From the NCBI RefSeq assembly GCF_012932215.1, contig NZ_CP048788.1, positions 3,162,001 to 3,226,000 of the forward strand: a DNA stretch of 64,000 nucleotides, written 5' to 3'. The notes below the pieces were generated by a model that had not been told where the DNA came from, did no database searches, and was given only the letters and a program-made list of their open reading frames with translations. Source of the stretch: Roseobacter ponti (lineage in GTDB: Bacteria; Pseudomonadota; Alphaproteobacteria; Rhodobacterales; Rhodobacteraceae). Of this stretch, positions 1 to 64,000 are shown one piece after another (position 1 is the stretch's first letter; every line of letters begins with the position of its first letter). Position numbers and translations under genes: made by a program.

Positions 1-173
1 CCGGGAACGTTTATCCGGCAGCGGGGTTCGTGGCCGAGGCCCGCCGGAACGGAGCGCAGGCGGTGGAGTTCAATCTCGAGCCTTCCGCTGTGGGCAGCCA
101 GTTCGAAGATATAAGGCTCGGGCCCGCGACAAAGACGCTGCCTGTCTGGGTGGATGAGATCCTCGCCCGCTGA
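1..173 (+). CDS. Sir2-family NAD-dependent protein deacylase, C-terminal fragment
   Basis: The reading frame is open from the window edge (frame beginning at base 3) to the TGA at 171-173, giving 56 residues. The segment starts GNVYPAAGFVAEARRNGAQ and contains EFNLEPS, which matches the end of the Rossmann NAD-binding domain of class III sirtuins (CobB/NpdA type). These enzymes remove acyl groups from lysine using NAD+. The catalytic His and zinc cysteines lie outside the window, so the assignment rests on the C-terminal pattern only. It faces rpmB tail to tail across a terminator. Confidence 0.72.
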   Translation, partial: GNVYPAAGFVAEARRNGAQAVEFNLEPSAVGSQFEDIRLGPATKTLPVWVDEILAR

Positions 174-205
174 GTGCGTTGTATCTGAACACCACGCAGA
201 AACGC

Positions 206-233
206 AAAAACCCCGCCCTTGCCGGACGGGGTT
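206..233 (-). terminator. Intrinsic terminator of rpmB
   Basis: Read on the minus strand, this is a 10-pair stem (AACCCCGTCC against GGGCGGGGTT, with one T-G wobble) around a GGCAA loop, followed by a run of five T. It starts 23 bases after the rpmB stop codon. In the other direction it can also end the Sir2 transcript, but the T-run favours the minus strand. Confidence 0.8.
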
Positions 234-256
234 CTGAAACCCGGATTATCAGGCGA

Positions 257-556
257 TCAGCTGAGTACTTCTGCCGTGTCGGAGGATTTGGCAATCGCCT
301 TTTTGACCTTCAGCGCGCTGGCCGAAAGATCGCCGTCTTTGGCTTTCTCAAGGAACTTGTCCAGACCGCCACGGTGATCCACGGTGCGCAGTGCAGCCGC
401 CGAGATGCGGAACTTGAACGCGCGGCCCAGTGCTTCGGACTGCAGGGTCACATCGTTCAGGTTCGGCAGAAAGCGACGGCGTGTTTTGTTATTGGCGTGG
501 CTGACATTGTTGCCAGTCATCGGGCCTTTTCCGGTCAGTTCGCATACGCGCGACAT
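257..556 (-). CDS. rpmB: 50S ribosomal protein L28
   Basis: A 99-residue protein starting [20 protein letters not shown], the standard bacterial L28 N-terminus, followed by [13 protein letters not shown]28 is a late-assembling protein of the large ribosomal subunit. The length is slightly above the ~78 residues of E. coli and is usual for Rhodobacteraceae, which carry a C-terminal extension (here ending SSDTAEVLS). A single Cys near the N-terminus shows that this is not the zinc-binding CXXC form. The gene is monocistronic and ends at an intrinsic terminator. Confidence 0.97.
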
Positions 557-698
557 GGTGTCATCCTTTGTTCACTGGTCGTCCCGGCGGTCCGGTCAAC
601 GACAAAAGGGGGCAGCCCTGAGACCACGCCCCGGAAATTCGTTTGCTGGCTTTAGTGGGAATCGCGCAAAGCGTCAACCCGGAGGCTGTGCGTTTTCA

Positions 699-1685
699 TC
701 ACTTTGCTGCCCGCCGCATACCCAGTTCCGACAGAAACCCGGAGGCGGCTGCACCAGGGGCCATGTCACCAGACGCGACCTTTTCGGCGAAACCGGCCAG
801 TGCGGCACGGGCCTGCGGTGTTTCAAGCTCTGCCAGGACTGCATTTCTGACTTCCTGATGAAACCAGTATCGCGCCTGAGCCCTGCGTGTTCTGTCCCAG
901 AACCCGTTGTCGCGGCGCCAGTCTGTGAGTTCGTTAAGGTCCTGCCATACCCTGTCCAGACCGTGCTCTTCGAGGGCCGAAACCATTACCGCGCGGGGAA
1001 ACCCGTCAGGATCCTGCGGACGTTTGCGCAGGAGCCGGAGTGCGCCCGCATAATCGGCACAGGTGCGCTGTGCTGCGGCTTTCAGATCACCGTCTGCCTT
1101 GTTCACAACGATCATATCCGCGATTTCCATGATGCCGCGTTTGACGCCCTGCAACTCATCGCCGCCCGCCGGCGCCAGCAACAGCAAAAAGACGTCCGAC
1201 ATTTCCGCCACAACGGTCTCGGACTGCCCCACGCCCACCGTTTCGATCAGCACCACGTCAAACCCGGCGGCTTCGCACAGGGCCACCGCCTCGCGGGACC
1301 GGCGCGCGACACCACCCAGATGTGTCTGGCTGGGAGAGGGCCGGATAAACGCAGCAGGGTCGCGCGCGAGGCGGTCCATACGGGTTTTGTCGCCCAGAAT
1401 AGAGCCTCCGGTGCGGGTCGACGACGGATCAACTGCCAGTACCGCGACTTTCAGCGCCCTGCCCGTGAGCATCATCCCGAAGCTCTCGATAAAGGTTGAT
1501 TTGCCCACGCCCGGCGTGCCCGACAGCCCGATCCGCAAAGCCTCACGGTCTTTGGGCAGCGCCTCCATCAGCTCAATCGCCTGCGTGCGGTGATCGGCAC
1601 GTGCGCTCTCGACAAGCGTTATGGCACGCGCCAGCGCGCGACGCTCTCCGGCCGCCGTGCGTCGTGCAAGTTCCGCGATGTCCAT
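699..1685 (-). CDS. meaB: Methylmalonyl/ethylmalonyl-CoA mutase-associated GTPase MeaB (ArgK family)
   Basis: A 328-residue G3E-family P-loop GTPase. The Walker A motif GTPGVGKS is at residues 56-63, a VLAVDPSS switch segment follows, and the NKAD base-specificity motif is near residue 195. MeaB/ArgK proteins protect and reload B12-dependent acyl-CoA mutases. The obvious clients are the ethylmalonyl-CoA mutase encoded at 48692-50659 and a methylmalonyl-CoA mutase outside this window. It is not next to a mutase gene here. It is divergent from hrpB with 97 bases between start codons. The length is normal for the family. Confidence 0.93.
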   Translation of the reverse strand: MDIAELARRTAAGERRALARAITLVESARADHRTQAIELMEALPKDREALRIGLSGTPGVGKSTFIESFGMMLTGRALKVAVLAVDPSSTRTGGSILGDKTRMDRLARDPAAFIRPSPSQTHLGGVARRSREAVALCEAAGFDVVLIETVGVGQSETVVAEMSDVFLLLLAPAGGDELQGVKRGIMEIADMIVVNKADGDLKAAAQRTCADYAGALRLLRKRPQDPDGFPRAVMVSALEEHGLDRVWQDLNELTDWRRDNGFWDRTRRAQARYWFHQEVRNAVLAELETPQARAALAGFAEKVASGDMAPGAAASGFLSELGMRRAAK

Positions 1686-1782
1686 CTGGTCTCAGCCCCG
1701 GCAAGTACCCGGACGTTTTCCGGCAGTCCCCGCGAAATGTCCAGAGCCTCGCCCCCCCGGGTTTTTCGCGTTAAGCAGGGCC

Positions 1783-4224
1783 ATGCCCGCCGACCTGCCC
1801 ATCGATGTGATCCTGCCTGACGTGACACGCGTGCTCTCGCGTGACCGCCGGGTGGTGCTGCAGGCCCCGCCCGGGGCGGGCAAGACAACACGTGTGCCGC
1901 TGGCAATTCTGACCGCCGGCATAACACCGGGACGCATTCTGATGCTCGAGCCCCGCAGGCTGGCCGCGCGCGCTGCCGCAGAACGCTTGGCGCAGACCCT
2001 GGGCGAAAAGGTCGGCGAGACCGTGGGATACCGCATGCGCGGTGCCTCAGCAGTGTCCCCGGCCACCCGGATTGAAGTGATCACCGAGGGCATTCTGACC
2101 CGGATGATCCAGCATCAACCGGACCTGCCCGGCGTCGGGGTCGTGATATTCGACGAATTCCACGAGAGATCGCTTAACGCCGATCTCGGGCTGGCGCTCT
2201 GTCTGGAGACTGCTGCAGCCTTTCGCGACGATCTGAACCTAGTGGTCATGTCAGCGACCCTTGATGCGCAGCCTGTCGCAGGCCTTCTGGGCGCGGAAAT
2301 CCTCACCTCCGAAGGTCGCAGTTTTGATGTGGAACAGCGGTTTCTGGACCGGCCGCGCGGCAAAGATCAGCGGCTGGAGAACGCCACAGCTGATCTGGTC
2401 CTTACCGCGCTGGAGGCCTCCCCCGGCAGTGCGCTGGTTTTTCTGCCCGGCGAGGGAGAAATCCGCCGCACTGAGGCCCTGCTGAAAGCGCATCTGCCGG
2501 CCGGGGTTACACTGCATCCGCTTTACGGGGCGATGAAATTTGCAGATCAGCGCGCGGCTATCCGACCTGCAGAGACCGGGCGCAAGGTTGTGCTTGCCAC
2601 GGCCATTGCCGAGACCTCTCTGACCATCGAGGGCATCCGGATCGTGGTGGACGCAGGCCTGTCGCGTCGGTCGGAGTTTGACCCCGCCTCCGGCTTGTCT
2701 CGCCTGATCACCACCCGCGTCACCAGGGCCGAGGCGACGCAGCGTGCCGGACGTGCAGGCCGCATGGCGCCGGGCGTGTGCTACAGGCTCTGGCCCCGCG
2801 GCGAGGATGGTGCGCTCGCGGCTTTCCCGCCTGCTGAGATCGAAGCGGGCGATCTTACGGGCTTTGCGCTGGAGCTGGCGCTCTGGGGCGCGCGGGCCGA
2901 AGAGATGGCTTTTGTGACGCCCCCGCATGAGGGCCGTTTGCGTGAGGCACGCAGCGTTCTGGAGATGCTGGGCGCGCTCGATGCACGCGGGCTGATCACC
3001 GGTCACGGACGGCAGCTTTCCGGATTGCCGCTGCATCCGCGTCTTGCACATATGGTGGCGCTCGGTGGGCCGGACGCACCGCTGCTGGCGGCTTTGCTGG
3101 CCGGGCGCGACATCCTGCGGGGCGGATCTGTTGATCTTACACGCCGGCTTCTGGCGGTGAAAAATCCCCGCGATTACGAGCGCGAGTTCGGCACTGGTCC
3201 GGATCGCGGAGCGCTCGCCCGGATCCGTGATGAGGCAGGACGGCTGGTCGGGAAAGGTCCCGCGCGGGGCGATCAGAGCGTCGGCGCCATGGCGGCTCTG
3301 GCCTATCCTGACCGCATCGCGCTGCGTCGTCCGGGCGATGCACCGCGATATATTCTGTCGGGCGGCAAGGGGGCGGTCCTGCCCGCCGGTGACCCGATGG
3401 CAGGCGTAAATCTGCTGGTGGCAACCGATCTTGACGGCGACCCGCGGGAGGCAAAAATCCGGCAGGCCGCAGAGCTCAGCATGGCGGAACTCCGGCACCT
3501 TTTCGCGGATCAGATCGGCTGGGAAAGCGTCTGTCAGTGGTCGCGCCGCGAAGGCAAAGTGCTGGCCCGGCAACAGGAACGCTTCGGCGCGCTGGTTCTC
3601 GATGATCGTGCATGGCCTGAGGCGCCGGCAGCGGCGGTGGCCACTGCGATGCTTGACGGGGTGCGCCAGCTCGGGTTCACGCCTGCCGGTGCCGCTGAGC
3701 GGTTCATTGCGCGCACGCAGCTGATGCACCGGTCAGACCCGGCGTTTCCCGATTTCTCTCACGAACACCTGACTGAGACGCTGGAAGAGTGGCTGCTGCC
3801 CCACCTGGAGGGGGTAAAAACAGCAGCCGGCTGGAAACGCTTTGATCCCCTGCCCGCCCTGCAGGCACGGCTGAGCTGGGAGCAAAGCCAGGCACTGGGC
3901 CGTGCTGTGCCCTCGCATTTTGTAACACCACTGGGGCGCAAAGTCCCGATCAGCTATGACGGTGCCCAGCCGCAGATTGAACTGCGCCTGCAGGAGGTTT
4001 TTGGCGTTACCAGGCACCCGCTTGTTGCCGGGACGCCGGTACGCATGACGCTTCTCTCACCCGCGCGCAGACCGGTGCAGGTCACCGAAGACCTGCCCGG
4101 GTTCTGGGCGACTTCTTATGCGGATGTGCGCAAGGATATGCGCGGGCGTTATCCCAGGCACCCCTGGCCCGAGGACCCGACAGCGGCCGACCCCACGCTC
4201 AGGGCAAAACCACGCGGAACCTGA
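1783..4224 (+). CDS. hrpB: ATP-dependent helicase HrpB (DEAH/DExH box)
   Basis: An 813-residue DExH helicase. The P-loop APPGAGKT is at residues 28-35; DEFHER (motif II), the MSAT motif and the QRAGRAGR motif VI follow, then HA2/HrpB C-terminal domains ending near HPWPEDPT. The family is predicted to unwind RNA or DNA; the substrate is unknown and despite the name it is unrelated to type III secretion. The start was set at the ATG giving MPADLPIDVILPDV, because that is where family similarity begins. The frame is open further upstream to 1621, but that part overlaps the meaB start and has no family character. Confidence 0.94.
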   Translation: MPADLPIDVILPDVTRVLSRDRRVVLQAPPGAGKTTRVPLAILTAGITPGRILMLEPRRLAARAAAERLAQTLGEKVGETVGYRMRGASAVSPATRIEVITEGILTRMIQHQPDLPGVGVVIFDEFHERSLNADLGLALCLETAAAFRDDLNLVVMSATLDAQPVAGLLGAEILTSEGRSFDVEQRFLDRPRGKDQRLENATADLVLTALEASPGSALVFLPGEGEIRRTEALLKAHLPAGVTLHPLYGAMKFADQRAAIRPAETGRKVVLATAIAETSLTIEGIRIVVDAGLSRRSEFDPASGLSRLITTRVTRAEATQRAGRAGRMAPGVCYRLWPRGEDGALAAFPPAEIEAGDLTGFALELALWGARAEEMAFVTPPHEGRLREARSVLEMLGALDARGLITGHGRQLSGLPLHPRLAHMVALGGPDAPLLAALLAGRDILRGGSVDLTRRLLAVKNPRDYEREFGTGPDRGALARIRDEAGRLVGKGPARGDQSVGAMAALAYPDRIALRRPGDAPRYILSGGKGAVLPAGDPMAGVNLLVATDLDGDPREAKIRQAAELSMAELRHLFADQIGWESVCQWSRREGKVLARQQERFGALVLDDRAWPEAPAAAVATAMLDGVRQLGFTPAGAAERFIARTQLMHRSDPAFPDFSHEHLTETLEEWLLPHLEGVKTAAGWKRFDPLPALQARLSWEQSQALGRAVPSHFVTPLGRKVPISYDGAQPQIELRLQEVFGVTRHPLVAGTPVRMTLLSPARRPVQVTEDLPGFWATSYADVRKDMRGRYPRHPWPEDPTAADPTLRAKPRGT

Positions 4225-4233
4225 CCCGGGCGC

Positions 4234-5160
4234 TTACCGCCCCAGACACCAGCGCATGATCGCCTTTTGCGCATGAAGACGGTTTTCCGCCTCATCGAAG
4301 ATCACCGAATTCGGGCCGTCCATCACTTCGGATGTCGCCTCGTCATCGCGGTGAGCGGGCAGGCAGTGCATGAACAACGCATCCGGCTTCGCCTGCGCCA
4401 TCAGCCGTTCGTCCACCCGGTAGGGGCGAAGCTGGTTGTGCCGCCGTTCCCGCGCGGATTGCGCATCGTGCATCGACACCCAGGTGTCTGTGACCACGAG
4501 ATCCGCCCCTTCGACCGCGCGCGCCGGATCCCGTTGGATCTCGATTTTTGAGCCCTTCGAGCGCGCCAGGTCGATGAATTCCTGCTCCGGATCCAGCGTC
4601 GGAGGGCCGGTGAACGTCAGATCGAAGCCGAACTGCCCCGCCGCGTGCAGAAAGGATGAGCATACATTGTTGCCGTCCCCGGACCAGACGACCTTCTTGC
4701 CGCGGATCGGGCCGCGGTGTTCTTCAAAGGTCATGACATCGGCCATGATCTGGCAGGGATGTGTGCGGTCGGTGAGACCGTTGATGACAGGTACCGTGGC
4801 AAACTCTGCCATTTCGGTCAGAACCGCCTCGTCAAATGTCCGGATCATGATCAGATCGACATAGCGGCTGAGCACGCGGGCAGTATCTGCGATGGTCTCA
4901 CCGTGGCCGAGCTGCATATCAGAGCCTGAGAGCACCATCGTCTGCCCGCCCATCTGGCGCACGCCGACATCAAAGGAAACGCGCGTCCGGGTCGATGGTT
5001 TTTCAAAGATCAGCGCGACCATGTGATCTTTGAGCGGCTGATTGTCATCGAGCGCACCGCGCGGGCGGCCCTGGCGGGCGGATTTCATCTGCGCTGCGGT
5101 GTCGATGATCTGCCGCAGGTGGTCCTGACCGGTCAGGTGAATATCAAGAAAGTGGTTCAT
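4234..5160 (-). CDS. argF: Ornithine carbamoyltransferase
   Basis: A 308-residue enzyme that condenses ornithine with carbamoyl phosphate to citrulline in arginine synthesis, in the cytoplasm. The carbamoyl-phosphate motif STRTR is at residues 56-60. An HPCQ motif and the ornithine loop [10 protein letters not shown] near the C-terminus are intact. It lies 63 bases downstream of argD on the same strand, the usual argD-argF pair in alphaproteobacteria. It converges on hrpB with only nine bases between stops. Confidence 0.97.
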
Positions 5161-5223
5161 GTCGGTTTACTTTTTCTTTGCAGACCGGAGGCCGGTGCCG
5201 GGATGTTTTACGACCGGGTGACT

Positions 5224-6399
5224 TCAGGCGGCGGCGACGGCCGATGCGGCAGCATCAAGCCGGCTCATGGCATCGTCGATTTCCGCGTCAGTGATCGTGA
5301 GGGGCGGTAGCAGGCGTATGACGTTATCCGCTGCCGGGACGGTCAGAACAAGCTCGTCATATCCGGCCTTCACCACGTCCGCATTGGTGGCACGACATTT
5401 GATACCGAGCATCAGCCCGCTGCCCCGCACACTGTCAAAAACATCCGGATGTGCGGCGATCAGACCCTCAAGTTTCTGGCGCATGAGAGCCGCTTTGCGG
5501 TTTACCTCAGCGAGAAAATCAGGGTCGGTGACATGGTCCATCACGGCACAGCCCACAGCGCAGCCGAGCGGGTTGCCGCCATAGGTCGAGCCATGGGTGC
5601 CCAGCGTCATGCCGCTGGCGGCCTCTTCAGTGGCCAGAACCGCGCCCAGAGGAAAGCCACCGCCGATACCTTTGGCGACCATCATGATATCAGGTGTGAT
5701 CCCGGACCATTCATGGGCGAAAAGACGGCCTGTCCGGGCCACACCGCACTGCACTTCGTCAAAGATCAGCAGGATCCCGTGCTCGTCGCAAAGGTCGCGC
5801 AGGCCCTTCAGGCACTGATCCGGCACCGGGCGGATGCCACCCTCGCCCTGTACCGGTTCGATCAGGATGGCGGCAATGGTGTCATCAACAGCCGCTGTCA
5901 GGGCGTCATGATCGCCGAATTCCAGATGCACGAAGCCGGGCAGCAGCGGGCCGAAACCTTTGGTCATTTTCTCGGACCCGGCAGCGGCGATCCCCGCAGA
6001 GGAGCGCCCGTGAAATGAACCTGAGAAGGTAATGATCCCGGTCTTTTCGGGGTGACCTTTATCATACCAGTATTTGCGCGCCATTTTCACGGCAAGCTCA
6101 CAGGCCTCGGTGCCGGAGTTAGTAAAGAACACCGTGTCCGCGAAGGTGTGTTCGGTTAGCTTGTCCGCCAGCGCCTGCTGCTGGGGGATTCTGTAAAGGT
6201 TGGAGGTGTGCCAGAGCGCGCCGGCCTGATCGGTGAGCGCCTGCACCAGTGCGGGGTGCGCATGGCCCAGCGCGTTCACCGCAATGCCGGCACCGAGATC
6301 AAGGAAACGTCGTCCGTCCGCTTCTGTCAGCCAGGAACCTTCGCCTTTGACAAACGTCATCGGCGCGCGGGCATAGGTGGGCAGCAGGGTCGGGATCAT
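5224..6399 (-). CDS. argD: Acetylornithine transaminase
   Basis: A 391-residue class III aminotransferase that makes N-acetylornithine from N-acetylglutamate semialdehyde with PLP. The protein starts MIPTLLPTYARAPMTFVKGE, contains FTNSGTEACE (cofactor phosphate cup), IFDEVQCG, and the PLP lysine in MVAKGIGGGFPLG. The start at 6399 has an AAGGAAG ribosome site six bases ahead. An upstream in-frame ATG at 6447 is not supported by family similarity. First gene of argD-argF. Confidence 0.96.
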   Translation of the reverse strand: MIPTLLPTYARAPMTFVKGEGSWLTEADGRRFLDLGAGIAVNALGHAHPALVQALTDQAGALWHTSNLYRIPQQQALADKLTEHTFADTVFFTNSGTEACELAVKMARKYWYDKGHPEKTGIITFSGSFHGRSSAGIAAAGSEKMTKGFGPLLPGFVHLEFGDHDALTAAVDDTIAAILIEPVQGEGGIRPVPDQCLKGLRDLCDEHGILLIFDEVQCGVARTGRLFAHEWSGITPDIMMVAKGIGGGFPLGAVLATEEAASGMTLGTHGSTYGGNPLGCAVGCAVMDHVTDPDFLAEVNRKAALMRQKLEGLIAAHPDVFDSVRGSGLMLGIKCRATNADVVKAGYDELVLTVPAADNVIRLLPPLTITDAEIDDAMSRLDAAASAVAAA

Positions 6400-6666
6400 C
6401 GGATCTTCCTTATCAGATAAGCTCAGGCCGGAGCACGGAAGGTGCATGAGCCTCAGAGCGGGGTCAACAACTATCGGGTTTCAGTCAGGAACTTCACTGC
6501 GGCGCAGGCAGCAACGGATGGCCTCCTCAGAGGCCTGCATTCAGCGTCGTCGCAGCGACAGCATATACGTCCGGTGTTTCATATCCGCTGATTAGCCCGC
6601 GCGCATCAGTTTGGGAAGGAAAATCTTCGCTTGCGCCGCAGGGTCGGCGGGCGCATAGGCCGCATC

Positions 6667-7587
6667 ATGTTCACACCCCGCGCCGAAAACCCGCGCATCG
6701 CCGTTTTGCTGATGCTCATCGCCACGGCGTTCATTGCGGCGACGATGCTTTTTGCCAAGGTCCTTGGCAGCGATGCGGCAGGGCCCGCGCTGCATCCGTT
6801 GCAGATCACCCACGGGCGCTTTGTTTTTGCCTTTGCGGTGCTGGCGGCGGCGGCAGGTGTGCTGCGCCCGACGCTCACGCGACCAGGCTGGTGGCTGCAC
6901 ATTGCACGCACAACATGCGGGTGGGCGGGGGTGACGCTGATGTTTGCCTCTGTTGCCTATATTCCACTCGCCGATGCCACCGCCATCACCTTTCTCAATC
7001 CGGTATTCGGGATGATGCTGGCCATTCCGCTCCTGGGCGAAAAGGTCGGGCGCATCCGCTGGTCTGCTGCTGCTATGGCGCTCGCCGGCGCAGTCATTCT
7101 GCTGCGCCCCACGCCGGAGAGCTTTCAGGCGGCAAGCCTGCTGGCGCTGGCAGCGGCGGCTGTGATGGGTCTGGAGCTCATATTCATCAAAAAGCTCTCG
7201 GGGCGGGAGCCGGCCTTTCAGGTGCTGCTGACCAACAACTTTCTGGGACTGATCCTCGCCTGCGCCGCTGTGGTCTTCGTATGGCAGGCGCCCACCGGCC
7301 TGCAATGGCTGCTGCTGGGCGGTCTTGGGCTCTGCATGGCGGCGGCACAGGCCTGTTTTGTAAACGCTATGGCACGCGCGGACGCCAGCTTTGTGGCGCC
7401 CTTCAGCTATGGCACGCTGATATTCGCGACGCTTTATGATGTCGCCTTTTACAACCAGATCCCCGATATGGTCACATGGCTGGGCGCCGGCATCATTCTG
7501 ACCGGTGGTATTATCCTGGCCGTGCGTGAAGCGCGTGCCCGTACGGCAGCCGTGCAATCAGCGCCACCTGTCGTTCAGCGCTTGTAA
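6667..7587 (+). CDS. EamA/DMT-superfamily transporter
   Basis: A 306-residue integral membrane protein with about ten hydrophobic segments in two EamA repeats; the second begins at about residue 165 (LLALAAAAVMGLELIFIKKL). Family members export amino acids, metabolites or drugs by proton antiport; the substrate cannot be read from the sequence. The start MFTPRAENPRIAVLLMLIAT places the first helix normally. A frame extension to 6631 adds only basic residues. gcrA follows 88 bases downstream, and the stop codon lies inside the proposed gcrA -35 element. Confidence 0.88.
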   Translation: MFTPRAENPRIAVLLMLIATAFIAATMLFAKVLGSDAAGPALHPLQITHGRFVFAFAVLAAAAGVLRPTLTRPGWWLHIARTTCGWAGVTLMFASVAYIPLADATAITFLNPVFGMMLAIPLLGEKVGRIRWSAAAMALAGAVILLRPTPESFQAASLLALAAAAVMGLELIFIKKLSGREPAFQVLLTNNFLGLILACAAVVFVWQAPTGLQWLLLGGLGLCMAAAQACFVNAMARADASFVAPFSYGTLIFATLYDVAFYNQIPDMVTWLGAGIILTGGIILAVREARARTAAVQSAPPVVQRL

Positions 7588-7609
7588 CTCCCTGGTGAGT
7601 GATTAGAAT
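7582..7609 (+). promoter_or_regulatory. Candidate sigma-70 promoter of gcrA
   Basis: TTGTAA at 7582-7587 and TAGAAT at 7604-7609 are separated by 16 bases, a good match to a housekeeping promoter. Transcription would start near 7616. The TAA of the upstream transporter is the last half of the -35 hexamer. This is an inference from sequence only. Confidence 0.5.
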
Positions 7610-7627
7610 AAGATCCCGTGATGCAGC

Positions 7628-7658
7628 AAAGCGGTCCGACTGACGAAGGGCCGCTTTT
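7628..7658 (+). terminator. Terminator-like hairpin in the gcrA leader
   Basis: AAAGCGGTCC (7628-7637) pairs with GGGCCGCTTT (7648-7657), with one U-G pair, around a ten-base loop and ending in TTTT. It can serve as the intrinsic terminator of the upstream EamA gene. It ends only 18 bases before the gcrA start codon, so a gcrA transcript starting at the promoter proposed at 7582-7609 would also carry it. A GAGGAAG ribosome site follows at once. Confidence 0.6.
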
Positions 7659-7675
7659 GACTTGAGGAAGTACCG

Positions 7676-8239
7676 ATGTCCTGGACCGACGAACGCGTTG
7701 AAATGCTCAAAAAGATGTGGGGCGAAGGTCAGTCGGCCAGCCAGATCGCAAAAGAGCTCGGCGGGGTGACCCGCAACGCCGTGATCGGCAAAGTGCATCG
7801 CCTGGGGCTCTCCAACCGCGCGACCGCAGCATCGAAACCCGAGGCCAAGGCAAAGGCGGCCCCCAAGGCCGAAGCCCGGCCAAAAGCCGCGACAAAACCG
7901 GCAGAACCGGCAGCCCGGGCCGAAGCAGAACCGGCTGCGCCCAAGCCGATCCCCGCACGCAAGCAGATTATCCCGGCAGGACAGCCGCTGCCGCCGCAGC
8001 CCTCGGCCAACGAAATCAGCCCTGAAGCGCTGGCCAAGGTCTCCGAGATTGAGAAAAAGGCCAAAAAGCTCTCATTGATGGAACTGACCGAGCGGACCTG
8101 CAAATGGCCGGTAGGCGATCCCGCGACAGAGAACTTCTGGTTCTGCGGGTTGCCGGTGCAGCAGGGCAAACCCTATTGCGAAGCACATGTGGGCGTGGCG
8201 TTCCAGCCGATGTCCTCGCGTCGTGACCGTCGCCGCTGA
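7676..8239 (+). CDS. gcrA: Cell cycle regulator GcrA
   Basis: A 187-residue protein starting MSWTDERVEMLKKMWGEG and QSASQIAKELGGVTRNAVIG, the diagnostic DNA-binding N-terminus of GcrA. A low-complexity Ala/Lys/Pro linker (about residues 45-115) joins it to the conserved C-terminal domain with CKWPVGDPATENFWFCG and a YCEAH segment, which contacts RNA polymerase sigma-70 domain 2. In Caulobacter, GcrA activates promoters bearing CcrM-methylated GANTC sites. A GAGGAAG ribosome site precedes the ATG. The linker is longer than in Caulobacter. Confidence 0.95.
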   Translation: MSWTDERVEMLKKMWGEGQSASQIAKELGGVTRNAVIGKVHRLGLSNRATAASKPEAKAKAAPKAEARPKAATKPAEPAARAEAEPAAPKPIPARKQIIPAGQPLPPQPSANEISPEALAKVSEIEKKAKKLSLMELTERTCKWPVGDPATENFWFCGLPVQQGKPYCEAHVGVAFQPMSSRRDRRR

Positions 8240-8356
8240 GGCGGCGCTGCCGCACCTGCCACGTTCCTGATTGTAATTTTTGCCACGCAATGGTGAATTG
8301 CGCGCGGCTGCCGATGCGGTATCAGCAGGCCACAGCAACCGATGACAGGTGTCCTG

Positions 8357-9979
8357 ATGCCCCAGCCTTCCACCATCCGCGCGGCCGATGCGCTCGCACA
8401 GCGCCTGTATCGCGCAGGCTGCCGCCACGCTTTCGGGATGCCGGGCGGCGAGGTGCTGACCCTTATTGATGCGCTTGAGGCGGCCGGGATCCGCTTTGTG
8501 CTTTGCAAACACGAAAACGCGGCGGCCTTTATGGCCGAGGGTGTCTGGCACCGCACCGGTGCGCCCGGCATTCTGGTGGCCACGGTCGGGCCCGGGGCGC
8601 TGAACGGCGTCAATGCGGTGGCCAATGCTCACCAGGACCGTGTACCGATGATCGTTCTCGCCGGCGCCGTCGACGCCGATGAGGCGCAGACCTACACCCA
8701 TCAGGTGCTCGACCAGCAGGCGGTGTTCCGTCCGATTACCAAGGCGAGCTTTTCGCTCGTGCCGGGTGCGGCGCATGTGATCGCGGACAAAGCCGTTGGC
8801 ATCGCCACCGAGGGCCGCCCCGGCCCGGTGCACATCGATGTGCCGATCACAGTAGCGGATGCCCGTGTGCCGGAAGACGCGGGCCCAGACCGCGCAGCCG
8901 CCTCGCCTGTTGCCCCTTCCGGTGCAGATCTTGAAACTGCGCGCGGCTGGCTGGCGGCAGCAGAGCGTCCGGTCGCCATTGTGGGTCTTGATGCGATGAA
9001 CGACGACGCCGGCGCAGAGATTACCGCCTTTGCAGAGCGCTTCGACGTGCCGGTCATCACCACCTACAAAGCCAAGGGGCTCATTGCGGAAGATCACCCG
9101 CTCGCCCTGGGTGGCGCGGGGCTGTCGCCGCTGGCGGACAGGCACCTGATGCCACTGGTTCAGCAGGCCGATCTGATCCTCTGTCTGGGCTATGACCCGA
9201 TCGAAATGCGCACGGGATGGCGCGACGCCTGGGACCCGCGGCAGCAGAATGTGATTGATGTGACGGCTGAGCCCAATCACCACTACATGCACCAGTCGGG
9301 CCTGAATTTTGTTGCTGAGACGAAAGCCGCGCTGACCGCACTCACGGACGCGATCTCGCCGCAGCAGACATGGACCGGTGGCGAGGTTGCCGCGACGCGG
9401 GAGGCGCTTGGCAAGGCCTTTCCGCGCGACGACACCTGGGGACCGGCGGCGGTGATCGATACCTGCCGCCGCACCCTGCCCCGTGAGACGCTGGCGACCG
9501 TGGACAGCGGCGCGCACCGCATTCTGCTCAGCCAGATGTGGGAATGCTATGAGCCGCGCGGGCTGACGCAGTCCACAGCGCTTTGCACCATGGGCTGCGC
9601 CATTCCACTTGCCATGGGCGCGCAGATCGCGGAGATCGGACGCCCGGTCGTCTCGTTCTCCGGTGATGCGGGCTTTCTGATGATCGCTGGAGAGCTCACA
9701 ACCGCCGCCGAGCTTGGTCTCACCACCATTTTCGTCGTTTTCGTCGATGCGTCGCTGTCGCTGATTGAACTCAAGCAACGCTCGCGCCAGATGAAAAACA
9801 ACGGCGTGGATTTCGCGAAACACGATTTTGCGGCCATGGGTCGGGCCTTTGGCGGCGCAGGTCACACCGCGACCAGCCGCGAAGAGCTGCGTGCAGCACT
9901 TGAGACGGCGCTGGCCGCCGATACTTTTACAGTGATCGCCGCGGTGATCGAACGGGGCGGCTATGACGGACGCATCTGA
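8357..9979 (+). CDS. Thiamine pyrophosphate-dependent enzyme of the acetolactate synthase type
   Basis: A 540-residue three-domain TPP enzyme (PYR, central, PP). The cofactor-activating Glu is in CKHENAAAFMAEG, and GPGALNGVNAVANA and GRPGPVHIDVP are typical of the ALS-like group. In the PP domain the usual GDG...N metal motif is altered: GDAGFLMIAGELTTAAELG is followed by VVFVDASLSL, where most relatives have NN. It is probably a decarboxylase, lyase or acyl transferase rather than true IlvB. The ATG at 8357 has AGG seven bases upstream; an in-frame ATG at 8342 is an alternative. Its stop overlaps the CoA-transferase start by 17 bases. Confidence 0.85.
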   Translation: MPQPSTIRAADALAQRLYRAGCRHAFGMPGGEVLTLIDALEAAGIRFVLCKHENAAAFMAEGVWHRTGAPGILVATVGPGALNGVNAVANAHQDRVPMIVLAGAVDADEAQTYTHQVLDQQAVFRPITKASFSLVPGAAHVIADKAVGIATEGRPGPVHIDVPITVADARVPEDAGPDRAAASPVAPSGADLETARGWLAAAERPVAIVGLDAMNDDAGAEITAFAERFDVPVITTYKAKGLIAEDHPLALGGAGLSPLADRHLMPLVQQADLILCLGYDPIEMRTGWRDAWDPRQQNVIDVTAEPNHHYMHQSGLNFVAETKAALTALTDAISPQQTWTGGEVAATREALGKAFPRDDTWGPAAVIDTCRRTLPRETLATVDSGAHRILLSQMWECYEPRGLTQSTALCTMGCAIPLAMGAQIAEIGRPVVSFSGDAGFLMIAGELTTAAELGLTTIFVVFVDASLSLIELKQRSRQMKNNGVDFAKHDFAAMGRAFGGAGHTATSREELRAALETALAADTFTVIAAVIERGGYDGRI

Positions 9980-11171
9980 CACGCCGGCAGCGCTCGAAGG
10001 GCTCGTCGTTCTGGACCTCAGCCGCATTCTGGCCGGCCCGACGGCCACACAGCTTCTGGGTGATTTCGGCGCCACGGTCATCAAGATCGAGAACCCGAAA
10101 ACCGGCGGTGATGACACCCGCGGCTGGGGGCCCAACTATGCCCTTGATGCGGCGGGCAACCCGACCGATCTCTCAGCCTATTTCATGGCCGCCAACCGCA
10201 ATAAACAGTCTGTCGCGGCGGATCTTTCGACCAACGAGGGACGGGAGTTCGTCCGCGCGCTGGCGGCCCGCGCCGATGTGGTGATTGAAAACTACAAACC
10301 CGGTGGCCTCGAGAAATACGGAATTGATCACGCGGCCCTTTGTGCCGCGCATCCGGGTCTTGTCTACTGCTCCATCTCCGGCTTCGGTCAGACCGGTCCC
10401 AACCGTGACCAGCCCGGATATGACCTTATGGCGCAGGGCTATGGCGGCATCATGTCTCTGACAGGCGACCCCGATGGCCCGCCTACCAAAACGGGTGTGG
10501 GCATCGCGGACGTCATGTGCGGAATGTACGCCACCATCGGTATTCTCGCCGCCCTGCGCCATCGCGACCGTACAGGCGAAGGGCAGCATATCGATCTGTC
10601 GCTCGTTGATGCGCAGATGGCCTGGCTCATTAATGAGGGGACAAATTTCCTGACCTCCGGCAAAGACCCGGTCCGGCGCGGCAATGCGCACCCGAATATC
10701 GTGCCCTATGATGCATTTGCCTGCGCGGACGGCCATGTGCTGATCGCCGTCGGAAATGACGCACAGTTTGCGCGATTCTGCGATGCGCTGGGGCTGGCCG
10801 AAATGGCAGGAGATGCGCGGTTCCGGACCAATGTGGCGCGGATCGAAAATCGCGACGCACTCATCCCTCAGCTTGCGCGCGCCGTGGCGCTTTTGTCACG
10901 CGATACGGTGCTGAACCTTCTGCATGCCGTTAAGGTGCCCGCCGGCCCGATCCACACCGTGCGCGAGGCGCTGAGCTCAGATCAGGCGCAGGCCCGCGGG
11001 TCTGTCGTGCATGTTCCCGCGGACAATACCGCCGACGGGCATGTCAGGCTGCTGGCCAACCCGCTGAAGCTCTCGCGCACGCCGGTGAAATACCGCACAG
11101 CACCGCCGCGTTTCGGGCAGGATACGGCTGCGGTTGGCGCACGCTTCGGTCTGCGTCCGCCAAAAGCGTAA
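9963..11171 (+). CDS. CaiB/BaiF (class III) CoA-transferase family protein
   Basis: A 402-residue family III CoA-transferase. The N-terminal LVVLDLSRILAGPTATQLLG is the CoA-binding entry motif, and GVGIADVMCG carries the presumed catalytic Asp at residue 183; RTGEGQHIDLSL follows. Such enzymes move CoA between carboxylic acids (formyl-CoA:oxalate, succinyl-CoA:itaconate and similar). The overlap with the preceding TPP enzyme gene implies co-translation and a shared pathway. This architecture recalls oxalate catabolism (oxc/frc), but the TPP partner does not look like oxalyl-CoA decarboxylase, so the substrate is left open. Confidence 0.9.
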   Translation: MTDASDTPAALEGLVVLDLSRILAGPTATQLLGDFGATVIKIENPKTGGDDTRGWGPNYALDAAGNPTDLSAYFMAANRNKQSVAADLSTNEGREFVRALAARADVVIENYKPGGLEKYGIDHAALCAAHPGLVYCSISGFGQTGPNRDQPGYDLMAQGYGGIMSLTGDPDGPPTKTGVGIADVMCGMYATIGILAALRHRDRTGEGQHIDLSLVDAQMAWLINEGTNFLTSGKDPVRRGNAHPNIVPYDAFACADGHVLIAVGNDAQFARFCDALGLAEMAGDARFRTNVARIENRDALIPQLARAVALLSRDTVLNLLHAVKVPAGPIHTVREALSSDQAQARGSVVHVPADNTADGHVRLLANPLKLSRTPVKYRTAPPRFGQDTAAVGARFGLRPPKA

Positions 11172-11354
11172 CATTTGGGCGGCACGCCGCCTGCACCGGC
11201 CGGAATTTGCCACTGCTGCGCGATCTTTCGCTGAAATATTACCGCAAACCCCACACAGGCGGTCACGTTGGCGTGTAACCCGCCCCGACAGCCTGCGCGC
11301 GCACCGATATTGAGTTAGAGAAGATGAACAACCAGTTAAAAAGGTGCGATCCCA

Positions 11355-12704
11355 ATGCTGTACGATATCTGCCAGAGTCCGGTCTCCCTGAAGACGCAGA
11401 CCGCACTGTCCGAATGGGACGCTATGATCGATGCCTTTCTGGCTCATGGAACAGCCACCCCGGTGCATCTGGGTGCGCTTCTGACAGACAACCCTGAATT
11501 TGCCATGGGGCATGCCGCGCGGGGGCTCTTTTCGCTGATGCTGGGGCGCGCCGAAATGCTGCCCGTCGCGCGCGAGGCCGCAGCAACCGCACGTCATCAT
11601 GCCGATCACACGACCATCAGCCGGCGCGAAGCGGCGTGGGTTGAGGCTCTTGAGGCATGGCTGGCCGGCCATCCCTCCGGTGCCATCGCTCTGATGGAAG
11701 AAGTTCTCGCCGCCAATCCTGCCGATACGCTCTCGGCCAAGGTGAGCCATGCCATCCGCTTTATCCTTGGGGATGCCGCGGGCATGCGCAGGTCGATCGA
11801 GCGCCTGCTCGGTGCGCATGACGACAGCCATGCCTGTGCCGGATATGCGCTGGGGTGCCATGCCTTTGCGCTGGAAGAAGCCGGAGAATATGACGCCGCC
11901 GAGGCCACCGGGCTCAGAGGCCTGACCCTCGCACCAAAGGACAGCTGGGGTCTGCATGCGGTGACCCACGTTTACGATATGACAGCACGTGCCGACCGCG
12001 GTATCGCACTTATCGAAGGTCACACCGGCGCCTGGGATCACTGTAACAATTTCCGCTATCACGTCTGGTGGCACAAGGCGTTGCTGCACATGGACCGCGG
12101 CGAGCTGGACGTGGCCCTCGGGCTTTATGATGCGCAGATCCGGGCGGACAAAACCGATGACTACCGCGACATTTCCAACGCCACCTCTTTGCTGGTGCGG
12201 CTGGAACTGGAAGGCATCGATGTGGGTCCGCGCTGGGAAGAACTCGCGGATCTGTCGCAGGCCCGCACCGAAGACGGCTGCGTGGTTTTTGCCGATCTGC
12301 ACTACATGATGGCGCTGACGGGCGCGCAGCGGCCCGAAGCAATCACCGGGATGACTGCCCGGTTTGCCCGTGACGCGGCGCGCAACGGTGAGATGCCGCA
12401 GCGCTATGCGGATCCGGGTGTCGCGGCCCTCTCCGGTCTGAATGCCTTTGCCGAGGGACGCTATGACCGGGCCTTTGCGGATCTGAGTGCGGCGCGGCCC
12501 GCGATGCAGACCATTGGCGGGAGTCATGCACAACGCGACGTGTTTGAACGGCTGACCATCGATGCAGGGCTGCGCGCCGGGCGTTTTGACCAGACCGAGA
12601 CCATTCTTCTGGACCGTCTCGCACGCCGCGCCGGCAATGCCGACCGCTTTACCACGACGCGGATGGACAGCATTTCCCAGGCGCGGCGAATCCCTGCGCA
12701 GTAG
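11355..12704 (+). CDS. Tetratricopeptide-repeat protein of the TTC38 type
   Basis: A 449-residue soluble alpha-helical protein. Repeats are visible as AHARGLFSL-like, ALEEAGEYDAAEATGLRGL (around residue 175) and ALLHMDRGELDVALGLYDAQ (around 240), and the segment HAVTHVYDMTARADRGIAL resembles eukaryotic TTC38 and its bacterial homologues. The biochemical function is unknown; TPR folds usually mediate protein contacts. It follows the CoA-transferase after 183 bases, so it could have its own promoter. There is no signal peptide. Confidence 0.85.
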   Translation: MLYDICQSPVSLKTQTALSEWDAMIDAFLAHGTATPVHLGALLTDNPEFAMGHAARGLFSLMLGRAEMLPVAREAAATARHHADHTTISRREAAWVEALEAWLAGHPSGAIALMEEVLAANPADTLSAKVSHAIRFILGDAAGMRRSIERLLGAHDDSHACAGYALGCHAFALEEAGEYDAAEATGLRGLTLAPKDSWGLHAVTHVYDMTARADRGIALIEGHTGAWDHCNNFRYHVWWHKALLHMDRGELDVALGLYDAQIRADKTDDYRDISNATSLLVRLELEGIDVGPRWEELADLSQARTEDGCVVFADLHYMMALTGAQRPEAITGMTARFARDAARNGEMPQRYADPGVAALSGLNAFAEGRYDRAFADLSAARPAMQTIGGSHAQRDVFERLTIDAGLRAGRFDQTETILLDRLARRAGNADRFTTTRMDSISQARRIPAQ

Positions 12705-12752
12705 CGCCGGGGCAGTGATGACATTCGACGAGACTCAGCATAAAGACCGGCC

Positions 12753-13970
12753 ATGACACTTGCCGACCCTTCACAGATCACGCCCTCCGCGTCTGCAGCC
12801 CGTGCGCAGCCGTCAGCGCCTGCGCGCATACGTGATCCGCGTCTGGATTTCTTCCGCGGTATCGTGATGTTCATCATTCTCATCGCGCATACGCCAGGCA
12901 ACTGGCTGACGCTGTGGATCCCGGCCCGTTTTGGCTTTTCGGATGCCACAGAGGTGTTTGTTTTCTGCTCCGGCATGGCATCGGCGATCGCCTTCGGGGC
13001 GGTTTTCCGCGATCAGGGCATTGCCATGGGAACCGCGCGCGTCGCCTTTCGCTGCTGGCAGGTTTACTGGGCGCATATCTGTCTTTTCCTCGCCATCGCC
13101 GCGACGATGGTGGTGCTGAACAATACCGGCTGGTTTGAACGGGATTATGTCGGGCAGCTGAACCTTTACCCGTTTTTCAAAAGGCCCGACGAGAACATCG
13201 TGGGCCTGCTCACGCTGACCTATGTGCCGAATTACTTTGATATTCTGCCGATGTATCTCGTGGTACTGGCGATGATGCCGCTGGTGGTGGCTCTGCACCG
13301 CATAAAGCCCCTGCTGGCGCTGAGTTTTGTCATGCTTGTCTGGTTCGGCGCCCAGTTTGATGCTCTGGCGCTGCCCGCCGAGCCCTGGTCGGCGCGCGAG
13401 TGGTTCTTCAATCCTTTCGGCTGGCAGCTGGTGTTCTTTACGGGCTTTGCCTTCATGTCAGGCTGGCTGCCCGCCCCGCCGCGCAACCGCGCGCTTATTT
13501 TCCTTGCCGGGCTCGTGGTGCTGATCATCATCCCGCTGGCGTATTACCGGATCACCCGCCAGCTGCCTGATGTGCAGGCCTGGCGCAGCGAATACCGGGT
13601 TCTGATTGCCAAGACCGATTTCGGCGTGCTGCGATATGTGCACTTTCTGGCCCTTGCCTATCTGTGCTGGATCGCTGTGGGCGAGGCCGGCCGGCGCATT
13701 CTGCCGCCGCAGTCCGGCGGCGCGCTCGCCGAAATCTGGCGGCGCTGTCTTGCGGTGATCATGAAGGTCGGACAGCAGTCGCTTGCGGTATTCATCACCT
13801 CCATGTTCACCGCCCGTCTGCTGGGGGTGATGCTGGACACGCTGGGCCGCAGTTCGCTGGCAAGTCAGCTTTTCGTCAATGCAGTGGGATTTTCGATCCT
13901 GATAGGTGTGGCTTACGGTGTCGGCTGGTTTAAATCCCAGCCCTGGCGCAGAAAAAAGGCGGTTGCATGA
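12753..13970 (+). CDS. opgC: OpgC-family membrane protein (glucan substitution acyltransferase)
   Basis: A 405-residue polytopic membrane protein with about ten helices. The start of the OpgC domain, DPRLDFFRGIVMFIILIAHT, is followed by DATEVFVFCSGMASA. OpgC transfers succinyl groups onto osmoregulated periplasmic glucans from the inner membrane. It is first in an opgC-opgG-opgH operon: its stop overlaps the opgG start (ATGA), and opgG in turn overlaps opgH. The family also exists as a stand-alone acyltransferase, but the context here settles the role. Confidence 0.9.
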   Translation: MTLADPSQITPSASAARAQPSAPARIRDPRLDFFRGIVMFIILIAHTPGNWLTLWIPARFGFSDATEVFVFCSGMASAIAFGAVFRDQGIAMGTARVAFRCWQVYWAHICLFLAIAATMVVLNNTGWFERDYVGQLNLYPFFKRPDENIVGLLTLTYVPNYFDILPMYLVVLAMMPLVVALHRIKPLLALSFVMLVWFGAQFDALALPAEPWSAREWFFNPFGWQLVFFTGFAFMSGWLPAPPRNRALIFLAGLVVLIIIPLAYYRITRQLPDVQAWRSEYRVLIAKTDFGVLRYVHFLALAYLCWIAVGEAGRRILPPQSGGALAEIWRRCLAVIMKVGQQSLAVFITSMFTARLLGVMLDTLGRSSLASQLFVNAVGFSILIGVAYGVGWFKSQPWRRKKAVA

Positions 13971-15493
13971 TGCTGCGTCGTGACATTCTCAAAGCCCTTG
14001 CGGCTCTCGCTGCAGCTCCCTCTGTCGCACTGGCCGAAGAGCCGGGCCTGCAAACCGGGGAGGGCACACCCTTTGATGCGCAGACGGTGGTTTCGCGCGC
14101 CCGCGCTCTTTCGGCGCGTCCCTATGAACCGCGGCCGCAGATCCCCGAAAGCTGGCGCAATCTGACCTATGACCAGTATCGCAAGATCTGGTTCGACAGC
14201 CGCAATGCGCTGTGGGAAAATACCGACCGGCCGCAGCGGATCGATGTTTTTCCGCCCGGGCTCTACTTCCCGCAGGCGGTTGAGATCAATGTGGTCGAGG
14301 CCGGTGTGGCGAGACCGCTCACATTCGATATGGGCGTTTTCGATACCACTGACAAATTCCCCGATGTCACCATCGACGACACGCTGGGCTATTCAGGCCT
14401 GCGCCTGCGCGCCGAGCTTGAAGATCCCGGGATTTTTCAGGAATACGCCGTTTTTCAGGGCGCGAGCTATTTCCGCGGCATCGGAACGGGTGAAATCTAC
14501 GGTCTTTCTGCCCGTGGACTGGCGCTTAAAACCGGCGATCCCTCGGGGGAGGAGTTCCCTGATTTTACCGCCTTCTGGCTGGAGACACCCAAACCGGGGG
14601 CCGGGGCTGTGGTGCTGCACGCGCTGCTCGACAGCCCGTCGTGTTCCGGGGCCTGGCGGTTTGACATCGCCCATGGCGAAACCCTGAGCATGCAGGTTTC
14701 CGCCACGATATTCGCCCGGGAAGAGATGCGGCATGTGGGCATTGCCCCCCTCACATCAATGTTCCTGTTCGATGAAACCATGCGCGAGCGTTTTTCGGAT
14801 TTTCGTCCCTCCGTGCACGACAGTGACGGTTTGCTCATCCACAACGGGGCGGGTGAGGTTATCTGGCGGCCACTTGCCAACCCTCTTTCGTTGCAGATCA
14901 GCGCGTTTTCGGACACCGATCCGCGCGGCTTTGGCCTGATGCAGCGACCACGCAACTTCAGCGATTTTGCAGATCTTGAAGCGCTCTATCACAAGCGCCC
15001 GGCGCTCTGGGTCACGCCTGGCGAAGACTGGGGCTCCGGCGCGGTCACGCTTGTGGAAATCCCCGCTGACCTTGAGATTTACGACAATATCGTCGCCTAC
15101 TGGCGTCCGTCCGAACCGTTGCCGGCAGGTGCTGAGCACAGCATGACCTACAGGCTCGACTGGGGCGCGGATCCGGCCCCTGCTGCCGGCATGCCTCTCA
15201 AAGTGCTGAGCACTGCCATCGGTGGCCGCCCTGAGGGTGGTAATATCGTCGCCATAGATTTTGAAGACAGCGCGCTGGTGCCGGAAGATCTGGACAGGCT
15301 CGACATTGTGGTGCGCGGTTCAGCGGGCGATGTAACACCCGGTCTGGTCCAGCGTAATCCGGACACCAACGGGCCGCGCCTTGCCTTTACCTTCCGGCCG
15401 GGAGAGGCCGATCTTATCGAATTCCGTGCCCAGCTGCGCCTTGACGGCGCTCCGCTGAGCGAAGTGTGGCTGTACCGCTGGACACGCGCATGA
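13967..15493 (+). CDS. opgG: Periplasmic glucan biosynthesis protein OpgG/OpgD
   Basis: A 508-residue MdoG-family protein of normal length. The N-terminus MLRRDILKALAALAAAPSVA has a twin-arginine (RRDILK) before the hydrophobic stretch, so Tat export to the periplasm is likely, which is more typical of OpgD than OpgG. Recognisable family segments are SWRNLTYDQYRKIWF, FPPGLYFPQ, and YGLSARGLALKT. The family shapes or branches the beta-glucan backbone made by OpgH. Overlapping ATGA with opgC upstream and with opgH downstream. Confidence 0.93.
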   Translation: MMLRRDILKALAALAAAPSVALAEEPGLQTGEGTPFDAQTVVSRARALSARPYEPRPQIPESWRNLTYDQYRKIWFDSRNALWENTDRPQRIDVFPPGLYFPQAVEINVVEAGVARPLTFDMGVFDTTDKFPDVTIDDTLGYSGLRLRAELEDPGIFQEYAVFQGASYFRGIGTGEIYGLSARGLALKTGDPSGEEFPDFTAFWLETPKPGAGAVVLHALLDSPSCSGAWRFDIAHGETLSMQVSATIFAREEMRHVGIAPLTSMFLFDETMRERFSDFRPSVHDSDGLLIHNGAGEVIWRPLANPLSLQISAFSDTDPRGFGLMQRPRNFSDFADLEALYHKRPALWVTPGEDWGSGAVTLVEIPADLEIYDNIVAYWRPSEPLPAGAEHSMTYRLDWGADPAPAAGMPLKVLSTAIGGRPEGGNIVAIDFEDSALVPEDLDRLDIVVRGSAGDVTPGLVQRNPDTNGPRLAFTFRPGEADLIEFRAQLRLDGAPLSEVWLYRWTRA

Positions 15494-17373
15494 GTGACGC
15501 CCGCCTCAGTGTCATGCCTGCGTCGGCACCGCTTGAGATGCGCCCGCAGGACCTGTCGGCACCTGCCCCGGCTGCCGGGCGCGGTCCTGCGGCCGGCGCG
15601 CGGTACACCGGCTGGCGGATGGCACTGTTCCTGCCCGCACTTGCCGGAACCGCCCTGCTGGTGGCCGGTCTGCACAGCTGGCTGGCCGAAACCGGAATGA
15701 CGGGCCTTGAATGGGTGCTGCTTTTCATGATCGGGATGACCTTTGTCTGGGTCACCCTGTCTGTGAGCACGGTGGGTGTCGCCATCGCAGGGCTTCTGGC
15801 ACATGCGCGCTCGGACGAGCCGGGCGCAGATGAAACCGCGCCGCTCGATGTGGCGCTGCTCGTGCCAGTACACAATGAAAACCCGGCAGATGTTTTCGGC
15901 AATGCCGCGGCGATGCTGGATGATCTGGCAGCGCGGCGCGGCCCGCATCGCTATGCTCTTTTTATCCTGTCGGACACCACAGATGCGGCCATTGCCGACG
16001 AGGAGGCCCGCGCGTTTGCGATGCTGCGCGCCGGTGCGCCGCAGGGTTTCACCGTCTGGTACCGGCGCAGGCTGACCAACACCGACAAGAAGGTCGGGAA
16101 TCTCGTGGACTGGATCACCGGATGGGGAGCTGCCTGGCAGGCGATGGTCGTGCTGGATGCTGACAGTCTGATGACCGGGCGGGCCATCGACCGGCTGGCC
16201 GGCGAAATGAGCCGGGACCCGTCCGCCGGGCTCATACAGACCTTTCCGATGCTGATCGGGGCCAGCACGCTCTTTGCCCGACTTCAGCAGTTCTCCAACA
16301 TCGCTTACGGGTGGCTGCTGGCCGAGGGACTGGCGACCTGGGCGCGCAGCGAGGGCAATTACTGGGGGCACAACGCCATTATCCGCACGCGCGCCTTTGC
16401 GGCCTCTGCCGGGTTGCCGCATCTGGCGGGGCGGGATGGCCGCGCCGAGCTCATTCTGAGCCATGACTTTGTCGAAGCGGGGCTTCTGCGACGCGCAGGC
16501 TGGCAGGTGCGGTTTCTGCCCCGGGTCTCCGGCAGCTATGAAGAAACACCAGGCACGCTTATCGATTACGTGCTGCGTGATCAGCGCTGGTGTCGCGGCA
16601 ATCTGCAGCATCTGCGGCTGCTGGGTACCGCGGGCCTGCATCCGGTCTCGCGGTTTCATCTGCTGCACGGGGCTGTAAGCTATCTGCTGTCGCCTGCGTG
16701 GTTTGTGCTGCTGATTGTCTGGTCGCTGCTGGGCAAAGACAGCGAGACCAATGTGATCCGGTATTTCAACGAAACGAACCCGCTCTTCCCCGACTGGCCG
16801 CCCGCCATGAGCCATATCGATTCTGCGGTCTTTCTCGTGATCATGTACGCCATGCTGCTGACGCCGAAACTGACCGGGGCCGCGATCATTGCGCTGCACC
16901 CCAAGGCCACGCGGCTCTACGGTGGTCGCCTCGCTTTTCTGGGGGCATTCGTCGTCGAAGTGGTGCTGTCGGTGGCCTATGCACCGGTGCTGATGATCCA
17001 GCAGACCCGCGCGGTGATGCGCGCAGCCCTGGGCCGTGGCAATGCCTGGGCGCCGCAGTCGCGCCGGGCCGCTGCCTATCCGCTGTCGACGCTGATCCGG
17101 TTTCACCGGGTGGAGACAGTTCTCGGACTGGTCCTTGCCGCCGGTCTTGTGACCGGGCTTGTGTCCCTCTGGCTCATCCCGATTGCCGCGAGCCTGTGCC
17201 TTGCCGTACCGCTGTCGGCGCTGAGTTCTGTGCCGGTCTCCGCGCGCCTGCCGCATGCTCTGCGCATGGACAGCCCGCATTCCTTGCGTGAGCCCGCCAT
17301 TCTGACCCGTGCCCGCAGCCAGCGTCTGCGCGTCAGCGATCTGCTCTCGGGGCGGGGGATGCCGGCAGAATAA
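15490..17373 (+). CDS. opgH: Glucans biosynthesis glucosyltransferase OpgH
   Basis: A 627-residue inner-membrane family-2 glycosyltransferase that polymerises UDP-glucose into beta-glucan and translocates it. Visible features are a cytosolic Pro/Ala-rich N-terminus, two TM segments, the catalytic domain with VVLDADSLMTG (DxD), LSHDFVEAGLLRRAGW, and LRDQRWCRGN (QxxRW), followed by C-terminal TM helices. The start at 15490 overlaps the opgG stop (ATGAGTGA); an ATG 24 bases earlier is possible. It is clearly shorter than E. coli OpgH (~850 aa), mainly in the termini. Confidence 0.94.
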   Translation: MSDARLSVMPASAPLEMRPQDLSAPAPAAGRGPAAGARYTGWRMALFLPALAGTALLVAGLHSWLAETGMTGLEWVLLFMIGMTFVWVTLSVSTVGVAIAGLLAHARSDEPGADETAPLDVALLVPVHNENPADVFGNAAAMLDDLAARRGPHRYALFILSDTTDAAIADEEARAFAMLRAGAPQGFTVWYRRRLTNTDKKVGNLVDWITGWGAAWQAMVVLDADSLMTGRAIDRLAGEMSRDPSAGLIQTFPMLIGASTLFARLQQFSNIAYGWLLAEGLATWARSEGNYWGHNAIIRTRAFAASAGLPHLAGRDGRAELILSHDFVEAGLLRRAGWQVRFLPRVSGSYEETPGTLIDYVLRDQRWCRGNLQHLRLLGTAGLHPVSRFHLLHGAVSYLLSPAWFVLLIVWSLLGKDSETNVIRYFNETNPLFPDWPPAMSHIDSAVFLVIMYAMLLTPKLTGAAIIALHPKATRLYGGRLAFLGAFVVEVVLSVAYAPVLMIQQTRAVMRAALGRGNAWAPQSRRAAAYPLSTLIRFHRVETVLGLVLAAGLVTGLVSLWLIPIAASLCLAVPLSALSSVPVSARLPHALRMDSPHSLREPAILTRARSQRLRVSDLLSGRGMPAE

Positions 17374-17502
17374 TGCGCGCAAAGTGCGTGCGGTACGATC
17401 TGGGCCCGTACTTCCGGATTGTCAGAGTATGCATCGTGGAAGGTCCCGCCGGAAGGCCGTGCCCTGTATGACCTGTCGCACAATCCGCAGCGCCGCCCGA
17501 GA

Positions 17503-18003
17503 CTACTGCCGGACCGTTACCGGCAGGCCGCGGTCGAGCCATCCGGGACCGGCCCCTGAACCCAGCATGCCTTCAGGCACGTCTCTTATCTCTGTGAACC
17601 CGGCACTCTCAAGCCGCGCCGACAGGCGCCGCGAACGCACGCCCCGCGCACAGATAAGAGCCACCGGAACATCCGTGCGGCCGCCTGTGCGCACCAGCAG
17701 TTCGTCAATAAAATCGGCGCGGCGCATGTCGATCGGCAAGGCCCCCTCGCCCACGCCTGTCCGTACCCATTCATCCGGGCGCCGGATATCGACCAGTAAG
17801 ATGTCGCCACGAGCCGCGAGGTCATGCGCCTCACCCGGACTCAGAGCATTACCGTCATTTTCCGCAAAAACATTGAACCACCCGGCTGCAAGCACACCGC
17901 CACCTGCAAGGGCGCCGAGGCTCAGAACCATAAAACCCCGCCGCGTTTTCCGCGACGGGGCCTTTTGTTGCCCGTCCTTTTCAGGATCAGACAAGCTCAT
18001 CAT
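17503..18003 (-). CDS. Tat-anchored rhodanese-like protein
   Basis: A 166-residue protein with RKTRRGFMVLSLGALAGGG at residues 18-36, a twin-arginine leader or anchor, followed by a rhodanese domain. The active-site loop CARGVRS puts the catalytic Cys at residue 118. Periplasmic single-domain rhodaneses handle sulfane sulfur or redox chemistry; the substrate is unknown. Its ATG overlaps the stop of the YHS gene (TGATG), so the two are translationally coupled. Converges with opgH over a 129-base gap without a clear terminator. Confidence 0.85.
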   Translation of the reverse strand: MMSLSDPEKDGQQKAPSRKTRRGFMVLSLGALAGGGVLAAGWFNVFAENDGNALSPGEAHDLAARGDILLVDIRRPDEWVRTGVGEGALPIDMRRADFIDELLVRTGGRTDVPVALICARGVRSRRLSARLESAGFTEIRDVPEGMLGSGAGPGWLDRGLPVTVRQ

Positions 18004-18527
18004 CAGTTGACCGGAGCCGTGCTTGAAAACTGCGGGATCTCACGATCAGAGGCTGCCGCGGGCTCAATGCTGACCCAGTTGCCTTCGGACAGATCAAGAT
18101 TTCCGTCAATGTCTTCTTCCCAGAAGCCGACGACGTTCTTTGTGATATTGAGGTACAGTTTGTCATCAACGATCCGCCACAGGTTGGGGTTGCCGGGCAC
18201 TTTTCCGCCCTTGGCCACACCATAGGCACAGTGACCGTCATACTGTGGGGCATAGGCTGCCGGGTTGGCGACAAATCTGTCGCGGTTTGCTTCGGTTGAA
18301 AAGGCAAAAACGGCGCCGTTGTAATCGGCTGTGATGTCTTTGTTGCCCGGTACGGCGACAGGCTGTTCCGCGCCGACCGGCGACTGTTCCAGATCGAAAT
18401 AGGCAACCACGTCATAGCCGGAAACGGCAAAGCCGGTCGGATCGATGTACTGGTCACCGGCGAAAGAAGCGGTGGCGAATGTTACGGCAGCAGCAGCGGT
18501 GGCGAAGAAGGTCAGGGGAAAACGCAT
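18003..18527 (-). CDS. Secreted YHS-domain protein
   Basis: A 174-residue protein with a Sec signal peptide (MRFPLTFFATAAAAVTFATA, cleavage near ASFA-GDQ). It is followed by a YHS domain: AVSGYDVVAYFDLEQSPV, FAFSTEANRDRFVANPAAYA and YDGHCAYGVAKG with Cys and His suited to metal binding. YHS domains occur in copper/heavy-metal proteins and in periplasmic proteins of unknown role. It is first in a two-gene unit with the rhodanese; the pairing hints at sulfur or metal chemistry in the periplasm. Confidence 0.88.
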   Translation of the reverse strand: MRFPLTFFATAAAAVTFATASFAGDQYIDPTGFAVSGYDVVAYFDLEQSPVGAEQPVAVPGNKDITADYNGAVFAFSTEANRDRFVANPAAYAPQYDGHCAYGVAKGGKVPGNPNLWRIVDDKLYLNITKNVVGFWEEDIDGNLDLSEGNWVSIEPAAASDREIPQFSSTAPVN

Positions 18528-18697
18528 GTCAGTCAGGCTCCGGTTCAGTCAGACGGTGCGGCCACCCCGGCCGCGCTCTGTCTCTGATGTAGAGGCCGCG
18601 TGACGGCCTGTGCACCCTGTTTCAGTCACTCTCGCGCGCTTGTGACATCTGCGCGATTTGCGTGATCGTTCCGTGAACGGCCTGCGGACCGGTGCAG

Positions 18698-19492
18698 TCA
18701 GGTCAGCTTTGGCGGTCGCGCAGGATCACGGCCAGGGGCCGGACGCAGGGTCGACGCCTCCTGAGCCTGGGGCAGATCAAACCGCAGGCCTGCGCGTTCG
18801 AGACGTTCCGCCATCGGCTCATTTGCCCGGAAAAACGCCACATCCATGGCACCGGCTTCGATGCCGGAGAAACTCAGCGCTTCACCGGCTGCGCGTGCCA
18901 GAGCCGTCTCCGCACCGGGCACGGCCCCCACGAACCCCAGCAAGTGTCCGGCGGTGTCATCGCTGTAGCGCACCCCGACAAGACAGGCGTGCAGCGCCAG
19001 CCCCATGGCGGTGGCAAGTTTAGCGTCCAGTGCAGAAATCAGCGTTTCAGGCAGCCCGCCCGGGGCGCGGACTTCGACGATACGGGCCTCTGTCTCGTCC
19101 GGTTGATTGGCCAGGATACCGTTAAGCCATTCCACCGCTTCTTCCGGCAGCAGTATAGAGGACGGCGCCACATCCGGATTGACTGCGAGCCCGATGCCCT
19201 GACCCTGCAGCATACCCGCGATTGCCCGGCCTGAGAGGCTCACGAAAGGCGCCGTGCCGCCGGCAAAGCCTGCCAGCCGCTCCTGCCGGTCAAACACAAG
19301 CACGAACCGCGCGTCATCGAGTTCAAAAAGCTCCGGCGTGATCTGGTCACTGTCATCGCCTGCTTCGGTTTCGAGCATCAGGAAAAGCTCTGTCTCTGCC
19401 AGGCGCTCATAAAAACGCAACCGGGCGGCATCATCCGCAGGATCCGCCTGCATCGCCGCATGAGCCGCATCAAGGGGGGTCTGGTCAGTCAT
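18698..19492 (-). CDS. SseB-family protein
   Basis: A 264-residue cytosolic protein. The first ~130 residues (FYERLAETELFLMLETEAGD, FVLVFDRQERLAGFAGGTAP) match the SseB N-terminal fold, and the remainder resembles the SseB C-terminal domain. The function in bacteria is not established. The ATG at 19492 overlaps the stop of the uracil-DNA glycosylase gene by eight bases, so an earlier in-frame ATG at 19600, buried in that gene, was not used. Acidic composition, no membrane segment. Confidence 0.8.
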   Translation of the reverse strand: MTDQTPLDAAHAAMQADPADDAARLRFYERLAETELFLMLETEAGDDSDQITPELFELDDARFVLVFDRQERLAGFAGGTAPFVSLSGRAIAGMLQGQGIGLAVNPDVAPSSILLPEEAVEWLNGILANQPDETEARIVEVRAPGGLPETLISALDAKLATAMGLALHACLVGVRYSDDTAGHLLGFVGAVPGAETALARAAGEALSFSGIEAGAMDVAFFRANEPMAERLERAGLRFDLPQAQEASTLRPAPGRDPARPPKLT

Positions 19493-20072
19493 GCAGCACC
19501 TCACGCACCGTGCGCTGAAGATCCGGCACGACGTCCTGTTCAAACCACGGGTTTTTCCTGAGCCAGCCTGTATTGCGCCAGCTTGGGTGGGGCAATGCAA
19601 AAATCTGCCGGTTTCGCCCGGTCCGCTGCTCGACAGCCGCCGTCACCGACGCCACCCGGCCCAGATGCCAGCGCATGGCATAGGCCCCGATCACCACGGT
19701 CAGCGCCACATCCGGCAGTGTGTCAAGCGCTTCCCGTCGCCAGGTTTTCGCGCAAACGGGTGGCGGCGGCAGATCCGATCCCCTGTCGTCATAGCCGGGA
19801 AAACAGAATGCCATCGGCACGATCGCCACACGGTCACGGTCATAGAAAGTATCGTCGTCCATGCCCAGCCAGGATCGCAGCCGCTTGCCGGAAGCATCCC
19901 AGAACGGCGTATTGGCGCGATGCACCTTCAGCCCCGGGGCCTGGCTTGCGATGAGAATCCGCGCACCGGGCCGGAACCAGACCACCGGGTTCGGCGCGTG
20001 CGCTGTCGCAGTTTGCGCAAAGCGGTCCCGGCACAGGGTGCAGGCGCGTATCTGATCGGCGATATCTGTCAC
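19485..20072 (-). CDS. Uracil-DNA glycosylase family protein
   Basis: About 195 residues from a GTG start (VTDIADQIRACTLCRDRFAQ). Motif A is ILIASQAPGLKVHRANTPFW and motif B is ALPHPSWRN; CTLC and a later Cys (PPVCAKTW) suggest a 4Fe-4S cluster as in families 4 and 5. It excises uracil or related lesions from DNA. The frame stays open to an ATG at 20168, but that would run through the ArsR operator dyad; the family similarity begins only near the GTG, so 20072 is preferred. It is divergent from arsR. Confidence 0.82.
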   Translation of the reverse strand: MTDIADQIRACTLCRDRFAQTATAHAPNPVVWFRPGARILIASQAPGLKVHRANTPFWDASGKRLRSWLGMDDDTFYDRDRVAIVPMAFCFPGYDDRGSDLPPPPVCAKTWRREALDTLPDVALTVVIGAYAMRWHLGRVASVTAAVEQRTGRNRQIFALPHPSWRNTGWLRKNPWFEQDVVPDLQRTVREVLHD

Positions 20073-20127
20073 ACAGACTGACCTAGGGTGTGGCGCCCGT
20101 TTCGCAATACCCGCAGGCGGGGGGATT

Positions 20128-20147
20128 ATTTCGACAGATGTCGAAAT
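20128..20147. promoter_or_regulatory. Dyad operator O1 of the ArsR repressor
   Basis: ATTTCGACA-GA-TGTCGAAAT is a 9+9 perfect inverted repeat with a two-base centre, 40 bases ahead of the arsR start and 55 bases ahead of the glycosylase start on the other strand. Size and symmetry are typical of ArsR/SmtB winged-helix operators. Which gene it controls is inferred from position. Confidence 0.7.
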
Positions 20148-20166
20148 AACTTGCATCACCGGATTC

Positions 20167-20186
20167 ATTTCGATATCCCTAGAAAT
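20167..20186. promoter_or_regulatory. Second, degenerate operator-like dyad O2 next to the arsR start
   Basis: ATTTCGATATCCCTAGAAAT keeps the outer arms ATTTC and GAAAT of the dyad at 20128-20147 at the same 20-base length, and ends directly against the arsR ATG. Binding here would block ribosome or polymerase entry. Weaker symmetry, so lower confidence. Confidence 0.5.
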
Positions 20187-20522
20187 ATGAAACAGGATAT
20201 CTCTCAGGTCCCCGACCTCACCATCGCGGCCGCACAGTTTGCGGCCCTTGGCTCTGAACAGCGGCTTGCCGTGTTGCGCTGTCTTGTGCGCGCGGGTCCC
20301 GACGGGCTCAGCATTGGTGAGCTTGGCGAGCGGACGGGCATCACCGGCTCAACCCTCACGCATCACGTGAAAATTCTCGCCTCCGCAGGCCTCGTATCGC
20401 AGGCCAGGCAGGGGCGCAGCATCATTTGTGCTGCCGTCGCTTATGACGATGTGCGAGCCCTGTCCGGGTTTCTGCTCACCGAATGCTGTGCTGACAGTGC
20501 ACGCACCTCTAAGGATTCCTGA
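20187..20522 (+). CDS. ArsR/SmtB-family transcriptional regulator
   Basis: A 111-residue winged-helix repressor. The recognition region is LGERTGITGSTLTHHVKILA, preceded by RLAVLRCLVRAG. Possible metal or metalloid ligands are C84 in the SIICAAV strand and the CC pair in LLTECCADS at the C-terminus; the classical ELCVCDL arsenic site is absent. The start MKQDISQVPDL directly follows an operator-like dyad at 20167-20186. The permease gene begins one base after its stop codon, so the pair forms one transcription unit, presumably self-repressed. Confidence 0.9.
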   Translation: MKQDISQVPDLTIAAAQFAALGSEQRLAVLRCLVRAGPDGLSIGELGERTGITGSTLTHHVKILASAGLVSQARQGRSIICAAVAYDDVRALSGFLLTECCADSARTSKDS

Positions 20523-20523
20523 C

Positions 20524-21552
20524 ATGGCCGATACCACACAAGCCGCGCCGCGCCCCGCCTTTTGGAGATCGCCCGGTGCCTGGGGCGCCACCGCGCTCGT
20601 CTTTGTCCTGCTCGCGGTTTTTGATCCCGGACAGGTTCTGCCAACCGCGCAGTTCACGCTGAACGCGATCGCGCATACGGCACCCTTTATTCTTTTTGCC
20701 GTTCTGGCGGTGGCCTATCTCAAGGCATCGGGTGCGGAGACACTTCTCGCGCGGGCGTTCGAGGGGCGCCAGTCCCGCATGATCGTCATGGCAGCCCTGC
20801 TGGGCGGGCTTTCACCCTTTTGCAGCTGCGAGGTCATTCCCTTCATCGCGGCGCTGCTTGCTGTCGGCGCCCCGCTCGGGGCCGTGATGGCCTTCTGGCT
20901 GGCCTCTCCGCTGATGGATCCTGCGATGTTTGCGATCACGTCCGGCACGCTCGGGTGGGAGTTTGCGATCGCCAAGACACTTGCTGCGGTGGGCCTGGGC
21001 GTCATGGGGGGCTTTGGCACGATGGTTTTCGCCAAAACACCCGTTTTCGCCGATCCGCTGCGCGAACGGCCGGCTGTGGGTGGTTGCTGCGGTGTGAAAA
21101 AGCCGTTCTCCGGGGCGCCCGTATGGGCCTTCTGGTCTGACGCGGACCGGCGCGTCACCTTCCGCGATACGGCAGTCGAAAACGCGCTGTTCCTGCTGAA
21201 ATGGCTGACGCTGGCTTATGTATTCGAGGCCCTGATGCTGCGCTATGTGCCGGCAGAACTGATTGCCGGTCTGCTCGGCGGTCAGGGTCTCTGGCCTGTG
21301 GTCATGGGGGCGCTGGTCGGGGCACCGGCCTATCTTAACGGCTATGCTGCTGTGCCGCTGGTGGATGCTCTGCTGGCCCAGGGAATGGCGCCGGGTGCCG
21401 CGATGTCCTTTGTAATCGCCGGTGGCGTCAGCTGTATCCCCGCCGCAATCGCGGTATGGGCGCTGGTGAAGCCGCGCGTCTTTGCCGCCTATATCGGGTT
21501 TGCCATGATCGGGGCCCTGATCGCAGGTCTGGCCTGGCAGAGCATCGCCTGA
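20524..21552 (+). CDS. Permease of the ArsP/DUF318 family
   Basis: A 342-residue membrane protein with about eight to ten helices. The conserved SPFCSCEVIPFIAALLAVG motif gives the paired cysteines of this family, and a GGCCGVKKP loop adds two more. Characterised relatives export trivalent organoarsenicals (ArsP) or are linked to Cu/Zn or thiol redox. The ArsR partner upstream supports metal or metalloid efflux, with the exact substrate open. It ends before a strong hairpin. Confidence 0.87.
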   Translation: MADTTQAAPRPAFWRSPGAWGATALVFVLLAVFDPGQVLPTAQFTLNAIAHTAPFILFAVLAVAYLKASGAETLLARAFEGRQSRMIVMAALLGGLSPFCSCEVIPFIAALLAVGAPLGAVMAFWLASPLMDPAMFAITSGTLGWEFAIAKTLAAVGLGVMGGFGTMVFAKTPVFADPLRERPAVGGCCGVKKPFSGAPVWAFWSDADRRVTFRDTAVENALFLLKWLTLAYVFEALMLRYVPAELIAGLLGGQGLWPVVMGALVGAPAYLNGYAAVPLVDALLAQGMAPGAAMSFVIAGGVSCIPAAIAVWALVKPRVFAAYIGFAMIGALIAGLAWQSIA

Positions 21553-21619
21553 GCCCGCCCGGGAGATTTCAGCGAAAGCACGCCCCGGGTGTTGCAAAAA
21601 CGGCGGTTTCCCGCGCGCA

Positions 21620-21642
21620 AACCCCGCGTCATGTGCGGGGTT
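21620..21642 (+). terminator. Hairpin after the permease gene
   Basis: AACCCCGC (21620-21627) and GCGGGGTT (21635-21642) form a perfect 8-pair stem with a seven-base loop, 67 bases after the permease stop. The T-run after it is poor (TTCATT), so it may act with Rho or as an mRNA-stabilising hairpin. Confidence 0.6.
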
Positions 21643-21767
21643 CATTGCACAATTTGATTAATTTACGACATAAAGATGCCTAACTCAGTAGATAATAAGT
21701 AAACAATGTCCGCTACTGAGAACGGACGATCCCGCGAACGCGGTAATTTGGGGCAGTCGGAGCAGAC

Positions 21768-22427
21768 ATGCTGGCATTTGAGAATGTATCCAAGTCCTAC
21801 TGGACGGGGACGCAGCACAAAGTCATCCTGGACGATGTGTCCTTCAAGGTTGAGCTTGGCAGGTCGCTTGGCATCCTGGCGCCTAACGGCACCGGTAAAA
21901 CGACGCTGATCAATATGATGGCGGGACTGGAAAAGCCTGACGCGGGCGAGATCCGGCGCGCCTGCAATATTTCCTTCCCGCTCGGGTTTATGGGCGGCGT
22001 CGTCAACAAAGTATCGGCTGTGGAAAACGCGCGCTATATCGCGCGGCTTTACGGGCTGGACCCTGATTATGTCGAAAGCTTCTGTCGCTGGCTCTGCGGA
22101 CTGGATGAATACTTTGATCAGCCGCTCGGCACCTACTCGGCGGGGATGCGCGCACGGTTTTCGTTTGCCCTGATGCTGGCGCTTGATTTCGACATGTATC
22201 TCATTGATGAGGGCATGCCGACGACAACCGATGCGGAGTTCAACCGCAAAGCCGGGGAAATACTGCAGGAACGCCTGCGCACGACCACGATTATCATTGT
22301 CTCTCACCAGGCAAAGACACTCGAGAAATTCGCCCGCTCCGCTGCTGTGCTGGTCGGCGGGCAGTTTCACATGTTCGACACACTGGAAGAAGCGAAACAG
22401 CTTTATGACTACGAAACCGACAGCTAG
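21768..22427 (+). CDS. kpsT: Capsular polysaccharide export ABC ATPase (KpsT/CtrD family)
   Basis: A 219-residue ATPase of the polysaccharide-export class. The P-loop APNGTGKT (residues 38-45), the signature YSAGMRARFSFALMLALDFD, the Walker B LIDEGMPTTTDAEF and the switch His in IVSHQAKTLEKFA are all present. YSAGM and the lack of a C-terminal carbohydrate domain fit capsule export. The permease KpsM is not in the window. It overlaps kpsE by 23 bases. The region upstream is comparatively AT-rich and probably holds the promoter. Confidence 0.92.
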   Translation: MLAFENVSKSYWTGTQHKVILDDVSFKVELGRSLGILAPNGTGKTTLINMMAGLEKPDAGEIRRACNISFPLGFMGGVVNKVSAVENARYIARLYGLDPDYVESFCRWLCGLDEYFDQPLGTYSAGMRARFSFALMLALDFDMYLIDEGMPTTTDAEFNRKAGEILQERLRTTTIIIVSHQAKTLEKFARSAAVLVGGQFHMFDTLEEAKQLYDYETDS

Positions 22428-24165
22428 GAAGTATCGTATCCGGCGCACCGGGCCCGAGCCGGGCACGCGCCCGGCGGCTTCTGCTGAACAGCAGCCCGCC
22501 GCGACGCCACAGCAGCCGGCGCCGGACGCAGGACCCGCAGCTGCCGCGCAACCCGGCAGGGAACTGCCCGGGCGCCAGGTGGCATCCGCGAAGTCTTCTC
22601 CGGAACGGCCGCCGGAAGCTAACTCCAATGCACAGGCACAGGCAGGCGTGCCGCCCAAAGCGCGCGCACAGCAGGCCGCGGCAAAACCCTCAGGTTCACC
22701 CGAAACCGTGGCGCTGCAACTTGACGCGATCCGGCGAGAGGGTCTGACAGGGCGCCAGCTGCGCATGGCACGGCGCATCGCTCACAAACACGAACTGGCG
22801 CCGACATCCGATTTTGACGCTGTGCGTCTGTTGCGGGCACGCGGCATTGATCCCTTTCAGCGCGCCAATATGCTTGAGCTCGTTGTGCCAGGCGGCGAAG
22901 CGGCCGCGAAACAGGCAACGGGCACCGGCCAGGAGCCGACGGGTCGCATTCAGCTGCCTCAGACAGTGCCGGGCCCGTCCGAAACGCTGCCGTCAACAAA
23001 TGTGAGCCCTGCCGAGCAGCGTAACCGCCAGATTTCGGAGATACAGGCAGATATTTCCCGCCGGCGCCGCCGCAAGATGGTGATGCTGGTCAGCCGGCTG
23101 GCCGCCTTCGTGATGCTGCCCACGCTGATTGCCGGCATCTACTTTTTCTTCGTCGCGACGCCGATGTATGCAACCAAATCCGAATTCCTGATCCTTCAGG
23201 CGGACGCTCAGGCCGGTGGCGCCGCCGCAGGTCTGCTGAGCGGAACTCAGTTTGCCACCTCCCAGGACAGTATCGCGGTGCAGTCCTACCTGCAGTCGAA
23301 AGACGCCATGCTGCGTCTGGACCGGGATATCGGCTTCAAATCGCACTTTACGCAGCCCTGGATCGACCCCATTCAGCGGATGTCGGAAGACCCGACCAAT
23401 GAGGATGCCTATCGTGCCTATCAGAAACGCGTAAAGGTCGGGTATGACCCGACCGAAGGTGTTCTGCGCATGGAGGTCGTTGCGGCTGATCCCGAAATCA
23501 GCGCCCGTTACAGCCAGGCACTGATCGATTACGCAGAAGAACGCGTGAACAGCCTCAGTCAGCAAAAACGCGGTGACCAGATGGCCGAAGCTGAGAAGAG
23601 CTTTCGCCAGGCAGAGGAAGAACGCCGGGCGGCACAGGAAGCGCTGGTAAACCTGCAGCTTCAGGGCGCGACGCTGGATCCGGAAGCGGTCATTGCCAGC
23701 CTGCGTCAGCAGATCACGCAGGTCGAAATGCAGGTCCTGGAGAAAGAACTGCAGCTTGCGGCGCTGCTTGATAACAGCCGGCCGAACCAGTCCCGTGTGG
23801 ACGGTGCGCGCGGCGATATCCGTCGCCTCAACGAACAGCTTGCAGAGCTGAACGCCCGGATGACTGACGCCAGCCAGGGTGAAAACTCACTGGCGCAGCT
23901 CAGCGTACGCAGCCAGATGGCGCAGGCCGATCTCGCCACCCGCGATATGCTGCTGCAGTCGGCGCTGCAACAGATGGAACAGACCAGGCTCGAGGCAAAC
24001 CGTCAGGTGCGGTATCTGACAACCAGCGTCAGACCGGTGGCCCCTCAGGAAGCCAGCTATCCGCGCAGCTTTGAGAATACCATTCTTGCGTTCTTGATCT
24101 TTGCAGGTGTCTATCTGATGGTGTCCCTGACAGCATCCATTCTCAGAGAACAGGTGACCTCCTGA
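22405..24165 (+). CDS. kpsE: Capsule export inner-membrane protein (KpsE/CtrB, Wzz-type PCP)
   Basis: A 586-residue polysaccharide copolymerase. TM1 lies at about residues 225-247 (LVSRLAAFVMLPTLIAGIYF), a long periplasmic coiled coil at about 375-530 (EERRAAQEALVNLQLQ, LQQMEQTRLEANRQVRY), and TM2 at the C-terminus. E. coli KpsE has ~380 residues; the extra is a ~200-residue cytosolic N-terminus rich in Pro, Ala and Gln. It ends in a compact helical segment (LDAIRREGLTGRQLRMARR). It spans the periplasm with KpsD/KpsMT. The start MTTKPTARKYR was chosen over the open frame upstream, which lies inside kpsT. Confidence 0.9.
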   Translation: MTTKPTARKYRIRRTGPEPGTRPAASAEQQPAATPQQPAPDAGPAAAAQPGRELPGRQVASAKSSPERPPEANSNAQAQAGVPPKARAQQAAAKPSGSPETVALQLDAIRREGLTGRQLRMARRIAHKHELAPTSDFDAVRLLRARGIDPFQRANMLELVVPGGEAAAKQATGTGQEPTGRIQLPQTVPGPSETLPSTNVSPAEQRNRQISEIQADISRRRRRKMVMLVSRLAAFVMLPTLIAGIYFFFVATPMYATKSEFLILQADAQAGGAAAGLLSGTQFATSQDSIAVQSYLQSKDAMLRLDRDIGFKSHFTQPWIDPIQRMSEDPTNEDAYRAYQKRVKVGYDPTEGVLRMEVVAADPEISARYSQALIDYAEERVNSLSQQKRGDQMAEAEKSFRQAEEERRAAQEALVNLQLQGATLDPEAVIASLRQQITQVEMQVLEKELQLAALLDNSRPNQSRVDGARGDIRRLNEQLAELNARMTDASQGENSLAQLSVRSQMAQADLATRDMLLQSALQQMEQTRLEANRQVRYLTTSVRPVAPQEASYPRSFENTILAFLIFAGVYLMVSLTASILREQVTS

Positions 24166-24166
24166 C

Positions 24167-25000
24167 ATGACGCATGTATCCGTCGGCGACCTGACAATCG
24201 GCAATGATCTCCCGCTGACGGTCATCGCCGGACCCTGCCAGCTGGAAAGCGAAGACCATGCGCAGATGATCGCGGGACGGATGAAGGAAGCCTGTGACGC
24301 TGCCGGTGCGCAGTATGTGTTCAAAGCTTCCTATGACAAAGCCAACCGCACCTCTCTGAGCGGCATCCGGGGGCCGGGCATCGATGCCGGTCTCAAGGTT
24401 CTGCAATCGGTCGGGCGCGCCATCGGCGTGCCGGTGCTGACAGATGTGCATAACGAGGCGCAGTGCGCGCTTGCGGCGGACGCGGTGGATATCCTGCAGA
24501 TCCCGGCTTTTCTCAGCCGCCAGACCGATATGCTGCTGGCTGCAGGGGCCACAGGCGCCGTGATTAACGTTAAAAAGGGCCAGTTTCTCGCGCCCTGGGA
24601 CATGCCGAACATCGTCACGAAAATCGAATCCACCGGAAACAGGCGCATCCTTCTGACCGAGCGTGGCACATCTTTTGGCTATAACGCGCTGGTTGCCGAT
24701 ATGCGCAGCCTGCCGCAGATGGCGCAGACCGGCTACCCGGTGGTCATGGACGCCACGCATTCGGTTCAGCAGCCGGGCGGCAAAGGCGGATCAAGTGGCG
24801 GACAACGCGAATTTGCGCCTGTGATGGCGCGTGCCGCTGTGGCTGTCGGCGTGGGCGCAGTCTTTATCGAGACCCATGAAGATCCGGACCAGTCCCCGTC
24901 AGACGGACCGAATATGATTTATCTCGACAAGATGCCGGAACTCATCGACACGCTGATGCAGTTCGACCGGCTTGCCAAAGCTTCACCGCTGGAATTCTGA
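24167..25000 (+). CDS. kdsA: 3-deoxy-8-phosphooctulonate synthase (Kdo-8-P synthase)
   Basis: A 277-residue class I-aldolase-fold enzyme that joins phosphoenolpyruvate and arabinose 5-phosphate. IAGPCQLES puts a Cys at residue 24, where metal-independent enzymes have Asn, so this is the metal-dependent class. KASYDKANRTS and DATHSVQQPGG are further active-site segments. It begins one base after the kpsE stop, so it is translated with the capsule genes; this suggests that Kdo serves the capsule (for example as a lipid linker) as well as lipopolysaccharide. Confidence 0.95.
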   Translation: MTHVSVGDLTIGNDLPLTVIAGPCQLESEDHAQMIAGRMKEACDAAGAQYVFKASYDKANRTSLSGIRGPGIDAGLKVLQSVGRAIGVPVLTDVHNEAQCALAADAVDILQIPAFLSRQTDMLLAAGATGAVINVKKGQFLAPWDMPNIVTKIESTGNRRILLTERGTSFGYNALVADMRSLPQMAQTGYPVVMDATHSVQQPGGKGGSSGGQREFAPVMARAAVAVGVGAVFIETHEDPDQSPSDGPNMIYLDKMPELIDTLMQFDRLAKASPLEF

Positions 25001-25100
25001 GCGTCCAACTGTGAAGATCATCGTGCAACTCGGTCCCGGGCGTAAATGCTGTGATGCGCGGTTACTGTTGGGGACATTGTCCTGGTGATCAGTTATCCGC

Positions 25101-27014
25101 TCAGTCAAAAAGCTTTTTGAACAAGCGGTCTTTGATCTGATTTTCCAGCGAGCCGCCTGTATCTCCGCCAAGCTCTTTGAGCAGCTTTTCCTTTGCTTTC
25201 TCTTCCAGTTTATCAGTCTGTTCATCAATCTGCGCATCAAGAACGGCTTCGAAATCGGGCTGGACCGATACATCTGACCAGGGGCCGGTGAAGCGGACCG
25301 GTATTGAAATCCCCTGTCCGCTGTTGGCACGCAACGCAATCGGGGTCGCGGTGTAATCCACCACCTGACGGCCGATGCCGACTGTGCCTTCGCCTGTGGC
25401 ACGGTAGTTTGCCAGTTCCAGCAGCAGGTCCCGGTTCCTCAGCACACCAGATGCGATCGTCCAGGTTCCGCTCAGGCTGTCAAAGACCGTTGTACCGCTG
25501 CCCGTTTCCCCTGACCGCATCAGCCGGTCCAGATCAATCCCCTCAATGGTACCACGTCCGATATTCAGGCTGCCGTCACCGGAGAGGGAATTCATCATCG
25601 CATCAACCGAAGCGCCCGTGGCCAGGAAACTCGTTTTCAGATCACCACCGCCGGTCAGCCGGCTCAGCCCGACCGCATCATCCAGAAGTCCCTGCATTTC
25701 GATACCGGCAGCACTCAGATCTCCGCCCACAGAAAGCCCGCTGCGGTTGTTGATGACAAAGCGCCCGGTGACATTACCGCCGTAGGCCACAACATCGCGA
25801 AGCAAAAAGACCATTCTGGAATTGTCGTTGCTCAGAACGGTCTGTGTCTTTCCGAGGCTGAACCGGCCCAGATCAATGCCTTCTGCGCTCAGCGCGATCT
25901 CACCGTTGAAAGCGGACAGCGCACTGGCATCGATGCGCTCCGTCGGCCAGCTGCCGTTGCCGGAGGGAGCGGCCGTTCCACCGCCGTTCGATGCGCCGCC
26001 ATCCGCGCTGCCGGTGCTGAGATCGCTCAGATCGAGCGGGCCCGCATCCAGACGGGCGTTGATCTGCGGCGTGCCGTTCAGACCGATATCAGCAGCCCCT
26101 GTCAGGCGGTTGCCCCCCAGATCGGCTGAAAGTTCGCGCAGCGCCAGCTGTCTGTCAGCGGTCAGCGTCAGCTGCGTCGTCAGATCAATCCGGCGTCCCA
26201 GTTTGGCGGGCAGAGCGACCGGAGGCAGACCCAGCGCCTGCATAAACGCGCTGGTGTCGCCGGTGACGACACCAAAGCTGCCGGCAACCTCGCCTGCGGT
26301 ATTTGCACGCCCTTCAAGGCTCACGTCGCCGGGCCCTGCACTTATATCAATGCTGACATTGCGGGTCTCACCGGTGATGAAACCTGCAAACCCGTCGATA
26401 GTTGCCGTCACGGTCACCGGTTCCGCCGTCGGACGCAGTACCGCCGCAAAATCGGCAGGGCCTAGCCGGTCCGGCCAGTCAAGTGACAGATCCACGCCGG
26501 AATACGAGATCAGATCGCTGCCTTCGGCGTCATAAATCAGGGTCGCATCGGTGACCTCAAGACGCTGAATGCTGACTGCACGTGCTTCGCGTGCGGGCGA
26601 TGTGCCGGTTTCGATCCGCGCTTCGCCGCTTGCGTCCGTGAACCGCCAGCTTGCCCGCCCGTCAGCTTTCTGTTCGAGGCGGATGGTCGGGCTTTGTGCT
26701 TCTATATTGGTGATCCGGATCTCTCCTCTGAGCAGCGCCAGGGCATCAACCCCGATGGCCGCCCCGGAGGCCTGCAGCATCGGGCCCTGCTCCGCCCAGC
26801 TGGCATTTCCGACCTCCAGCTCTCCCGCCCGCACTCCGAGCACCGGCCAGAGCGTGATACTGACACCGCTGACCGAAACATCCCGCCCGGTGGCCGCACG
26901 CAGCTGGTCAGTGGCAATCTGTGCGATCCGGTCCGCCGGCAGAAACAGCACCGATACGACGAGGACAAGGGCCAGCACCACAACGAGCCCGATCAGCCGG
27001 AAGATCCACTTCAT
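25101..27014 (-). CDS. AsmA-family protein
   Basis: A 637-residue protein with one N-terminal TM helix ([20 protein letters not shown]) and a large periplasmic part. [20 protein letters not shown] near residue 50 is the typical AsmA opening, and the C-terminal portion ([40 protein letters not shown]) is the AsmA-2 domain. Family members are thought to bridge inner and outer membranes and move phospholipids. It ends with an acidic/lysine-rich tail around [17 protein letters not shown]. It converges with kdsA and is divergent from rimO. Confidence 0.9.
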
Positions 27015-27078
27015 ACCTTACTCCTGTCCTTCACAGCGCCCCTTTCCGGAGCGCATCAACTACACTATAGCCCGGTGC

Positions 27079-28452
27079 ATGAGCACCAATCCGCCAGACC
27101 TGCGCCCCGATATCGCGCCAAAACCCCGCATGGGTGAACCCGCCCGCGCCGGCCAGCCGACGATCGGGATGGTCAGCCTTGGATGTCCCAAAGCGCTGGT
27201 GGACAGCGAGCGTATCCTGACCCGGCTGCGCGCCGAAGGCTATGCCATATCGCCCGATTATGCCGGTGCGGACGCCGTCATTGTCAACACCTGCGGTTTT
27301 CTCGACAGCGCCAAGGCCGAGAGCCTCTCTGCCATTGGCGAGGCGCTTACCGAAAACGGCCGCGTGATTGTCACCGGCTGCCTCGGGGCCGAACCTGAAT
27401 ACATCACCGGCGCGCACCCGAAAGTGCTCGCAGTGACCGGGCCGCACCAGTATGAACAGGTGCTGGATGCAGTGCATGTTGCTGTCCCCCCCAGCCCCGA
27501 CCCCTTTGTTGACTTGCTGCCCGCCCGCGGGGTCAGCCTGACGCCCCGGCATTTCAGCTATCTCAAAATTTCCGAGGGCTGCAATCACAAGTGCAAATTC
27601 TGCATCATACCGGACATGCGTGGCAGACTGCAGTCACGACCGGCGCACGCCGTGGTGCGTGAGGCTGCAAAACTGGTTGAAGGCGGCGTGCGTGAGCTGC
27701 TGGTTATCAGCCAAGACACTTCGGCTTACGGCGTTGATATCCGCCATGCCGAAGAGCGCGGTCACCGTGCGCATATCACCGATCTTGCTCGTGATCTGGG
27801 CTCTCTCGGGGCCTGGGTCCGCCTGCATTACGTCTATCCCTATCCGCATGTGCGACAGCTCATTCCGCTGATGAGTGAGGGCCTTGTGCTGCCTTATCTC
27901 GATATTCCGTTTCAGCACGCCCATCCGGAGGTGCTGCGCCGCATGGCGCGACCTGCGGCAGCAGCGAAAACTCTTGATGAGATCGCCGCCTGGCGTGATG
28001 TCTGCCCCGATCTGACGCTGCGCTCGACGTTTATTGTGGGCTATCCGGGTGAGACAGAAGCGGAGTTTCAGACCCTGCTCGACTGGCTGGATGAGGCACA
28101 GCTCGACCGGGTCGGATGCTTTCAGTACGAGAACGTCGACGGCGCGCGTTCAAACGCTCTGCCCGATCATGTCGCAGCAGAGGTCAAACAGGACCGCTGG
28201 GACCGTTTCATGGCAAAAGCGCAGGCGATCTCAGCCGCAAAACTGGCCGCGAAAACAGGCCGGCGCATTGAAGTGATTGTCGATGAAGTTGATGACGAGG
28301 CCGCTACCTGCCGCACGCAGGCAGACGCGCCCGAGATCGACGGGAATCTCTTTATCGACGAGGATTTTTCATCCCTGAAGCCAGGCGACATCGTCACGGT
28401 TGAGGTGGAAGAGGCCAGCGAATACGATCTCTGGGGCCGTGTCGTCGACTGA
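27079..28452 (+). CDS. rimO: Ribosomal protein S12 methylthiotransferase RimO
   Basis: A 457-residue radical-SAM enzyme that adds a methylthio group to the conserved Asp of S12. The N-terminal MTTase domain has [25 protein letters not shown] and [10 protein letters not shown] (three auxiliary-cluster Cys). The radical-SAM motif is CNHKCKFC, and a TRAM domain ends the protein ([19 protein letters not shown]). The start [15 protein letters not shown] is preceded by a short leader of 64 bases from asmA. Upstream open frame to 26569 is antisense to asmA and is discarded. Confidence 0.96.
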
Positions 28453-28473
28453 GACCGGCGACGGGGGATGCTT

Positions 28474-28500
28474 TTGACAGTACCGGATGTTAGGATCCGG
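28474..28500 (+). promoter_or_regulatory. Possible promoter element and inverted repeat ahead of the CDGSH gene
   Basis: TTGACA at 28474-28479 is followed by CCGGAT-GTTAGG-ATCCGG (28483-28500), a 6+6 inverted repeat with a six-base centre. The repeat would sit in the spacer and -10 region of a promoter using that TTGACA, so it could be an operator. It could also be a weak hairpin ending rimO; no T-run follows. Confidence 0.35.
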
Positions 28501-28526
28501 AGCAGCCATAAGCCATGGAGTGACCG

Positions 28527-28769
28527 ATGTCGGATGTACCAAAGATCGCGCAGAAAGGACCCTTTGCCGTCGATGTCACGGCGGGCAGGACCTATTTCTG
28601 GTGCACCTGCGGGCAGTCCTCAAAGCAACCCTTCTGTGACGGGTCGCACAGGGACAGCGCGTTTAATCCGGTGAAATACGTGGCTGAAGCGGATGAAAAG
28701 GTGTTTTTCTGCGGCTGCAAACGCACCGGCAATCCGCCTCTTTGCGATGGCGCACACAACAAACTCTGA
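28527..28769 (+). CDS. CDGSH iron-sulfur domain protein
   Basis: An 80-residue protein with two CDGSH-type cluster motifs: CTCGQSSKQPFCDGSH (about residues 26-41) and CGCKRTGNPPLCDGAH (about 62-77). Each provides three Cys and one His to a redox-active 2Fe-2S cluster, as in mitoNEET and in bacterial tandem CDGSH proteins. The role is probably electron or cluster transfer in the cytosol. It has no membrane anchor. It stands alone between rimO and the LexA-boxed gene. Confidence 0.92.
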   Translation: MSDVPKIAQKGPFAVDVTAGRTYFWCTCGQSSKQPFCDGSHRDSAFNPVKYVAEADEKVFFCGCKRTGNPPLCDGAHNKL

Positions 28770-28809
28770 TGACAGCTGACAAAAACCGGCAGTGCCTGTT
28801 TGCGTCTGG

Positions 28810-28838
28810 TTGAAAATGTTCCCTATTTGTTCTATATC
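28810..28838 (+). promoter_or_regulatory. SOS promoter with LexA box
   Basis: GTTC-CCTATTT-GTTC at 28818-28832 is an exact match to the alphaproteobacterial LexA operator GTTC-N7-GTTC. It fills the 17-base spacer between TTGAAA (28810-28815) and TATATC (28833-28838), so bound LexA would block the promoter. The start codon of the next gene is 43 bases downstream of the box. Confidence 0.75.
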
Positions 28839-28874
28839 AGTTTCAACACTGACGTACAAACGGAGGAACGGACC

Positions 28875-29282
28875 ATGTCCCTGCAACCACAGTTTCCCGG
28901 TTTTTTTGCTCCCGAGCAGGGTGCTTTGCCTTTGCATGCCCCGCAGCCAGGCAGTGACAAACAGATCCGCTATGCCGAAGCGCTGGCGAAACGCGCAGGC
29001 ATTCCGCTGCCGAAGGGTCTTCTTGCGGACCGCCACCGCCTGTCGGACTGGATCGACGCACATAAACCGCAAAAACCCTCCGGCCGTTTTGCGGATTATC
29101 CGTCGTCCAGACAGGTGGCCTTTGCCGAGCGCATTTCGCGCGTCAGGCGGCGTGCGATTCCGGATGCGTGTTTTCGCGACAAGGCGCTCATGTCGGGCTG
29201 GATCGATGCAAACCGCCCGCCACGGGCAGGTTTGTCGCACCCGGTTGCAGCCCGCCGGCGGGGACCTAGCTCTGATGCATGA
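28875..29282 (+). CDS. Predicted SOS-controlled small protein with two 39-residue repeats
   Basis: A 135-residue basic protein of unknown function. Residues 27-65 and 77-115 are a duplicated unit (SDKQIRYAEALAKR... and SSRQVAFAERISRV...), each ending in S-x-WIDA-x-x-P; 12 of 39 positions are identical. I recall similar units at the ends of some DNA-processing proteins, but a function cannot be assigned from sequence alone. The start MSLQPQFPGFF has a GGAGG ribosome site. A LexA-box promoter lies directly upstream. Its stop overlaps the DCC-family gene (ATGA). Confidence 0.82.
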   Translation: MSLQPQFPGFFAPEQGALPLHAPQPGSDKQIRYAEALAKRAGIPLPKGLLADRHRLSDWIDAHKPQKPSGRFADYPSSRQVAFAERISRVRRRAIPDACFRDKALMSGWIDANRPPRAGLSHPVAARRRGPSSDA

Positions 29283-29695
29283 GCAACTCATCCGACCCCC
29301 GACTGCACGTTCTTTATAACGCCTCCTGCCCGATCTGCAGCCGCGAGATCGACCATTATGCAGCGCTCAGCACCACGCAGTCGCTGCCTCTCGCTTTTGA
29401 CGATCTGAATGAACCGGACACTCTGAAGCGCTGGGGATTATCACGCGAGGTTGCTGCGAAACGGCTGCATGTGCGCAGGGAAGGCGTTGTGATCAGCGGT
29501 TTGCCCGCCTTTATCGCGATCTGGCGCGAAATCCCGCGCTATACCTGGCTTGCGCGGGTGGTGGGTGCCCCTGTCATCCGGACAGCTGCCGGGGCAGTTT
29601 ATGATATGGTGCTCGCACCGCTGCTCTGGCGCTCCGACAGGATGCGGATGCGCCGGAACGGTTGTGACTCCGGGACATGCGCCCCGGAGAAATGA
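29279..29695 (+). CDS. DCC-family thiol-disulfide oxidoreductase-like protein (DUF393)
   Basis: A 138-residue protein with a thioredoxin-like fold. The family motif is seen as VLYNASCPICSREID with Cys at 17 and 20 (most relatives have YDGDCPLC). A hydrophobic middle (LPAFIAIWREIPRYTWLARV) and a basic C-terminus RMRMRRNGCDSGTC follow. The redox partner is unknown. The ATGA overlap with the LexA-boxed gene upstream means that it is probably transcribed in the same damage-inducible unit. It ends directly at the stop of the convergent M48 gene. Confidence 0.87.
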   Translation: MSNSSDPRLHVLYNASCPICSREIDHYAALSTTQSLPLAFDDLNEPDTLKRWGLSREVAAKRLHVRREGVVISGLPAFIAIWREIPRYTWLARVVGAPVIRTAAGAVYDMVLAPLLWRSDRMRMRRNGCDSGTCAPEK

Positions 29696-30421
29696 TCAGA
29701 GGCCGGCCGCCGTACGGCGTACCGTTTCGATGCGCTGTGAATTCGGCGGGTGCGTGCCCAGAAAACGGTCACCGGGATCGGGAATTCGCGCAAAGAACTG
29801 CGCGCCGCGCAGCGGGTTGTAGCCTGCGCGCGCTGTGATCACAGTGCCAAGCGCATCGGCCTCCAGCTCAAAATCCTTGGAATAGGTCCGCGCGCCGACA
29901 GCAGCGCCCTGACGCTGCGCTGTCTCGATCACATCGGGGTTGCCTCCCAGCAACACGGCGAGACCCCCGGCGATGACGGCGCCTGCAACCGCATTCTGCT
30001 GCTGGCGTGCGATATGGCCCCGGATGTGATGCGCCGCCTCGTGCCCCATGACAAAGGCCATCTCATCGGCATTGCGCGCATCAGCGATCAGCGCAAGGGT
30101 GAAGGCGATGATGGGGCGTCCGGACTTATCGAGCGTCTGAAAGGCGTTAGGCGGCTGGCCCGGACGGTCGTCCACAAGAATACGGAAATCGCAGTTCACC
30201 TGCCGGGTTCTCGCGCGGCATTCACGCTCGGCCACGGGCTCGACTGTGCGTACCACCTGGGCAAAGCTGCGCCCTGCGGCACTGGCAGAAATCCGGGAGG
30301 CCGTAGAGGTTTCCGCCTGGGTCTGCTGGCGGGGCTGCGGTGCGGGCCCCTGTGTCGTTGTCACCTGGCACCCGGCAAGCAGCATCGCGACAAGGCAGGC
30401 GGCTGATCTTGTTACATTCAT
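29696..30421 (-). CDS. M48-family metalloprotease lipoprotein
   Basis: A 241-residue zinc protease. A lipobox LAGC at residues 15-18 makes it a lipoprotein, followed by a Gln/Pro linker. HEAAH at residues 127-131 is the zinc site, and Glu in FELEADALG is the third ligand; THPPNSQRIE near the end is the C-terminal family motif. Relatives such as LoiP or BepA-like proteins act in envelope quality control at the outer membrane. There is a single catalytic domain and no TPR region. Confidence 0.92.
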   Translation of the reverse strand: MNVTRSAACLVAMLLAGCQVTTTQGPAPQPRQQTQAETSTASRISASAAGRSFAQVVRTVEPVAERECRARTRQVNCDFRILVDDRPGQPPNAFQTLDKSGRPIIAFTLALIADARNADEMAFVMGHEAAHHIRGHIARQQQNAVAGAVIAGGLAVLLGGNPDVIETAQRQGAAVGARTYSKDFELEADALGTVITARAGYNPLRGAQFFARIPDPGDRFLGTHPPNSQRIETVRRTAAGL

Positions 30422-30548
30422 CCTTCGGCGTCCTTATGCCGTTACCATTACGTATCCGCTATATTAGGGCGTGCACGCGCAGACGCCACCCCGTGCTGCG
30501 TGCTTTGTCGCACTTGTCTGCGAAGGGACGTTATGTAAGCTGCCGTTT

Positions 30549-30776
30549 ATGTTTACCATTGAGCACGAATTTGACGCCACTGTTGTGACCCTTGTCGACG
30601 AGGGCGCCGCCCCGCTTCTTGAGGATGTGACCGTACACGTCACCGAAAGCGATGTCCTGCTGAACCAGTATGATCCGCGCACTGACCAGGTCATTTCCGT
30701 CAGGTTATCGCCCTGCCAGTGGCGCGATCTGACCGCGGCCCTCAATCTGCCCGAGGGCGTTTACCGGGCAAAGTAA
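30549..30776 (+). CDS. Small conserved hypothetical protein
   Basis: A 75-residue acidic protein starting MFTIEHEFDATVVTLVDEGA and ending LPEGVYRAK. The beta-rich pattern of the first half and the single Cys and Trp (SPCQWRDL) suggest a small compact domain. I do not recognise a described family. The ATG at 30549 fits the domain start; an earlier ATG at 30471 would overlap the M48 promoter region. The aminotransferase gene follows after 66 bases. Confidence 0.7.
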   Translation: MFTIEHEFDATVVTLVDEGAAPLLEDVTVHVTESDVLLNQYDPRTDQVISVRLSPCQWRDLTAALNLPEGVYRAK

Positions 30777-30842
30777 CCGCAAGGCCCGTTGACCTGACCG
30801 GGTCGTCCTGTATTCCTGTGGCCGACAGCGGCGGAGGACAGC

Positions 30843-31709
30843 ATGAGCACCGGCACAGATATCACCACATGGTTTGAAGGCCGGTGGCACAAAGGCGACG
30901 TTCCTGTCATGCGGGCTGCCGATCACGGAGCGTGGCTGGGCAGCAGTGTCTTTGACGGCGCGCGCATGTTTTCGGGCCGTGCGCCTGACCTGCTGGCCCA
31001 TTGCGAGCGCGTCAACCGCAGCGCGCATGCACTGATGATAACCGCCACAATGGCACCGGAAGAAATGGTTGAGATCATTCGCGAGGGGCTCAAGCATTAC
31101 GGCCCCGACGACGCGGTTTATATCCGGCCGATGTACTGGGGCATCCACGGGGATCTGACTGCCATTGTGCCTTCGCGCGATGAAACAGGTTTTGCGATCT
31201 GTCTTGAGCAGATCCCGATGGCACCGGCGGATGCCTCAACGACACTGGGCCGGACCCGTTTCCGGCGCCCGGTCCTTGAAGACAATGTCGTGGACGCCAA
31301 GGCCGGCTGCCTCTATCCCAACAATGCACGCATGCTCACCGAAGTCCGCGCGCGCGGCTTCGGCAACGCGCTTGTGGCGGATGCTATGGGCAATGTGGCG
31401 GAATCTGCGACGGCTAACGTGTTCATGGTCCGGGACGGCGAGGTTCTGACCCCGATTGCGAACGGCACTTTTCTGTCGGGGATCACACGGGCCCGGCACA
31501 TCGCAAACCTGGCGCAGGATGGTACGCAGGTGCGCGAAAAAGTGCTGACTTTTGCTGACTTTGAAGCGGCGGACGAGGTGTTTCTTACCGGCAATATGTC
31601 AAAGGTTACACCGGTCACCGCATTTGAAGACCGGCAGTATCAGATCGGTCCGGTGACACGGCGGTTGCGCGAAATGTACTGGGACTGGGCCGCCTCAGAG
31701 ACTCTGTGA
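30843..31709 (+). CDS. Branched-chain-amino-acid aminotransferase-like (class IV) protein
   Basis: A 288-residue fold-type IV PLP enzyme. The Schiff-base lysine is K153 in DAKAGCLYPNNARM, the cofactor Glu is in GNVAESATANVF, and the C-terminal SGITRARHIANLA loop binds the PLP phosphate. The best fit is IlvE-like transamination of Val, Leu or Ile with 2-oxoglutarate, though D-amino-acid and aminodeoxychorismate relatives share the fold. The opening TWFEGRWHKGDVPVMRAADH is common in rhodobacteral IlvE paralogues. Its 3' end overlaps the BLUF gene tail by 15 bases. Confidence 0.87.
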   Translation: MSTGTDITTWFEGRWHKGDVPVMRAADHGAWLGSSVFDGARMFSGRAPDLLAHCERVNRSAHALMITATMAPEEMVEIIREGLKHYGPDDAVYIRPMYWGIHGDLTAIVPSRDETGFAICLEQIPMAPADASTTLGRTRFRRPVLEDNVVDAKAGCLYPNNARMLTEVRARGFGNALVADAMGNVAESATANVFMVRDGEVLTPIANGTFLSGITRARHIANLAQDGTQVREKVLTFADFEAADEVFLTGNMSKVTPVTAFEDRQYQIGPVTRRLREMYWDWAASETL

Positions 31710-32105
31710 TTCAAGCGACATCGCCGACCGCACGAAAACCTCGCGGATTTCACGCGCCGATTTCTGCCTGAGCACCCCTTCTCGGATCTCATCAGGGGAC
31801 CAGAGCCAGGTTTCGGCCGGATCGTGGTGCATCGCCCAGTCCGGGAAAAGACGTTCGTGCACTCTGGCTCTGACCAGCAGTTCGACCTCGGTGTGCCGGT
31901 CGTCATTGCTGATATGCTGAAAGACCTCCTCGACCTTTCCCGTCGGCCCTTCCAGCAGCTGCAGATAGATATCCGACCGGCAGATCAGCGCACCGGTGAT
32001 GTTATAGCGGGCATTGCGCAGCCGCGCCGTGGCAAGAATTCCGGCAAGCACATCAAGGCTGTATCCGAACGGGCGCGAGGCATAAATGATCTGTTGCATC
32101 GGCAT
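31695..32105 (-). CDS. BLUF-domain blue-light sensor
   Basis: A 136-residue protein that is essentially one BLUF (FAD-binding) domain plus a short helical C-terminus. The flavin triad is in place: Y8 (IIYASR), N31 (LRNARYN) and Q49 (YLQLLEGP). It has no output domain, so it must signal through a partner, as short BLUF proteins such as BlrB or PixD do. The start MPMQQIIY has an AGGAG site upstream. A long open frame to 32615 is antisense to the universal stress gene. Confidence 0.9.
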   Translation of the reverse strand: MPMQQIIYASRPFGYSLDVLAGILATARLRNARYNITGALICRSDIYLQLLEGPTGKVEEVFQHISNDDRHTEVELLVRARVHERLFPDWAMHHDPAETWLWSPDEIREGVLRQKSAREIREVFVRSAMSLESQSL

Positions 32106-32246
32106 CGGCAGTCTCCTGAAACCATTTAACGCACAGCTGTTGTTTGCGCGGTGCCTCCCCTGTGGCATCCACAATAGCACAAAGAGTTTGCGATTGCGCC
32201 TGCCAATCGGAACCGCCATTATTGCGGCAAAAGGGGGCATCACATC

Positions 32247-32702
32247 ATGCGCAAGTTTCTGGTCATCCTCGATGACAGCCGTGAATGCCTGAACGCCATG
32301 CGGTTTGCCGCCATGCGCGCGGCCAGAACCGGCGGTGGTGTGAGCATTCTTTCGATTATCCCGCCCGATGAGTTCAATCACTGGATCGGTGTGGGGGAGA
32401 TGATGCGCGAAGAGGCGCGCGAGCGGATTGAAGTGCATTATGAGGTCTTTGCCAAGTGGATGCGTGACCGCCAGGGAATCGAGCCCGAGCTGATCATCCG
32501 CGAAGGTCAGGCAGTTGACGAGATAATGGCGCAGGTGCGCGAAGACGAAAGCATCGGGGTGCTTGTCCTCGGCGCGGGAAGTGACAAAAAGGGCCCCGGT
32601 CCGCTTGTGACGCATCTGTCGCGCATGGCCGGCGGGCTACCCATTCCGATCACCATCGTTCCGGGTGATCTGAGCAAAGAAAAGCTCGAAGCGATTACCT
32701 GA
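32247..32702 (+). CDS. Universal stress protein (UspA family)
   Basis: A 151-residue single-domain Usp. The start MRKFLVILDDSRECLNAMRF is a typical first strand. The ATP-binding G-x2-G-x9-G-[ST] motif is only partly seen (GVLVLGAGSDKKGPGPLVTH), so nucleotide binding is uncertain. It lies head to head with the BLUF gene (141 bases between start codons), a possible shared stress or light response. Confidence 0.88.
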   Translation: MRKFLVILDDSRECLNAMRFAAMRAARTGGGVSILSIIPPDEFNHWIGVGEMMREEARERIEVHYEVFAKWMRDRQGIEPELIIREGQAVDEIMAQVREDESIGVLVLGAGSDKKGPGPLVTHLSRMAGGLPIPITIVPGDLSKEKLEAIT

Positions 32703-32779
32703 CCGCGCACCCGGCTCCCGCCGCTCCGGCGCGGCCTCAGATGCACGGATACCTGTGCAGTTTAGAACGGTTCCAAACC

Positions 32780-32798
32780 TTGACTTAGCTTCGGTCAA
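32780..32798. promoter_or_regulatory. Inverted repeat and promoter ahead of the Nfu gene
   Basis: TTGAC-TTAGCTTCG-GTCAA is an inverted repeat of 5+5 around nine bases, 36 bases before the start codon. Its left arm begins a TTGACT that can serve as -35, with CATATC or TATCAT about 17 bases on. An iron-sulfur or iron regulator would fit the gene product; the regulator is not identified. Confidence 0.45.
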
Positions 32799-32833
32799 TC
32801 CGCATATCATATGCAACCTCAGGAGAGAGCAGA

Positions 32834-33397
32834 ATGTTTATTCAGACCGAATCCACCCCGAACCCCGCAACGCTGAAGTTCCTGCCCGGACAGACCGTTC
32901 TGGAAATGGGGACGGCTGACTTCCCGACGTCCGAGACAGCGGATAAATCTCCGCTCGCGACGCGCATCTATGCCGTTGAGGGCGTTACCGGCGTCTTTTT
33001 CGGAACTGATTTCGTGACCGTGACCAAAGCCGAAGCGGTGGACTGGGATCATATCAAACCCGCCCTTCTGGGCGCCATCATGGAACATTTCCAGTCCGGT
33101 CAGCCGGTGATGGCGGGTGATCATGCGCCGGCCTCCGGTCATGCCGAACATACCGGTGAAGATGGCGCAATCGTGAGCCAGATCAAAGAGCTGCTCGACA
33201 GCCGGGTGCGTCCGGCCGTGGCGCAGGACGGCGGCGACATCACCTTCCACGGCTTTGACCGGGGAGTGGTCTATCTGCACATGCAGGGTGCCTGTGCCGG
33301 TTGCCCGTCGTCGACACTGACGCTGAAAATGGGCATCGAGAACCTTCTCCGTCATTATATTCCCGAAGTGACCGAGGTCCGCCCTGTCGCCAGCTGA
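32834..33397 (+). CDS. NfuA-type iron-sulfur cluster carrier (Nfu N-terminal + NifU-like domains)
   Basis: A 187-residue two-domain carrier. The Nfu N-terminal domain opens MFIQTESTPNPATLKFLPG (residues 1-90); a linker (APASGHAEHTGEDG) leads to the NifU-like domain with GACAGCPSS, Cys 154 and 157. A dimer holds a 4Fe-4S cluster for delivery to apo-enzymes. RimO and other cluster enzymes in the window are plausible clients. It heads an apparent operon with the GFA-like gene, tsaB and rimI. Confidence 0.94.
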   Translation: MFIQTESTPNPATLKFLPGQTVLEMGTADFPTSETADKSPLATRIYAVEGVTGVFFGTDFVTVTKAEAVDWDHIKPALLGAIMEHFQSGQPVMAGDHAPASGHAEHTGEDGAIVSQIKELLDSRVRPAVAQDGGDITFHGFDRGVVYLHMQGACAGCPSSTLTLKMGIENLLRHYIPEVTEVRPVAS

Positions 33398-33403
33398 GGC
33401 GGC

Positions 33404-33850
33404 ATGACGTCTCAACCGCGTGATCCTGTCGTCACATGCCGGTACTGTTGCGGCACGATGACCGTGACCGCTATGGCAAAGCCGCAAACCGCTGTCAGGT
33501 GCCACTGCAGTGATGGCCTGCGCGTCACCGGTGCACCGCCGGCAGCATTTGCGGCACCTGCCTTTTCAGATTTGGCGATCCGGCCTGATCCCGATACGGG
33601 TTTTCGCCCGTCAGACTGCGTTGAACGCCGGTTCTGCGTAACCTGCGGCTCGCCGCTCTACGCGACCTGGGCGCATCTGCCGGAACAGATTTACATTCCC
33701 CCAGTCATTCTCAATGAGGCGACGGGCATAGCTCAGGAACTGCGTTGTCACTCGGACGCGGTACTGCCCCGGGTTTCGATGGACGACGGCGTGGAAAAGG
33801 TCTCCGCCTCTGGCAGGGAGACGCTGCGCCGCCCGCCGGGGCCGCTGTGA
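33404..33850 (+). CDS. GFA/CENP-V-like zinc-binding protein
   Basis: A 148-residue protein. Cys pairs in CRYCCGTM, the CHC in RCHCSDGLRV, and CVTCGSPLYATW match the layout of the GFA (glutathione-dependent formaldehyde-activating-like) zinc fold, with ILNEATGIA near the middle. The reaction is unknown for most members, and the historical Gfa activity is doubtful for this family. It starts six bases after the nfu stop and runs into tsaB. Confidence 0.75.
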   Translation: MTSQPRDPVVTCRYCCGTMTVTAMAKPQTAVRCHCSDGLRVTGAPPAAFAAPAFSDLAIRPDPDTGFRPSDCVERRFCVTCGSPLYATWAHLPEQIYIPPVILNEATGIAQELRCHSDAVLPRVSMDDGVEKVSASGRETLRRPPGPL

Positions 33851-33852
33851 TC

Positions 33853-34506
33853 ATGGCCGGTCCGCTGACATTTGCCTTCGACACCTCGGGGCCTCACTGT
33901 GCTGCTGCATTGCTGTCGGGAGAGACGCTGGTCGCCGCCGCCTGCGAAGAGATGGCCAGGGGTCAGGCGGAACGCCTTATGGATCTCTGTGCAGAAGTGC
34001 TGCACGCCGGCGGCATCGGCTGGTCTGATCTCGACCGGCTTGCAGTCGGCATCGGGCCCGGCAATTTCACCGGGTTGCGGATTTCAGTGGCAGCGGCACG
34101 CGGCCTCGCTCTGGGGCTTGGCGTCCCTGCCATCGGCGTGAGTAATCTCGAAGCACAGGCTTTCGGATTTGACGGACCGGTTGTCTCAACCCTCGATGCC
34201 CGGCGCGATCACTTTTATCTGCAAAGCTTTGGCACGGCCGACCCTGTGGCGCCTGTGCTGTGCGACCTGGCTGCACTGCCGGCCGGTCTGAGGGGCACAG
34301 CGCCGCTTTGTGTCGGGCACCGCGCGGCGGAAATTGCAGAGCAGACCAGCGGCAGCATCGGCCGGCAAACGCTGCCGGTGGCAGAGACAATAGCCCGGGT
34401 GGCCTTCGCCCGGGGTGGTGACAGACACCCGCGCCCCGCCCCGCTCTATATCCGCCCTGCCGATGCGGCACCTGCGCGCGATAAACCACCGGTAATACTG
34501 TCATGA
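33853..34506 (+). CDS. tsaB: tRNA threonylcarbamoyladenosine biosynthesis protein TsaB
   Basis: A 217-residue ASKHA-fold protein and partner of TsaD in the t6A modification of tRNAs reading ANN codons. LTFAFDTSGPHCAAAL is the first phosphate motif, and the GIGPGNFTGLRISVAAARGL segment is diagnostic. A GTG six bases earlier (33847), overlapping the previous stop, is an equally possible start. The rimI start overlaps its stop (ATGA), the classical tsaB-rimI pair. Confidence 0.93.
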   Translation: MAGPLTFAFDTSGPHCAAALLSGETLVAAACEEMARGQAERLMDLCAEVLHAGGIGWSDLDRLAVGIGPGNFTGLRISVAAARGLALGLGVPAIGVSNLEAQAFGFDGPVVSTLDARRDHFYLQSFGTADPVAPVLCDLAALPAGLRGTAPLCVGHRAAEIAEQTSGSIGRQTLPVAETIARVAFARGGDRHPRPAPLYIRPADAAPARDKPPVILS

Positions 34507-34952
34507 CACCGGAAGAAGTCGCGCGGATCCACCAGGCCGCGTTCGCGCCGGACCGGGGGTGGCGTGCGGAAGAAGTGCGGGATCTGCTGCGCAACCCGCA
34601 TGTTTCACTGCATACGGTCACAGGAGGCTTTGCGCTTGTGATGACCGTCGCCGGGGAAGCTGAGCTGATCTCGCTTGCCGTGCACCCTGAGGCACAGCGG
34701 GCGGGCCGCGGGTCGGAGCTGATGCACCTGTGGATGAACGGTGTCGATGCACACACGGCCTTTCTTGAAGTGGCGGCGGATAACACGGCGGCTCGGGCGC
34801 TTTATGAAGCACACGGATTCGCCGTTACAGGACGGCGTGCAGGCTATTACGCCCGCCCCGGGAGCCCTGCTGTGGACGCAGTGCTCATGAAGTCCGCGCT
34901 CAAAGCACGTAACGCGGCGGAAACGCCTGCGCCCGCGCCAGAAACCGGTTGA
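34503..34952 (+). CDS. rimI: Ribosomal-protein-alanine N-acetyltransferase RimI
   Basis: A 149-residue GNAT acetyltransferase. The acetyl-CoA loop is seen as AVHPEAQRAGRGSELM (R/Q-x-x-G-x-G/A), followed by FLEVAADNTAARALYEAHGF and GRRAGYYA. RimI acetylates the N-terminus of S18; some homologues accept other proteins. Translationally coupled to tsaB. An extended tail rich in Ala and Pro ends the protein. Confidence 0.88.
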   Translation: MTPEEVARIHQAAFAPDRGWRAEEVRDLLRNPHVSLHTVTGGFALVMTVAGEAELISLAVHPEAQRAGRGSELMHLWMNGVDAHTAFLEVAADNTAARALYEAHGFAVTGRRAGYYARPGSPAVDAVLMKSALKARNAAETPAPAPETG

Positions 34953-35069
34953 CCCTGCCTGCGGTACAGGTCCTAATTTGCGCAGGATGAGAAAACATCT
35001 GCTCATATCGGGCGCTGCGCGTGATTTCCCGCGTTGCCGGCCCCAAAATCACAAACCGGGAGACACTGA

Positions 35070-36074
35070 ATGACCCTTATGCAAAAATTCCTCGGCGCAA
35101 GCGCCACCCTGGCGCTGAGCGCTGGTGCCGCGCTGGCCGACCCTGCCCTGATCTTTGACCTTGGCGGCAAATTCGACAAATCCTTCAACGAGGCCGCCTT
35201 TAACGGTGCGCAACGCTGGGCAGAAGAAACAGGCGGAACGTTCCTCGAGATCGAACTGCAGTCCGAAGCACAGCGTGAGCAGGCTCTGCGCCGCTTCGCC
35301 GAATCGGGTGCCAACCCGGTCATCACAACAGGCTTCGCTTTTGCCGACCCGGTGAATGCGGTTGCCGGAGACTATCCCGACACCAAATTCGTGAACATCG
35401 ACGGCTGGCTGCCGGAAGTGCCTGCAAACGTGCAGCTCATCGGCTTTCAGGAGCATCAGGGCTCGTACCTCGTGGGCATGATGGCCGCGATGGCATCTGA
35501 AACAGGCACTGTTGGCTTCATCGGTGGTATGGATATCCCACTCATTCGCCACTTTGGCTGCGGATACGCGCAGGGCGTGAAAGCCGTGAACCCCGACGCC
35601 ACGGTGATTGCCAATATGACCGGCACGACACCTGCCGCCTGGAACGACCCGGTGAAAGGCTCAGAGCTCACCAAAGCGCAGATCAGCCAGGGCGCTGACG
35701 TGGTATACGCCGCCGCCGGTGGCACAGGCGTGGGCGTTCTGCAGACCGCGGCTGACGAGGATATCCTGTCGATCGGCGTTGACAGCAACCAGAACCACCT
35801 GCACCCGGGCAAGGTTCTGACGTCAATGCTCAAGCGCGTGGACGTCGCGGTCTATGAGACCATGAAGTCCGGCGGCGATGTTGAAACCGGTGGCTTTACC
35901 GTTCTCGGTCTGGCCGAAGACGGCGTCGGCTATGCGATGGACGACAACAACGCGTCGCTGGTGACCGACGAAATGAAGGCCGCCGTTGAGGAAGCCCGCG
36001 AAAAGATCATCTCCGGTGACCTTGAAGTCGTGGCATATTACGCAAACGACAGCTGCCCTGCACTGGACTTCTGA
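35070..36074 (+). CDS. BMP-family (nucleoside) ABC transporter substrate-binding protein
   Basis: A 334-residue periplasmic protein with a Sec signal peptide (MTLMQKFLGASATLALSAGA, cleavage near ALA-DPA). The BMP/PnrA motif LIFDLGGKFDKSFNEAAF and later FIGGMDIPLIRHFGCGYAQG mark a nucleoside-binding basic-membrane-protein family member. It is not a lipoprotein here. It is the first gene of a four-gene importer (binding protein, ATPase, two permeases). A hairpin separates it from the ATPase gene. Confidence 0.93.
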   Translation: MTLMQKFLGASATLALSAGAALADPALIFDLGGKFDKSFNEAAFNGAQRWAEETGGTFLEIELQSEAQREQALRRFAESGANPVITTGFAFADPVNAVAGDYPDTKFVNIDGWLPEVPANVQLIGFQEHQGSYLVGMMAAMASETGTVGFIGGMDIPLIRHFGCGYAQGVKAVNPDATVIANMTGTTPAAWNDPVKGSELTKAQISQGADVVYAAAGGTGVGVLQTAADEDILSIGVDSNQNHLHPGKVLTSMLKRVDVAVYETMKSGGDVETGGFTVLGLAEDGVGYAMDDNNASLVTDEMKAAVEEAREKIISGDLEVVAYYANDSCPALDF

Positions 36075-36100
36075 TCCGGAGCGCAGCAAGGCTTAAAGCA

Positions 36101-36122
36101 GGCCACGCCACCCGGCGTGGCC
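36101..36122 (+). promoter_or_regulatory. Intercistronic hairpin between binding-protein and ATPase genes
   Basis: GGCCACGCC-ACCC-GGCGTGGCC is a perfect 9-pair stem with a four-base loop, 27 bases after the binding-protein stop and 22 before the ATPase start. There is no T-run. Hairpins at this place often stabilise the highly expressed upstream message and lower transporter expression. Confidence 0.7.
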
Positions 36123-36143
36123 TGTTCCGGATGGGGGTGGCAG

Positions 36144-37670
36144 ATGGCCGATATAGCGCCGGCAATTGAACTGAAAGGCATATCCAAAGCCTTTGGCCCG
36201 GTTCAGGCGAACAAGGACATATCGATCCGTGTTATGCCTGGCACGATCCACGGCATCATAGGCGAGAACGGCGCGGGTAAATCCACGCTGATGTCGATCC
36301 TCTACGGCTTTTACAAAGCCGACAAAGGCGAGATTTTTATCGCCGGTAAAAAAACCGAAATCCCCGACAGCCAGGCCGCGATTTCAGCAGGCATCGGCAT
36401 GGTGTTCCAACACTTCAAACTGGTTGAGAATTTCACGGTGCTTGAGAACATTATTCTGGGTGCGGAAGACGGCGGCCTGCTGCGCCCCTCGCTTGCCAAG
36501 GCGCGCAGGTCGCTGCTGGAGCTTGAACGGGAATACGGGCTGAACGTGGACCCTGACGCGGTCATTGAAGAGATCGGCGTCGGCATGCAGCAGCGCGTCG
36601 AGATACTCAAGGCGCTCTACCGGCGCGCGGATATTCTGATCCTCGATGAGCCGACGGGCGTACTGACCCCCGCCGAGGCAGATCAGCTTTTCCGCATCCT
36701 CGGGCGGCTGCGCGAGGAAGGCAAAACCATCATTCTGATCACGCACAAACTGCGCGAGATCATGGAAGCCACGGATACCGTGAGCGTGATGCGGCGCGGT
36801 GAGATGACGGCAACGGTGAAAACATCCGAGACTTCTCCGGCCGAACTTGCTGAGCTGATGGTCGGACGCAAGGTCCTGTTGCGCGTCGATAAAACACCCG
36901 CGACGCCGGGTAACGTGGTCCTGGACATCAGGGGCCTGAAAGTCGTTGATGATCAGGGAGTTGAGCGTGTCAAAGGCATCGATCTGCAGGTCCGTGCGGG
37001 CGAGATTGTCGGCATCGCCGGCGTCGCTGGCAACGGCCAGTCAGAACTGCTCGAGGTGCTTGGTGGCTATGCGGATGCGACCGGCGACGTCACTCTGAAC
37101 GGGCAGCCGCTGGACCTGAGCGGCAGGCACTCCGACGGGCGTTCGCGTCGCACACGCGGCATCGGCCACGTGCCTGAAGACCGGCAGCGTGAAGGGCTGA
37201 TCATGGATTTCGCCGCCTGGGAGAACACCGCCTTTGGCTATCACCGGTCAGAGGCCTATCAGTCGGGCATGCTGCTCAACAACGCCGCGATCCGCAGCGA
37301 TACCGAAGGCAAGATGCAGCGCTTTGACGTGCGCCCGCCTGATCCGGCGCTCGCCGCCAAAAGCTTTTCCGGCGGCAACCAGCAAAAGATCGTGCTGGCC
37401 CGCGAGATCGAACGTAACCCCGATCTGCTGCTGGTGGGTCAGCCCACCCGCGGCGTCGATATCGGCGCCATCGAATTTATTCACCAGCAGATCGTGGCTC
37501 TGCGCGATCAGGGCAAAGCTATTCTGCTGGTCTCGGTAGAGCTGGAGGAAATCCTGGCGCTGGCGGACCGCGTGGCCGTGATGTTTGACGGCCATATCAT
37601 GGGCGAACGCCTGTCTGCCGAGACGGACGAGAAAGAACTGGGCCTGCTGATGGCCGGTGTGGGGGGCTGA
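36144..37670 (+). CDS. Nucleoside ABC transporter ATP-binding protein (double NBD)
   Basis: A 508-residue ATPase with two nucleotide-binding domains. The first has GENGAGKST, VGMQQRVEILKALYRRADIL and LDEPTGVLTP. The second has the degenerate P-loop GVAGNGQSELLE, SFSGGNQQKIVLARE and GQPTRGVDIGA. This pattern is normal for sugar/nucleoside importers. The ATG at 36144 has a GGGGGTGG site; a GTG at 36117 lies within the hairpin and is unlikely. Permease genes follow directly. Confidence 0.95.
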   Translation: MADIAPAIELKGISKAFGPVQANKDISIRVMPGTIHGIIGENGAGKSTLMSILYGFYKADKGEIFIAGKKTEIPDSQAAISAGIGMVFQHFKLVENFTVLENIILGAEDGGLLRPSLAKARRSLLELEREYGLNVDPDAVIEEIGVGMQQRVEILKALYRRADILILDEPTGVLTPAEADQLFRILGRLREEGKTIILITHKLREIMEATDTVSVMRRGEMTATVKTSETSPAELAELMVGRKVLLRVDKTPATPGNVVLDIRGLKVVDDQGVERVKGIDLQVRAGEIVGIAGVAGNGQSELLEVLGGYADATGDVTLNGQPLDLSGRHSDGRSRRTRGIGHVPEDRQREGLIMDFAAWENTAFGYHRSEAYQSGMLLNNAAIRSDTEGKMQRFDVRPPDPALAAKSFSGGNQQKIVLAREIERNPDLLLVGQPTRGVDIGAIEFIHQQIVALRDQGKAILLVSVELEEILALADRVAVMFDGHIMGERLSAETDEKELGLLMAGVGG

Positions 37671-37674
37671 AGAG

Positions 37675-38769
37675 ATGGATGTGGTTCCAAAGTGGGCTGA
37701 GGTCATTCTCGTGCCGCTCATCTCGCTGATCCTCGCGGCGATCCTTTCCGCGCTGGTCATTCTGGCGATTGGCGAAGACCCGGTGGCCGCGGTCAACCTG
37801 ATGATCACGGGCGCGCTCGGCAGCACCTACGGCTGGGGCTATACCCTTTATTACGCAACGAATTTTCTCTTTACCGGGCTCGCGGTGTCAGTCGCTTTTC
37901 ACGCGGGACTTTTTAACATTGGCGGTGAGGGTCAGGCGATGCTGGGCGGGCTCGGCGTGGCGCTGGCCTGCCTTCTGGTGCCCTGGCCGCACTGGACCAT
38001 CGCGCTGCTGGCCGCGACCCTGGCGGCAGCGCTTTTCGGGGCGGCCTGGGCGGCCATCCCCGCGTATCTGCAGGCAAGGCGCGGCAGCCATATCGTGATC
38101 ACCACGATCATGTTCAACTTCATCGCCGCTGCCGTTCTCAACTATGTGCTGGTCAATCTGATGCGCCCGGCGGGCAGTATGGATCCGGCCACTGCGCGCT
38201 TTCCCGAGGCAGTTCACCTGCCCACGCTGCATGACATCCTCGGTGTGGTCGGCATCGAATTCTCCAAATCGGCTCCCGCGAATGTAACCTTTCTCATCGC
38301 CATTCTGGCCTGCGTACTGGTCTGGCTGCTGCTCTGGCGCACCTGGCTCGGATATGAAATCCGCAGCTATGGCAAATCGGAATCCGCTGCGAAATACGCC
38401 GGCATCTCGCCCTTTGCCATCACCATGATCGCAATGCTGATATCCGGCGGGCTGGCGGGTATGATGGCGATCAATAACGTCATGGGCGAGGCCGAACGGC
38501 TGGTGCTGAACGCTGTCGAGGGTGCGGGTTTCATCGGCATCGCCGTGGCGCTGATGGGCCGCAATCATCCGTTCGGCGTGTTCCTGGCAGCGATCCTCTT
38601 CGGGTTTCTTTATCAGGGCGGGGCGGAACTGGCCCTCTGGACGTCAATCCCGCGGGAACTCATTGTCGTCATCCAGGCGCTGATCATCCTCTTTACCGGC
38701 GCGCTCGATAACATGGTGCGCATGCCGCTGGAGCGTCTCTTTCTGATGATCCGCCGGGGGAATGCCTGA
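37675..38769 (+). CDS. Nucleoside ABC transporter permease 1
   Basis: A 364-residue membrane protein of the BPD_transp_2 family with about ten helices. HAGLFNIGGEGQAMLGGLGV is the family motif near residue 75, and the EAA-like loop is at SYGKSESAAKYAGISPFA. It is larger than permease 2, as usual for the first subunit of this heterodimer. It starts four bases after the ATPase stop and overlaps permease 2 by one base (TGATG). Confidence 0.94.
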   Translation: MDVVPKWAEVILVPLISLILAAILSALVILAIGEDPVAAVNLMITGALGSTYGWGYTLYYATNFLFTGLAVSVAFHAGLFNIGGEGQAMLGGLGVALACLLVPWPHWTIALLAATLAAALFGAAWAAIPAYLQARRGSHIVITTIMFNFIAAAVLNYVLVNLMRPAGSMDPATARFPEAVHLPTLHDILGVVGIEFSKSAPANVTFLIAILACVLVWLLLWRTWLGYEIRSYGKSESAAKYAGISPFAITMIAMLISGGLAGMMAINNVMGEAERLVLNAVEGAGFIGIAVALMGRNHPFGVFLAAILFGFLYQGGAELALWTSIPRELIVVIQALIILFTGALDNMVRMPLERLFLMIRRGNA

Positions 38770-39737
38770 TGGATTTCCTCACTGTCATCCAGCTCCTCGA
38801 CAGCACCGTGCGCCTTGCCACGCCGCTTCTGCTGGCCTGTCTGGCCGGGCTTTTTTCCGAACGTGCAGGCATTTTCGACATCGGGCTTGAGGGCAAAATG
38901 CTGGCGGCTGCGTTTTTCTCCGCCGCCGTGGCCGCCCTTACCGGCTCTGTCTGGGTCGGGCTGCTTGCGGGGATCGGGGCGTCGGTGGCGCTCAGTCTGC
39001 TGCACGGTCTGGCGTCGATCACCTTCCGCGGCAACCAGCTGATCTCCGGCGTGGCCATCAACTTTCTGGCCGCAGGTCTTACCGTGCTTATTGCACAGGA
39101 CTGGTTTTCGCAGGGCGGACGCACGCCCTCGCTGATGGGTGGCGCGCGGTTTGAGCCGATCACCCTGCCCTTCGCCGATGCGCTGGCAGATGTTCCCTTC
39201 CTCGGACCTGTCTACGCCGAGTTGATCTCAGGCCATTCAATCCTCGTTTATCTCGCCTTCCTGACCGTACCGGTCACCTGGTGGGTTCTTTTCCGGACAC
39301 GTTTCGGGCTGCGCCTGCGCGCGGTGGGTGAAAACCCGGCCGCGGTCGACACGGCGGGCGTCTCGGTCATCGGGCTGCGCTACGCTGCGGTGGTGATCTG
39401 CGGCGTGCTCTGCGGCATTGCCGGCGCCTACCTGTCCACCGCCCTGCAGGCCGGTTTCGTCAAAGACATGTCCGCCGGGCGCGGCTTTATCGCGCTGGCG
39501 GCCCTGATATTCGCAAAATGGCGGCCCTGGCACGCGCTTTATGCCACGCTGCTCTTTGGCCTTTTCGGGGCACTGGAAACCCGCCAGGATGTCATCACCG
39601 CCGTGATCGGCATCAAGGTCCAGGGCCAGGTGCTTGGCGCGCTGCCCTATGTCATGACCGTCATTATTCTCGCCGGTTTTGTCGGCAAAGCAATCCCGCC
39701 GCGTGCGGGCGGACAACCATACGTAAAAGAACGCTGA
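38769..39737 (+). CDS. Nucleoside ABC transporter permease 2
   Basis: A 322-residue BPD_transp_2 permease. ERAGIFDIGLEGKMLAAAFF corresponds to the family motif, and the coupling loop is RAVGENPAAVDTAGVSVIGL. With permease 1 it forms the translocation path for nucleosides brought by the BMP binding protein. Stop-start overlap TGATG with permease 1. The importer operon ends here; the next gene is 94 bases away and unrelated. Confidence 0.94.
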   Translation: MDFLTVIQLLDSTVRLATPLLLACLAGLFSERAGIFDIGLEGKMLAAAFFSAAVAALTGSVWVGLLAGIGASVALSLLHGLASITFRGNQLISGVAINFLAAGLTVLIAQDWFSQGGRTPSLMGGARFEPITLPFADALADVPFLGPVYAELISGHSILVYLAFLTVPVTWWVLFRTRFGLRLRAVGENPAAVDTAGVSVIGLRYAAVVICGVLCGIAGAYLSTALQAGFVKDMSAGRGFIALAALIFAKWRPWHALYATLLFGLFGALETRQDVITAVIGIKVQGQVLGALPYVMTVIILAGFVGKAIPPRAGGQPYVKER

Positions 39738-39830
39738 CGGATAAGGCCAGTCTGAGGATTGCGTCAGTCCTGTTTTCTGCACAGCGGCAAGACCCATTGA
39801 TTTTGAAGCCCGCGGGGCCTAACACAAGCC

Positions 39831-40742
39831 ATGCAAATTTACCTGCCCATCGCCGAGGTTTCGGTCAATGCCTTCCTGTTGCTGGGCCTTGGCGGCATCG
39901 TGGGCGTGCTGTCCGGCATGTTTGGCGTCGGCGGCGGGTTCCTGATGACACCGCTGCTGTTCTTTATCGGCATCCCGCCTGCTGTGGCCGTTGCAACCGA
40001 AGCCAACCAGATCGTGGCTTCGTCTTTTTCCGGCGTGCTTGCGCACCTGAAGCGAAAGACGGTGGATCTCCGAATGGGCACAGTGCTGCTCATAGGCGGC
40101 CTCATAGGTGCCGCCCTCGGCGTCATTGTATTTAATTACCTCAAGGCGCAGGGTCAGGTCGATCTGCTGGTCAAGCTTTGTTATGTGGTTTTCCTCGGCA
40201 TCATCGGCGGGCTGATGTTTTTCGAAAGCCTGCGTGCGATCCGCAACACCAAGCGCGGTAAGGCGCCCCAGCGCAAGAAACACAACTGGATCCACGGGCT
40301 GCCGTTCAAGATGCGCTTCCGTGTTTCGGGCCTTTATATCTCGGTCATCCCACCGGTTATCGTTGGCATCTGTGTGGGTATTCTCGCTGCAATCATGGGT
40401 GTGGGTGGCGGTTTCATCATGGTGCCTGCGATGATTTATCTGCTCGGCATGCCGACCAAAGTTGTGGTCGGCACTTCCCTCTTCCAGATCATATTTGTCA
40501 CCGCCTTTACCACCATGCTTCACGCGACGACGAACTTCACCGTCGACGTTGTGCTGGCGGTTCTGTTGCTGGTCGGCGGTGTTATCGGCGCGCAGATCGG
40601 CACCAGGATCGGCGTCAAACTGAAAGCAGAACAGCTGCGCATCCTGCTGGCAATCATGGTGCTGGCAGTCTGCGGCAAGCTGGCACTGGATCTGCTGATC
40701 ATGCCGGCCGAGCTCTATTCCATCGCGGAAGGGGGTCATTGA
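39831..40742 (+). CDS. TauE/SafE-family sulfite exporter-like permease
   Basis: A 303-residue membrane protein with eight to nine helices. The duplicated signature is GMFGVGGGFLMTPLLFFIGI near residue 30 and IMGVGGGFIMVPAMIYLLG near residue 190. TSUP members export sulfite, sulfoacetate or other organosulfur anions. The substrate is open, but export of a sulfur anion would suit a marine organosulfur degrader. Its stop overlaps the TIGR02186 gene (TGATG), a pairing I know from Rhodobacterales. Confidence 0.92.
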   Translation: MQIYLPIAEVSVNAFLLLGLGGIVGVLSGMFGVGGGFLMTPLLFFIGIPPAVAVATEANQIVASSFSGVLAHLKRKTVDLRMGTVLLIGGLIGAALGVIVFNYLKAQGQVDLLVKLCYVVFLGIIGGLMFFESLRAIRNTKRGKAPQRKKHNWIHGLPFKMRFRVSGLYISVIPPVIVGICVGILAAIMGVGGGFIMVPAMIYLLGMPTKVVVGTSLFQIIFVTAFTTMLHATTNFTVDVVLAVLLLVGGVIGAQIGTRIGVKLKAEQLRILLAIMVLAVCGKLALDLLIMPAELYSIAEGGH

Positions 40743-41500
40743 TGCGCATCGCGGCCCTTCTTCTGGCACTGATCGCCGGCCTGCCTGTCCTGGCCGAAGA
40801 AGTGGTGCTTGGCCTGAGCAAGGATACGGTCTCGATCAATACGAGCTTTGACGGCTCCGAAATCCTGATTTTTGGCGCGGTCAAACGCGAGGCCCCTATT
40901 CAGGATGATCCGCGGCTTCAGGTCATCGTGACTGTCTCGGGCCCCGAAGAGACTTTTACCGTGCGCCGCAAGGAAAAACGGTTCGGCATCTGGGTGAACA
41001 CCGACGCTGTCGAGGTCGACAGTGCGCCGAGCTTTTATGCTGTCTCAAGCAGCACGGTTCTGGGACTGTCCATCAGCGATACCGAAGATCTGCGCCACCG
41101 CGTTTCGATCCCGCGGGCGATCCGGTCGGTGGGCGCGCCCGATACCATTGCCGATGCCACCCGGTTCACGGATGCGCTGATCCGGATCAAATCGCGCTCT
41201 AACCAGTATCAGCTCAACGAAGGCACTGTCAGCGTCGATGAGCAGACGTTGTTTCGCACCGCCATCGAACTGCCCGCCGCCCTCACCGAGGGCGACTATC
41301 AGACCCGCATTTTCCTGACCCGCGGGGGTGAGGTGGTATCGCAGTATGAGACCAGCATTTACGTCCGCAAAGTGGGCCTTGAACGCTGGCTTTTCCGGCT
41401 GTCCCGGGAAAATGCGCTGATGTACGGCCTGATGTCGCTGGCCATTGCCATCGGCGCCGGCTGGGCGGCCTCGGCCGTGTTCCGGATGTTTCGGGCCTGA
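40742..41500 (+). CDS. TIGR02186-family membrane-anchored periplasmic protein
   Basis: A 252-residue protein with a signal peptide (MRIAALLLALIAGLPVLAEE) and a C-terminal TM helix (LMYGLMSLAIAIGAGWAASA). In between is a beta-rich periplasmic domain (VVLGLSKDTVSINTSFDGSE). The family is found almost only beside TauE/SafE genes in alphaproteobacteria and has no assigned function; an accessory role in that exporter is inferred from coupling. The TTG at 40739 is a less likely start than the ATG at 40742. Confidence 0.88.
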   Translation: MRIAALLLALIAGLPVLAEEVVLGLSKDTVSINTSFDGSEILIFGAVKREAPIQDDPRLQVIVTVSGPEETFTVRRKEKRFGIWVNTDAVEVDSAPSFYAVSSSTVLGLSISDTEDLRHRVSIPRAIRSVGAPDTIADATRFTDALIRIKSRSNQYQLNEGTVSVDEQTLFRTAIELPAALTEGDYQTRIFLTRGGEVVSQYETSIYVRKVGLERWLFRLSRENALMYGLMSLAIAIGAGWAASAVFRMFRA

Positions 41501-41502
41501 GC

Positions 41503-42204
41503 CTATCCGCGCCCGATATAGGGCATCGTTGTCGCCATCACCGTCATGAACTGCACGTTGGCCTCCGCAGGCATCTGAGCCATGTGCAGCACGGAACGCG
41601 CGGCGTTTGATACATCCATCGTTTCAGTGCCCGGCTGGGTCTTTTTCAGCTCTGCCAGCAACGCTGTTTCAGCGTTGCCGATATCGATCTGTCCGCAGGC
41701 GATGCCAAAGGGCCGCCCGTCCAGCGAGAGCGTTTTTGTCAGCCCGGTCACTGCGTGTTTGGTCGTGGTGTAGCACACCGAGTTCGGCCGCGGGACATAG
41801 GCCGAGAGCGACCCGTTATTGATGATCCGCCCGCCCTGCGGGTCCTGGCGGCGCATCTGCCGGAAAGCGAGGCGCGCGGCAATAAACATGCCGCCAATGT
41901 TGACGTTCATTACCTGAGTCCAGTCGTCCAGATCAATCTCGTCGATGGTGCCCGGTGTGCCGAAAAGGCCCGCGTTGTTGAAAAGCACATCAAGGTGCCC
42001 GAAGCTGTCAAAAGCCGCCTGCATTCCGGCAGCATCGGTCACATCAGCAGGCATCGGCACGGCGGTGCTGTAGCCTTCTGCCAGCGCCTCTAAAGGTTCG
42101 GACCGGCGGGCGATCAGCCCTACGCGCCAGCCCTCCTGAAGAAAGAGCTCAGCGGTGGCATGGCCGATACCGGAACTGGCCCCGGTGATGATGATCGATT
42201 TCAT
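41503..42204 (-). CDS. Short-chain dehydrogenase/reductase
   Basis: A 233-residue classical SDR. The TGASSGIG cofactor loop (residues 7-14), NNAG, the catalytic Ser in NNGSLSAY, and YTTTKHA (Tyr and Lys) are all present. The Arg pair in LIARRSEPLEAL suggests NADPH. The substrate is unknown. Its start overlaps the stop of the RecD-like gene by four bases, so the two are cotranscribed. Confidence 0.9.
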   Translation of the reverse strand: MKSIIITGASSGIGHATAELFLQEGWRVGLIARRSEPLEALAEGYSTAVPMPADVTDAAGMQAAFDSFGHLDVLFNNAGLFGTPGTIDEIDLDDWTQVMNVNIGGMFIAARLAFRQMRRQDPQGGRIINNGSLSAYVPRPNSVCYTTTKHAVTGLTKTLSLDGRPFGIACGQIDIGNAETALLAELKKTQPGTETMDVSNAARSVLHMAQMPAEANVQFMTVMATTMPYIGRG

Positions 42205-43742
42205 AGTGTTTCCTCCGGGTCGGGTTGAGACAGGGTAAGCGGTGCAGCCGGCACCGCGCGCAGATCGTCAACGCGCAGCGCGCCTGAGGGTTTGGCCAGC
42301 CGGTTGCGCACAACCCAGATCAGCCTTTCCTGCGCGCGGGTGATCGCGACATAGACAAGACGCTTCCAGAGCGGTTGCCCTGCCTCAGAGCGCCCCATAC
42401 GCGCGGCGGCGTAAAGATCCGGCGCGAAGACCTGAACGGTATCCCACTGACTGCCCTGCGCTTTGTGGATCGTGACGGCCGCCCCGTGCAGAAAGGTGGC
42501 CCCCATGCTGGCGGCGAAGGGAATAAAGGGCTCTTCCTCACCGGGTTTTTCAATCTTTACGATGGAGGCGGCAGAGACCTGCGGGTCTTCGGCCCCCATC
42601 ACATGCAGACGACTGAAACCGCGCTTGCGGCCTTCACCGAGGTAGATTACCTGCGCGCCTTTGATAAGACCGCGCGCCTCCAGATCGAGGCGTTTTTTGC
42701 GGTGTTTGAGCGGCAGTTCCAGCCCGTCGCAGATCAGCGGCTCTCCCTCCAGAAGCGAGTCCTCAGGGGCCCCGTGCACGTTGCGAAATGCGTTAATCAG
42801 CCGGATGCGCGTGGCGTTGCGCCAGACAAGCACCGGGCTGCGCGCCATCAGATCGACCTCGACCCGGCTGCCCCAGACCACCCGCTCATCGCGGGCGGCG
42901 GTTTCCTCAATCATGCGCTCAAACTGCTCAAACTGCAGGTCAGGATCCGAGAGTGCGTGGGCGAGATCAAGGATCGGGTTGTCAGCGTCCTGCCGGTGGA
43001 TGCGGCTGAGGGTCAGCACACGTCGCTCTGGCAGCTTGTCGAACACCATGGTGCCTGACTGGTTCACCGGGGCCAGCTGCGCCGGATCGCCAAAAAGCAG
43101 CAGCGTCGGGAAAATCTCCTGCAGATCTTCGAACTGGCGATCGTCCAGCATGGAGGATTCGTCGATAAAGCCGATATCAAGCGGCTCTTCGCGGCGTTTC
43201 CAGCCGGTGATAAAATCTGACCCGCGCAGGCCGGCTGCCGCCAGCGCACCGGGGATTGACTTGTTGCCGGCGTAAAAGACCTCGGCCCGGTTGAGCGCTT
43301 CAGGCGTCAGCCCGTCGATCTCGGGCCGTTCACCGTTGCCTGCGAGCCACTCGGCGATGCGTTCGTATTCCGGGTCGTAGACCGGCGTATAAAGTATCCG
43401 GTGGATGGTCGTCGCGGGTACCCCGCGCAGGCGCAGAACGGACGCTGCCTTGTTGGTTGGCGCAAGGATCGCAAGCGTGCGTTTGTCCTTACGTTTGCGG
43501 CTTTCATAATCGCCCGAGACGACCTCGACACCCGCCTCCTGCAGCGCTTTGTAAAGCTCGGCCAGCAGCATTGTCTTGCCTGATCCGGCCTTGCCGGTCA
43601 CCGCGAGAACGGAGGCATCGGTGCCCCTGGGCGGCATTAGCAACTGGTCATCCAGATTGACGCCGGCACTGCGCAAGAGCTCGGCAACGCTGTCATAGGC
43701 CTGGGCCTGGTCGTCGGAAAATGTAAGGGCGGGAACGGTCAT
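42201..43742 (-). CDS. RecD-like superfamily 1 helicase
   Basis: A 513-residue SF1 helicase. The Walker A motif is TGKAGSGKT (about residues 49-57), the Walker B is GFIDESSML, and TIHKAQGSQWD is motif V. YVAITRAQERLIWVV is the UvrD/RecD-type C-terminus. It resembles the stand-alone RecD-like/AAA_30 group, without RecBC in the neighbourhood. A conserved insertion with charged residues (EVVSGDYESRKRKDKRTL) follows motif I. Probably acts in DNA repair or end processing. Confidence 0.88.
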   Translation of the reverse strand: MTVPALTFSDDQAQAYDSVAELLRSAGVNLDDQLLMPPRGTDASVLAVTGKAGSGKTMLLAELYKALQEAGVEVVSGDYESRKRKDKRTLAILAPTNKAASVLRLRGVPATTIHRILYTPVYDPEYERIAEWLAGNGERPEIDGLTPEALNRAEVFYAGNKSIPGALAAAGLRGSDFITGWKRREEPLDIGFIDESSMLDDRQFEDLQEIFPTLLLFGDPAQLAPVNQSGTMVFDKLPERRVLTLSRIHRQDADNPILDLAHALSDPDLQFEQFERMIEETAARDERVVWGSRVEVDLMARSPVLVWRNATRIRLINAFRNVHGAPEDSLLEGEPLICDGLELPLKHRKKRLDLEARGLIKGAQVIYLGEGRKRGFSRLHVMGAEDPQVSAASIVKIEKPGEEEPFIPFAASMGATFLHGAAVTIHKAQGSQWDTVQVFAPDLYAAARMGRSEAGQPLWKRLVYVAITRAQERLIWVVRNRLAKPSGALRVDDLRAVPAAPLTLSQPDPEETL

Positions 43743-43837
43743 GGCGCGACCCTACAGGCGGTCCGCGCCGGGGGCCAGACGTGTCGTACTGCAGCACCCC
43801 GCAGGCAGAAACCGTCCGGCCCCGGTCGTCTGCAGGT

Positions 43838-44476
43838 TCAGCCTGTGCGGGCGAGACCAGGGGCGGAAACGGTGCCAAAAGCGCGCTCAAACCACATGCG
43901 GGACATCTTTGGCGAAATGCCGGCACGCCGGGCAACTTTGGCCTGGGCGTCGGGGCTGAATTCCCAAAGGCCGACACTGATCCTGTCGCGACCTTCGCCC
44001 TCGCTGCCGAGCACCTCAGGTGAGGAGCCGATCATCCGGTAAATACGGACCATGCGCGCATCAAAGACGCCAACGAAATGGCGCACGCCAAAGCCGTTCA
44101 TGATCTCGCCACCACCCAGCATCAGGGCCGCCGCGACAGTGCCGGGGGCATCGCGGTTCAGACAAAAGCGCGTGCATTCCCAGATCAGAGGGCTGGTGAT
44201 CGTGCCCCCGCCCATCAGGTCAGTAAAATGATCGTTCACCATCGTGCGTTCGGTCGTCGGCAGGAACCGCATGGAGCCGCCATGGGTGCCATCGGGTTTT
44301 TCCCAGATCACATAAAGCGGGTTCAGAGCATCGTATTCGTCTTTTTCCAGACCATCGGCATCAATCGTGACGTCCCAGGCCAGCCGGGTTTTGAACTGAT
44401 CGGCACGGTCGCGGAACATGGTTTCCGCCAGAAGCGGGAACTGCGAAAGCTGGTCTGCGTAAAGATAGCGAAGCAT
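43838..44476 (-). CDS. luxI: Acyl-homoserine-lactone synthase (LuxI family)
   Basis: A 212-residue LuxI-type synthase. Family residues are seen in the N-terminal MFRDRADQFKTRLAWDV (Arg and Trp), the MRFLPT strand, and ECTRFCL (Glu and Arg of the E-x-x-R-F motif). It makes N-acyl-homoserine lactone from S-adenosylmethionine and an acyl carrier protein chain. AAGGA lies nine bases ahead of the ATG. It sits 119 bases downstream of luxR on the same strand, with a palindrome in between. Confidence 0.93.
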   Translation of the reverse strand: MLRYLYADQLSQFPLLAETMFRDRADQFKTRLAWDVTIDADGLEKDEYDALNPLYVIWEKPDGTHGGSMRFLPTTERTMVNDHFTDLMGGGTITSPLIWECTRFCLNRDAPGTVAAALMLGGGEIMNGFGVRHFVGVFDARMVRIYRMIGSSPEVLGSEGEGRDRISVGLWEFSPDAQAKVARRAGISPKMSRMWFERAFGTVSAPGLARTG

Positions 44477-44540
44477 CGTGTCATTTCCTTCGGTTGCGGG
44501 GAGTGCATGACCGGAAGGATGACGGAGAGGGGCTTAATGC

Positions 44541-44555
44541 CTGCCAACCTGGCAG
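44541..44555. promoter_or_regulatory. Candidate lux-type box upstream of luxI
   Basis: CTGCCA-ACC-TGGCAG is a perfect 6+6 inverted repeat, 64 bases ahead of the luxI start codon. The CTG...CAG ends are in keeping with LuxR-type half-sites. Binding by the LuxR encoded just upstream is inferred. Confidence 0.55.
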
Positions 44556-44560
44556 ATCGC

Positions 44561-44579
44561 GCCGGTAACACTTACCGGC
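44561..44579. promoter_or_regulatory. Second hairpin/inverted repeat in the luxR-luxI gap
   Basis: GCCGGTAA-CAC-TTACCGGC is a perfect 8+8 inverted repeat just after the luxR stop on the minus strand. As RNA it forms a strong hairpin, so it may be a luxR 3' end, but there is no T-run. It may also be a second regulator site. Confidence 0.5.
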
Positions 44580-44595
44580 AACGTCACGGTGCTTT

Positions 44596-45318
44596 TCAGA
44601 CCACAATCACGCCCCTTGTGAGGGCGCGGGCGACCGCATGTGTGGTATTGGCCGCCCCCAGTTTGAACCGGGCGCTTTCGATATAGACCCGCAGCGTATG
44701 CTCGGAAATCGAAAGAGTTTCAGCCACTTGCGCCCGGTTATACCCGATCGCGAGGAGGGTAAGCGCGTCGGTCTCACGGGGCGAAAGTGGCTGGGACTGT
44801 TCGGGCGCTTTGTTGGGTTCGAACTCCAGCGCCTTCTGGTTAAAATAATGCGCGACAAGGATGAGTTCGCGCCTGTTCTGTTCTGTAAACCCTGCCCAGA
44901 CATCGTCGTCGCAGGTGTGATTGACGGTAAAGAGCGCGAACTGCCCGTTCGGTCCTCTGATGGGGATCGAATATCCCTGATTGCCTATGCCGTATTCAAG
45001 AGATTCCCGTTGCAGCGCCCTCGCGGCCTTGCTTGACCAGTCGAGGCTTTTCCAGTCCACCGGATGAAAACGCTGGTAACATCCGATAACCACCGGGTCG
45101 ATGCGCAGATAGTTCTGCTCCTGATAGCGTTCAGCCCATTCGAGGGGATACGTGCCATAGCCATACTGAGCACCGGCGCTGTCGACCCAGTGATACACCA
45201 TGTTGTCGACCCGAAAATGCGATCTGAGGTCAACGATGGCATCCTGAATACCTTCAAGCGTGTCCGCCTGCTCCAGCCCCGCCAAGACCGTCTCCACTAC
45301 CTTCGAATTCGCTTCCAT
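44596..45318 (-). CDS. luxR: LuxR-family autoinducer-binding regulator
   Basis: A 240-residue quorum-sensing regulator. The N-terminal autoinducer-binding domain shows YHWVDSAG, YQEQNYLRIDPV (Tyr and Asp of the pocket), and VDWKSLDW. The C-terminal helix-turn-helix is LSPRETDALTLLAIGYNRAQ followed by SISEHTLRVYIESARFKLGA. The start MEANSKVVETVLAGLEQ was preferred because a longer frame (to 45426) overlaps a small upstream gene. It lies upstream of luxI in the same direction. Confidence 0.93.
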   Translation of the reverse strand: MEANSKVVETVLAGLEQADTLEGIQDAIVDLRSHFRVDNMVYHWVDSAGAQYGYGTYPLEWAERYQEQNYLRIDPVVIGCYQRFHPVDWKSLDWSSKAARALQRESLEYGIGNQGYSIPIRGPNGQFALFTVNHTCDDDVWAGFTEQNRRELILVAHYFNQKALEFEPNKAPEQSQPLSPRETDALTLLAIGYNRAQVAETLSISEHTLRVYIESARFKLGAANTTHAVARALTRGVIVV

Positions 45319-45472
45319 TCGCCCCGCCTTGCGTCTTTTCGTGAAGGGCTGCGATTTCGGCCAGGGCAACAATTGCGGTATCGTCGAGCTGCTCGGCAAG
45401 CACCGGCAGGTCGTTCGCTGTCGCAAACGTCTTCAGGTCCGTCAGTACGTCCAAAATCCAATCACTTCGCAT
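45254..45472 (-). CDS. Small ORF upstream of and overlapping luxR
   Basis: A 72-residue frame, MRSDWILDVLTDLKTFATAN followed by DLPVLAEQLDDTAIVALAEI, ending in a Gly-rich tail. The first ~45 residues look like a two-helix protein with a good coding pattern; the tail lies in the region shared with luxR (65 bases overlap, other frame). The family is not recognised. Coupled translation with luxR is likely if it is real. Confidence 0.6.
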   Translation of the reverse strand: MRSDWILDVLTDLKTFATANDLPVLAEQLDDTAIVALAEIAALHEKTQGGANGSEFEGSGDGLGGAGAGGHA

Positions 45473-45631
45473 AGCAGATTCGCCTCTTAAAGGTTAATGA
45501 AGTATTAATACAACTCTAACATGTAATAACTCTTATTGAAAATTCGCGTTTATTTACTCCCCAGAAATAGCGAGGGCGAATTTTGTAAGTGATTGATACT
45601 ATGTAGCGTCACACGCATGACGTGCAAAGCT

Positions 45632-45657
45632 CTGCGAAGCGGCATTGCGATTCGCAG
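45632..45657 (-). terminator. Candidate terminator of ccr
   Basis: CTGCGAA (45632-45638) and TTCGCAG (45651-45657) form a 7-pair stem with a 12-base loop, 33 bases after the ccr stop on the minus strand. Only a short T-stretch follows (AGCTTTGC), so it is a weak prediction. Confidence 0.45.
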
Positions 45658-45689
45658 GGCATTTTAGCTGTCGTCGTGTTTCGTCAACC

Positions 45690-46970
45690 TTAACGAGGCG
45701 CCTCGAGCGTATCCTCCAGAGTGCGCAGCCCGGTGGTCGGCGCCTGGACCAGCACTGACATATTGCCGGGCTTATGCTCATTGCGCATCATCTTCATATG
45801 CGCCTCGGGCAGATCAGCCCAGGTAAAGACTTCGGACATACACGGATCAAGGCGTCGCTCAAGCATCAGCTTGTTGGCCGCACTGGCCTGTTTGAGGTGG
45901 GCAAAATGACTGCCCTGCAGACGCTTCTGATGCATCCACATGTAGCGCACGTCAAAGGTCAGGTTGAACCCGGTGGTGCCGGCGCAGATCACCACCATTC
46001 CGCCCTTTTTCACAACGAAGGTAGAGACCGGGAAAGTAGATTCGCCCGGATGCTCGAACACCATGTCGACGTTCACGCCCTTCCCGGTGATCTCCCAGAT
46101 CGCTTTGCCGAACTTGCGGGCCTCGGTGAACCAGGTGGCGTATTCAGGGGTATTGACCGTGGGCAGCTGCCCCCAGCAGTTAAAATCCTTGCGGTTCAGA
46201 ACGCCTTTGGCGCCGAGGTCCATCACAAACTGCCGTTTGCTCTCGTCTGATATGACACCGATGGCATTGGCACCGGCGGTGTTAATCAGCTGGATCGCAT
46301 AGGAACCGAGCCCGCCGGACGCACCCCAGACCAGAACGTTCTGACCCGGTTTCAGGTCATGCGGTTCATGTCCGAAAAGCATCCGGTAGGCTGTGGCGAG
46401 GGTCAGTGTATAACAGGCCGCCTCCTCCCAGGTCAGGTGCTTGGGGCGCGGCATCAGCTGCTGGCTCTGCACGCGGGTGAACTGCGAGAAAGACCCGTCG
46501 GGCGTCTCATACCCCCAGATGCGCTGGCTGGGCGAATACATCGGATCGCCGCCGTTGCACTCTTCATCATCACCGTCGTCCTGGTTGCAGTGGATGACAA
46601 CCTCGTCGCCCACCTTCCAGCGGGTGACGCGGTCACCCACGGCCCAGACGATGCCCGAGGCATCGGAGCCCGCGATATGATAGGGCTGCTGGTGCCCGTC
46701 AAAGGGGCTGATCGGCACACCAAGTGCTGCCCAGACACCGTTATAATTCACACCCGCCGCCATCACGAGGACAAGCACGTCCTGGCTGTCAAGCTCGGGC
46801 ACATCGACCACTTCCTGCAGCATCGCCTTGTCTGGCTCGCCGTGACGTTCGCGCCGGATCGCCCAGGCGTACATCTGTTTGGGGACATATCCCATCGGCG
46901 GCATTTCACCGACCTCATAGAGGTCTTTCTCCGGGGCTTCATATTGCGCGACGGTCGTATCCAGGGCCAT
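45690..46970 (-). CDS. ccr: Crotonyl-CoA carboxylase/reductase
   Basis: A 426-residue MDR-superfamily enzyme that reductively carboxylates crotonyl-CoA to (2S)-ethylmalonyl-CoA with NADPH and CO2, the key step of the ethylmalonyl-CoA pathway. MYAWAIRRERHGEP, HIAGSDASGIVWAVGD, the nucleotide-binding LVWGASGGLGSYAIQL and DMVFEHPGESTFPVS are diagnostic. The length is normal. Its promoter region (46971-47106) carries a TGCAAT palindrome also seen before ecm and mcl2. Confidence 0.97.
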   Translation of the reverse strand: MALDTTVAQYEAPEKDLYEVGEMPPMGYVPKQMYAWAIRRERHGEPDKAMLQEVVDVPELDSQDVLVLVMAAGVNYNGVWAALGVPISPFDGHQQPYHIAGSDASGIVWAVGDRVTRWKVGDEVVIHCNQDDGDDEECNGGDPMYSPSQRIWGYETPDGSFSQFTRVQSQQLMPRPKHLTWEEAACYTLTLATAYRMLFGHEPHDLKPGQNVLVWGASGGLGSYAIQLINTAGANAIGVISDESKRQFVMDLGAKGVLNRKDFNCWGQLPTVNTPEYATWFTEARKFGKAIWEITGKGVNVDMVFEHPGESTFPVSTFVVKKGGMVVICAGTTGFNLTFDVRYMWMHQKRLQGSHFAHLKQASAANKLMLERRLDPCMSEVFTWADLPEAHMKMMRNEHKPGNMSVLVQAPTTGLRTLEDTLEAPR

Positions 46971-47045
46971 GCCAGTCTCCAGCTCTCATCAAAACATGCC
47001 GCGCCGCAGAATCAGGCGCCGCCAATCCGGAATAGGACGCGACAC

Positions 47046-47055
47046 GCAATATTGC
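47046..47055. promoter_or_regulatory. GCAATATTGC palindrome upstream of ccr
   Basis: A perfect 10-base palindrome, 75 bases ahead of the ccr start codon. On the minus strand the context reads TGTTGCAATATTGCGTG. Related TGCAAT palindromes occur at a similar distance before ecm and mcl2. Confidence 0.5.
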
Positions 47056-47106
47056 AACACCAGTGGGGTGCTTTTTGTAATTTTATAACCGAGCAGACGC
47101 AGAAAG

Positions 47107-48471
47107 TTACGCGGCTGCTTCCGGTTGCGGCAGCCGGTGCGCGACAGATCTCGCGTAATAGGCGGCTACGGCCTCTTCGCCTTTCGCAATCGTCCAGCCG
47201 TCCTCTGCACCGGTGATCATCCGGTGTTTGCGCATCCGGAAAAGCGCTTCTGAGCACTGTTTTGCAAAATCATGTTCGGCCGCCGGCATGTCCTGCTGCA
47301 GATCGGCCGACAGGGCCTGTGCACGTTCTGTGATTTCAGCAGTCGTCAGCGGCCCCTCTGCCGCGCTCAGAACATGAGACAACAGCGGCACCAGCATCAC
47401 AGGCATCGCATCCGCGATCCGCTGCATCAGATTTGCCGAAAGCTCCTCTACCGGGCGCTCGGGGCCGAAGCCACGCAGCGACAGTGGTTGCCCGAAGGCG
47501 ACAGCAGCCGTCCCGAAGCGGACATATCTGCCCCTGAGAGCCTGCCAGAACTTCCTGAGTATAAATTTCACCACAACGCTGATCCGCGCCCCGAACCGCC
47601 GGTCGCCACGCTGGCCCGCAGCAATCAGAACACGGTCTTCCAGGACCCTGTCGTAATTTATGGCGACGGGAACAAACACAACATCGCGCCCGCCCGGCTC
47701 ATAGCCATCGGTAAGATAGGACAGCAGCCCCATGCGCGGCGGCATAAGCTCTCCTGTGAGGCTCAGCCCTCCTTCGGGGAAAATACCCTGGGCCACGCCG
47801 CCCTTGGTTGCCATCTGCACATAGCGCGCGAGCACCTTGCGATAGAGCGCGCCGCGTGATCTGCGTCGGATGAAGTAAGCTCCCATCATCCGGATCAGCC
47901 TGCTCAGCGGCCAGACCCGCGCCCATTCGCCTACTGCATAGGACAGCGCGGAGGTGCGCGCGGCCAGATAGGTCACCAGCACATAATCCATGTTCGAGCG
48001 GTGGTTCATCACAAAGACGATCGTCGCATCTCTGGGGATCTCTTTGATCACCGCGTCATTGCCCGGGGCGGTCCAGACCTCATAGATTGAGTTGACGAGC
48101 ATCCGCGCCATGCGGATCCCGAGCCCGAAATAGGTAAACGCGCTGAAGCCCGGCACAATCTCTCGGGCATAGCTGCGGGCTTTCTCAAAGCCCACGTTTT
48201 CAGGGACTCCGTGCTCGTGGGCATAGTTGACGATCTCCCGCGTCACTTCCGGATCGTAAATCAGGCGCTGGATCATGTCGTATCGCCGGGCGAGCTTGAA
48301 GGGTTCAATGGGTCGTGTCAGGCGCTCATTCAGCCGACCGACGGCCTTTTCCAGACGGCGCCGAAAAAACCACCGTACGGACGGGAAAAGGAAATGCGAT
48401 GCAAAAGTCACGGCCGCAAACAACAGGACCAGCACAAAAATCCAGAGCGGAACTTCAACCACTTGCGTCAT
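47107..48471 (-). CDS. PlsB-like glycerol-3-phosphate/acylglycerol acyltransferase
   Basis: A 454-residue membrane-associated acyltransferase. A TM helix near the N-terminus (LWIFVLVLLFAAVTFASHFL) precedes the acyltransferase domain: VMNHRSNMDYVLVTY is the H-x4-D active site and GIFPEGGLSLTG the substrate motif. It is shorter than E. coli PlsB (~800 aa) and resembles the reduced PlsB-like proteins of alphaproteobacteria. The start MTQVVEVPLW is preferred to 48513. It stands between ccr and ecm, divergent from ecm. Confidence 0.87.
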   Translation of the reverse strand: MTQVVEVPLWIFVLVLLFAAVTFASHFLFPSVRWFFRRRLEKAVGRLNERLTRPIEPFKLARRYDMIQRLIYDPEVTREIVNYAHEHGVPENVGFEKARSYAREIVPGFSAFTYFGLGIRMARMLVNSIYEVWTAPGNDAVIKEIPRDATIVFVMNHRSNMDYVLVTYLAARTSALSYAVGEWARVWPLSRLIRMMGAYFIRRRSRGALYRKVLARYVQMATKGGVAQGIFPEGGLSLTGELMPPRMGLLSYLTDGYEPGGRDVVFVPVAINYDRVLEDRVLIAAGQRGDRRFGARISVVVKFILRKFWQALRGRYVRFGTAAVAFGQPLSLRGFGPERPVEELSANLMQRIADAMPVMLVPLLSHVLSAAEGPLTTAEITERAQALSADLQQDMPAAEHDFAKQCSEALFRMRKHRMITGAEDGWTIAKGEEAVAAYYARSVAHRLPQPEAAA

Positions 48472-48590
48472 ATTGCGGACCCTCGCAGGCCGGTGCGCCA
48501 AGAACAACAGCAAATTTCGGCACAGACGGCACGGCTTACTTCCTTACTTAAATGCCGCCCCGGCAGGCATCGGGCGATACCGCCGGCGCT

Positions 48591-48603
48591 GCAATCGCAT
48601 TGC
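48591..48603. promoter_or_regulatory. GCAAT-CGC-ATTGC palindrome upstream of ecm
   Basis: A perfect 5+5 inverted repeat, 88 bases ahead of the ecm start codon, in the context GCTGCAATCGCATTGCCG. It sits between ecm and the divergent acyltransferase gene and may serve both. It is related to the palindrome upstream of ccr at 47046-47055. Confidence 0.5.
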
Positions 48604-48691
48604 CGCACTGCGGCGAATTGACAAAGCCACAATATTTCAAGTATTCCGGTTGCAGCGAAATAAAGTTGCTCAAACGATTCACGAGGTTCCG

Positions 48692-50659
48692 ATGACTGAG
48701 ACGCAGAAAGACCGCCCCTGGCTGATCCGCACCTACGCGGGACACTCGACCGCCAGCGCGTCCAATGCGCTCTACCGGGCGAACCTGGAAAAGGGCCAGA
48801 CCGGCCTATCCGTGGCCTTCGACCTGCCAACACAGACCGGCTATGACAGCGACCACGTGCTTGCGCGCGGAGAAGTCGGCAAGGTTGGTGTACCTGTCAG
48901 CCATCTGGGCGATATGCGCACGCTTTTCGACCAGATCCCGCTGGATCAGATGAACACCTCAATGACCATCAACGCCACGGCGCCCTGGCTCCTTGCACTC
49001 TATATTGCGGTTGCCGAAGAACAGGGCGCGGATGTCAGCAGGCTGCAGGGCACCGTGCAGAACGATCTGATCAAGGAATACCTCAGCCGCGGCACCTATA
49101 TCTGCCCGCCCGCGCCGAGCCTTAAGATGATCGCGGATGTGGCAGAATACTGCTATTCCCACGTGCCGAAATGGAACCCGATGAACGTGTGTTCCTATCA
49201 TCTGCAGGAAGCGGGTGCGACGCCGGAACAGGAGCTGGCCTTTGCGCTGGCCACAGCGACAGCGGTGCTCGATACGCTGCGCCCGCGTGTGCCCGAAGAA
49301 GACTTCCCGGCGGTTGTCGGGCGCATTTCGTTTTTCGTAAATGCGGGCATCCGGTTCGTGACCGAGATGTGCAAGATGCGCGCCTTTGTCGATCTCTGGG
49401 ACGAGATCTGTCTGGAGCGTTATGGCGTGCAGGATCCGAAATTCCGCCGCTTCCGTTATGGCGTACAGGTCAATTCGCTGGGCCTGACCGAGCAGCAGCC
49501 GGAAAACAACGTCTATCGCATTCTGATCGAAATGCTTGCGGTGACGCTGAGCAAAAAGGCACGCGCCCGCGCGGTGCAGCTGCCCGCCTGGAACGAAGCG
49601 CTTGGCCTGCCGCGTCCCTGGGACCAGCAGTGGTCGATGCGCATGCAGCAGATCATGGCCTATGAAACCGACCTGCTGGAATTTGACGACCTCTTTGACG
49701 GCAATCCGGCGGTAGATGCAAAAGTCGAAGCCCTGAAAGAAGGTGCGCGACTGGAGCTTGCAAACCTTGACAGCATGGGCGGCGCGATCTCGGCGATTGA
49801 CTATATGAAAGCGCGGCTGGTGGACAGCAATGCCGCGCGTCTGAGCCGGATCGAGGCCGGCGAAACCGTGGTGGTCGGTGTGAACAAATGGCAAAAGGGC
49901 GAGCCCTCACCGCTGATGACCGGCGACGGCGGCATTATGGTGGTCGATCCTGCGGTTGAGGCCGAACAGATCAGCCGGCTCGATGCCTGGCGCGGAAGGC
50001 GTGATGCCGGCGCCGTGAAAGCTGCTCTGAAAGACCTGCGATCAGCAGCAAAGGAGGGCCGCAATGTGATGCCCGCCTCCATCGCTGCGGCAAAGGCAGG
50101 CGTGACAACCGGCGAATGGGCCGCTGAAATGCGCGCGGTACACGGCGAATATCGCGGGCCCACCGGCGTATCGGGCGCGCGCTCGAACTGCACAGAGGGG
50201 CTTGATGATCTGCGCGCGGCGGTAGACGCCGTCAGCGACCGGCTCGGGCGGCGTCTGAAGTTTCTGGTCGGCAAGCCGGGGCTGGACGGTCACTCAAACG
50301 GCGCCGAACAGATCGCCGTGCGCGCCCGCGACTGTGGCATGGACATCGCCTATGAGGGCATCCGCCTGACGCCTGAAGAAATCGTGACGGCGGCGCGGGA
50401 GGACGAGGCCCACGTGGTTGGCCTGTCCATCCTTTCAGGCAGTCATATTCCGCTTGTCGCAGACATGATGGACCGGATGCGCGCGGCGGGCCTCGGGCAT
50501 ATCCCGGTGATCGTCGGCGGCATTATTCCCGAGGATGACGCCGAAAACCTGCGCGCGATGGGTGTGGCCCGCGTCTATACCCCCAAAGATTTCGAACTGA
50601 ACACAATTATGAAAGACATCGTGACGCTTGTGGATCACCACGCCGTCGCAGCCGAGTAA
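48692..50659 (+). CDS. ecm: Ethylmalonyl-CoA mutase, B12-dependent
   Basis: A 655-residue single-chain mutase (TIM barrel plus C-terminal B12 domain) that converts (2R)-ethylmalonyl-CoA to methylsuccinyl-CoA. The start [20 protein letters not shown] and [13 protein letters not shown] are typical of Ecm/MeaA. The cobalamin motif DGHSNG (D-x-H-x-x-G) is near residue 532, with ILSGSHIPL and [11 protein letters not shown] completing the B12 fold. The ATG at 48692 has a GAGG site. The open frame to 48275 lies inside the divergent acyltransferase and is rejected. Confidence 0.96.
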
Positions 50660-50745
50660 CCTCACGCTCCGCAGGTTATCTTTTGCTTGTCCCTGCGGGG
50701 ACATGCAGGCTAGCTGTGTATCCGGACCCCAGGGAGGATACCGCA

Positions 50746-51450
50746 ATGACCATTCACATCGGCGCAGCGCCGGGCGCGATAGCCGAAACCGTTCTGATGC
50801 CCGGAGACCCGTACCGCGCCCGCTGGGCTGCTGAGACCTTTCTGGAAGGCGCCGAACTGGTCAACGAAGTGCGCGGCATGCTGGGCTTTACCGGCACATG
50901 GCGTGGCAACCGGGTCACCATCCAGGGCTCGGGGATGGGCATGCCGTCTTTGTCAATCTATGCCAATGAGCTGATCCGGGACTATGACGCGCAGACGCTG
51001 ATCCGGATCGGATCCTGTGGTGGCATGCAGCCGCATGTCTCGGTCCGCGACGTGATCATCGCGATGTCGGCCTCGACAATCACCTCGCCTTCGTCAGGCA
51101 TCTTCCGGGAGGTGAATTTTGCACCGACCGCTGATTATACCCTGCTGGCCGCAGCGGTATCTGCGGCAAAGGCCAAAGGGACACCCACCCATGTGGGCGG
51201 GATCTATTCGTCGGATGTGTTCTATGCGGAGCGGCCTGATCTTGATGAGCAGATGGTCCGCCACGGCATTCTGGGTGTCGAGATGGAGGCAGCAGAGCTT
51301 TATACACTGGCCGCGCGCCATAAACGCCGCGCACTGGCCGTTCTGACTGTCAGCGATCATCTGCAGACAGGTGAGGCCCTGCCCGCCGAAGACCGCGAGA
51401 AATCCTTTGGCGACATGGTCGAGATCGCGCTTGAGGCCGCTTTCGCCTGA
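50746..51450 (+). CDS. deoD: Purine nucleoside phosphorylase DeoD
   Basis: A 234-residue hexameric-type phosphorylase that splits purine (deoxy)nucleosides with phosphate. [56 protein letters not shown] and [10 protein letters not shown] show the phosphate, sugar and base-binding parts. AGGGAGG lies seven bases ahead of the ATG. An ATG at 50683 is in the ecm-deoD gap and unlikely. It could process nucleosides imported by the BMP transporter at 35-40 kb. Confidence 0.94.
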
Positions 51451-51541
51451 TAGCCAGGCTGGTTTGCCCCGCTCCGGTCTGATCCTGTAAACCCGTAATC
51501 TGCATGGCTTAAACCGCAACGCGCCCCGGTGTCAGCGTCCG

Positions 51542-52387
51542 TCAGTCACCATGCGTGCGGTCATAGCTGTTTTCAGCCGCAGGATTCCATCCCTGCATCG
51601 CCGCCGGATCGGGCCGGAACACATCCACCTGCAACGGATAACAGGACGCGGCATCGCTTGAATGAGAGGCCGAGCAGTCTCCGCCCGGGCAGGCCGACAG
51701 ATTGCCCAGCAGATCGGTCTCTGCCACAAATTCGATGTAGTCTCCCGGGCGCACGGGGCTGGCCTTCATGAAGTACTGTCCGGTGTCCCGGGTGAACCCT
51801 GTGCACATAAAGACGTTGAGCACGTCATGCACCAGCGGTTCCGCCTCAGCGCGCGACACGCCCGTGTGCTCTGCCAGCGCGCGGACCAGATTAGAATGGC
51901 AGCAGTGGTGATACTGTCCGCCATCCGACAACAGCGCATGACTGTAGGGGTCACAGCGGGTGCCGATCACGTCATGTACCGACCCGCCGAAACTGTCGAT
52001 ACCGTACCAGCCGAGCGTGTCGTGGGTGATCGTCGCCAGCGGGCGCATATGCGGAAAGCTGCTCCACAGGCGCTCTCCCGTCGTCAGATGCGTGCCGTGC
52101 AGGGCCCGGGATTTACCGGAGTAGAACCGCTCCGCGAGGTTCTGTGCATTGTGAAGGTTGAGATCACCGACCTGCGGCCCTTCAACCGATGTGATCCTGA
52201 AGAAATGCCCGGCAGGGACAGAAAACGTCCGCGCTTCGCGGGGCGGAACGGTCACGCTGTCAGTCCGGGTCAGGTCTTTACGGGCCGTTTCATAGCGCGC
52301 CATATCGGCCGCAGGCAGGTTTTCGGGCGGATAGCAGATCACCGGTCTGATTGCGCGCCTCGCATCGGCGTCCTGGGGCTGGGTCAT
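51542..52387 (-). CDS. DUF1989 (urea carboxylase-associated family) protein
   Basis: A 281-residue protein. The DUF1989 domain includes AGHFFRITSVEGPQVGDLNL and HDVIGTRCDPYSHALLSDG; several His and Cys (QYHHCCHSNLV, CPGGDCSASH) look suited to metal binding. The family includes urea-carboxylase-associated proteins and homologues in arginine or glycine-betaine catabolism, but no urea carboxylase genes lie nearby. The ATG at 52387 gives a normal N-terminus (MTQPQDADARRAIRPV). Confidence 0.88.
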   Translation of the reverse strand: MTQPQDADARRAIRPVICYPPENLPAADMARYETARKDLTRTDSVTVPPREARTFSVPAGHFFRITSVEGPQVGDLNLHNAQNLAERFYSGKSRALHGTHLTTGERLWSSFPHMRPLATITHDTLGWYGIDSFGGSVHDVIGTRCDPYSHALLSDGGQYHHCCHSNLVRALAEHTGVSRAEAEPLVHDVLNVFMCTGFTRDTGQYFMKASPVRPGDYIEFVAETDLLGNLSACPGGDCSASHSSDAASCYPLQVDVFRPDPAAMQGWNPAAENSYDRTHGD

Positions 52388-52415
52388 GGCCGGGTCCTTT
52401 CTGTACCTGCGCGCA

Positions 52416-52628
52416 TCAGACCTTTGGCAGGTGCGATTTGCAACCCTGTGGCGGGCCGTCTGATGCGGTGAAGGCTTCGGCACCGCAGGCGGCACAGCGG
52501 TATTTGCGCAACGCCCCCCGATCGCCGGTCCGGTCTGCGCGCCAGCGACAAAGCCGCATGCCCCGTTTGCGCCGGGCGAAGATGGCGACAATGACAAAAG
52601 CAATGATCAGGCCGATGACGATATGCAT
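52416..52628 (-). CDS. Small membrane protein with a zinc-ribbon-like motif
   Basis: A 70-residue protein with an N-terminal TM helix (MHIVIGLIIAFVIVAIFARR) and a cytosolic part carrying KYRCAACGAEAF and a later GCKSH; this looks like a CxxC zinc ribbon with one knuckle and a distant Cys/His. Coding pattern and start are good. No described family is recognised. It ends 28 bases before the start of the DUF1989 gene. Confidence 0.75.
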   Translation of the reverse strand: MHIVIGLIIAFVIVAIFARRKRGMRLCRWRADRTGDRGALRKYRCAACGAEAFTASDGPPQGCKSHLPKV

Positions 52629-52748
52629 AAGCTCAGCCCGTAACCAGGGCCTGCGCGTGACAGCACGGTGCGGCCGCGTCAGCCGGCCTCGCGTGGGTGC
52701 CTGCCTGCTCCGGACAGATACCCGGGAGAATATCGGATTTTTTCTGCA

Positions 52749-53465
52749 TCAGATCATCAGATGGCCGGCGAGGCCAAGTGCAAACCCGAACACTGCCCCA
52801 AGCGGGGGCAGCAGGGTATTTTCCAGCGGGACCTGCGGCGCAATATCCTGAAACATCAGATAGAGTATCCCGCCGGAGGCCAGCAGCATAACCGCGCCCA
52901 CGCCGGCATCCATGGAGGGCGGCAGCGTCAGGCCGATCCAGGCCGCCAGCGGTCCGAGGGGCACCATCGCCGCAAAGAGCCAGAGCGAGGTCGCCTGCCC
53001 GTCCTCTGCGGCCCCTTTCATTTCGCGCATGGCATTGAAGCCCTCCGGCAGGTTCTGCAGACAGATCAGCGCGGCGACCAGGACCGCCGCACTCAGATCG
53101 CCGGTGATGACAGCGCCGAGGGCCAGCGCTTCCGGCAGGTAATCCATCATCATCGCCAGAAACTGCGCCATGCGACCGCCGGAACCGGCAATCAGACGGT
53201 CGAGCCAGGCAAAACCCGCCCCGCCGGCGAGAAACCACGCCAGAGCAGGCAAAGGCTCCAGACGGTCACTGCCTTCCGGGATCAGCACGAGTGCGACGGC
53301 CGCCAGCAACGCGCCCGCGCCAAAGGCCATCACACCGTGCCTGAATTCAGTCTGCGCCCATCCCGGCAGGATATTGAACCGCCAGAGCGCGAGGTATCCG
53401 CCCAGCGGAATACTCAGCCCGGCCAGCGTGGCCAGACCAAGCGCCATCCACAGCGGTTCGTCCAA
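52749..53465 (-). CDS. ZIP-family metal transporter
   Basis: A 238-residue membrane protein with about eight helices. YLPEALALGAVITGDLSAAV and ICLQNLPEGFNAMREM are the TM4/TM5 metal-binding motifs, though the family His is replaced by Tyr or Leu in the first (YLPEA in place of HxxPEG). It probably carries divalent cations such as zinc, iron or manganese. It starts four bases after sdhB and is likely part of the sdh transcript. Confidence 0.85.
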   Translation of the reverse strand: MDEPLWMALGLATLAGLSIPLGGYLALWRFNILPGWAQTEFRHGVMAFGAGALLAAVALVLIPEGSDRLEPLPALAWFLAGGAGFAWLDRLIAGSGGRMAQFLAMMMDYLPEALALGAVITGDLSAAVLVAALICLQNLPEGFNAMREMKGAAEDGQATSLWLFAAMVPLGPLAAWIGLTLPPSMDAGVGAVMLLASGGILYLMFQDIAPQVPLENTLLPPLGAVFGFALGLAGHLMI

Positions 53466-53469
53466 ACCC

Positions 53470-54249
53470 TCAGACCCGGCGCTCGACCATCATCTTTTTG
53501 ATGTTCGCGATTGCCTCGGCGGGGTTCAGACCCTTTGGACAGGTCTTGGCGCAGTTCATGATCGTATGGCAACGATAGAGCTTGAACGGATCTTCCAGAT
53601 CATCAAGCCGCTCGCCTGTTGCCTCGTCGCGGCTGTCGATGATCCAGCGATAGGCATGCAGAAGTGCGGCCGGTCCAAGATAGCGGTCGCCGTTCCACCA
53701 GTAACTCGGACAGGCGGTCGAGCAGGAAGCGCACATCACACACTCATAAAGCCCGTCGAGCTTTTTGCGGTCTTCAATCGACTGCCGCCACTCTTTGGCG
53801 GGACGGTTCGTTTTGGTCTCAAGCCATGGCATGATCGAGGCATGCTGTGCATAGAAATGGGTAAGATCCGGGATCAGGTCCTTGACCACCGGCATATGCG
53901 GCAGCGGGTAGATTTTGACCTCGCCTTTGATCTCGTCCATGCCATAGATACAGGCCAGCGTGTTGATCCCGTCGATGTTCATCGCACAGGATCCGCAGAT
54001 CCCTTCGCGGCAGGAGCGGCGGAAGGTCAGCGTGGGGTCAATCTCGTTTTTGATCTTGATCAGCGCATCAAGGATCATCGGGCCACAGGTGTCCATGTCC
54101 ACAAAATACGTGTCCACCCGCGGATTCTCCCCGTCATCGGGGTTCCAGCGGTAGATCGAGAACGTCCGCAGATTATTCGCCCCTTCGGGCCTGGGCCAGG
54201 TCTTGCCCTTTGTCATGCGGGAGTTTTTCGGGAGCGTCAGTTGAACCAT
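53470..54249 (-). CDS. sdhB: Succinate dehydrogenase iron-sulfur subunit
   Basis: A 259-residue subunit with three Fe-S clusters. The 2Fe-2S motif is [22 protein letters not shown], seen as [10 protein letters not shown] then TLAC; the 4Fe-4S motif is [12 protein letters not shown]; and the 3Fe-4S motif is CHTIMNC with [11 protein letters not shown]. It passes electrons from SdhA flavin to ubiquinone. Unlike the usual order it does not follow sdhA directly; three genes come between. Confidence 0.97.
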
Positions 54250-54270
54250 ATCGGGTCTCCTGTCCTGAAG

Positions 54271-54600
54271 TCAGAGGGGTACCGCCGTGCCGGGGACGGC
54301 AGCGGCAAGGCATTGCTGGGTTGAAGAACGCGCGAGAATGGCGCGCACTGTGTCGGCGGTGCCCTGATCGGTTCCGGTCACGGCATCCGCGGCCAGGGAC
54401 TGGACCTCACTTGCATCGGCATTGTCCACGATGCAGTCGGTGAAAGGCTGAAAGAACTGCTTGGGCACCTGCGGAAAATAAATCGCAAGCGTCTCGGGCA
54501 GAATGGTTTTCGCAGTACTCCGTCCGGCCTGATCTGTGGCCTGCTGCACGGGTGTGCAGGCAGCGAGGACGAGAGAAAGCAGCAGTAGCAGTCGGGTCAT
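54271..54600 (-). CDS. Small putative lipoprotein in the sdh operon
   Basis: A 109-residue protein with a lipobox (LLLLSLVLAACTPVQQ, Cys 15) and an Ala/Thr/Asp-rich mature part, with two further Cys (FTDCIVDN, QQCLAAAV). The family is not recognised. The ATG overlaps the stop of the FkbM gene (ATGA) and sdhB follows after 21 bases, so it is expressed with sdh. It is probably attached to the inner or outer membrane. Confidence 0.78.
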   Translation of the reverse strand: MTRLLLLLSLVLAACTPVQQATDQAGRSTAKTILPETLAIYFPQVPKQFFQPFTDCIVDNADASEVQSLAADAVTGTDQGTADTVRAILARSSTQQCLAAAVPGTAVPL

Positions 54601-55313
54601 TGGGCCCACCTTGTGAAAAGTACGTTCATATATCTTGGCCGCGCGCGTTTGCCGGGGCCGGACGCGATACTGAGCACATCGCGCAGTTCAAGACCGGCGT
54701 CTTTCAGAAGTGCCACGGCATCAGAGGGTGCGCTGATCCCGTCGAAGCGATGGCTGAGCGACAGTTCCATGATCACGAATTCGCACCGCGCCAGGGTTTC
54801 CGGCGCACCGCGCAGCACCTCGATATCGTAGCCTTCGGTGTCGATCTTGAGGCCCGCACGGCCCGGATATCCGCGGGCGATCTGATCGAGGGGACGGACC
54901 TGGACCGGTTGTTTGTCTGTGCGCACAAAGCTTTTCGACAACTTGTCCGTGCGTTTCAGAAGGCTGGCCATTTCGACCTCGCAGCCTTTGCCGGACCAGG
55001 GCACGATGAGATCGGCCTGACCTTCCTGCGCACCGGCCGCCACTGCGTGAAAATGAAATTCGGTCTGAACCCCCTTTTCGCGCACCATCGCAGCACAGCT
55101 TTCCTGAGGATCGATCAGCACGAAACGCGCGTCGGGGAAGGACCGGTAAAGCCAGGGCGTGCCGCTGCCGACACCGACGTCAAAGACGACTTCGGGCGTG
55201 AACCCGTAGCCTTTGACATAAGGTGCGCGGGTTTTGACAGGCTGAACGACCATCCCCTCCGACCGGAGGGTCCGGCGCATCTGTCTGAGCGTATCCGGGC
55301 CTTCGCGCGTCAC
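54597..55313 (-). CDS. FkbM-family methyltransferase
   Basis: About 238 residues from a GTG (VTREGPDTLRQMRRTLRSEG); an ATG at 55280 is the alternative. The S-adenosylmethionine fold is seen in VVFDVGVGSGTPWLYRSFPD and LIDPQ, and LKIDTEGYDIEVLRGAP is the FkbM signature. Family members O-methylate sugars or polyketides. The position inside the sdh operon, two bases after a secreted-protein gene, is unusual and does not reveal a substrate. Confidence 0.82.
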   Translation of the reverse strand: MTREGPDTLRQMRRTLRSEGMVVQPVKTRAPYVKGYGFTPEVVFDVGVGSGTPWLYRSFPDARFVLIDPQESCAAMVREKGVQTEFHFHAVAAGAQEGQADLIVPWSGKGCEVEMASLLKRTDKLSKSFVRTDKQPVQVRPLDQIARGYPGRAGLKIDTEGYDIEVLRGAPETLARCEFVIMELSLSHRFDGISAPSDAVALLKDAGLELRDVLSIASGPGKRARPRYMNVLFTRWAQ

Positions 55314-55314
55314 A

Positions 55315-55608
55315 TCAGCGGTTCGGGAAGCAATAGAGGCTGCCGCGATACATCGTTGTGTAAAACTGCGGCGGGCAATGCGGATGGCTGCGGCTGACGG
55401 TGCCGTAAACCGGCACGCGGCAGTAAAGGCTGCCACGGTACATGCCGCGCTGGTCCCAGGGGCAGTTGTTCCAGGCTGTACCTGCATGTGCCGAGCCGCC
55501 TTTGCCCGTGGTCGTGCCGCTCGGGCCGTCCGCCAGTGCTGCGGGTGCGGTTGCCATAATCATGGCCGCAGAAAGGGCCGCGGCTGTTATCTTTTTCAGT
55601 GTCTGCAT
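55315..55608 (-). CDS. Small secreted Cys-rich protein with MYRGSLYC repeat
   Basis: A 97-residue protein with a signal peptide (cleavage near residue 26, ALA-DGP). The mature part carries an exact eight-residue repeat, MYRGSLYC, at 56-63 and 86-93, and four Cys (49, 63, 78, 93). The start overlaps the sdhA stop (TGATG), which implies translational coupling. No family is recognised. AAGGAC provides the ribosome site. Confidence 0.75.
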   Translation of the reverse strand: MQTLKKITAAALSAAMIMATAPAALADGPSGTTTGKGGSAHAGTAWNNCPWDQRGMYRGSLYCRVPVYGTVSRSHPHCPPQFYTTMYRGSLYCFPNR

Positions 55609-57413
55609 CAGAAAGTCCTTTGTTTCGGGGCGATTTTCTTAGGATCAATACCACCGTCATTGTGGCTGGTCAGCGGCTGTTCGTGAACGCCGCGATAGCC
55701 GAGCGAGGCTTTGTTGCCTTTGAACCAGATCAGCGAGTGCTTGCGCCAGTTCTCGTCATCGCGCTCGGGGTGGTCCTCGTGGGCATGCGCGCCGCGGCTT
55801 TCCTTGCGCGCCTCGGCGGCGGTAATTGTTGCCACCGCATTGGGGATCAGGTTGGCCAGTTCCAGTGTCTCCATCAGGTCGGAGTTCCACACCAGGCTGC
55901 GGTCGGTGACGCCCACATCGGTATATTTACCGGCAACCTCATCCATCGCCTTTTTGCCCTCGGCGAGGGTCTCATTGGCGCGAAAGACAGCTGCGTCTTT
56001 CTGCATGGTCTGCTGCATTTCGAGACGCAGTTCCGCCGTGGGTGTGTGGCCTTTGGAGTAGCGGGTGTTGTCGAACCGGTCGAGTGCGGCTTTGACCGAG
56101 GCCTCGTTGGGCGTCGGCACAGCGCTCTCGGGATCGACGATTTTGCCTGCTCGTATGGCCGCGGCCCGGCCAAAGACCACAAGGTCAATGAGCGAGTTCG
56201 AGCCCAGCCGGTTGGCGCCATGTACGGAGGCACAGCCCGCCTCACCCACAGCCATGAGGCCGGGTGAAACGCGGTCCGGGTCATCCTTTGTCGGGGCCAG
56301 CACCTCGCCCCAGTAGTTCGTGGGGATACCGCCCATATTATAGTGCACAGTCGGGAGCACAGGGATCGGCTCCTTGTTGAGGTTTACCCCCGCAAAGATC
56401 CGCGCGGATTCCGAGATGCCCGGCAGGCGCAGTTTCAGCGTCTCAGGTGGCAGGTGGTTGAGATTGAGGTGGATGTGGTCGCCGTTCGTGCCAACACCCC
56501 GGCCTTCGCGGATTTCCATGGTCATACAGCGCGAAACATAATCGCGCGGTGCCAGATCCTTGTAATTCGGGGCATAGCGCTCCATGAACCGCTCGCCTTC
56601 CGAGTTCGTCAGATAGCCGCCCTCGCCGCGTGCGCCTTCGGTGATCAGACAGCCGGCGCCGTAGATACCGGTGGGGTGGAACTGTACGAATTCCATATCC
56701 TGCAGCGGCAGACCGGCCCGGGCCGTCATGCCGCCACCATCGCCTGTGCAGGTATGTGCAGAGGTCGCCGAGAAATAGGCCCGGCCATAGCCGCCGGTGG
56801 CCAGCACGACCATCTTGGAGGCGAACAGGTGCAGCGTGCCGTCATCCAGCTTCCAGCACAGCACGCCCTGACAGACACCGTCTTCGGACATGATCAGGTC
56901 GATGGCGAAGTATTCAATATAGAACTCCGCGTTGTTTTTCAGCGACTGGCCGTAAAGCGTGTGCAGAATAGCGTGACCGGTGCGATCTGCAGCGGCGCAG
57001 GTCCGCTGCACCGCGGGGCCTTCGCCGAACTCGGTTGTGTGGCCGCCAAAGGGGCGCTGGTAGATTTTGCCCTCTTCGGTGCGCGAGAAGGGCACACCGT
57101 AGTGTTCGAGCTCATAAACCGCCTTTGGTGCTTCCCGGGCGAGGTATTCCATCGCATCGGTATCGCCCAGCCAGTCGGAGCCTTTCACGGTGTCATACAT
57201 ATGCCACTGCCAGTTGTCGGGCCCCATGTTCGACAGTGATGCCGCGATGCCGCCCTGGGCGGCCACGGTATGCGAGCGTGTCGGAAAGACTTTGGTCACA
57301 CAGGCGGTGCGCAGACCCTGTTCGGCCATGCCGAGCGTCGCCCGCAGACCGGCCCCGCCGGCACCTACGACGACGACGTCGTATTCATGTGTTTCGTATT
57401 CATAAGCAGCCAT
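55608..57413 (-). CDS. sdhA: Succinate dehydrogenase flavoprotein subunit
   Basis: A 601-residue flavoprotein that oxidises succinate to fumarate. [20 protein letters not shown] is the FAD dinucleotide fold; the FAD-linked His is in [10 protein letters not shown], and [20 protein letters not shown] and [11 protein letters not shown] are substrate and flavin segments. The usual C-terminal Tyr/Arg-rich end is present (KQRTF). Length and motifs are complete. Confidence 0.98.
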
Positions 57414-57469
57414 GGAATTTCTCCCGGATGTGAGACAGCGCGCGCCGGCAAAAGGCGCCCGTCAGAATT

Positions 57470-57841
57470 TCAGAGAGCCAGACGCACCATCGCGTAGAGC
57501 CCTGTTGCCGCCGCAGCCCAGGACAGGCAGGTCATCGCGATCATCGCGACTTTCTGCGCGCCGCCGTGCACGTAATCCTCGATCAGCGCCTGAACGCCGC
57601 CGGCAAAATGTTTGAATGTCACCAGAATGGTCAGCGTTGCGATGATCGCCGGGAACGGGCGGGCAAAATACGCTGTGACGACATCATGGGGCTCGCCCAG
57701 CATCGGACCAAAGGTGAAGATAAAGAGCGGGATCAGCACCAGCAGGGCCGCGGAACTCACGGTCATCGACCAGTGATGTTCGGTGCCGGATTTGGCGGAG
57801 CCCATGCCCGTGGCGCGTTTGCGGTCTGTCAGATAGCTCAT
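57470..57841 (-). CDS. sdhD: Succinate dehydrogenase membrane anchor subunit
   Basis: A 123-residue protein with three TM helices (AALLVLIPLFIFTFGPML, AIIATLTILVTFKHFAGGVQ, IAMTCLSWAAAATGLYAMV). The His and Asp in FKHFAGGVQALIEDYVHGG bind heme and quinone. It follows sdhC by 12 bases and precedes sdhA by 56 bases. Confidence 0.94.
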   Translation of the reverse strand: MSYLTDRKRATGMGSAKSGTEHHWSMTVSSAALLVLIPLFIFTFGPMLGEPHDVVTAYFARPFPAIIATLTILVTFKHFAGGVQALIEDYVHGGAQKVAMIAMTCLSWAAAATGLYAMVRLAL

Positions 57842-57853
57842 CTCAGGCCCTCC

Positions 57854-58240
57854 TCAGCGCACGACCGCGATGGTCAGCAGGGTCAGCAGAAACGACCCGC
57901 CGACAACCGCGTATCCGAGTTTATAAGCGGTTTCGAGATCAAGGCCGACGCCCTGATCCCAGATAAGATGCCGCACACCTGCGAGCGTGTGATACCACAG
58001 CCCCCAGAGCGACAGGACCATGACAAGATCGCCGAACCAGCTGGTCAGAACGCCATCGGCGACGGCAAAATACTCAGGCGATGTGGCAGCGGCCAGAAAC
58101 CACCAGACCACAAGCAGCGCAGAGATCAGCAGCGCATTGCCGGTGATCCGCGTGAGGATAGATGTCATCGAGGTCAGCTGCGGGCGGTAGATTGTCAGAT
58201 GCGGTGAAAGCGGGCGATTGCCCCTGTTCACATCAGCCAT
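57854..58240 (-). CDS. sdhC: Succinate dehydrogenase cytochrome b556 subunit
   Basis: A 128-residue protein. RPLSPHLTIYRPQLTSMTSI is the SdhC signature, and WYHTLAGVRHLIWDQG supplies the heme-ligand His. Three TM helices follow the usual layout. First gene of the sdh operon; the 155-base gap behind it holds the likely promoter. Confidence 0.95.
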   Translation of the reverse strand: MADVNRGNRPLSPHLTIYRPQLTSMTSILTRITGNALLISALLVVWWFLAAATSPEYFAVADGVLTSWFGDLVMVLSLWGLWYHTLAGVRHLIWDQGVGLDLETAYKLGYAVVGGSFLLTLLTIAVVR

Positions 58241-58395
58241 GTCAGATTCCTTTTGTTCCCTGACGTTATTTGTACTCTTTATTGCGCGCTTGTCACGTGC
58301 AAGGGGGCCGCAGGGGCGCGGTTATTTGGCGCGGTTCGTGCAATTTTCCGCATTTTTCCGGGTTTGTGATCACGCGCAATTCTGCTGTGATCACA

Positions 58396-59058
58396 TTATT
58401 CGAGGAAACTCAGCTGCCGGGTTGTCTCGCGCTGCAGTTTTCGGCGGATCTGTTCGGGATAATCCGCGAACCCGTTGGCAGTGATAACAAAAGCGCCCTC
58501 GCCGTGGATAAGGTTCTCGAAAAACCATGCGGTGAGGTCTGTCTCATCGGTCTCGATCGCCAGCGCATTGAGCGTAACACCCATCCTGTCGAGTGCGGCA
58601 CGGCGGGTGTCCGGGTCCACACCTTCGTTGGAGATTCCATCACCTGAGACATCGATGATCCTGCGGGTACAGTGCGGCACCTCGGCAAGGGCTTTTTCAG
58701 CCGCGAGAACAGCCTCGCCCACAGCTGTGGAAAAGTTGCGCCAGATGCGTTTATCGTCGCTGATGGCCTGGGCAAGGGCCTGCACATCGCCGGCCGACCG
58801 GATGGTGGTCCATGGGATCGTCTGGCGCTGGCGCGAGGACCCTGTCCACTGAATAAGGGTAAGCATCGCCTGCTGTTCGGTCAGCGCATCCACAACGGTG
58901 CCGTCCCGCAGGGCTGCCGCCAGCCCCTGCATCTGGATCCGGTATTCATCCGGGTCAACCGAGCCCGAAACATCAACAGCCAGCACCAGTGCAAGGCCGC
59001 ATGCCTGTACCGGAGCAGCAAAAGCAGCGAACAGGGCAGGAATGGTGAAACGAAACAT
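58396..59058 (-). CDS. DUF1194 protein (von Willebrand factor A-like, secreted)
   Basis: A 220-residue protein with a signal peptide (MFRFTIPALFAAFAAPVQAC) and a VWA-like fold: LVLAVDVSGSVDPDEYRIQM holds the MIDAS motif D-x-S-x-S, and IDVSGDGISNEGVDP the second metal loop. DUF1194 is found in alphaproteobacteria without assigned function; binding of a ligand through a metal is inferred. It stands alone. Confidence 0.9.
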   Translation of the reverse strand: MFRFTIPALFAAFAAPVQACGLALVLAVDVSGSVDPDEYRIQMQGLAAALRDGTVVDALTEQQAMLTLIQWTGSSRQRQTIPWTTIRSAGDVQALAQAISDDKRIWRNFSTAVGEAVLAAEKALAEVPHCTRRIIDVSGDGISNEGVDPDTRRAALDRMGVTLNALAIETDETDLTAWFFENLIHGEGAFVITANGFADYPEQIRRKLQRETTRQLSFLE

Positions 59059-59114
59059 GGCGCGAGACTACAACGGTCCGCGCGCCATGCATCCGAATTT
59101 TACGTGAACGCCTC

Positions 59115-59360
59115 TCAGCGGCGCAGCGGGAGACCGTTTTTGTCTTTCATGGAGCCCACCACGAGGCGCACGAAATCGATCAGAGTCCAGATGCCCAGCC
59201 CGCCGAGGGTCACAAGGCAGAGGATGCCGGTGCCAATCTTGCCCAGATAAAAGCGGTGCACGCCAAGGGGGCCCAGAAAAAAGCACAGAAGTACGGCCGC
59301 GACAAAGCTCTTATCGCTTTGCTCAACGGGGGGTGAATTGTCGCTCATTGTCATCGTCAT
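59115..59360 (-). CDS. TM2-domain membrane protein 1
   Basis: An 81-residue protein with two TM helices, FVAAVLLCFFLGPLGVHRFY and ITLGGLGIWTLIDFVRLVVG-like, the latter seen as LVTLGGLGIWTLIDFVRLVV. FYLGKIGTG is the loop of the TM2 domain. The function is unknown. Alternative ATGs at 59354 and 59348 exist; the first has AGGAC in place. Confidence 0.85.
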   Translation of the reverse strand: MTMTMSDNSPPVEQSDKSFVAAVLLCFFLGPLGVHRFYLGKIGTGILCLVTLGGLGIWTLIDFVRLVVGSMKDKNGLPLRR

Positions 59361-59380
59361 TGTTACTGTCCTATCGGTTA

Positions 59381-59668
59381 TCAGGTCGTTGATGGTATCG
59401 CGACAATGCGACCTTTGCCGTCTCGCCACTGACCCGTAATAAGCAGGTAAAAGATAACAATTGTATGGATTCCGTCTGCCAACAATGTGGCAACCCCCAG
59501 TCCGTCGTTACCCTGAACAAAGAACATGATGGCAAGAACCAGCAGGGTCAGGTCCGCCAGACCATGCCAGAAATCGCCGAGGTAAAAGTGGTGGATACCC
59601 GCAGTGCCGAAAACGCCGCAAAGCGCAACAGCCGTGCCGTAGCTTTTGGGGGAAATGTCAGTTTGCAT
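59381..59668 (-). CDS. TM2-domain membrane protein 2
   Basis: A 95-residue TM2-type protein (MQTDISPKSYGTAVALCG, then GTAGIHHFYLGDFWHGLADL). Two to three helices; the second half (VATLLADGIHTIVIFYLLIT) is more divergent than in the downstream TM2 gene at 59115-59360. It lies 20 bases before that gene, so the pair is probably a tandem duplication. The start at 59668 was preferred over an upstream frame to 59776. Confidence 0.82.
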   Translation of the reverse strand: MQTDISPKSYGTAVALCGVFGTAGIHHFYLGDFWHGLADLTLLVLAIMFFVQGNDGLGVATLLADGIHTIVIFYLLITGQWRDGKGRIVAIPSTT

Positions 59669-59789
59669 GATGCCTGTCCTGATGCGCCCCCGCAGCCCGG
59701 AGGCTAGCGCGGTCGGCGCGCTCCGGTCAACCACGGGAACTGAGGCACCAAAGGGTCTGGTGCGTAAAAGTATCACTGCACTGGGGGTA

Positions 59790-60203
59790 TCAGCCGATCA
59801 GGGCGAGGAAAAACCCGGCAAAAATCACGCCCCCGAAGGCGAGACCGGCCCGCCAGGGGGTGCGCACGCCCGTTTCACCCTCAATCGCGAGCGGCCCGAG
59901 TGTGGCCGCGGCGGCAAAAAGGCTGCCCGCCATGGCCACTATTCCCTGCGCCCAGACGGCATCCTGCGCGACAGGCCCCAGCGAGAGCACCAGGATCATC
60001 AGACCCAGCGCTGCCATCGTCGCCGCGAGCGAGCGATAGAGCGAGGCCAGAATTCCGATCATGTGAGGCGAGAGTTCGACGCCTTCTTTTTCAAGAATTT
60101 CAGCGTGATAGTCGGCCGGCACCGAGCCGAGGGTATATTGTGCTGCCCCCAGAAAAAGCATGCCTGCCGCAAGACAGTTCAACATGACGGCGAGTATCAG
60201 CAT
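59790..60203 (-). CDS. Hypothetical four-helix membrane protein
   Basis: A 137-residue protein with four predicted TM segments: MLILAVMLNCLAAGMLFLGA, LAATMAALGLMILVLSLGPV, IVAMAGSLFAAAATLGPLAI, and LAFGGVIFAGFFLALIG. A cytoplasmic or periplasmic loop (VPADYHAEILEKEGVELSPH) lies after the first. I do not recognise a family. It is transcribed towards the TM2 genes, after a 46-base gap from the mesaconyl-CoA hydratase gene. Confidence 0.75.
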   Translation of the reverse strand: MLILAVMLNCLAAGMLFLGAAQYTLGSVPADYHAEILEKEGVELSPHMIGILASLYRSLAATMAALGLMILVLSLGPVAQDAVWAQGIVAMAGSLFAAAATLGPLAIEGETGVRTPWRAGLAFGGVIFAGFFLALIG

Positions 60204-60249
60204 ACCCTTCGTGTCTCCCCGAACACCGGTGTCCCCGGGTCACCTTAAC

Positions 60250-61284
60250 TCACATTGGCATCAGCGCCCAGTAGTCGAGATCAAGCAATACATCGGGCAG
60301 ATATTTCCCGTCCTCGCCGCGCAGCTCAAACGGGGGGCCGCCGCGGGTCGCCACGAGGCGCAGCCGCAGCGCACCGACGCCAGGGGCTGCCGTTTCCGCC
60401 CTGTCGAGCACTTCGGACCAGGCGCGGACGGTATCACCTGCAACACAGGGGTTTGCATGAACGCCGGCGTTGAGCCCGACCACCATCTGCGCATTCGCCA
60501 GCCCGTTGAAACTGAGCGCACGGGCCATTGAGATCACGTGCCCGCCATAAATCAGCCGCGTCCCGTCCGGGCGCGCTGACACATCGAAATGCACTTTTGC
60601 GGTATTCTGCCAGAGGCGGGTTGCCAGCATGTGCTCGGCTTCTTCAATGGTCACACCGTCCACGTGATCGATTTTTTCGCCGACCGCATAGTCTCCCCGG
60701 CGGTGCGGCTCTCCGGCGAGATCGAAATCATACCTGCTGAAATCGAGGCCCTCCGGCACCACAAGCCGGTCTGCGGGCACAGCAGCGGCCAGATCCGGGA
60801 TCACCGTTTCGGGCGCCGGGGCGCTGGTGTCTTTTTTGCGCACCATGACCCAGCGCACATATTCCAGAACGGTTTCGTCATGCTGGTTCAGTCCGCGGGT
60901 GCGCACCCAGACCACGCCTGATGTCCCGCTGGAGTTTTCTTTGACACCGATCACTTCGGAGACGGCGCGCAATGTGTCGCCGGGCCAGACGGGCAAAAGC
61001 CACCGCGCCCCGGCATACCCGAGGTTCGCCACGGCGTTCAGCGAGATATCCGGCACCGTCTTTCCGAACACCACATGAAACGCGACCATATCATCAAGCG
61101 GGCTCGCTCTGAGCCCGCAACTGCGCGCAAATTCGTCAGACGAATAAAGAGCGTGCCGCGCGGGATAGAGCATATGGTTAAGCGCCCGCTCTGCGGTGCC
61201 AACGGTGCGCGGCACCGCATGTGTAATGATCTGCCCCGGTGTATAATCTTCGAAAAAGCGCCCGGCGCTGGTTTTCGCCGCCAT
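60250..61284 (-). CDS. mch: Mesaconyl-CoA hydratase (MaoC-type double hotdog)
   Basis: A 344-residue MaoC-fold hydratase that interconverts mesaconyl-C1-CoA and beta-methylmalyl-CoA in the ethylmalonyl-CoA pathway. Two hotdog domains are seen: FFEDYTPGQIITHAVPRTVG in the N-terminal half and RRGDYAVGEKIDHVDGVTIE in the C-terminal half. Length and pattern fit Rhodobacter Mch. The ATG at 61284 overlaps the stop of the DUF1737 gene (TGATG). Last gene of a mcl2-nnrU-DUF1737-mch run. Confidence 0.93.
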   Translation of the reverse strand: MAAKTSAGRFFEDYTPGQIITHAVPRTVGTAERALNHMLYPARHALYSSDEFARSCGLRASPLDDMVAFHVVFGKTVPDISLNAVANLGYAGARWLLPVWPGDTLRAVSEVIGVKENSSGTSGVVWVRTRGLNQHDETVLEYVRWVMVRKKDTSAPAPETVIPDLAAAVPADRLVVPEGLDFSRYDFDLAGEPHRRGDYAVGEKIDHVDGVTIEEAEHMLATRLWQNTAKVHFDVSARPDGTRLIYGGHVISMARALSFNGLANAQMVVGLNAGVHANPCVAGDTVRAWSEVLDRAETAAPGVGALRLRLVATRGGPPFELRGEDGKYLPDVLLDLDYWALMPM

Positions 61285-61487
61285 CACTGCGCCCCCAGCT
61301 TCAGGTCCGGTTTATAGGTGCCGGGCGCGTCTTTGATCACCGCCTGACCGCACCGCATGACCCCTGCGGCGTGATCCCAGGTCTGGGTCGGGCTGCCATG
61401 CAGCTCCCAGCCCTTGTTCAGCGCCTCCGTGACTTTGTGACAGAAGGCGGATGTGTCTTCTTCGGACAAAAACCGGTAGAGCTTCAT
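61284..61487 (-). CDS. DUF1737 small protein
   Basis: A 67-residue protein, MKLYRFLSEEDTSAFCHKVT followed by EALNKGWELHGSPTQTWDHA, the DUF1737 pattern. The function is unknown. It is translationally coupled to the mesaconyl-CoA hydratase gene by a one-base overlap and lies 15 bases after nnrU. Confidence 0.88.
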   Translation of the reverse strand: MKLYRFLSEEDTSAFCHKVTEALNKGWELHGSPTQTWDHAAGVMRCGQAVIKDAPGTYKPDLKLGAQ

Positions 61488-61502
61488 GTGGCTACCTCGC
61501 CG

Positions 61503-62060
61503 TTACGCAGGGAAGGGCCAGACGCCCAGCCAGATGTGAATCGCTGAAATCAGCCCGTAAAGGACCAGCGTGATAACGGCGAGCCGCACCCGTGTCGCCA
61601 TGCCTGCGCGCGCCGGCGGTGTCCAGTCGGGCTCTGCTTTGTTGATCAGAATGACTTCTCCGACAGCCCAGGCCAGCAGCCCGCCGAACAGCACGATCGA
61701 GGCAAGATCACCGTTCACCAGCAGGTGCGCAACGGCCCAGATTTTGAAACCGGTCAGCTGCGGATGGCGGATCTTATAGGCAGGCCATGCCTTGGCCCCC
61801 TTTGCAGCACTTGAGCCATAAACCCAGAGCGCAAAGAGCATCAGCGTATTGTTCACGTGCATCAGGAAGGCGGGAGGCGACCAGACCGGGATAAATTCAG
61901 CGCCGCGATAACCGAGGATCATCAGCACCAGGCCCGCGACGATCCCCACCGCCACGACGCCCTTGCCTGCAGTGCCCAGCCCTGAGCGTTTCGCCGGGGC
62001 CAGTCGTTTGAAATAATGTGCGCCCGTCCAGAGGATCAGGCCGGCAAGGATAAAGATCAT
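61503..62060 (-). CDS. nnrU: NnrU-family membrane protein
   Basis: A 185-residue membrane protein with about five helices. LAGLILWTGAHYFKRLAPAK, the IRHPQLTGFKIWAVAHLLVN segment with its conserved His, and a C-terminal helix match NnrU (related to isoprenylcysteine methyltransferase-like proteins). NnrU was named in denitrifiers, but no denitrification genes are visible here. It begins four bases after the mcl2 stop. Confidence 0.9.
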   Translation of the reverse strand: MIFILAGLILWTGAHYFKRLAPAKRSGLGTAGKGVVAVGIVAGLVLMILGYRGAEFIPVWSPPAFLMHVNNTLMLFALWVYGSSAAKGAKAWPAYKIRHPQLTGFKIWAVAHLLVNGDLASIVLFGGLLAWAVGEVILINKAEPDWTPPARAGMATRVRLAVITLVLYGLISAIHIWLGVWPFPA

Positions 62061-62064
62061 GTGC

Positions 62065-62922
62065 TCACTCCGCGTTCATCGAGTTTATCGCTTCCACCTT
62101 TGCCAGTGTTTCGCGGGCCGTGGCAACATGAAGGTTTTCGACGATCCGTCCGTCAACGACCGCGACCGCCTCACCTTTGGCCACCGCGGCCTCATAGGCG
62201 GCGATCTGACGGGTCGCCAGGTCGACATCCTCCGGTGACGGAGAAAAGGCGTCGTTTGTGACAGCGATCTGTGCGGGGTGGATCAGGGTTTTACCGTCAA
62301 AACCCATATCGCGACCCTGTTCGCATTCTGCTTTCAGTCCGTCTTCGTCCCTGAAGGCGTTGTAAACACCGTCGAGGATCGCCCTGCCCTGCGCTTTTGC
62401 CGCGAGCAGGCACAGACCGAGGCCGCTCATGAGCGGCAGACGGTCCGCCCGGTAGCGCGCACCGATGTCTCTGGCGAGGTCATTGGTGCCCATCACCATG
62501 CCCTCAAGCTGCGGATGTGCCGCGATCTCCGCAGCATTCAGCATGCCCTGCGGTGTTTCCATCATAGCCCAGAGTGGTTTGACACGTGATACCCCGGCAA
62601 GCCTGTCGAGGTCAGCAGCGCTGTTGACCTTCGGCAGCAGAATGGCATCTGCGTCCGTTTGTGCGGCGGCGCGCGCATCCTGCTCACCCCAGGATGTATC
62701 CAGCCCGTTGATGCGCACAATTTTCAGGCGCCGGCCGTATCCACCGGCACCGAGCGCCTCTGCGAGTGTCCTGCGCGCGCCTTCTTTTTCATCAGGGGCG
62801 ACGGCATCTTCGAGATCGAAAATGATAGCGTCCGCAGGCAGGTCGCGCGCTTTTTCCAGGGCCCGGGTCCGGGAGGCCGGGATATAGAGAACAGACCTCA
62901 GGGGGCGGCTGGCTGATGACAT
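62065..62922 (-). CDS. mcl2: (3S)-malyl-CoA thioesterase Mcl2 (HpcH/CitE family)
   Basis: A 285-residue CitE-type TIM-barrel protein. LRSVLYIPASRTRALEKARD, IIFDLEDAVAPDEKEGAR (metal ligand Glu/Asp), MMETPQGMLN and DGKTLIHPAQI are family motifs. Its length and its operon with mesaconyl-CoA hydratase indicate Mcl2, which hydrolyses malyl-CoA in the ethylmalonyl-CoA pathway; Mcl1 (lyase) is longer (~320 aa). The start MSSASRPL was used because a longer frame reaches into the promoter. Confidence 0.9.
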   Translation of the reverse strand: MSSASRPLRSVLYIPASRTRALEKARDLPADAIIFDLEDAVAPDEKEGARRTLAEALGAGGYGRRLKIVRINGLDTSWGEQDARAAAQTDADAILLPKVNSAADLDRLAGVSRVKPLWAMMETPQGMLNAAEIAAHPQLEGMVMGTNDLARDIGARYRADRLPLMSGLGLCLLAAKAQGRAILDGVYNAFRDEDGLKAECEQGRDMGFDGKTLIHPAQIAVTNDAFSPSPEDVDLATRQIAAYEAAVAKGEAVAVVDGRIVENLHVATARETLAKVEAINSMNAE

Positions 62923-63251
62923 AATGACGTCTCCGCAAAGATGGCGCAGGCTGCGCGACAGAATATTGCGTGGAAAGACGCATTTTCTTTCCGGAAACGC
63001 AAGCCTTCTTTCGCTGCATTGCAGCAAATATCAAATGCAACCTTTTGCGCCCGGCCGGTTAACCAATATTTCAGGGCTGTCGCTGATAGTCAGGGCATCG
63101 GTATTTTCTGCTGCCGGAAGACCGGCACAGGCGCTGTTCACCATGCGGCAGAAAAATCGCCATTTCTTGAACCGGGGCCGCCCGGTCATCGCCGGGAACC
63201 GGCACAGTGATGACAGCGGGTGACGCCTTTCGAATGAAGGCAGACATAAGT
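62923..63251. other. Divergent intergenic region with mcl2 promoter area
   Basis: About 330 bases between mcl2 and the secreted protein gene. It holds the palindrome GCTGCATTGCAGC at 63013-63025 and TTTCGCTGCA at 63009-63018. Short in-frame ORFs here lack coding character; no RNA gene, repeat or further terminator is seen. Confidence 0.7.
63013..63025. promoter_or_regulatory. GCTGCA-T-TGCAGC palindrome upstream of mcl2
   Basis: A perfect 6+6 inverted repeat, 90 bases ahead of the mcl2 start. On the minus strand it reads GCTGCAATGCAGCGAAA; TGCAGCGAAA recurs at 48651-48660 before ecm. It is a related element to the palindromes upstream of ccr and ecm. Confidence 0.5.
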
Positions 63252-63584
63252 ATGACACGCATATCAAAACTTCTGCACCTGGGCGCATTGACGGCAGCGG
63301 CAGCTCTCTGGATCACATCAGTCACGGACGCATCCGCGCAGAACACGCGCAACTGCGGCCCGCGCGAAGCGGTCGTTGATCGTCTGGCACAGGGGTATGG
63401 CGAGAGCCGGCAGTCAATGGGACTGGGCGCAAACAACGCGGTGATCGAGGTGTTCGCCTCCGATGAGACCGGCACATGGACGATTACAGTGACAACGCCG
63501 AACGGCCTGACCTGTCTTGTGGCCTCAGGCCAGTCTTTCGAGACACTTGCAGAAGCGCTCCCGGCCAAAGGCAACGACGCCTGA
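63252..63584 (+). CDS. Small secreted hypothetical protein
   Basis: A 110-residue protein with a signal peptide (MTRISKLLHLGALTAAAALW, cleavage near ASA-QNT). The mature part (NCGPREAVVDRLAQGYGESR, VIEVFASDETGTWTITVTTP, LTCLVASGQSFE) is a small alpha-beta domain with two Cys, common in Rhodobacteraceae, without a known role. The ATG at 63252 fits the signal peptide; two earlier in-frame ATGs (63207, 63234) are possible. Confidence 0.8.
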   Translation: MTRISKLLHLGALTAAAALWITSVTDASAQNTRNCGPREAVVDRLAQGYGESRQSMGLGANNAVIEVFASDETGTWTITVTTPNGLTCLVASGQSFETLAEALPAKGNDA

Positions 63585-63600
63585 ACATGCGCGATCTTCC

Positions 63601-63623
63601 GGCCCGGTATGATGTTCCGGGCC
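63601..63623. terminator. Candidate bidirectional terminator hairpin
   Basis: GGCCCGG (63601-63607) and CCGGGCC (63617-63623) form a 7-pair stem with a nine-base loop between two convergent genes. A weak T-run follows on the plus strand (GGCGGTTTCTC). Confidence 0.45.
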
Positions 63624-63659
63624 CGGGCGGTTTCTCAGCAAAGATACCCGTGTCTCCCG

Positions 63660-64000
63660 TCAGGTCAGACCGTCCCAGATAAGTTTCGCACCGGTCACGG
63701 TGAGAAGCACATACGTTACCAGAAAAAACAGATCCTGCGGGACGATCCGGTGCGCACGAACACCGAGCCAGGCCCCGAAAAGCGCAAAAGGCGCCAGCAC
63801 AAGATTTGCGGTCAGCGTCTGCGATGTGAACATGCCCAGAGATGCGTAGGGCACAAATTTAAAGATATTCACCACGAAAAATACCAGCACCGTGGTTGCC
63901 TGAAACTCCGTTTTCGACAGGCGCAGTGACAGAAGATACACGGCCGCAGGCGGACCGCCGGCGTGACTGACAAAGCTGGTAAAGCCTGCAACTGCCCCGG
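63660..64000 (-). CDS. TauE/SafE-family permease, C-terminal part
   Basis: The frame is open from the window edge to the stop at 63660. The visible 113 residues contain GAVAGFTSFVSHAGGPPAAV, the second TSUP signature, then LTANLVLAPFALFGAWLGVR and a C-terminal helix. It is probably an anion (sulfite-type) exporter. The N-terminal half lies beyond base 64000. An internal ATG at 63941 is not the true start, since the motif lies upstream of it. Confidence 0.85.
   Translation of the reverse strand, partial: GAVAGFTSFVSHAGGPPAAVYLLSLRLSKTEFQATTVLVFFVVNIFKFVPYASLGMFTSQTLTANLVLAPFALFGAWLGVRAHRIVPQDLFFLVTYVLLTVTGAKLIWDGLT

Follow-up and report, generated by a model that had tools for sequence, protein, structure and literature searches.

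Organization of the locus

What might a small basic protein built of two short repeats, encoded together with a thiol-disulfide oxidoreductase, do behind a promoter of SOS type in Roseobacter ponti? The locus lies in a window of 64,000 nt (the whole stretch of DNA that was analysed) and has the following features, all on the + strand.

28810-28838, +, promoter with -35 TTGAAA and -10 TATATC and a 17-bp spacer, from the sequence
28810-28815, +, -35 hexamer TTGAAA, from the sequence
28818-28832, +, putative LexA operator GTTCCCTATTTGTTC, an exact match to the GTTC-N7-GTTC box within the promoter spacer
28833-28838, +, -10 hexamer TATATC, from the sequence
28875-29282, +, gene for the 135-aa basic two-repeat protein (ATG 28875, stop 29280-29282)
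28953-29069, +, repeat 1, residues 27-65 (alignments A1 and A2; AlphaFold2)
29103-29219, +, repeat 2, residues 77-115 (alignment A1; AlphaFold2)
29279-29695, +, gene for a DCC-family (DCC1-like) thiol-disulfide oxidoreductase of 138 aa with CPIC (PF04134, E 1.1e-16)

The layout described by the first-pass annotation was borne out: the exact box sits in the spacer of the TTGAAA/TATATC promoter; the 135-residue protein contains two repeats of 39 residues each, whose S-x-WIDA-x-x-P ends read SDWIDAHKP in repeat 1 and SGWIDANRP in repeat 2; and the start codon of the DCC gene shares 4 nt (ATGA) with the end of the repeat gene. The DCC product scores 62.5 bits against PF04134, for which the cut-off is 27.8, and its CPIC sequence is a CxxC motif. 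Directly 5' of the locus is a gene for a CDGSH iron-sulfur protein (28527-28769), which is kept in part of the rimO-linked loci described below.

The box as an SOS operator

The sequence GTTC-N7-GTTC is the alphaproteobacterial LexA operator. On its own, a single exact box has no statistical weight, since the window holds two against 1.54 expected by chance; the second, at 25975 inside an AsmA-like gene, was dismissed as a chance match. The whole genome holds 92 exact boxes, whereas the backwards pattern matches 21 times. When up to one mismatch is allowed, this promoter is the sole match in the genome to the combined pattern TTG-N5-box-TA, and because the backwards control gives four matches, the uniqueness of promoter plus box shows little by itself. 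The real significance of the box lies in its conservation before orthologues.

The regulon of the same genome was sampled at 40 of the 92 box sites, chosen mainly for AT-rich or TG-ending cores, and the regulon obtained is accordingly incomplete. Matching to NCBIfam placed boxes before lexA, recA, uvrA, imuA, a gene for a helicase of the uvrD/pcrA type, and pdeM; downstream genes were named from short N-terminal pieces, which score below full-length cut-offs, but for lexA, recA and uvrA the top match is unambiguous. The distance from box to gene start is 47 nt for lexA, 80 nt for uvrA and 82 nt for recA, the box before recA being in the opposite orientation. The presence of the same box before lexA, recA, uvrA and imuA indicates that GTTC-N7-GTTC is the SOS operator in this genome. 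Exact boxes also stand shortly before an MmcB-like gene (G000:C1:1166438, L074), a radical-SAM gene (G000:C1:16851, L067) and a reading frame that looks like the end of DnaE2 (G000:C1:2797911, L095), all of which we take to be candidate SOS genes. For Dinoroseobacter shibae, too, GTTC-type LexA sites are used (PMC6473078). Thus, the operator of the repeat gene is that of the core SOS genes, in keeping with the LexA/SOS regulon of Alphaproteobacteria; what differs is the target, which belongs to a gene family for which neither Pfam nor NCBIfam has a model.

Conservation and turnover of the box

A family-wide search found a match in 31 of 149 genomes, 30 of them with the small protein and one with a topoisomerase only; the repeat gene is thus patchily distributed, in about 30 of the 149. 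An exact box lies 37-57 nt before the start codon in 28 of these 30 orthologues; of the remaining two, one, whose start is misplaced, also has an exact box, and the other has a box with a single mismatch. A scan of named genomes gave an exact box upstream of the gene in all of the best 80 loci (two with a misassigned start). When both orthologue sets were pooled and duplicates removed, 106 of the 107 distinct upstream regions had the exact box at the promoter and the last had it with one mismatch, counts that are inflated by the relatedness of the orthologues. The reversed control pattern had no match within 200 nt upstream of any of the 30 orthologues. Of 31 aligned orthologue promoters, 27 have TTG at most 9 nt 5' of the box and 25 have TA immediately 3' of it.

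The half-sites fall on an 11-bp grid, on which positions 1 and 2 are occupied in 69 regions, 2 and 3 in 19, and all three in 16, with two ties besides; the position of the promoter is fixed throughout. Such a register is not the mere descent of a fixed sequence. Judged from the sequences, the shifting of the box around a fixed promoter is operator turnover under selection for a working LexA site. The conservation that the first-pass annotation proposed to look for was therefore found, and the LexA-type control that it proposed is supported by the 106 regions together with the boxes before the four SOS genes; the repeat gene is very probably under LexA control.

A chance origin of the box, or its use by another regulator, with the repeat gene outside the SOS response, is very improbable: a window of this size is expected to contain 1.5 such boxes, but neither the retention of the box at the promoter of orthologues, with turnover of its register, nor the same box before lexA, recA and uvrA fits a chance match. 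From the computed gene, box, conservation and turnover we infer that LexA binds this promoter and that DNA damage induces the operon. The operon would then belong to the LexA (SOS) regulon of the Roseobacter group: a LexA repressor at the promoter spacer would block RNA polymerase, and upon damage RecA, activated on single-stranded DNA (ssDNA), would cause LexA to be cleaved and the small protein to be made.

A free-standing topoisomerase tail

Searches of Pfam, NCBIfam and PHROGs gave no credible family for the repeat protein, a sequence search of the PDB found no solved relative, and no second copy of the repeat was found in its own genome. DUF3072 (PF11272), suspected from a similar helix pattern, gained no support, with no Pfam match and an hhalign probability of 0.4 % to one member. 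Viral contigs and phages contained no credible relative, so, judged by those collections, the family is not one of phages. A single scan of genome contigs returned more than 500 related stretches. The protein is small and basic as first described, with a calculated pI of 9.7-11.3 among 30 orthologues. Repeat 2 is the more conserved copy; it bears a basic patch, RVRRR here and RxKRR in most orthologues, and a Cys-Phe pair (C99, F100) that does not vary in alignment A1, copies not linked to rimO included.

The first-pass annotation proposed a search for the repeat in known DNA-processing proteins, and the repeat was found in the C-terminal tails of type IA topoisomerases. The long homologues proved to be type IA topoisomerases with two or three copies of the repeat in their tails; when full-length, they carry both Toprim and Topoisom_bac domains, neither of which was found by Pfam in the small proteins. 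Comparison of the small proteins with the topoisomerase tails by hhalign aligned both repeats in tandem over 91 columns at 26 % identity (probability 99.2 %, E 7e-20), and tblastn reached an annotated topoisomerase with E 6e-6. Most of the distant BLAST matches on plasmids outside the family carry a topoisomerase annotation. A search of genomes across the class gave six matches outside the family, five of them in topoisomerase reading frames and the sixth in a short frame. The repeat protein is homologous to these tails, a detached, free-standing tandem pair of the repeats found at the C-terminus of plasmid-type type IA topoisomerases. It resembles the TopB/TraE-like topoisomerases of plasmids and ICEs in its C-terminal repeats, in tandem over both copies, and differs from them in being free-standing, in having roughly 96-135 aa without a Toprim or catalytic domain, and in being encoded under a conserved SOS box. 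The suggestion that the protein binds DNA or a repair protein gains support insofar as the repeat is the tail module of these enzymes.

Two topoisomerase genes deserve mention. One (G022:C367, 1550-3913; L039) has three tail repeats, the third almost identical to repeat 2 of the small proteins, which suggests exchange or recombination between a topoisomerase tail and the free-standing gene. The other, on a plasmid of Variovorax sp. SRS16 (L107, 2934-3776), encodes among conjugation genes a 280-aa "DNA topoisomerase" that keeps two tail repeats and appears from its sequence to have no Toprim part.

Genomic context

In the Roseobacter/Sulfitobacter/Tateyamaria clade, the repeat gene lies between rimO and an M48 peptidase gene, and in the tree a well supported branch sets these rimO-linked copies apart from the others. 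Among the best 80 loci of the scan, a DCC gene is found 14-85 nt downstream of the repeat gene in 48 of the 65 rimO-linked loci and in none of the 15 unlinked loci. An early impression from the first dozen loci, that DCC linkage is rare, was overturned by these counts, which show it to be common in the rimO-linked clade. The DCC partner claimed by the first-pass annotation is thus real but specific to one lineage. Its absence from the sampled unlinked loci implies that the core unit is the box plus the repeat protein, with DCC outside the core function; in this lineage, the oxidoreductase would be made together with the small protein. Other DCC1-like (PF04134) members differ in this respect, the SOS-type operon being a feature of this lineage only.

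It is distinctly unlikely that the protein is a damage-induced adaptor for a specific partner (a helicase, translesion polymerase or topoisomerase), making no contact with DNA or SSB, whose cysteine or that of its partner is kept reduced by DCC in the Roseobacter clade. Small helical repeats commonly serve protein contacts, repeat 2 holds the invariant Cys-Phe pair, and the DCC gene is directly downstream in those 48 linked loci; yet C99 is equally invariant in the unlinked copies, where none of the 15 loci sampled has DCC, and a protein so positively charged would more likely bind nucleic acid or acidic tails.

Copies of 96-98 aa are encoded on conjugative and other plasmids, divergently from helicase/toprim genes or near repABC, in maintenance and transfer regions beside genes for RadC, SSB or toprim/helicase proteins or repABC. 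Two such plasmid copies (L055 and L056, at about 7825-8300) are oriented divergently from the gene for a large helicase/methyltransferase (strawberry notch), and there the LexA box may act on that operon too.

This setting bears on an alternative in which the detached tail is a moderator of the SOS response or a competitor of topoisomerases, filling the sites on ssDNA or SSB that topoisomerases, RecA or helicases would use and so damping recombination or SOS; plasmid copies would then ease the entry of single-stranded plasmid DNA. Plasmid PsiB has such a damping effect by another route. The position of the short plasmid copies, the composition of the protein (the tail alone, with no catalytic domains) and the fit of LexA control to expression upon entry of ssDNA are consistent with such a role. 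However, the chromosomal rimO-linked clade is stable and its synteny conserved, which suggests a host function, and we consider the moderator role unlikely.

Predicted structure

The structure prediction proposed in the first-pass annotation was carried out with AlphaFold2, which for the 135-aa protein, and also for the 98-aa plasmid form, models two confident helical units with a looser linker between them. Each repeat is predicted to be a short three-helix unit, with helices at residues 28-41, 47-51 and 53-63 in repeat 1 and at 78-91, 97-100 and 103-112 in repeat 2. Foldseek found nothing significant for the models (E > 1). The top structural neighbour of both models is the C-terminal domain of lambda Red-beta, with weak matches (Z 4.2 and 5.2) that span about 50 residues, the Z of 5.2 standing 1.6 above the next entry. 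This domain binds SSB and not DNA (PMC8303780). The repeat protein is similar in size and helix number to the SSB-binding three-helix bundles of Red-beta and lambda Orf, although the Red-beta domain is one domain of an annealase, unlike the repeat protein. Comparison of the repeat protein with the Red-beta domain found no similarity in sequence and gave no support for homology. SSB binding, as suggested by a Red-beta-like fold, is a lead only, the structural match being below a trustworthy level.

Proposed role

From the computed homology, helical repeats and charge we infer a role in binding and repair. The small protein would do in trans what the topoisomerase tail does in cis: it would engage ssDNA itself or the SSB bound to it, where forks have stalled or on incoming plasmid DNA, and thereby shield the ssDNA or recruit repair enzymes. 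That it is an SOS-induced accessory factor of this kind we regard as somewhat probable. A broader proposal is put forward tentatively: the gene may represent a widespread, unnamed SOS family consisting of little more than two topoisomerase-tail repeats, a mobile factor docking on SSB or ssDNA that is shared by chromosomes and conjugative plasmids and steers damaged or incoming ssDNA.

Neither an SOS regulon nor a topoisomerase tail is new in kind. The literature passages searched, which came from outside the key papers on the R. capsulatus and proteobacterial LexA regulons, contained no description of a free-standing, SOS-controlled topoisomerase tail; it is possible that the repeat gene was listed earlier, in those papers, as a hypothetical SOS gene. 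The shifting of the operator around a fixed promoter offers a clean natural example of the turnover of a regulatory site. The unannotated tail of plasmid topoisomerases gains a free-standing, regulated relative in which the binding function of the tail may be tested in isolation, and the likely response of a major group of marine bacteria to DNA damage is extended by an unnamed but widespread gene.
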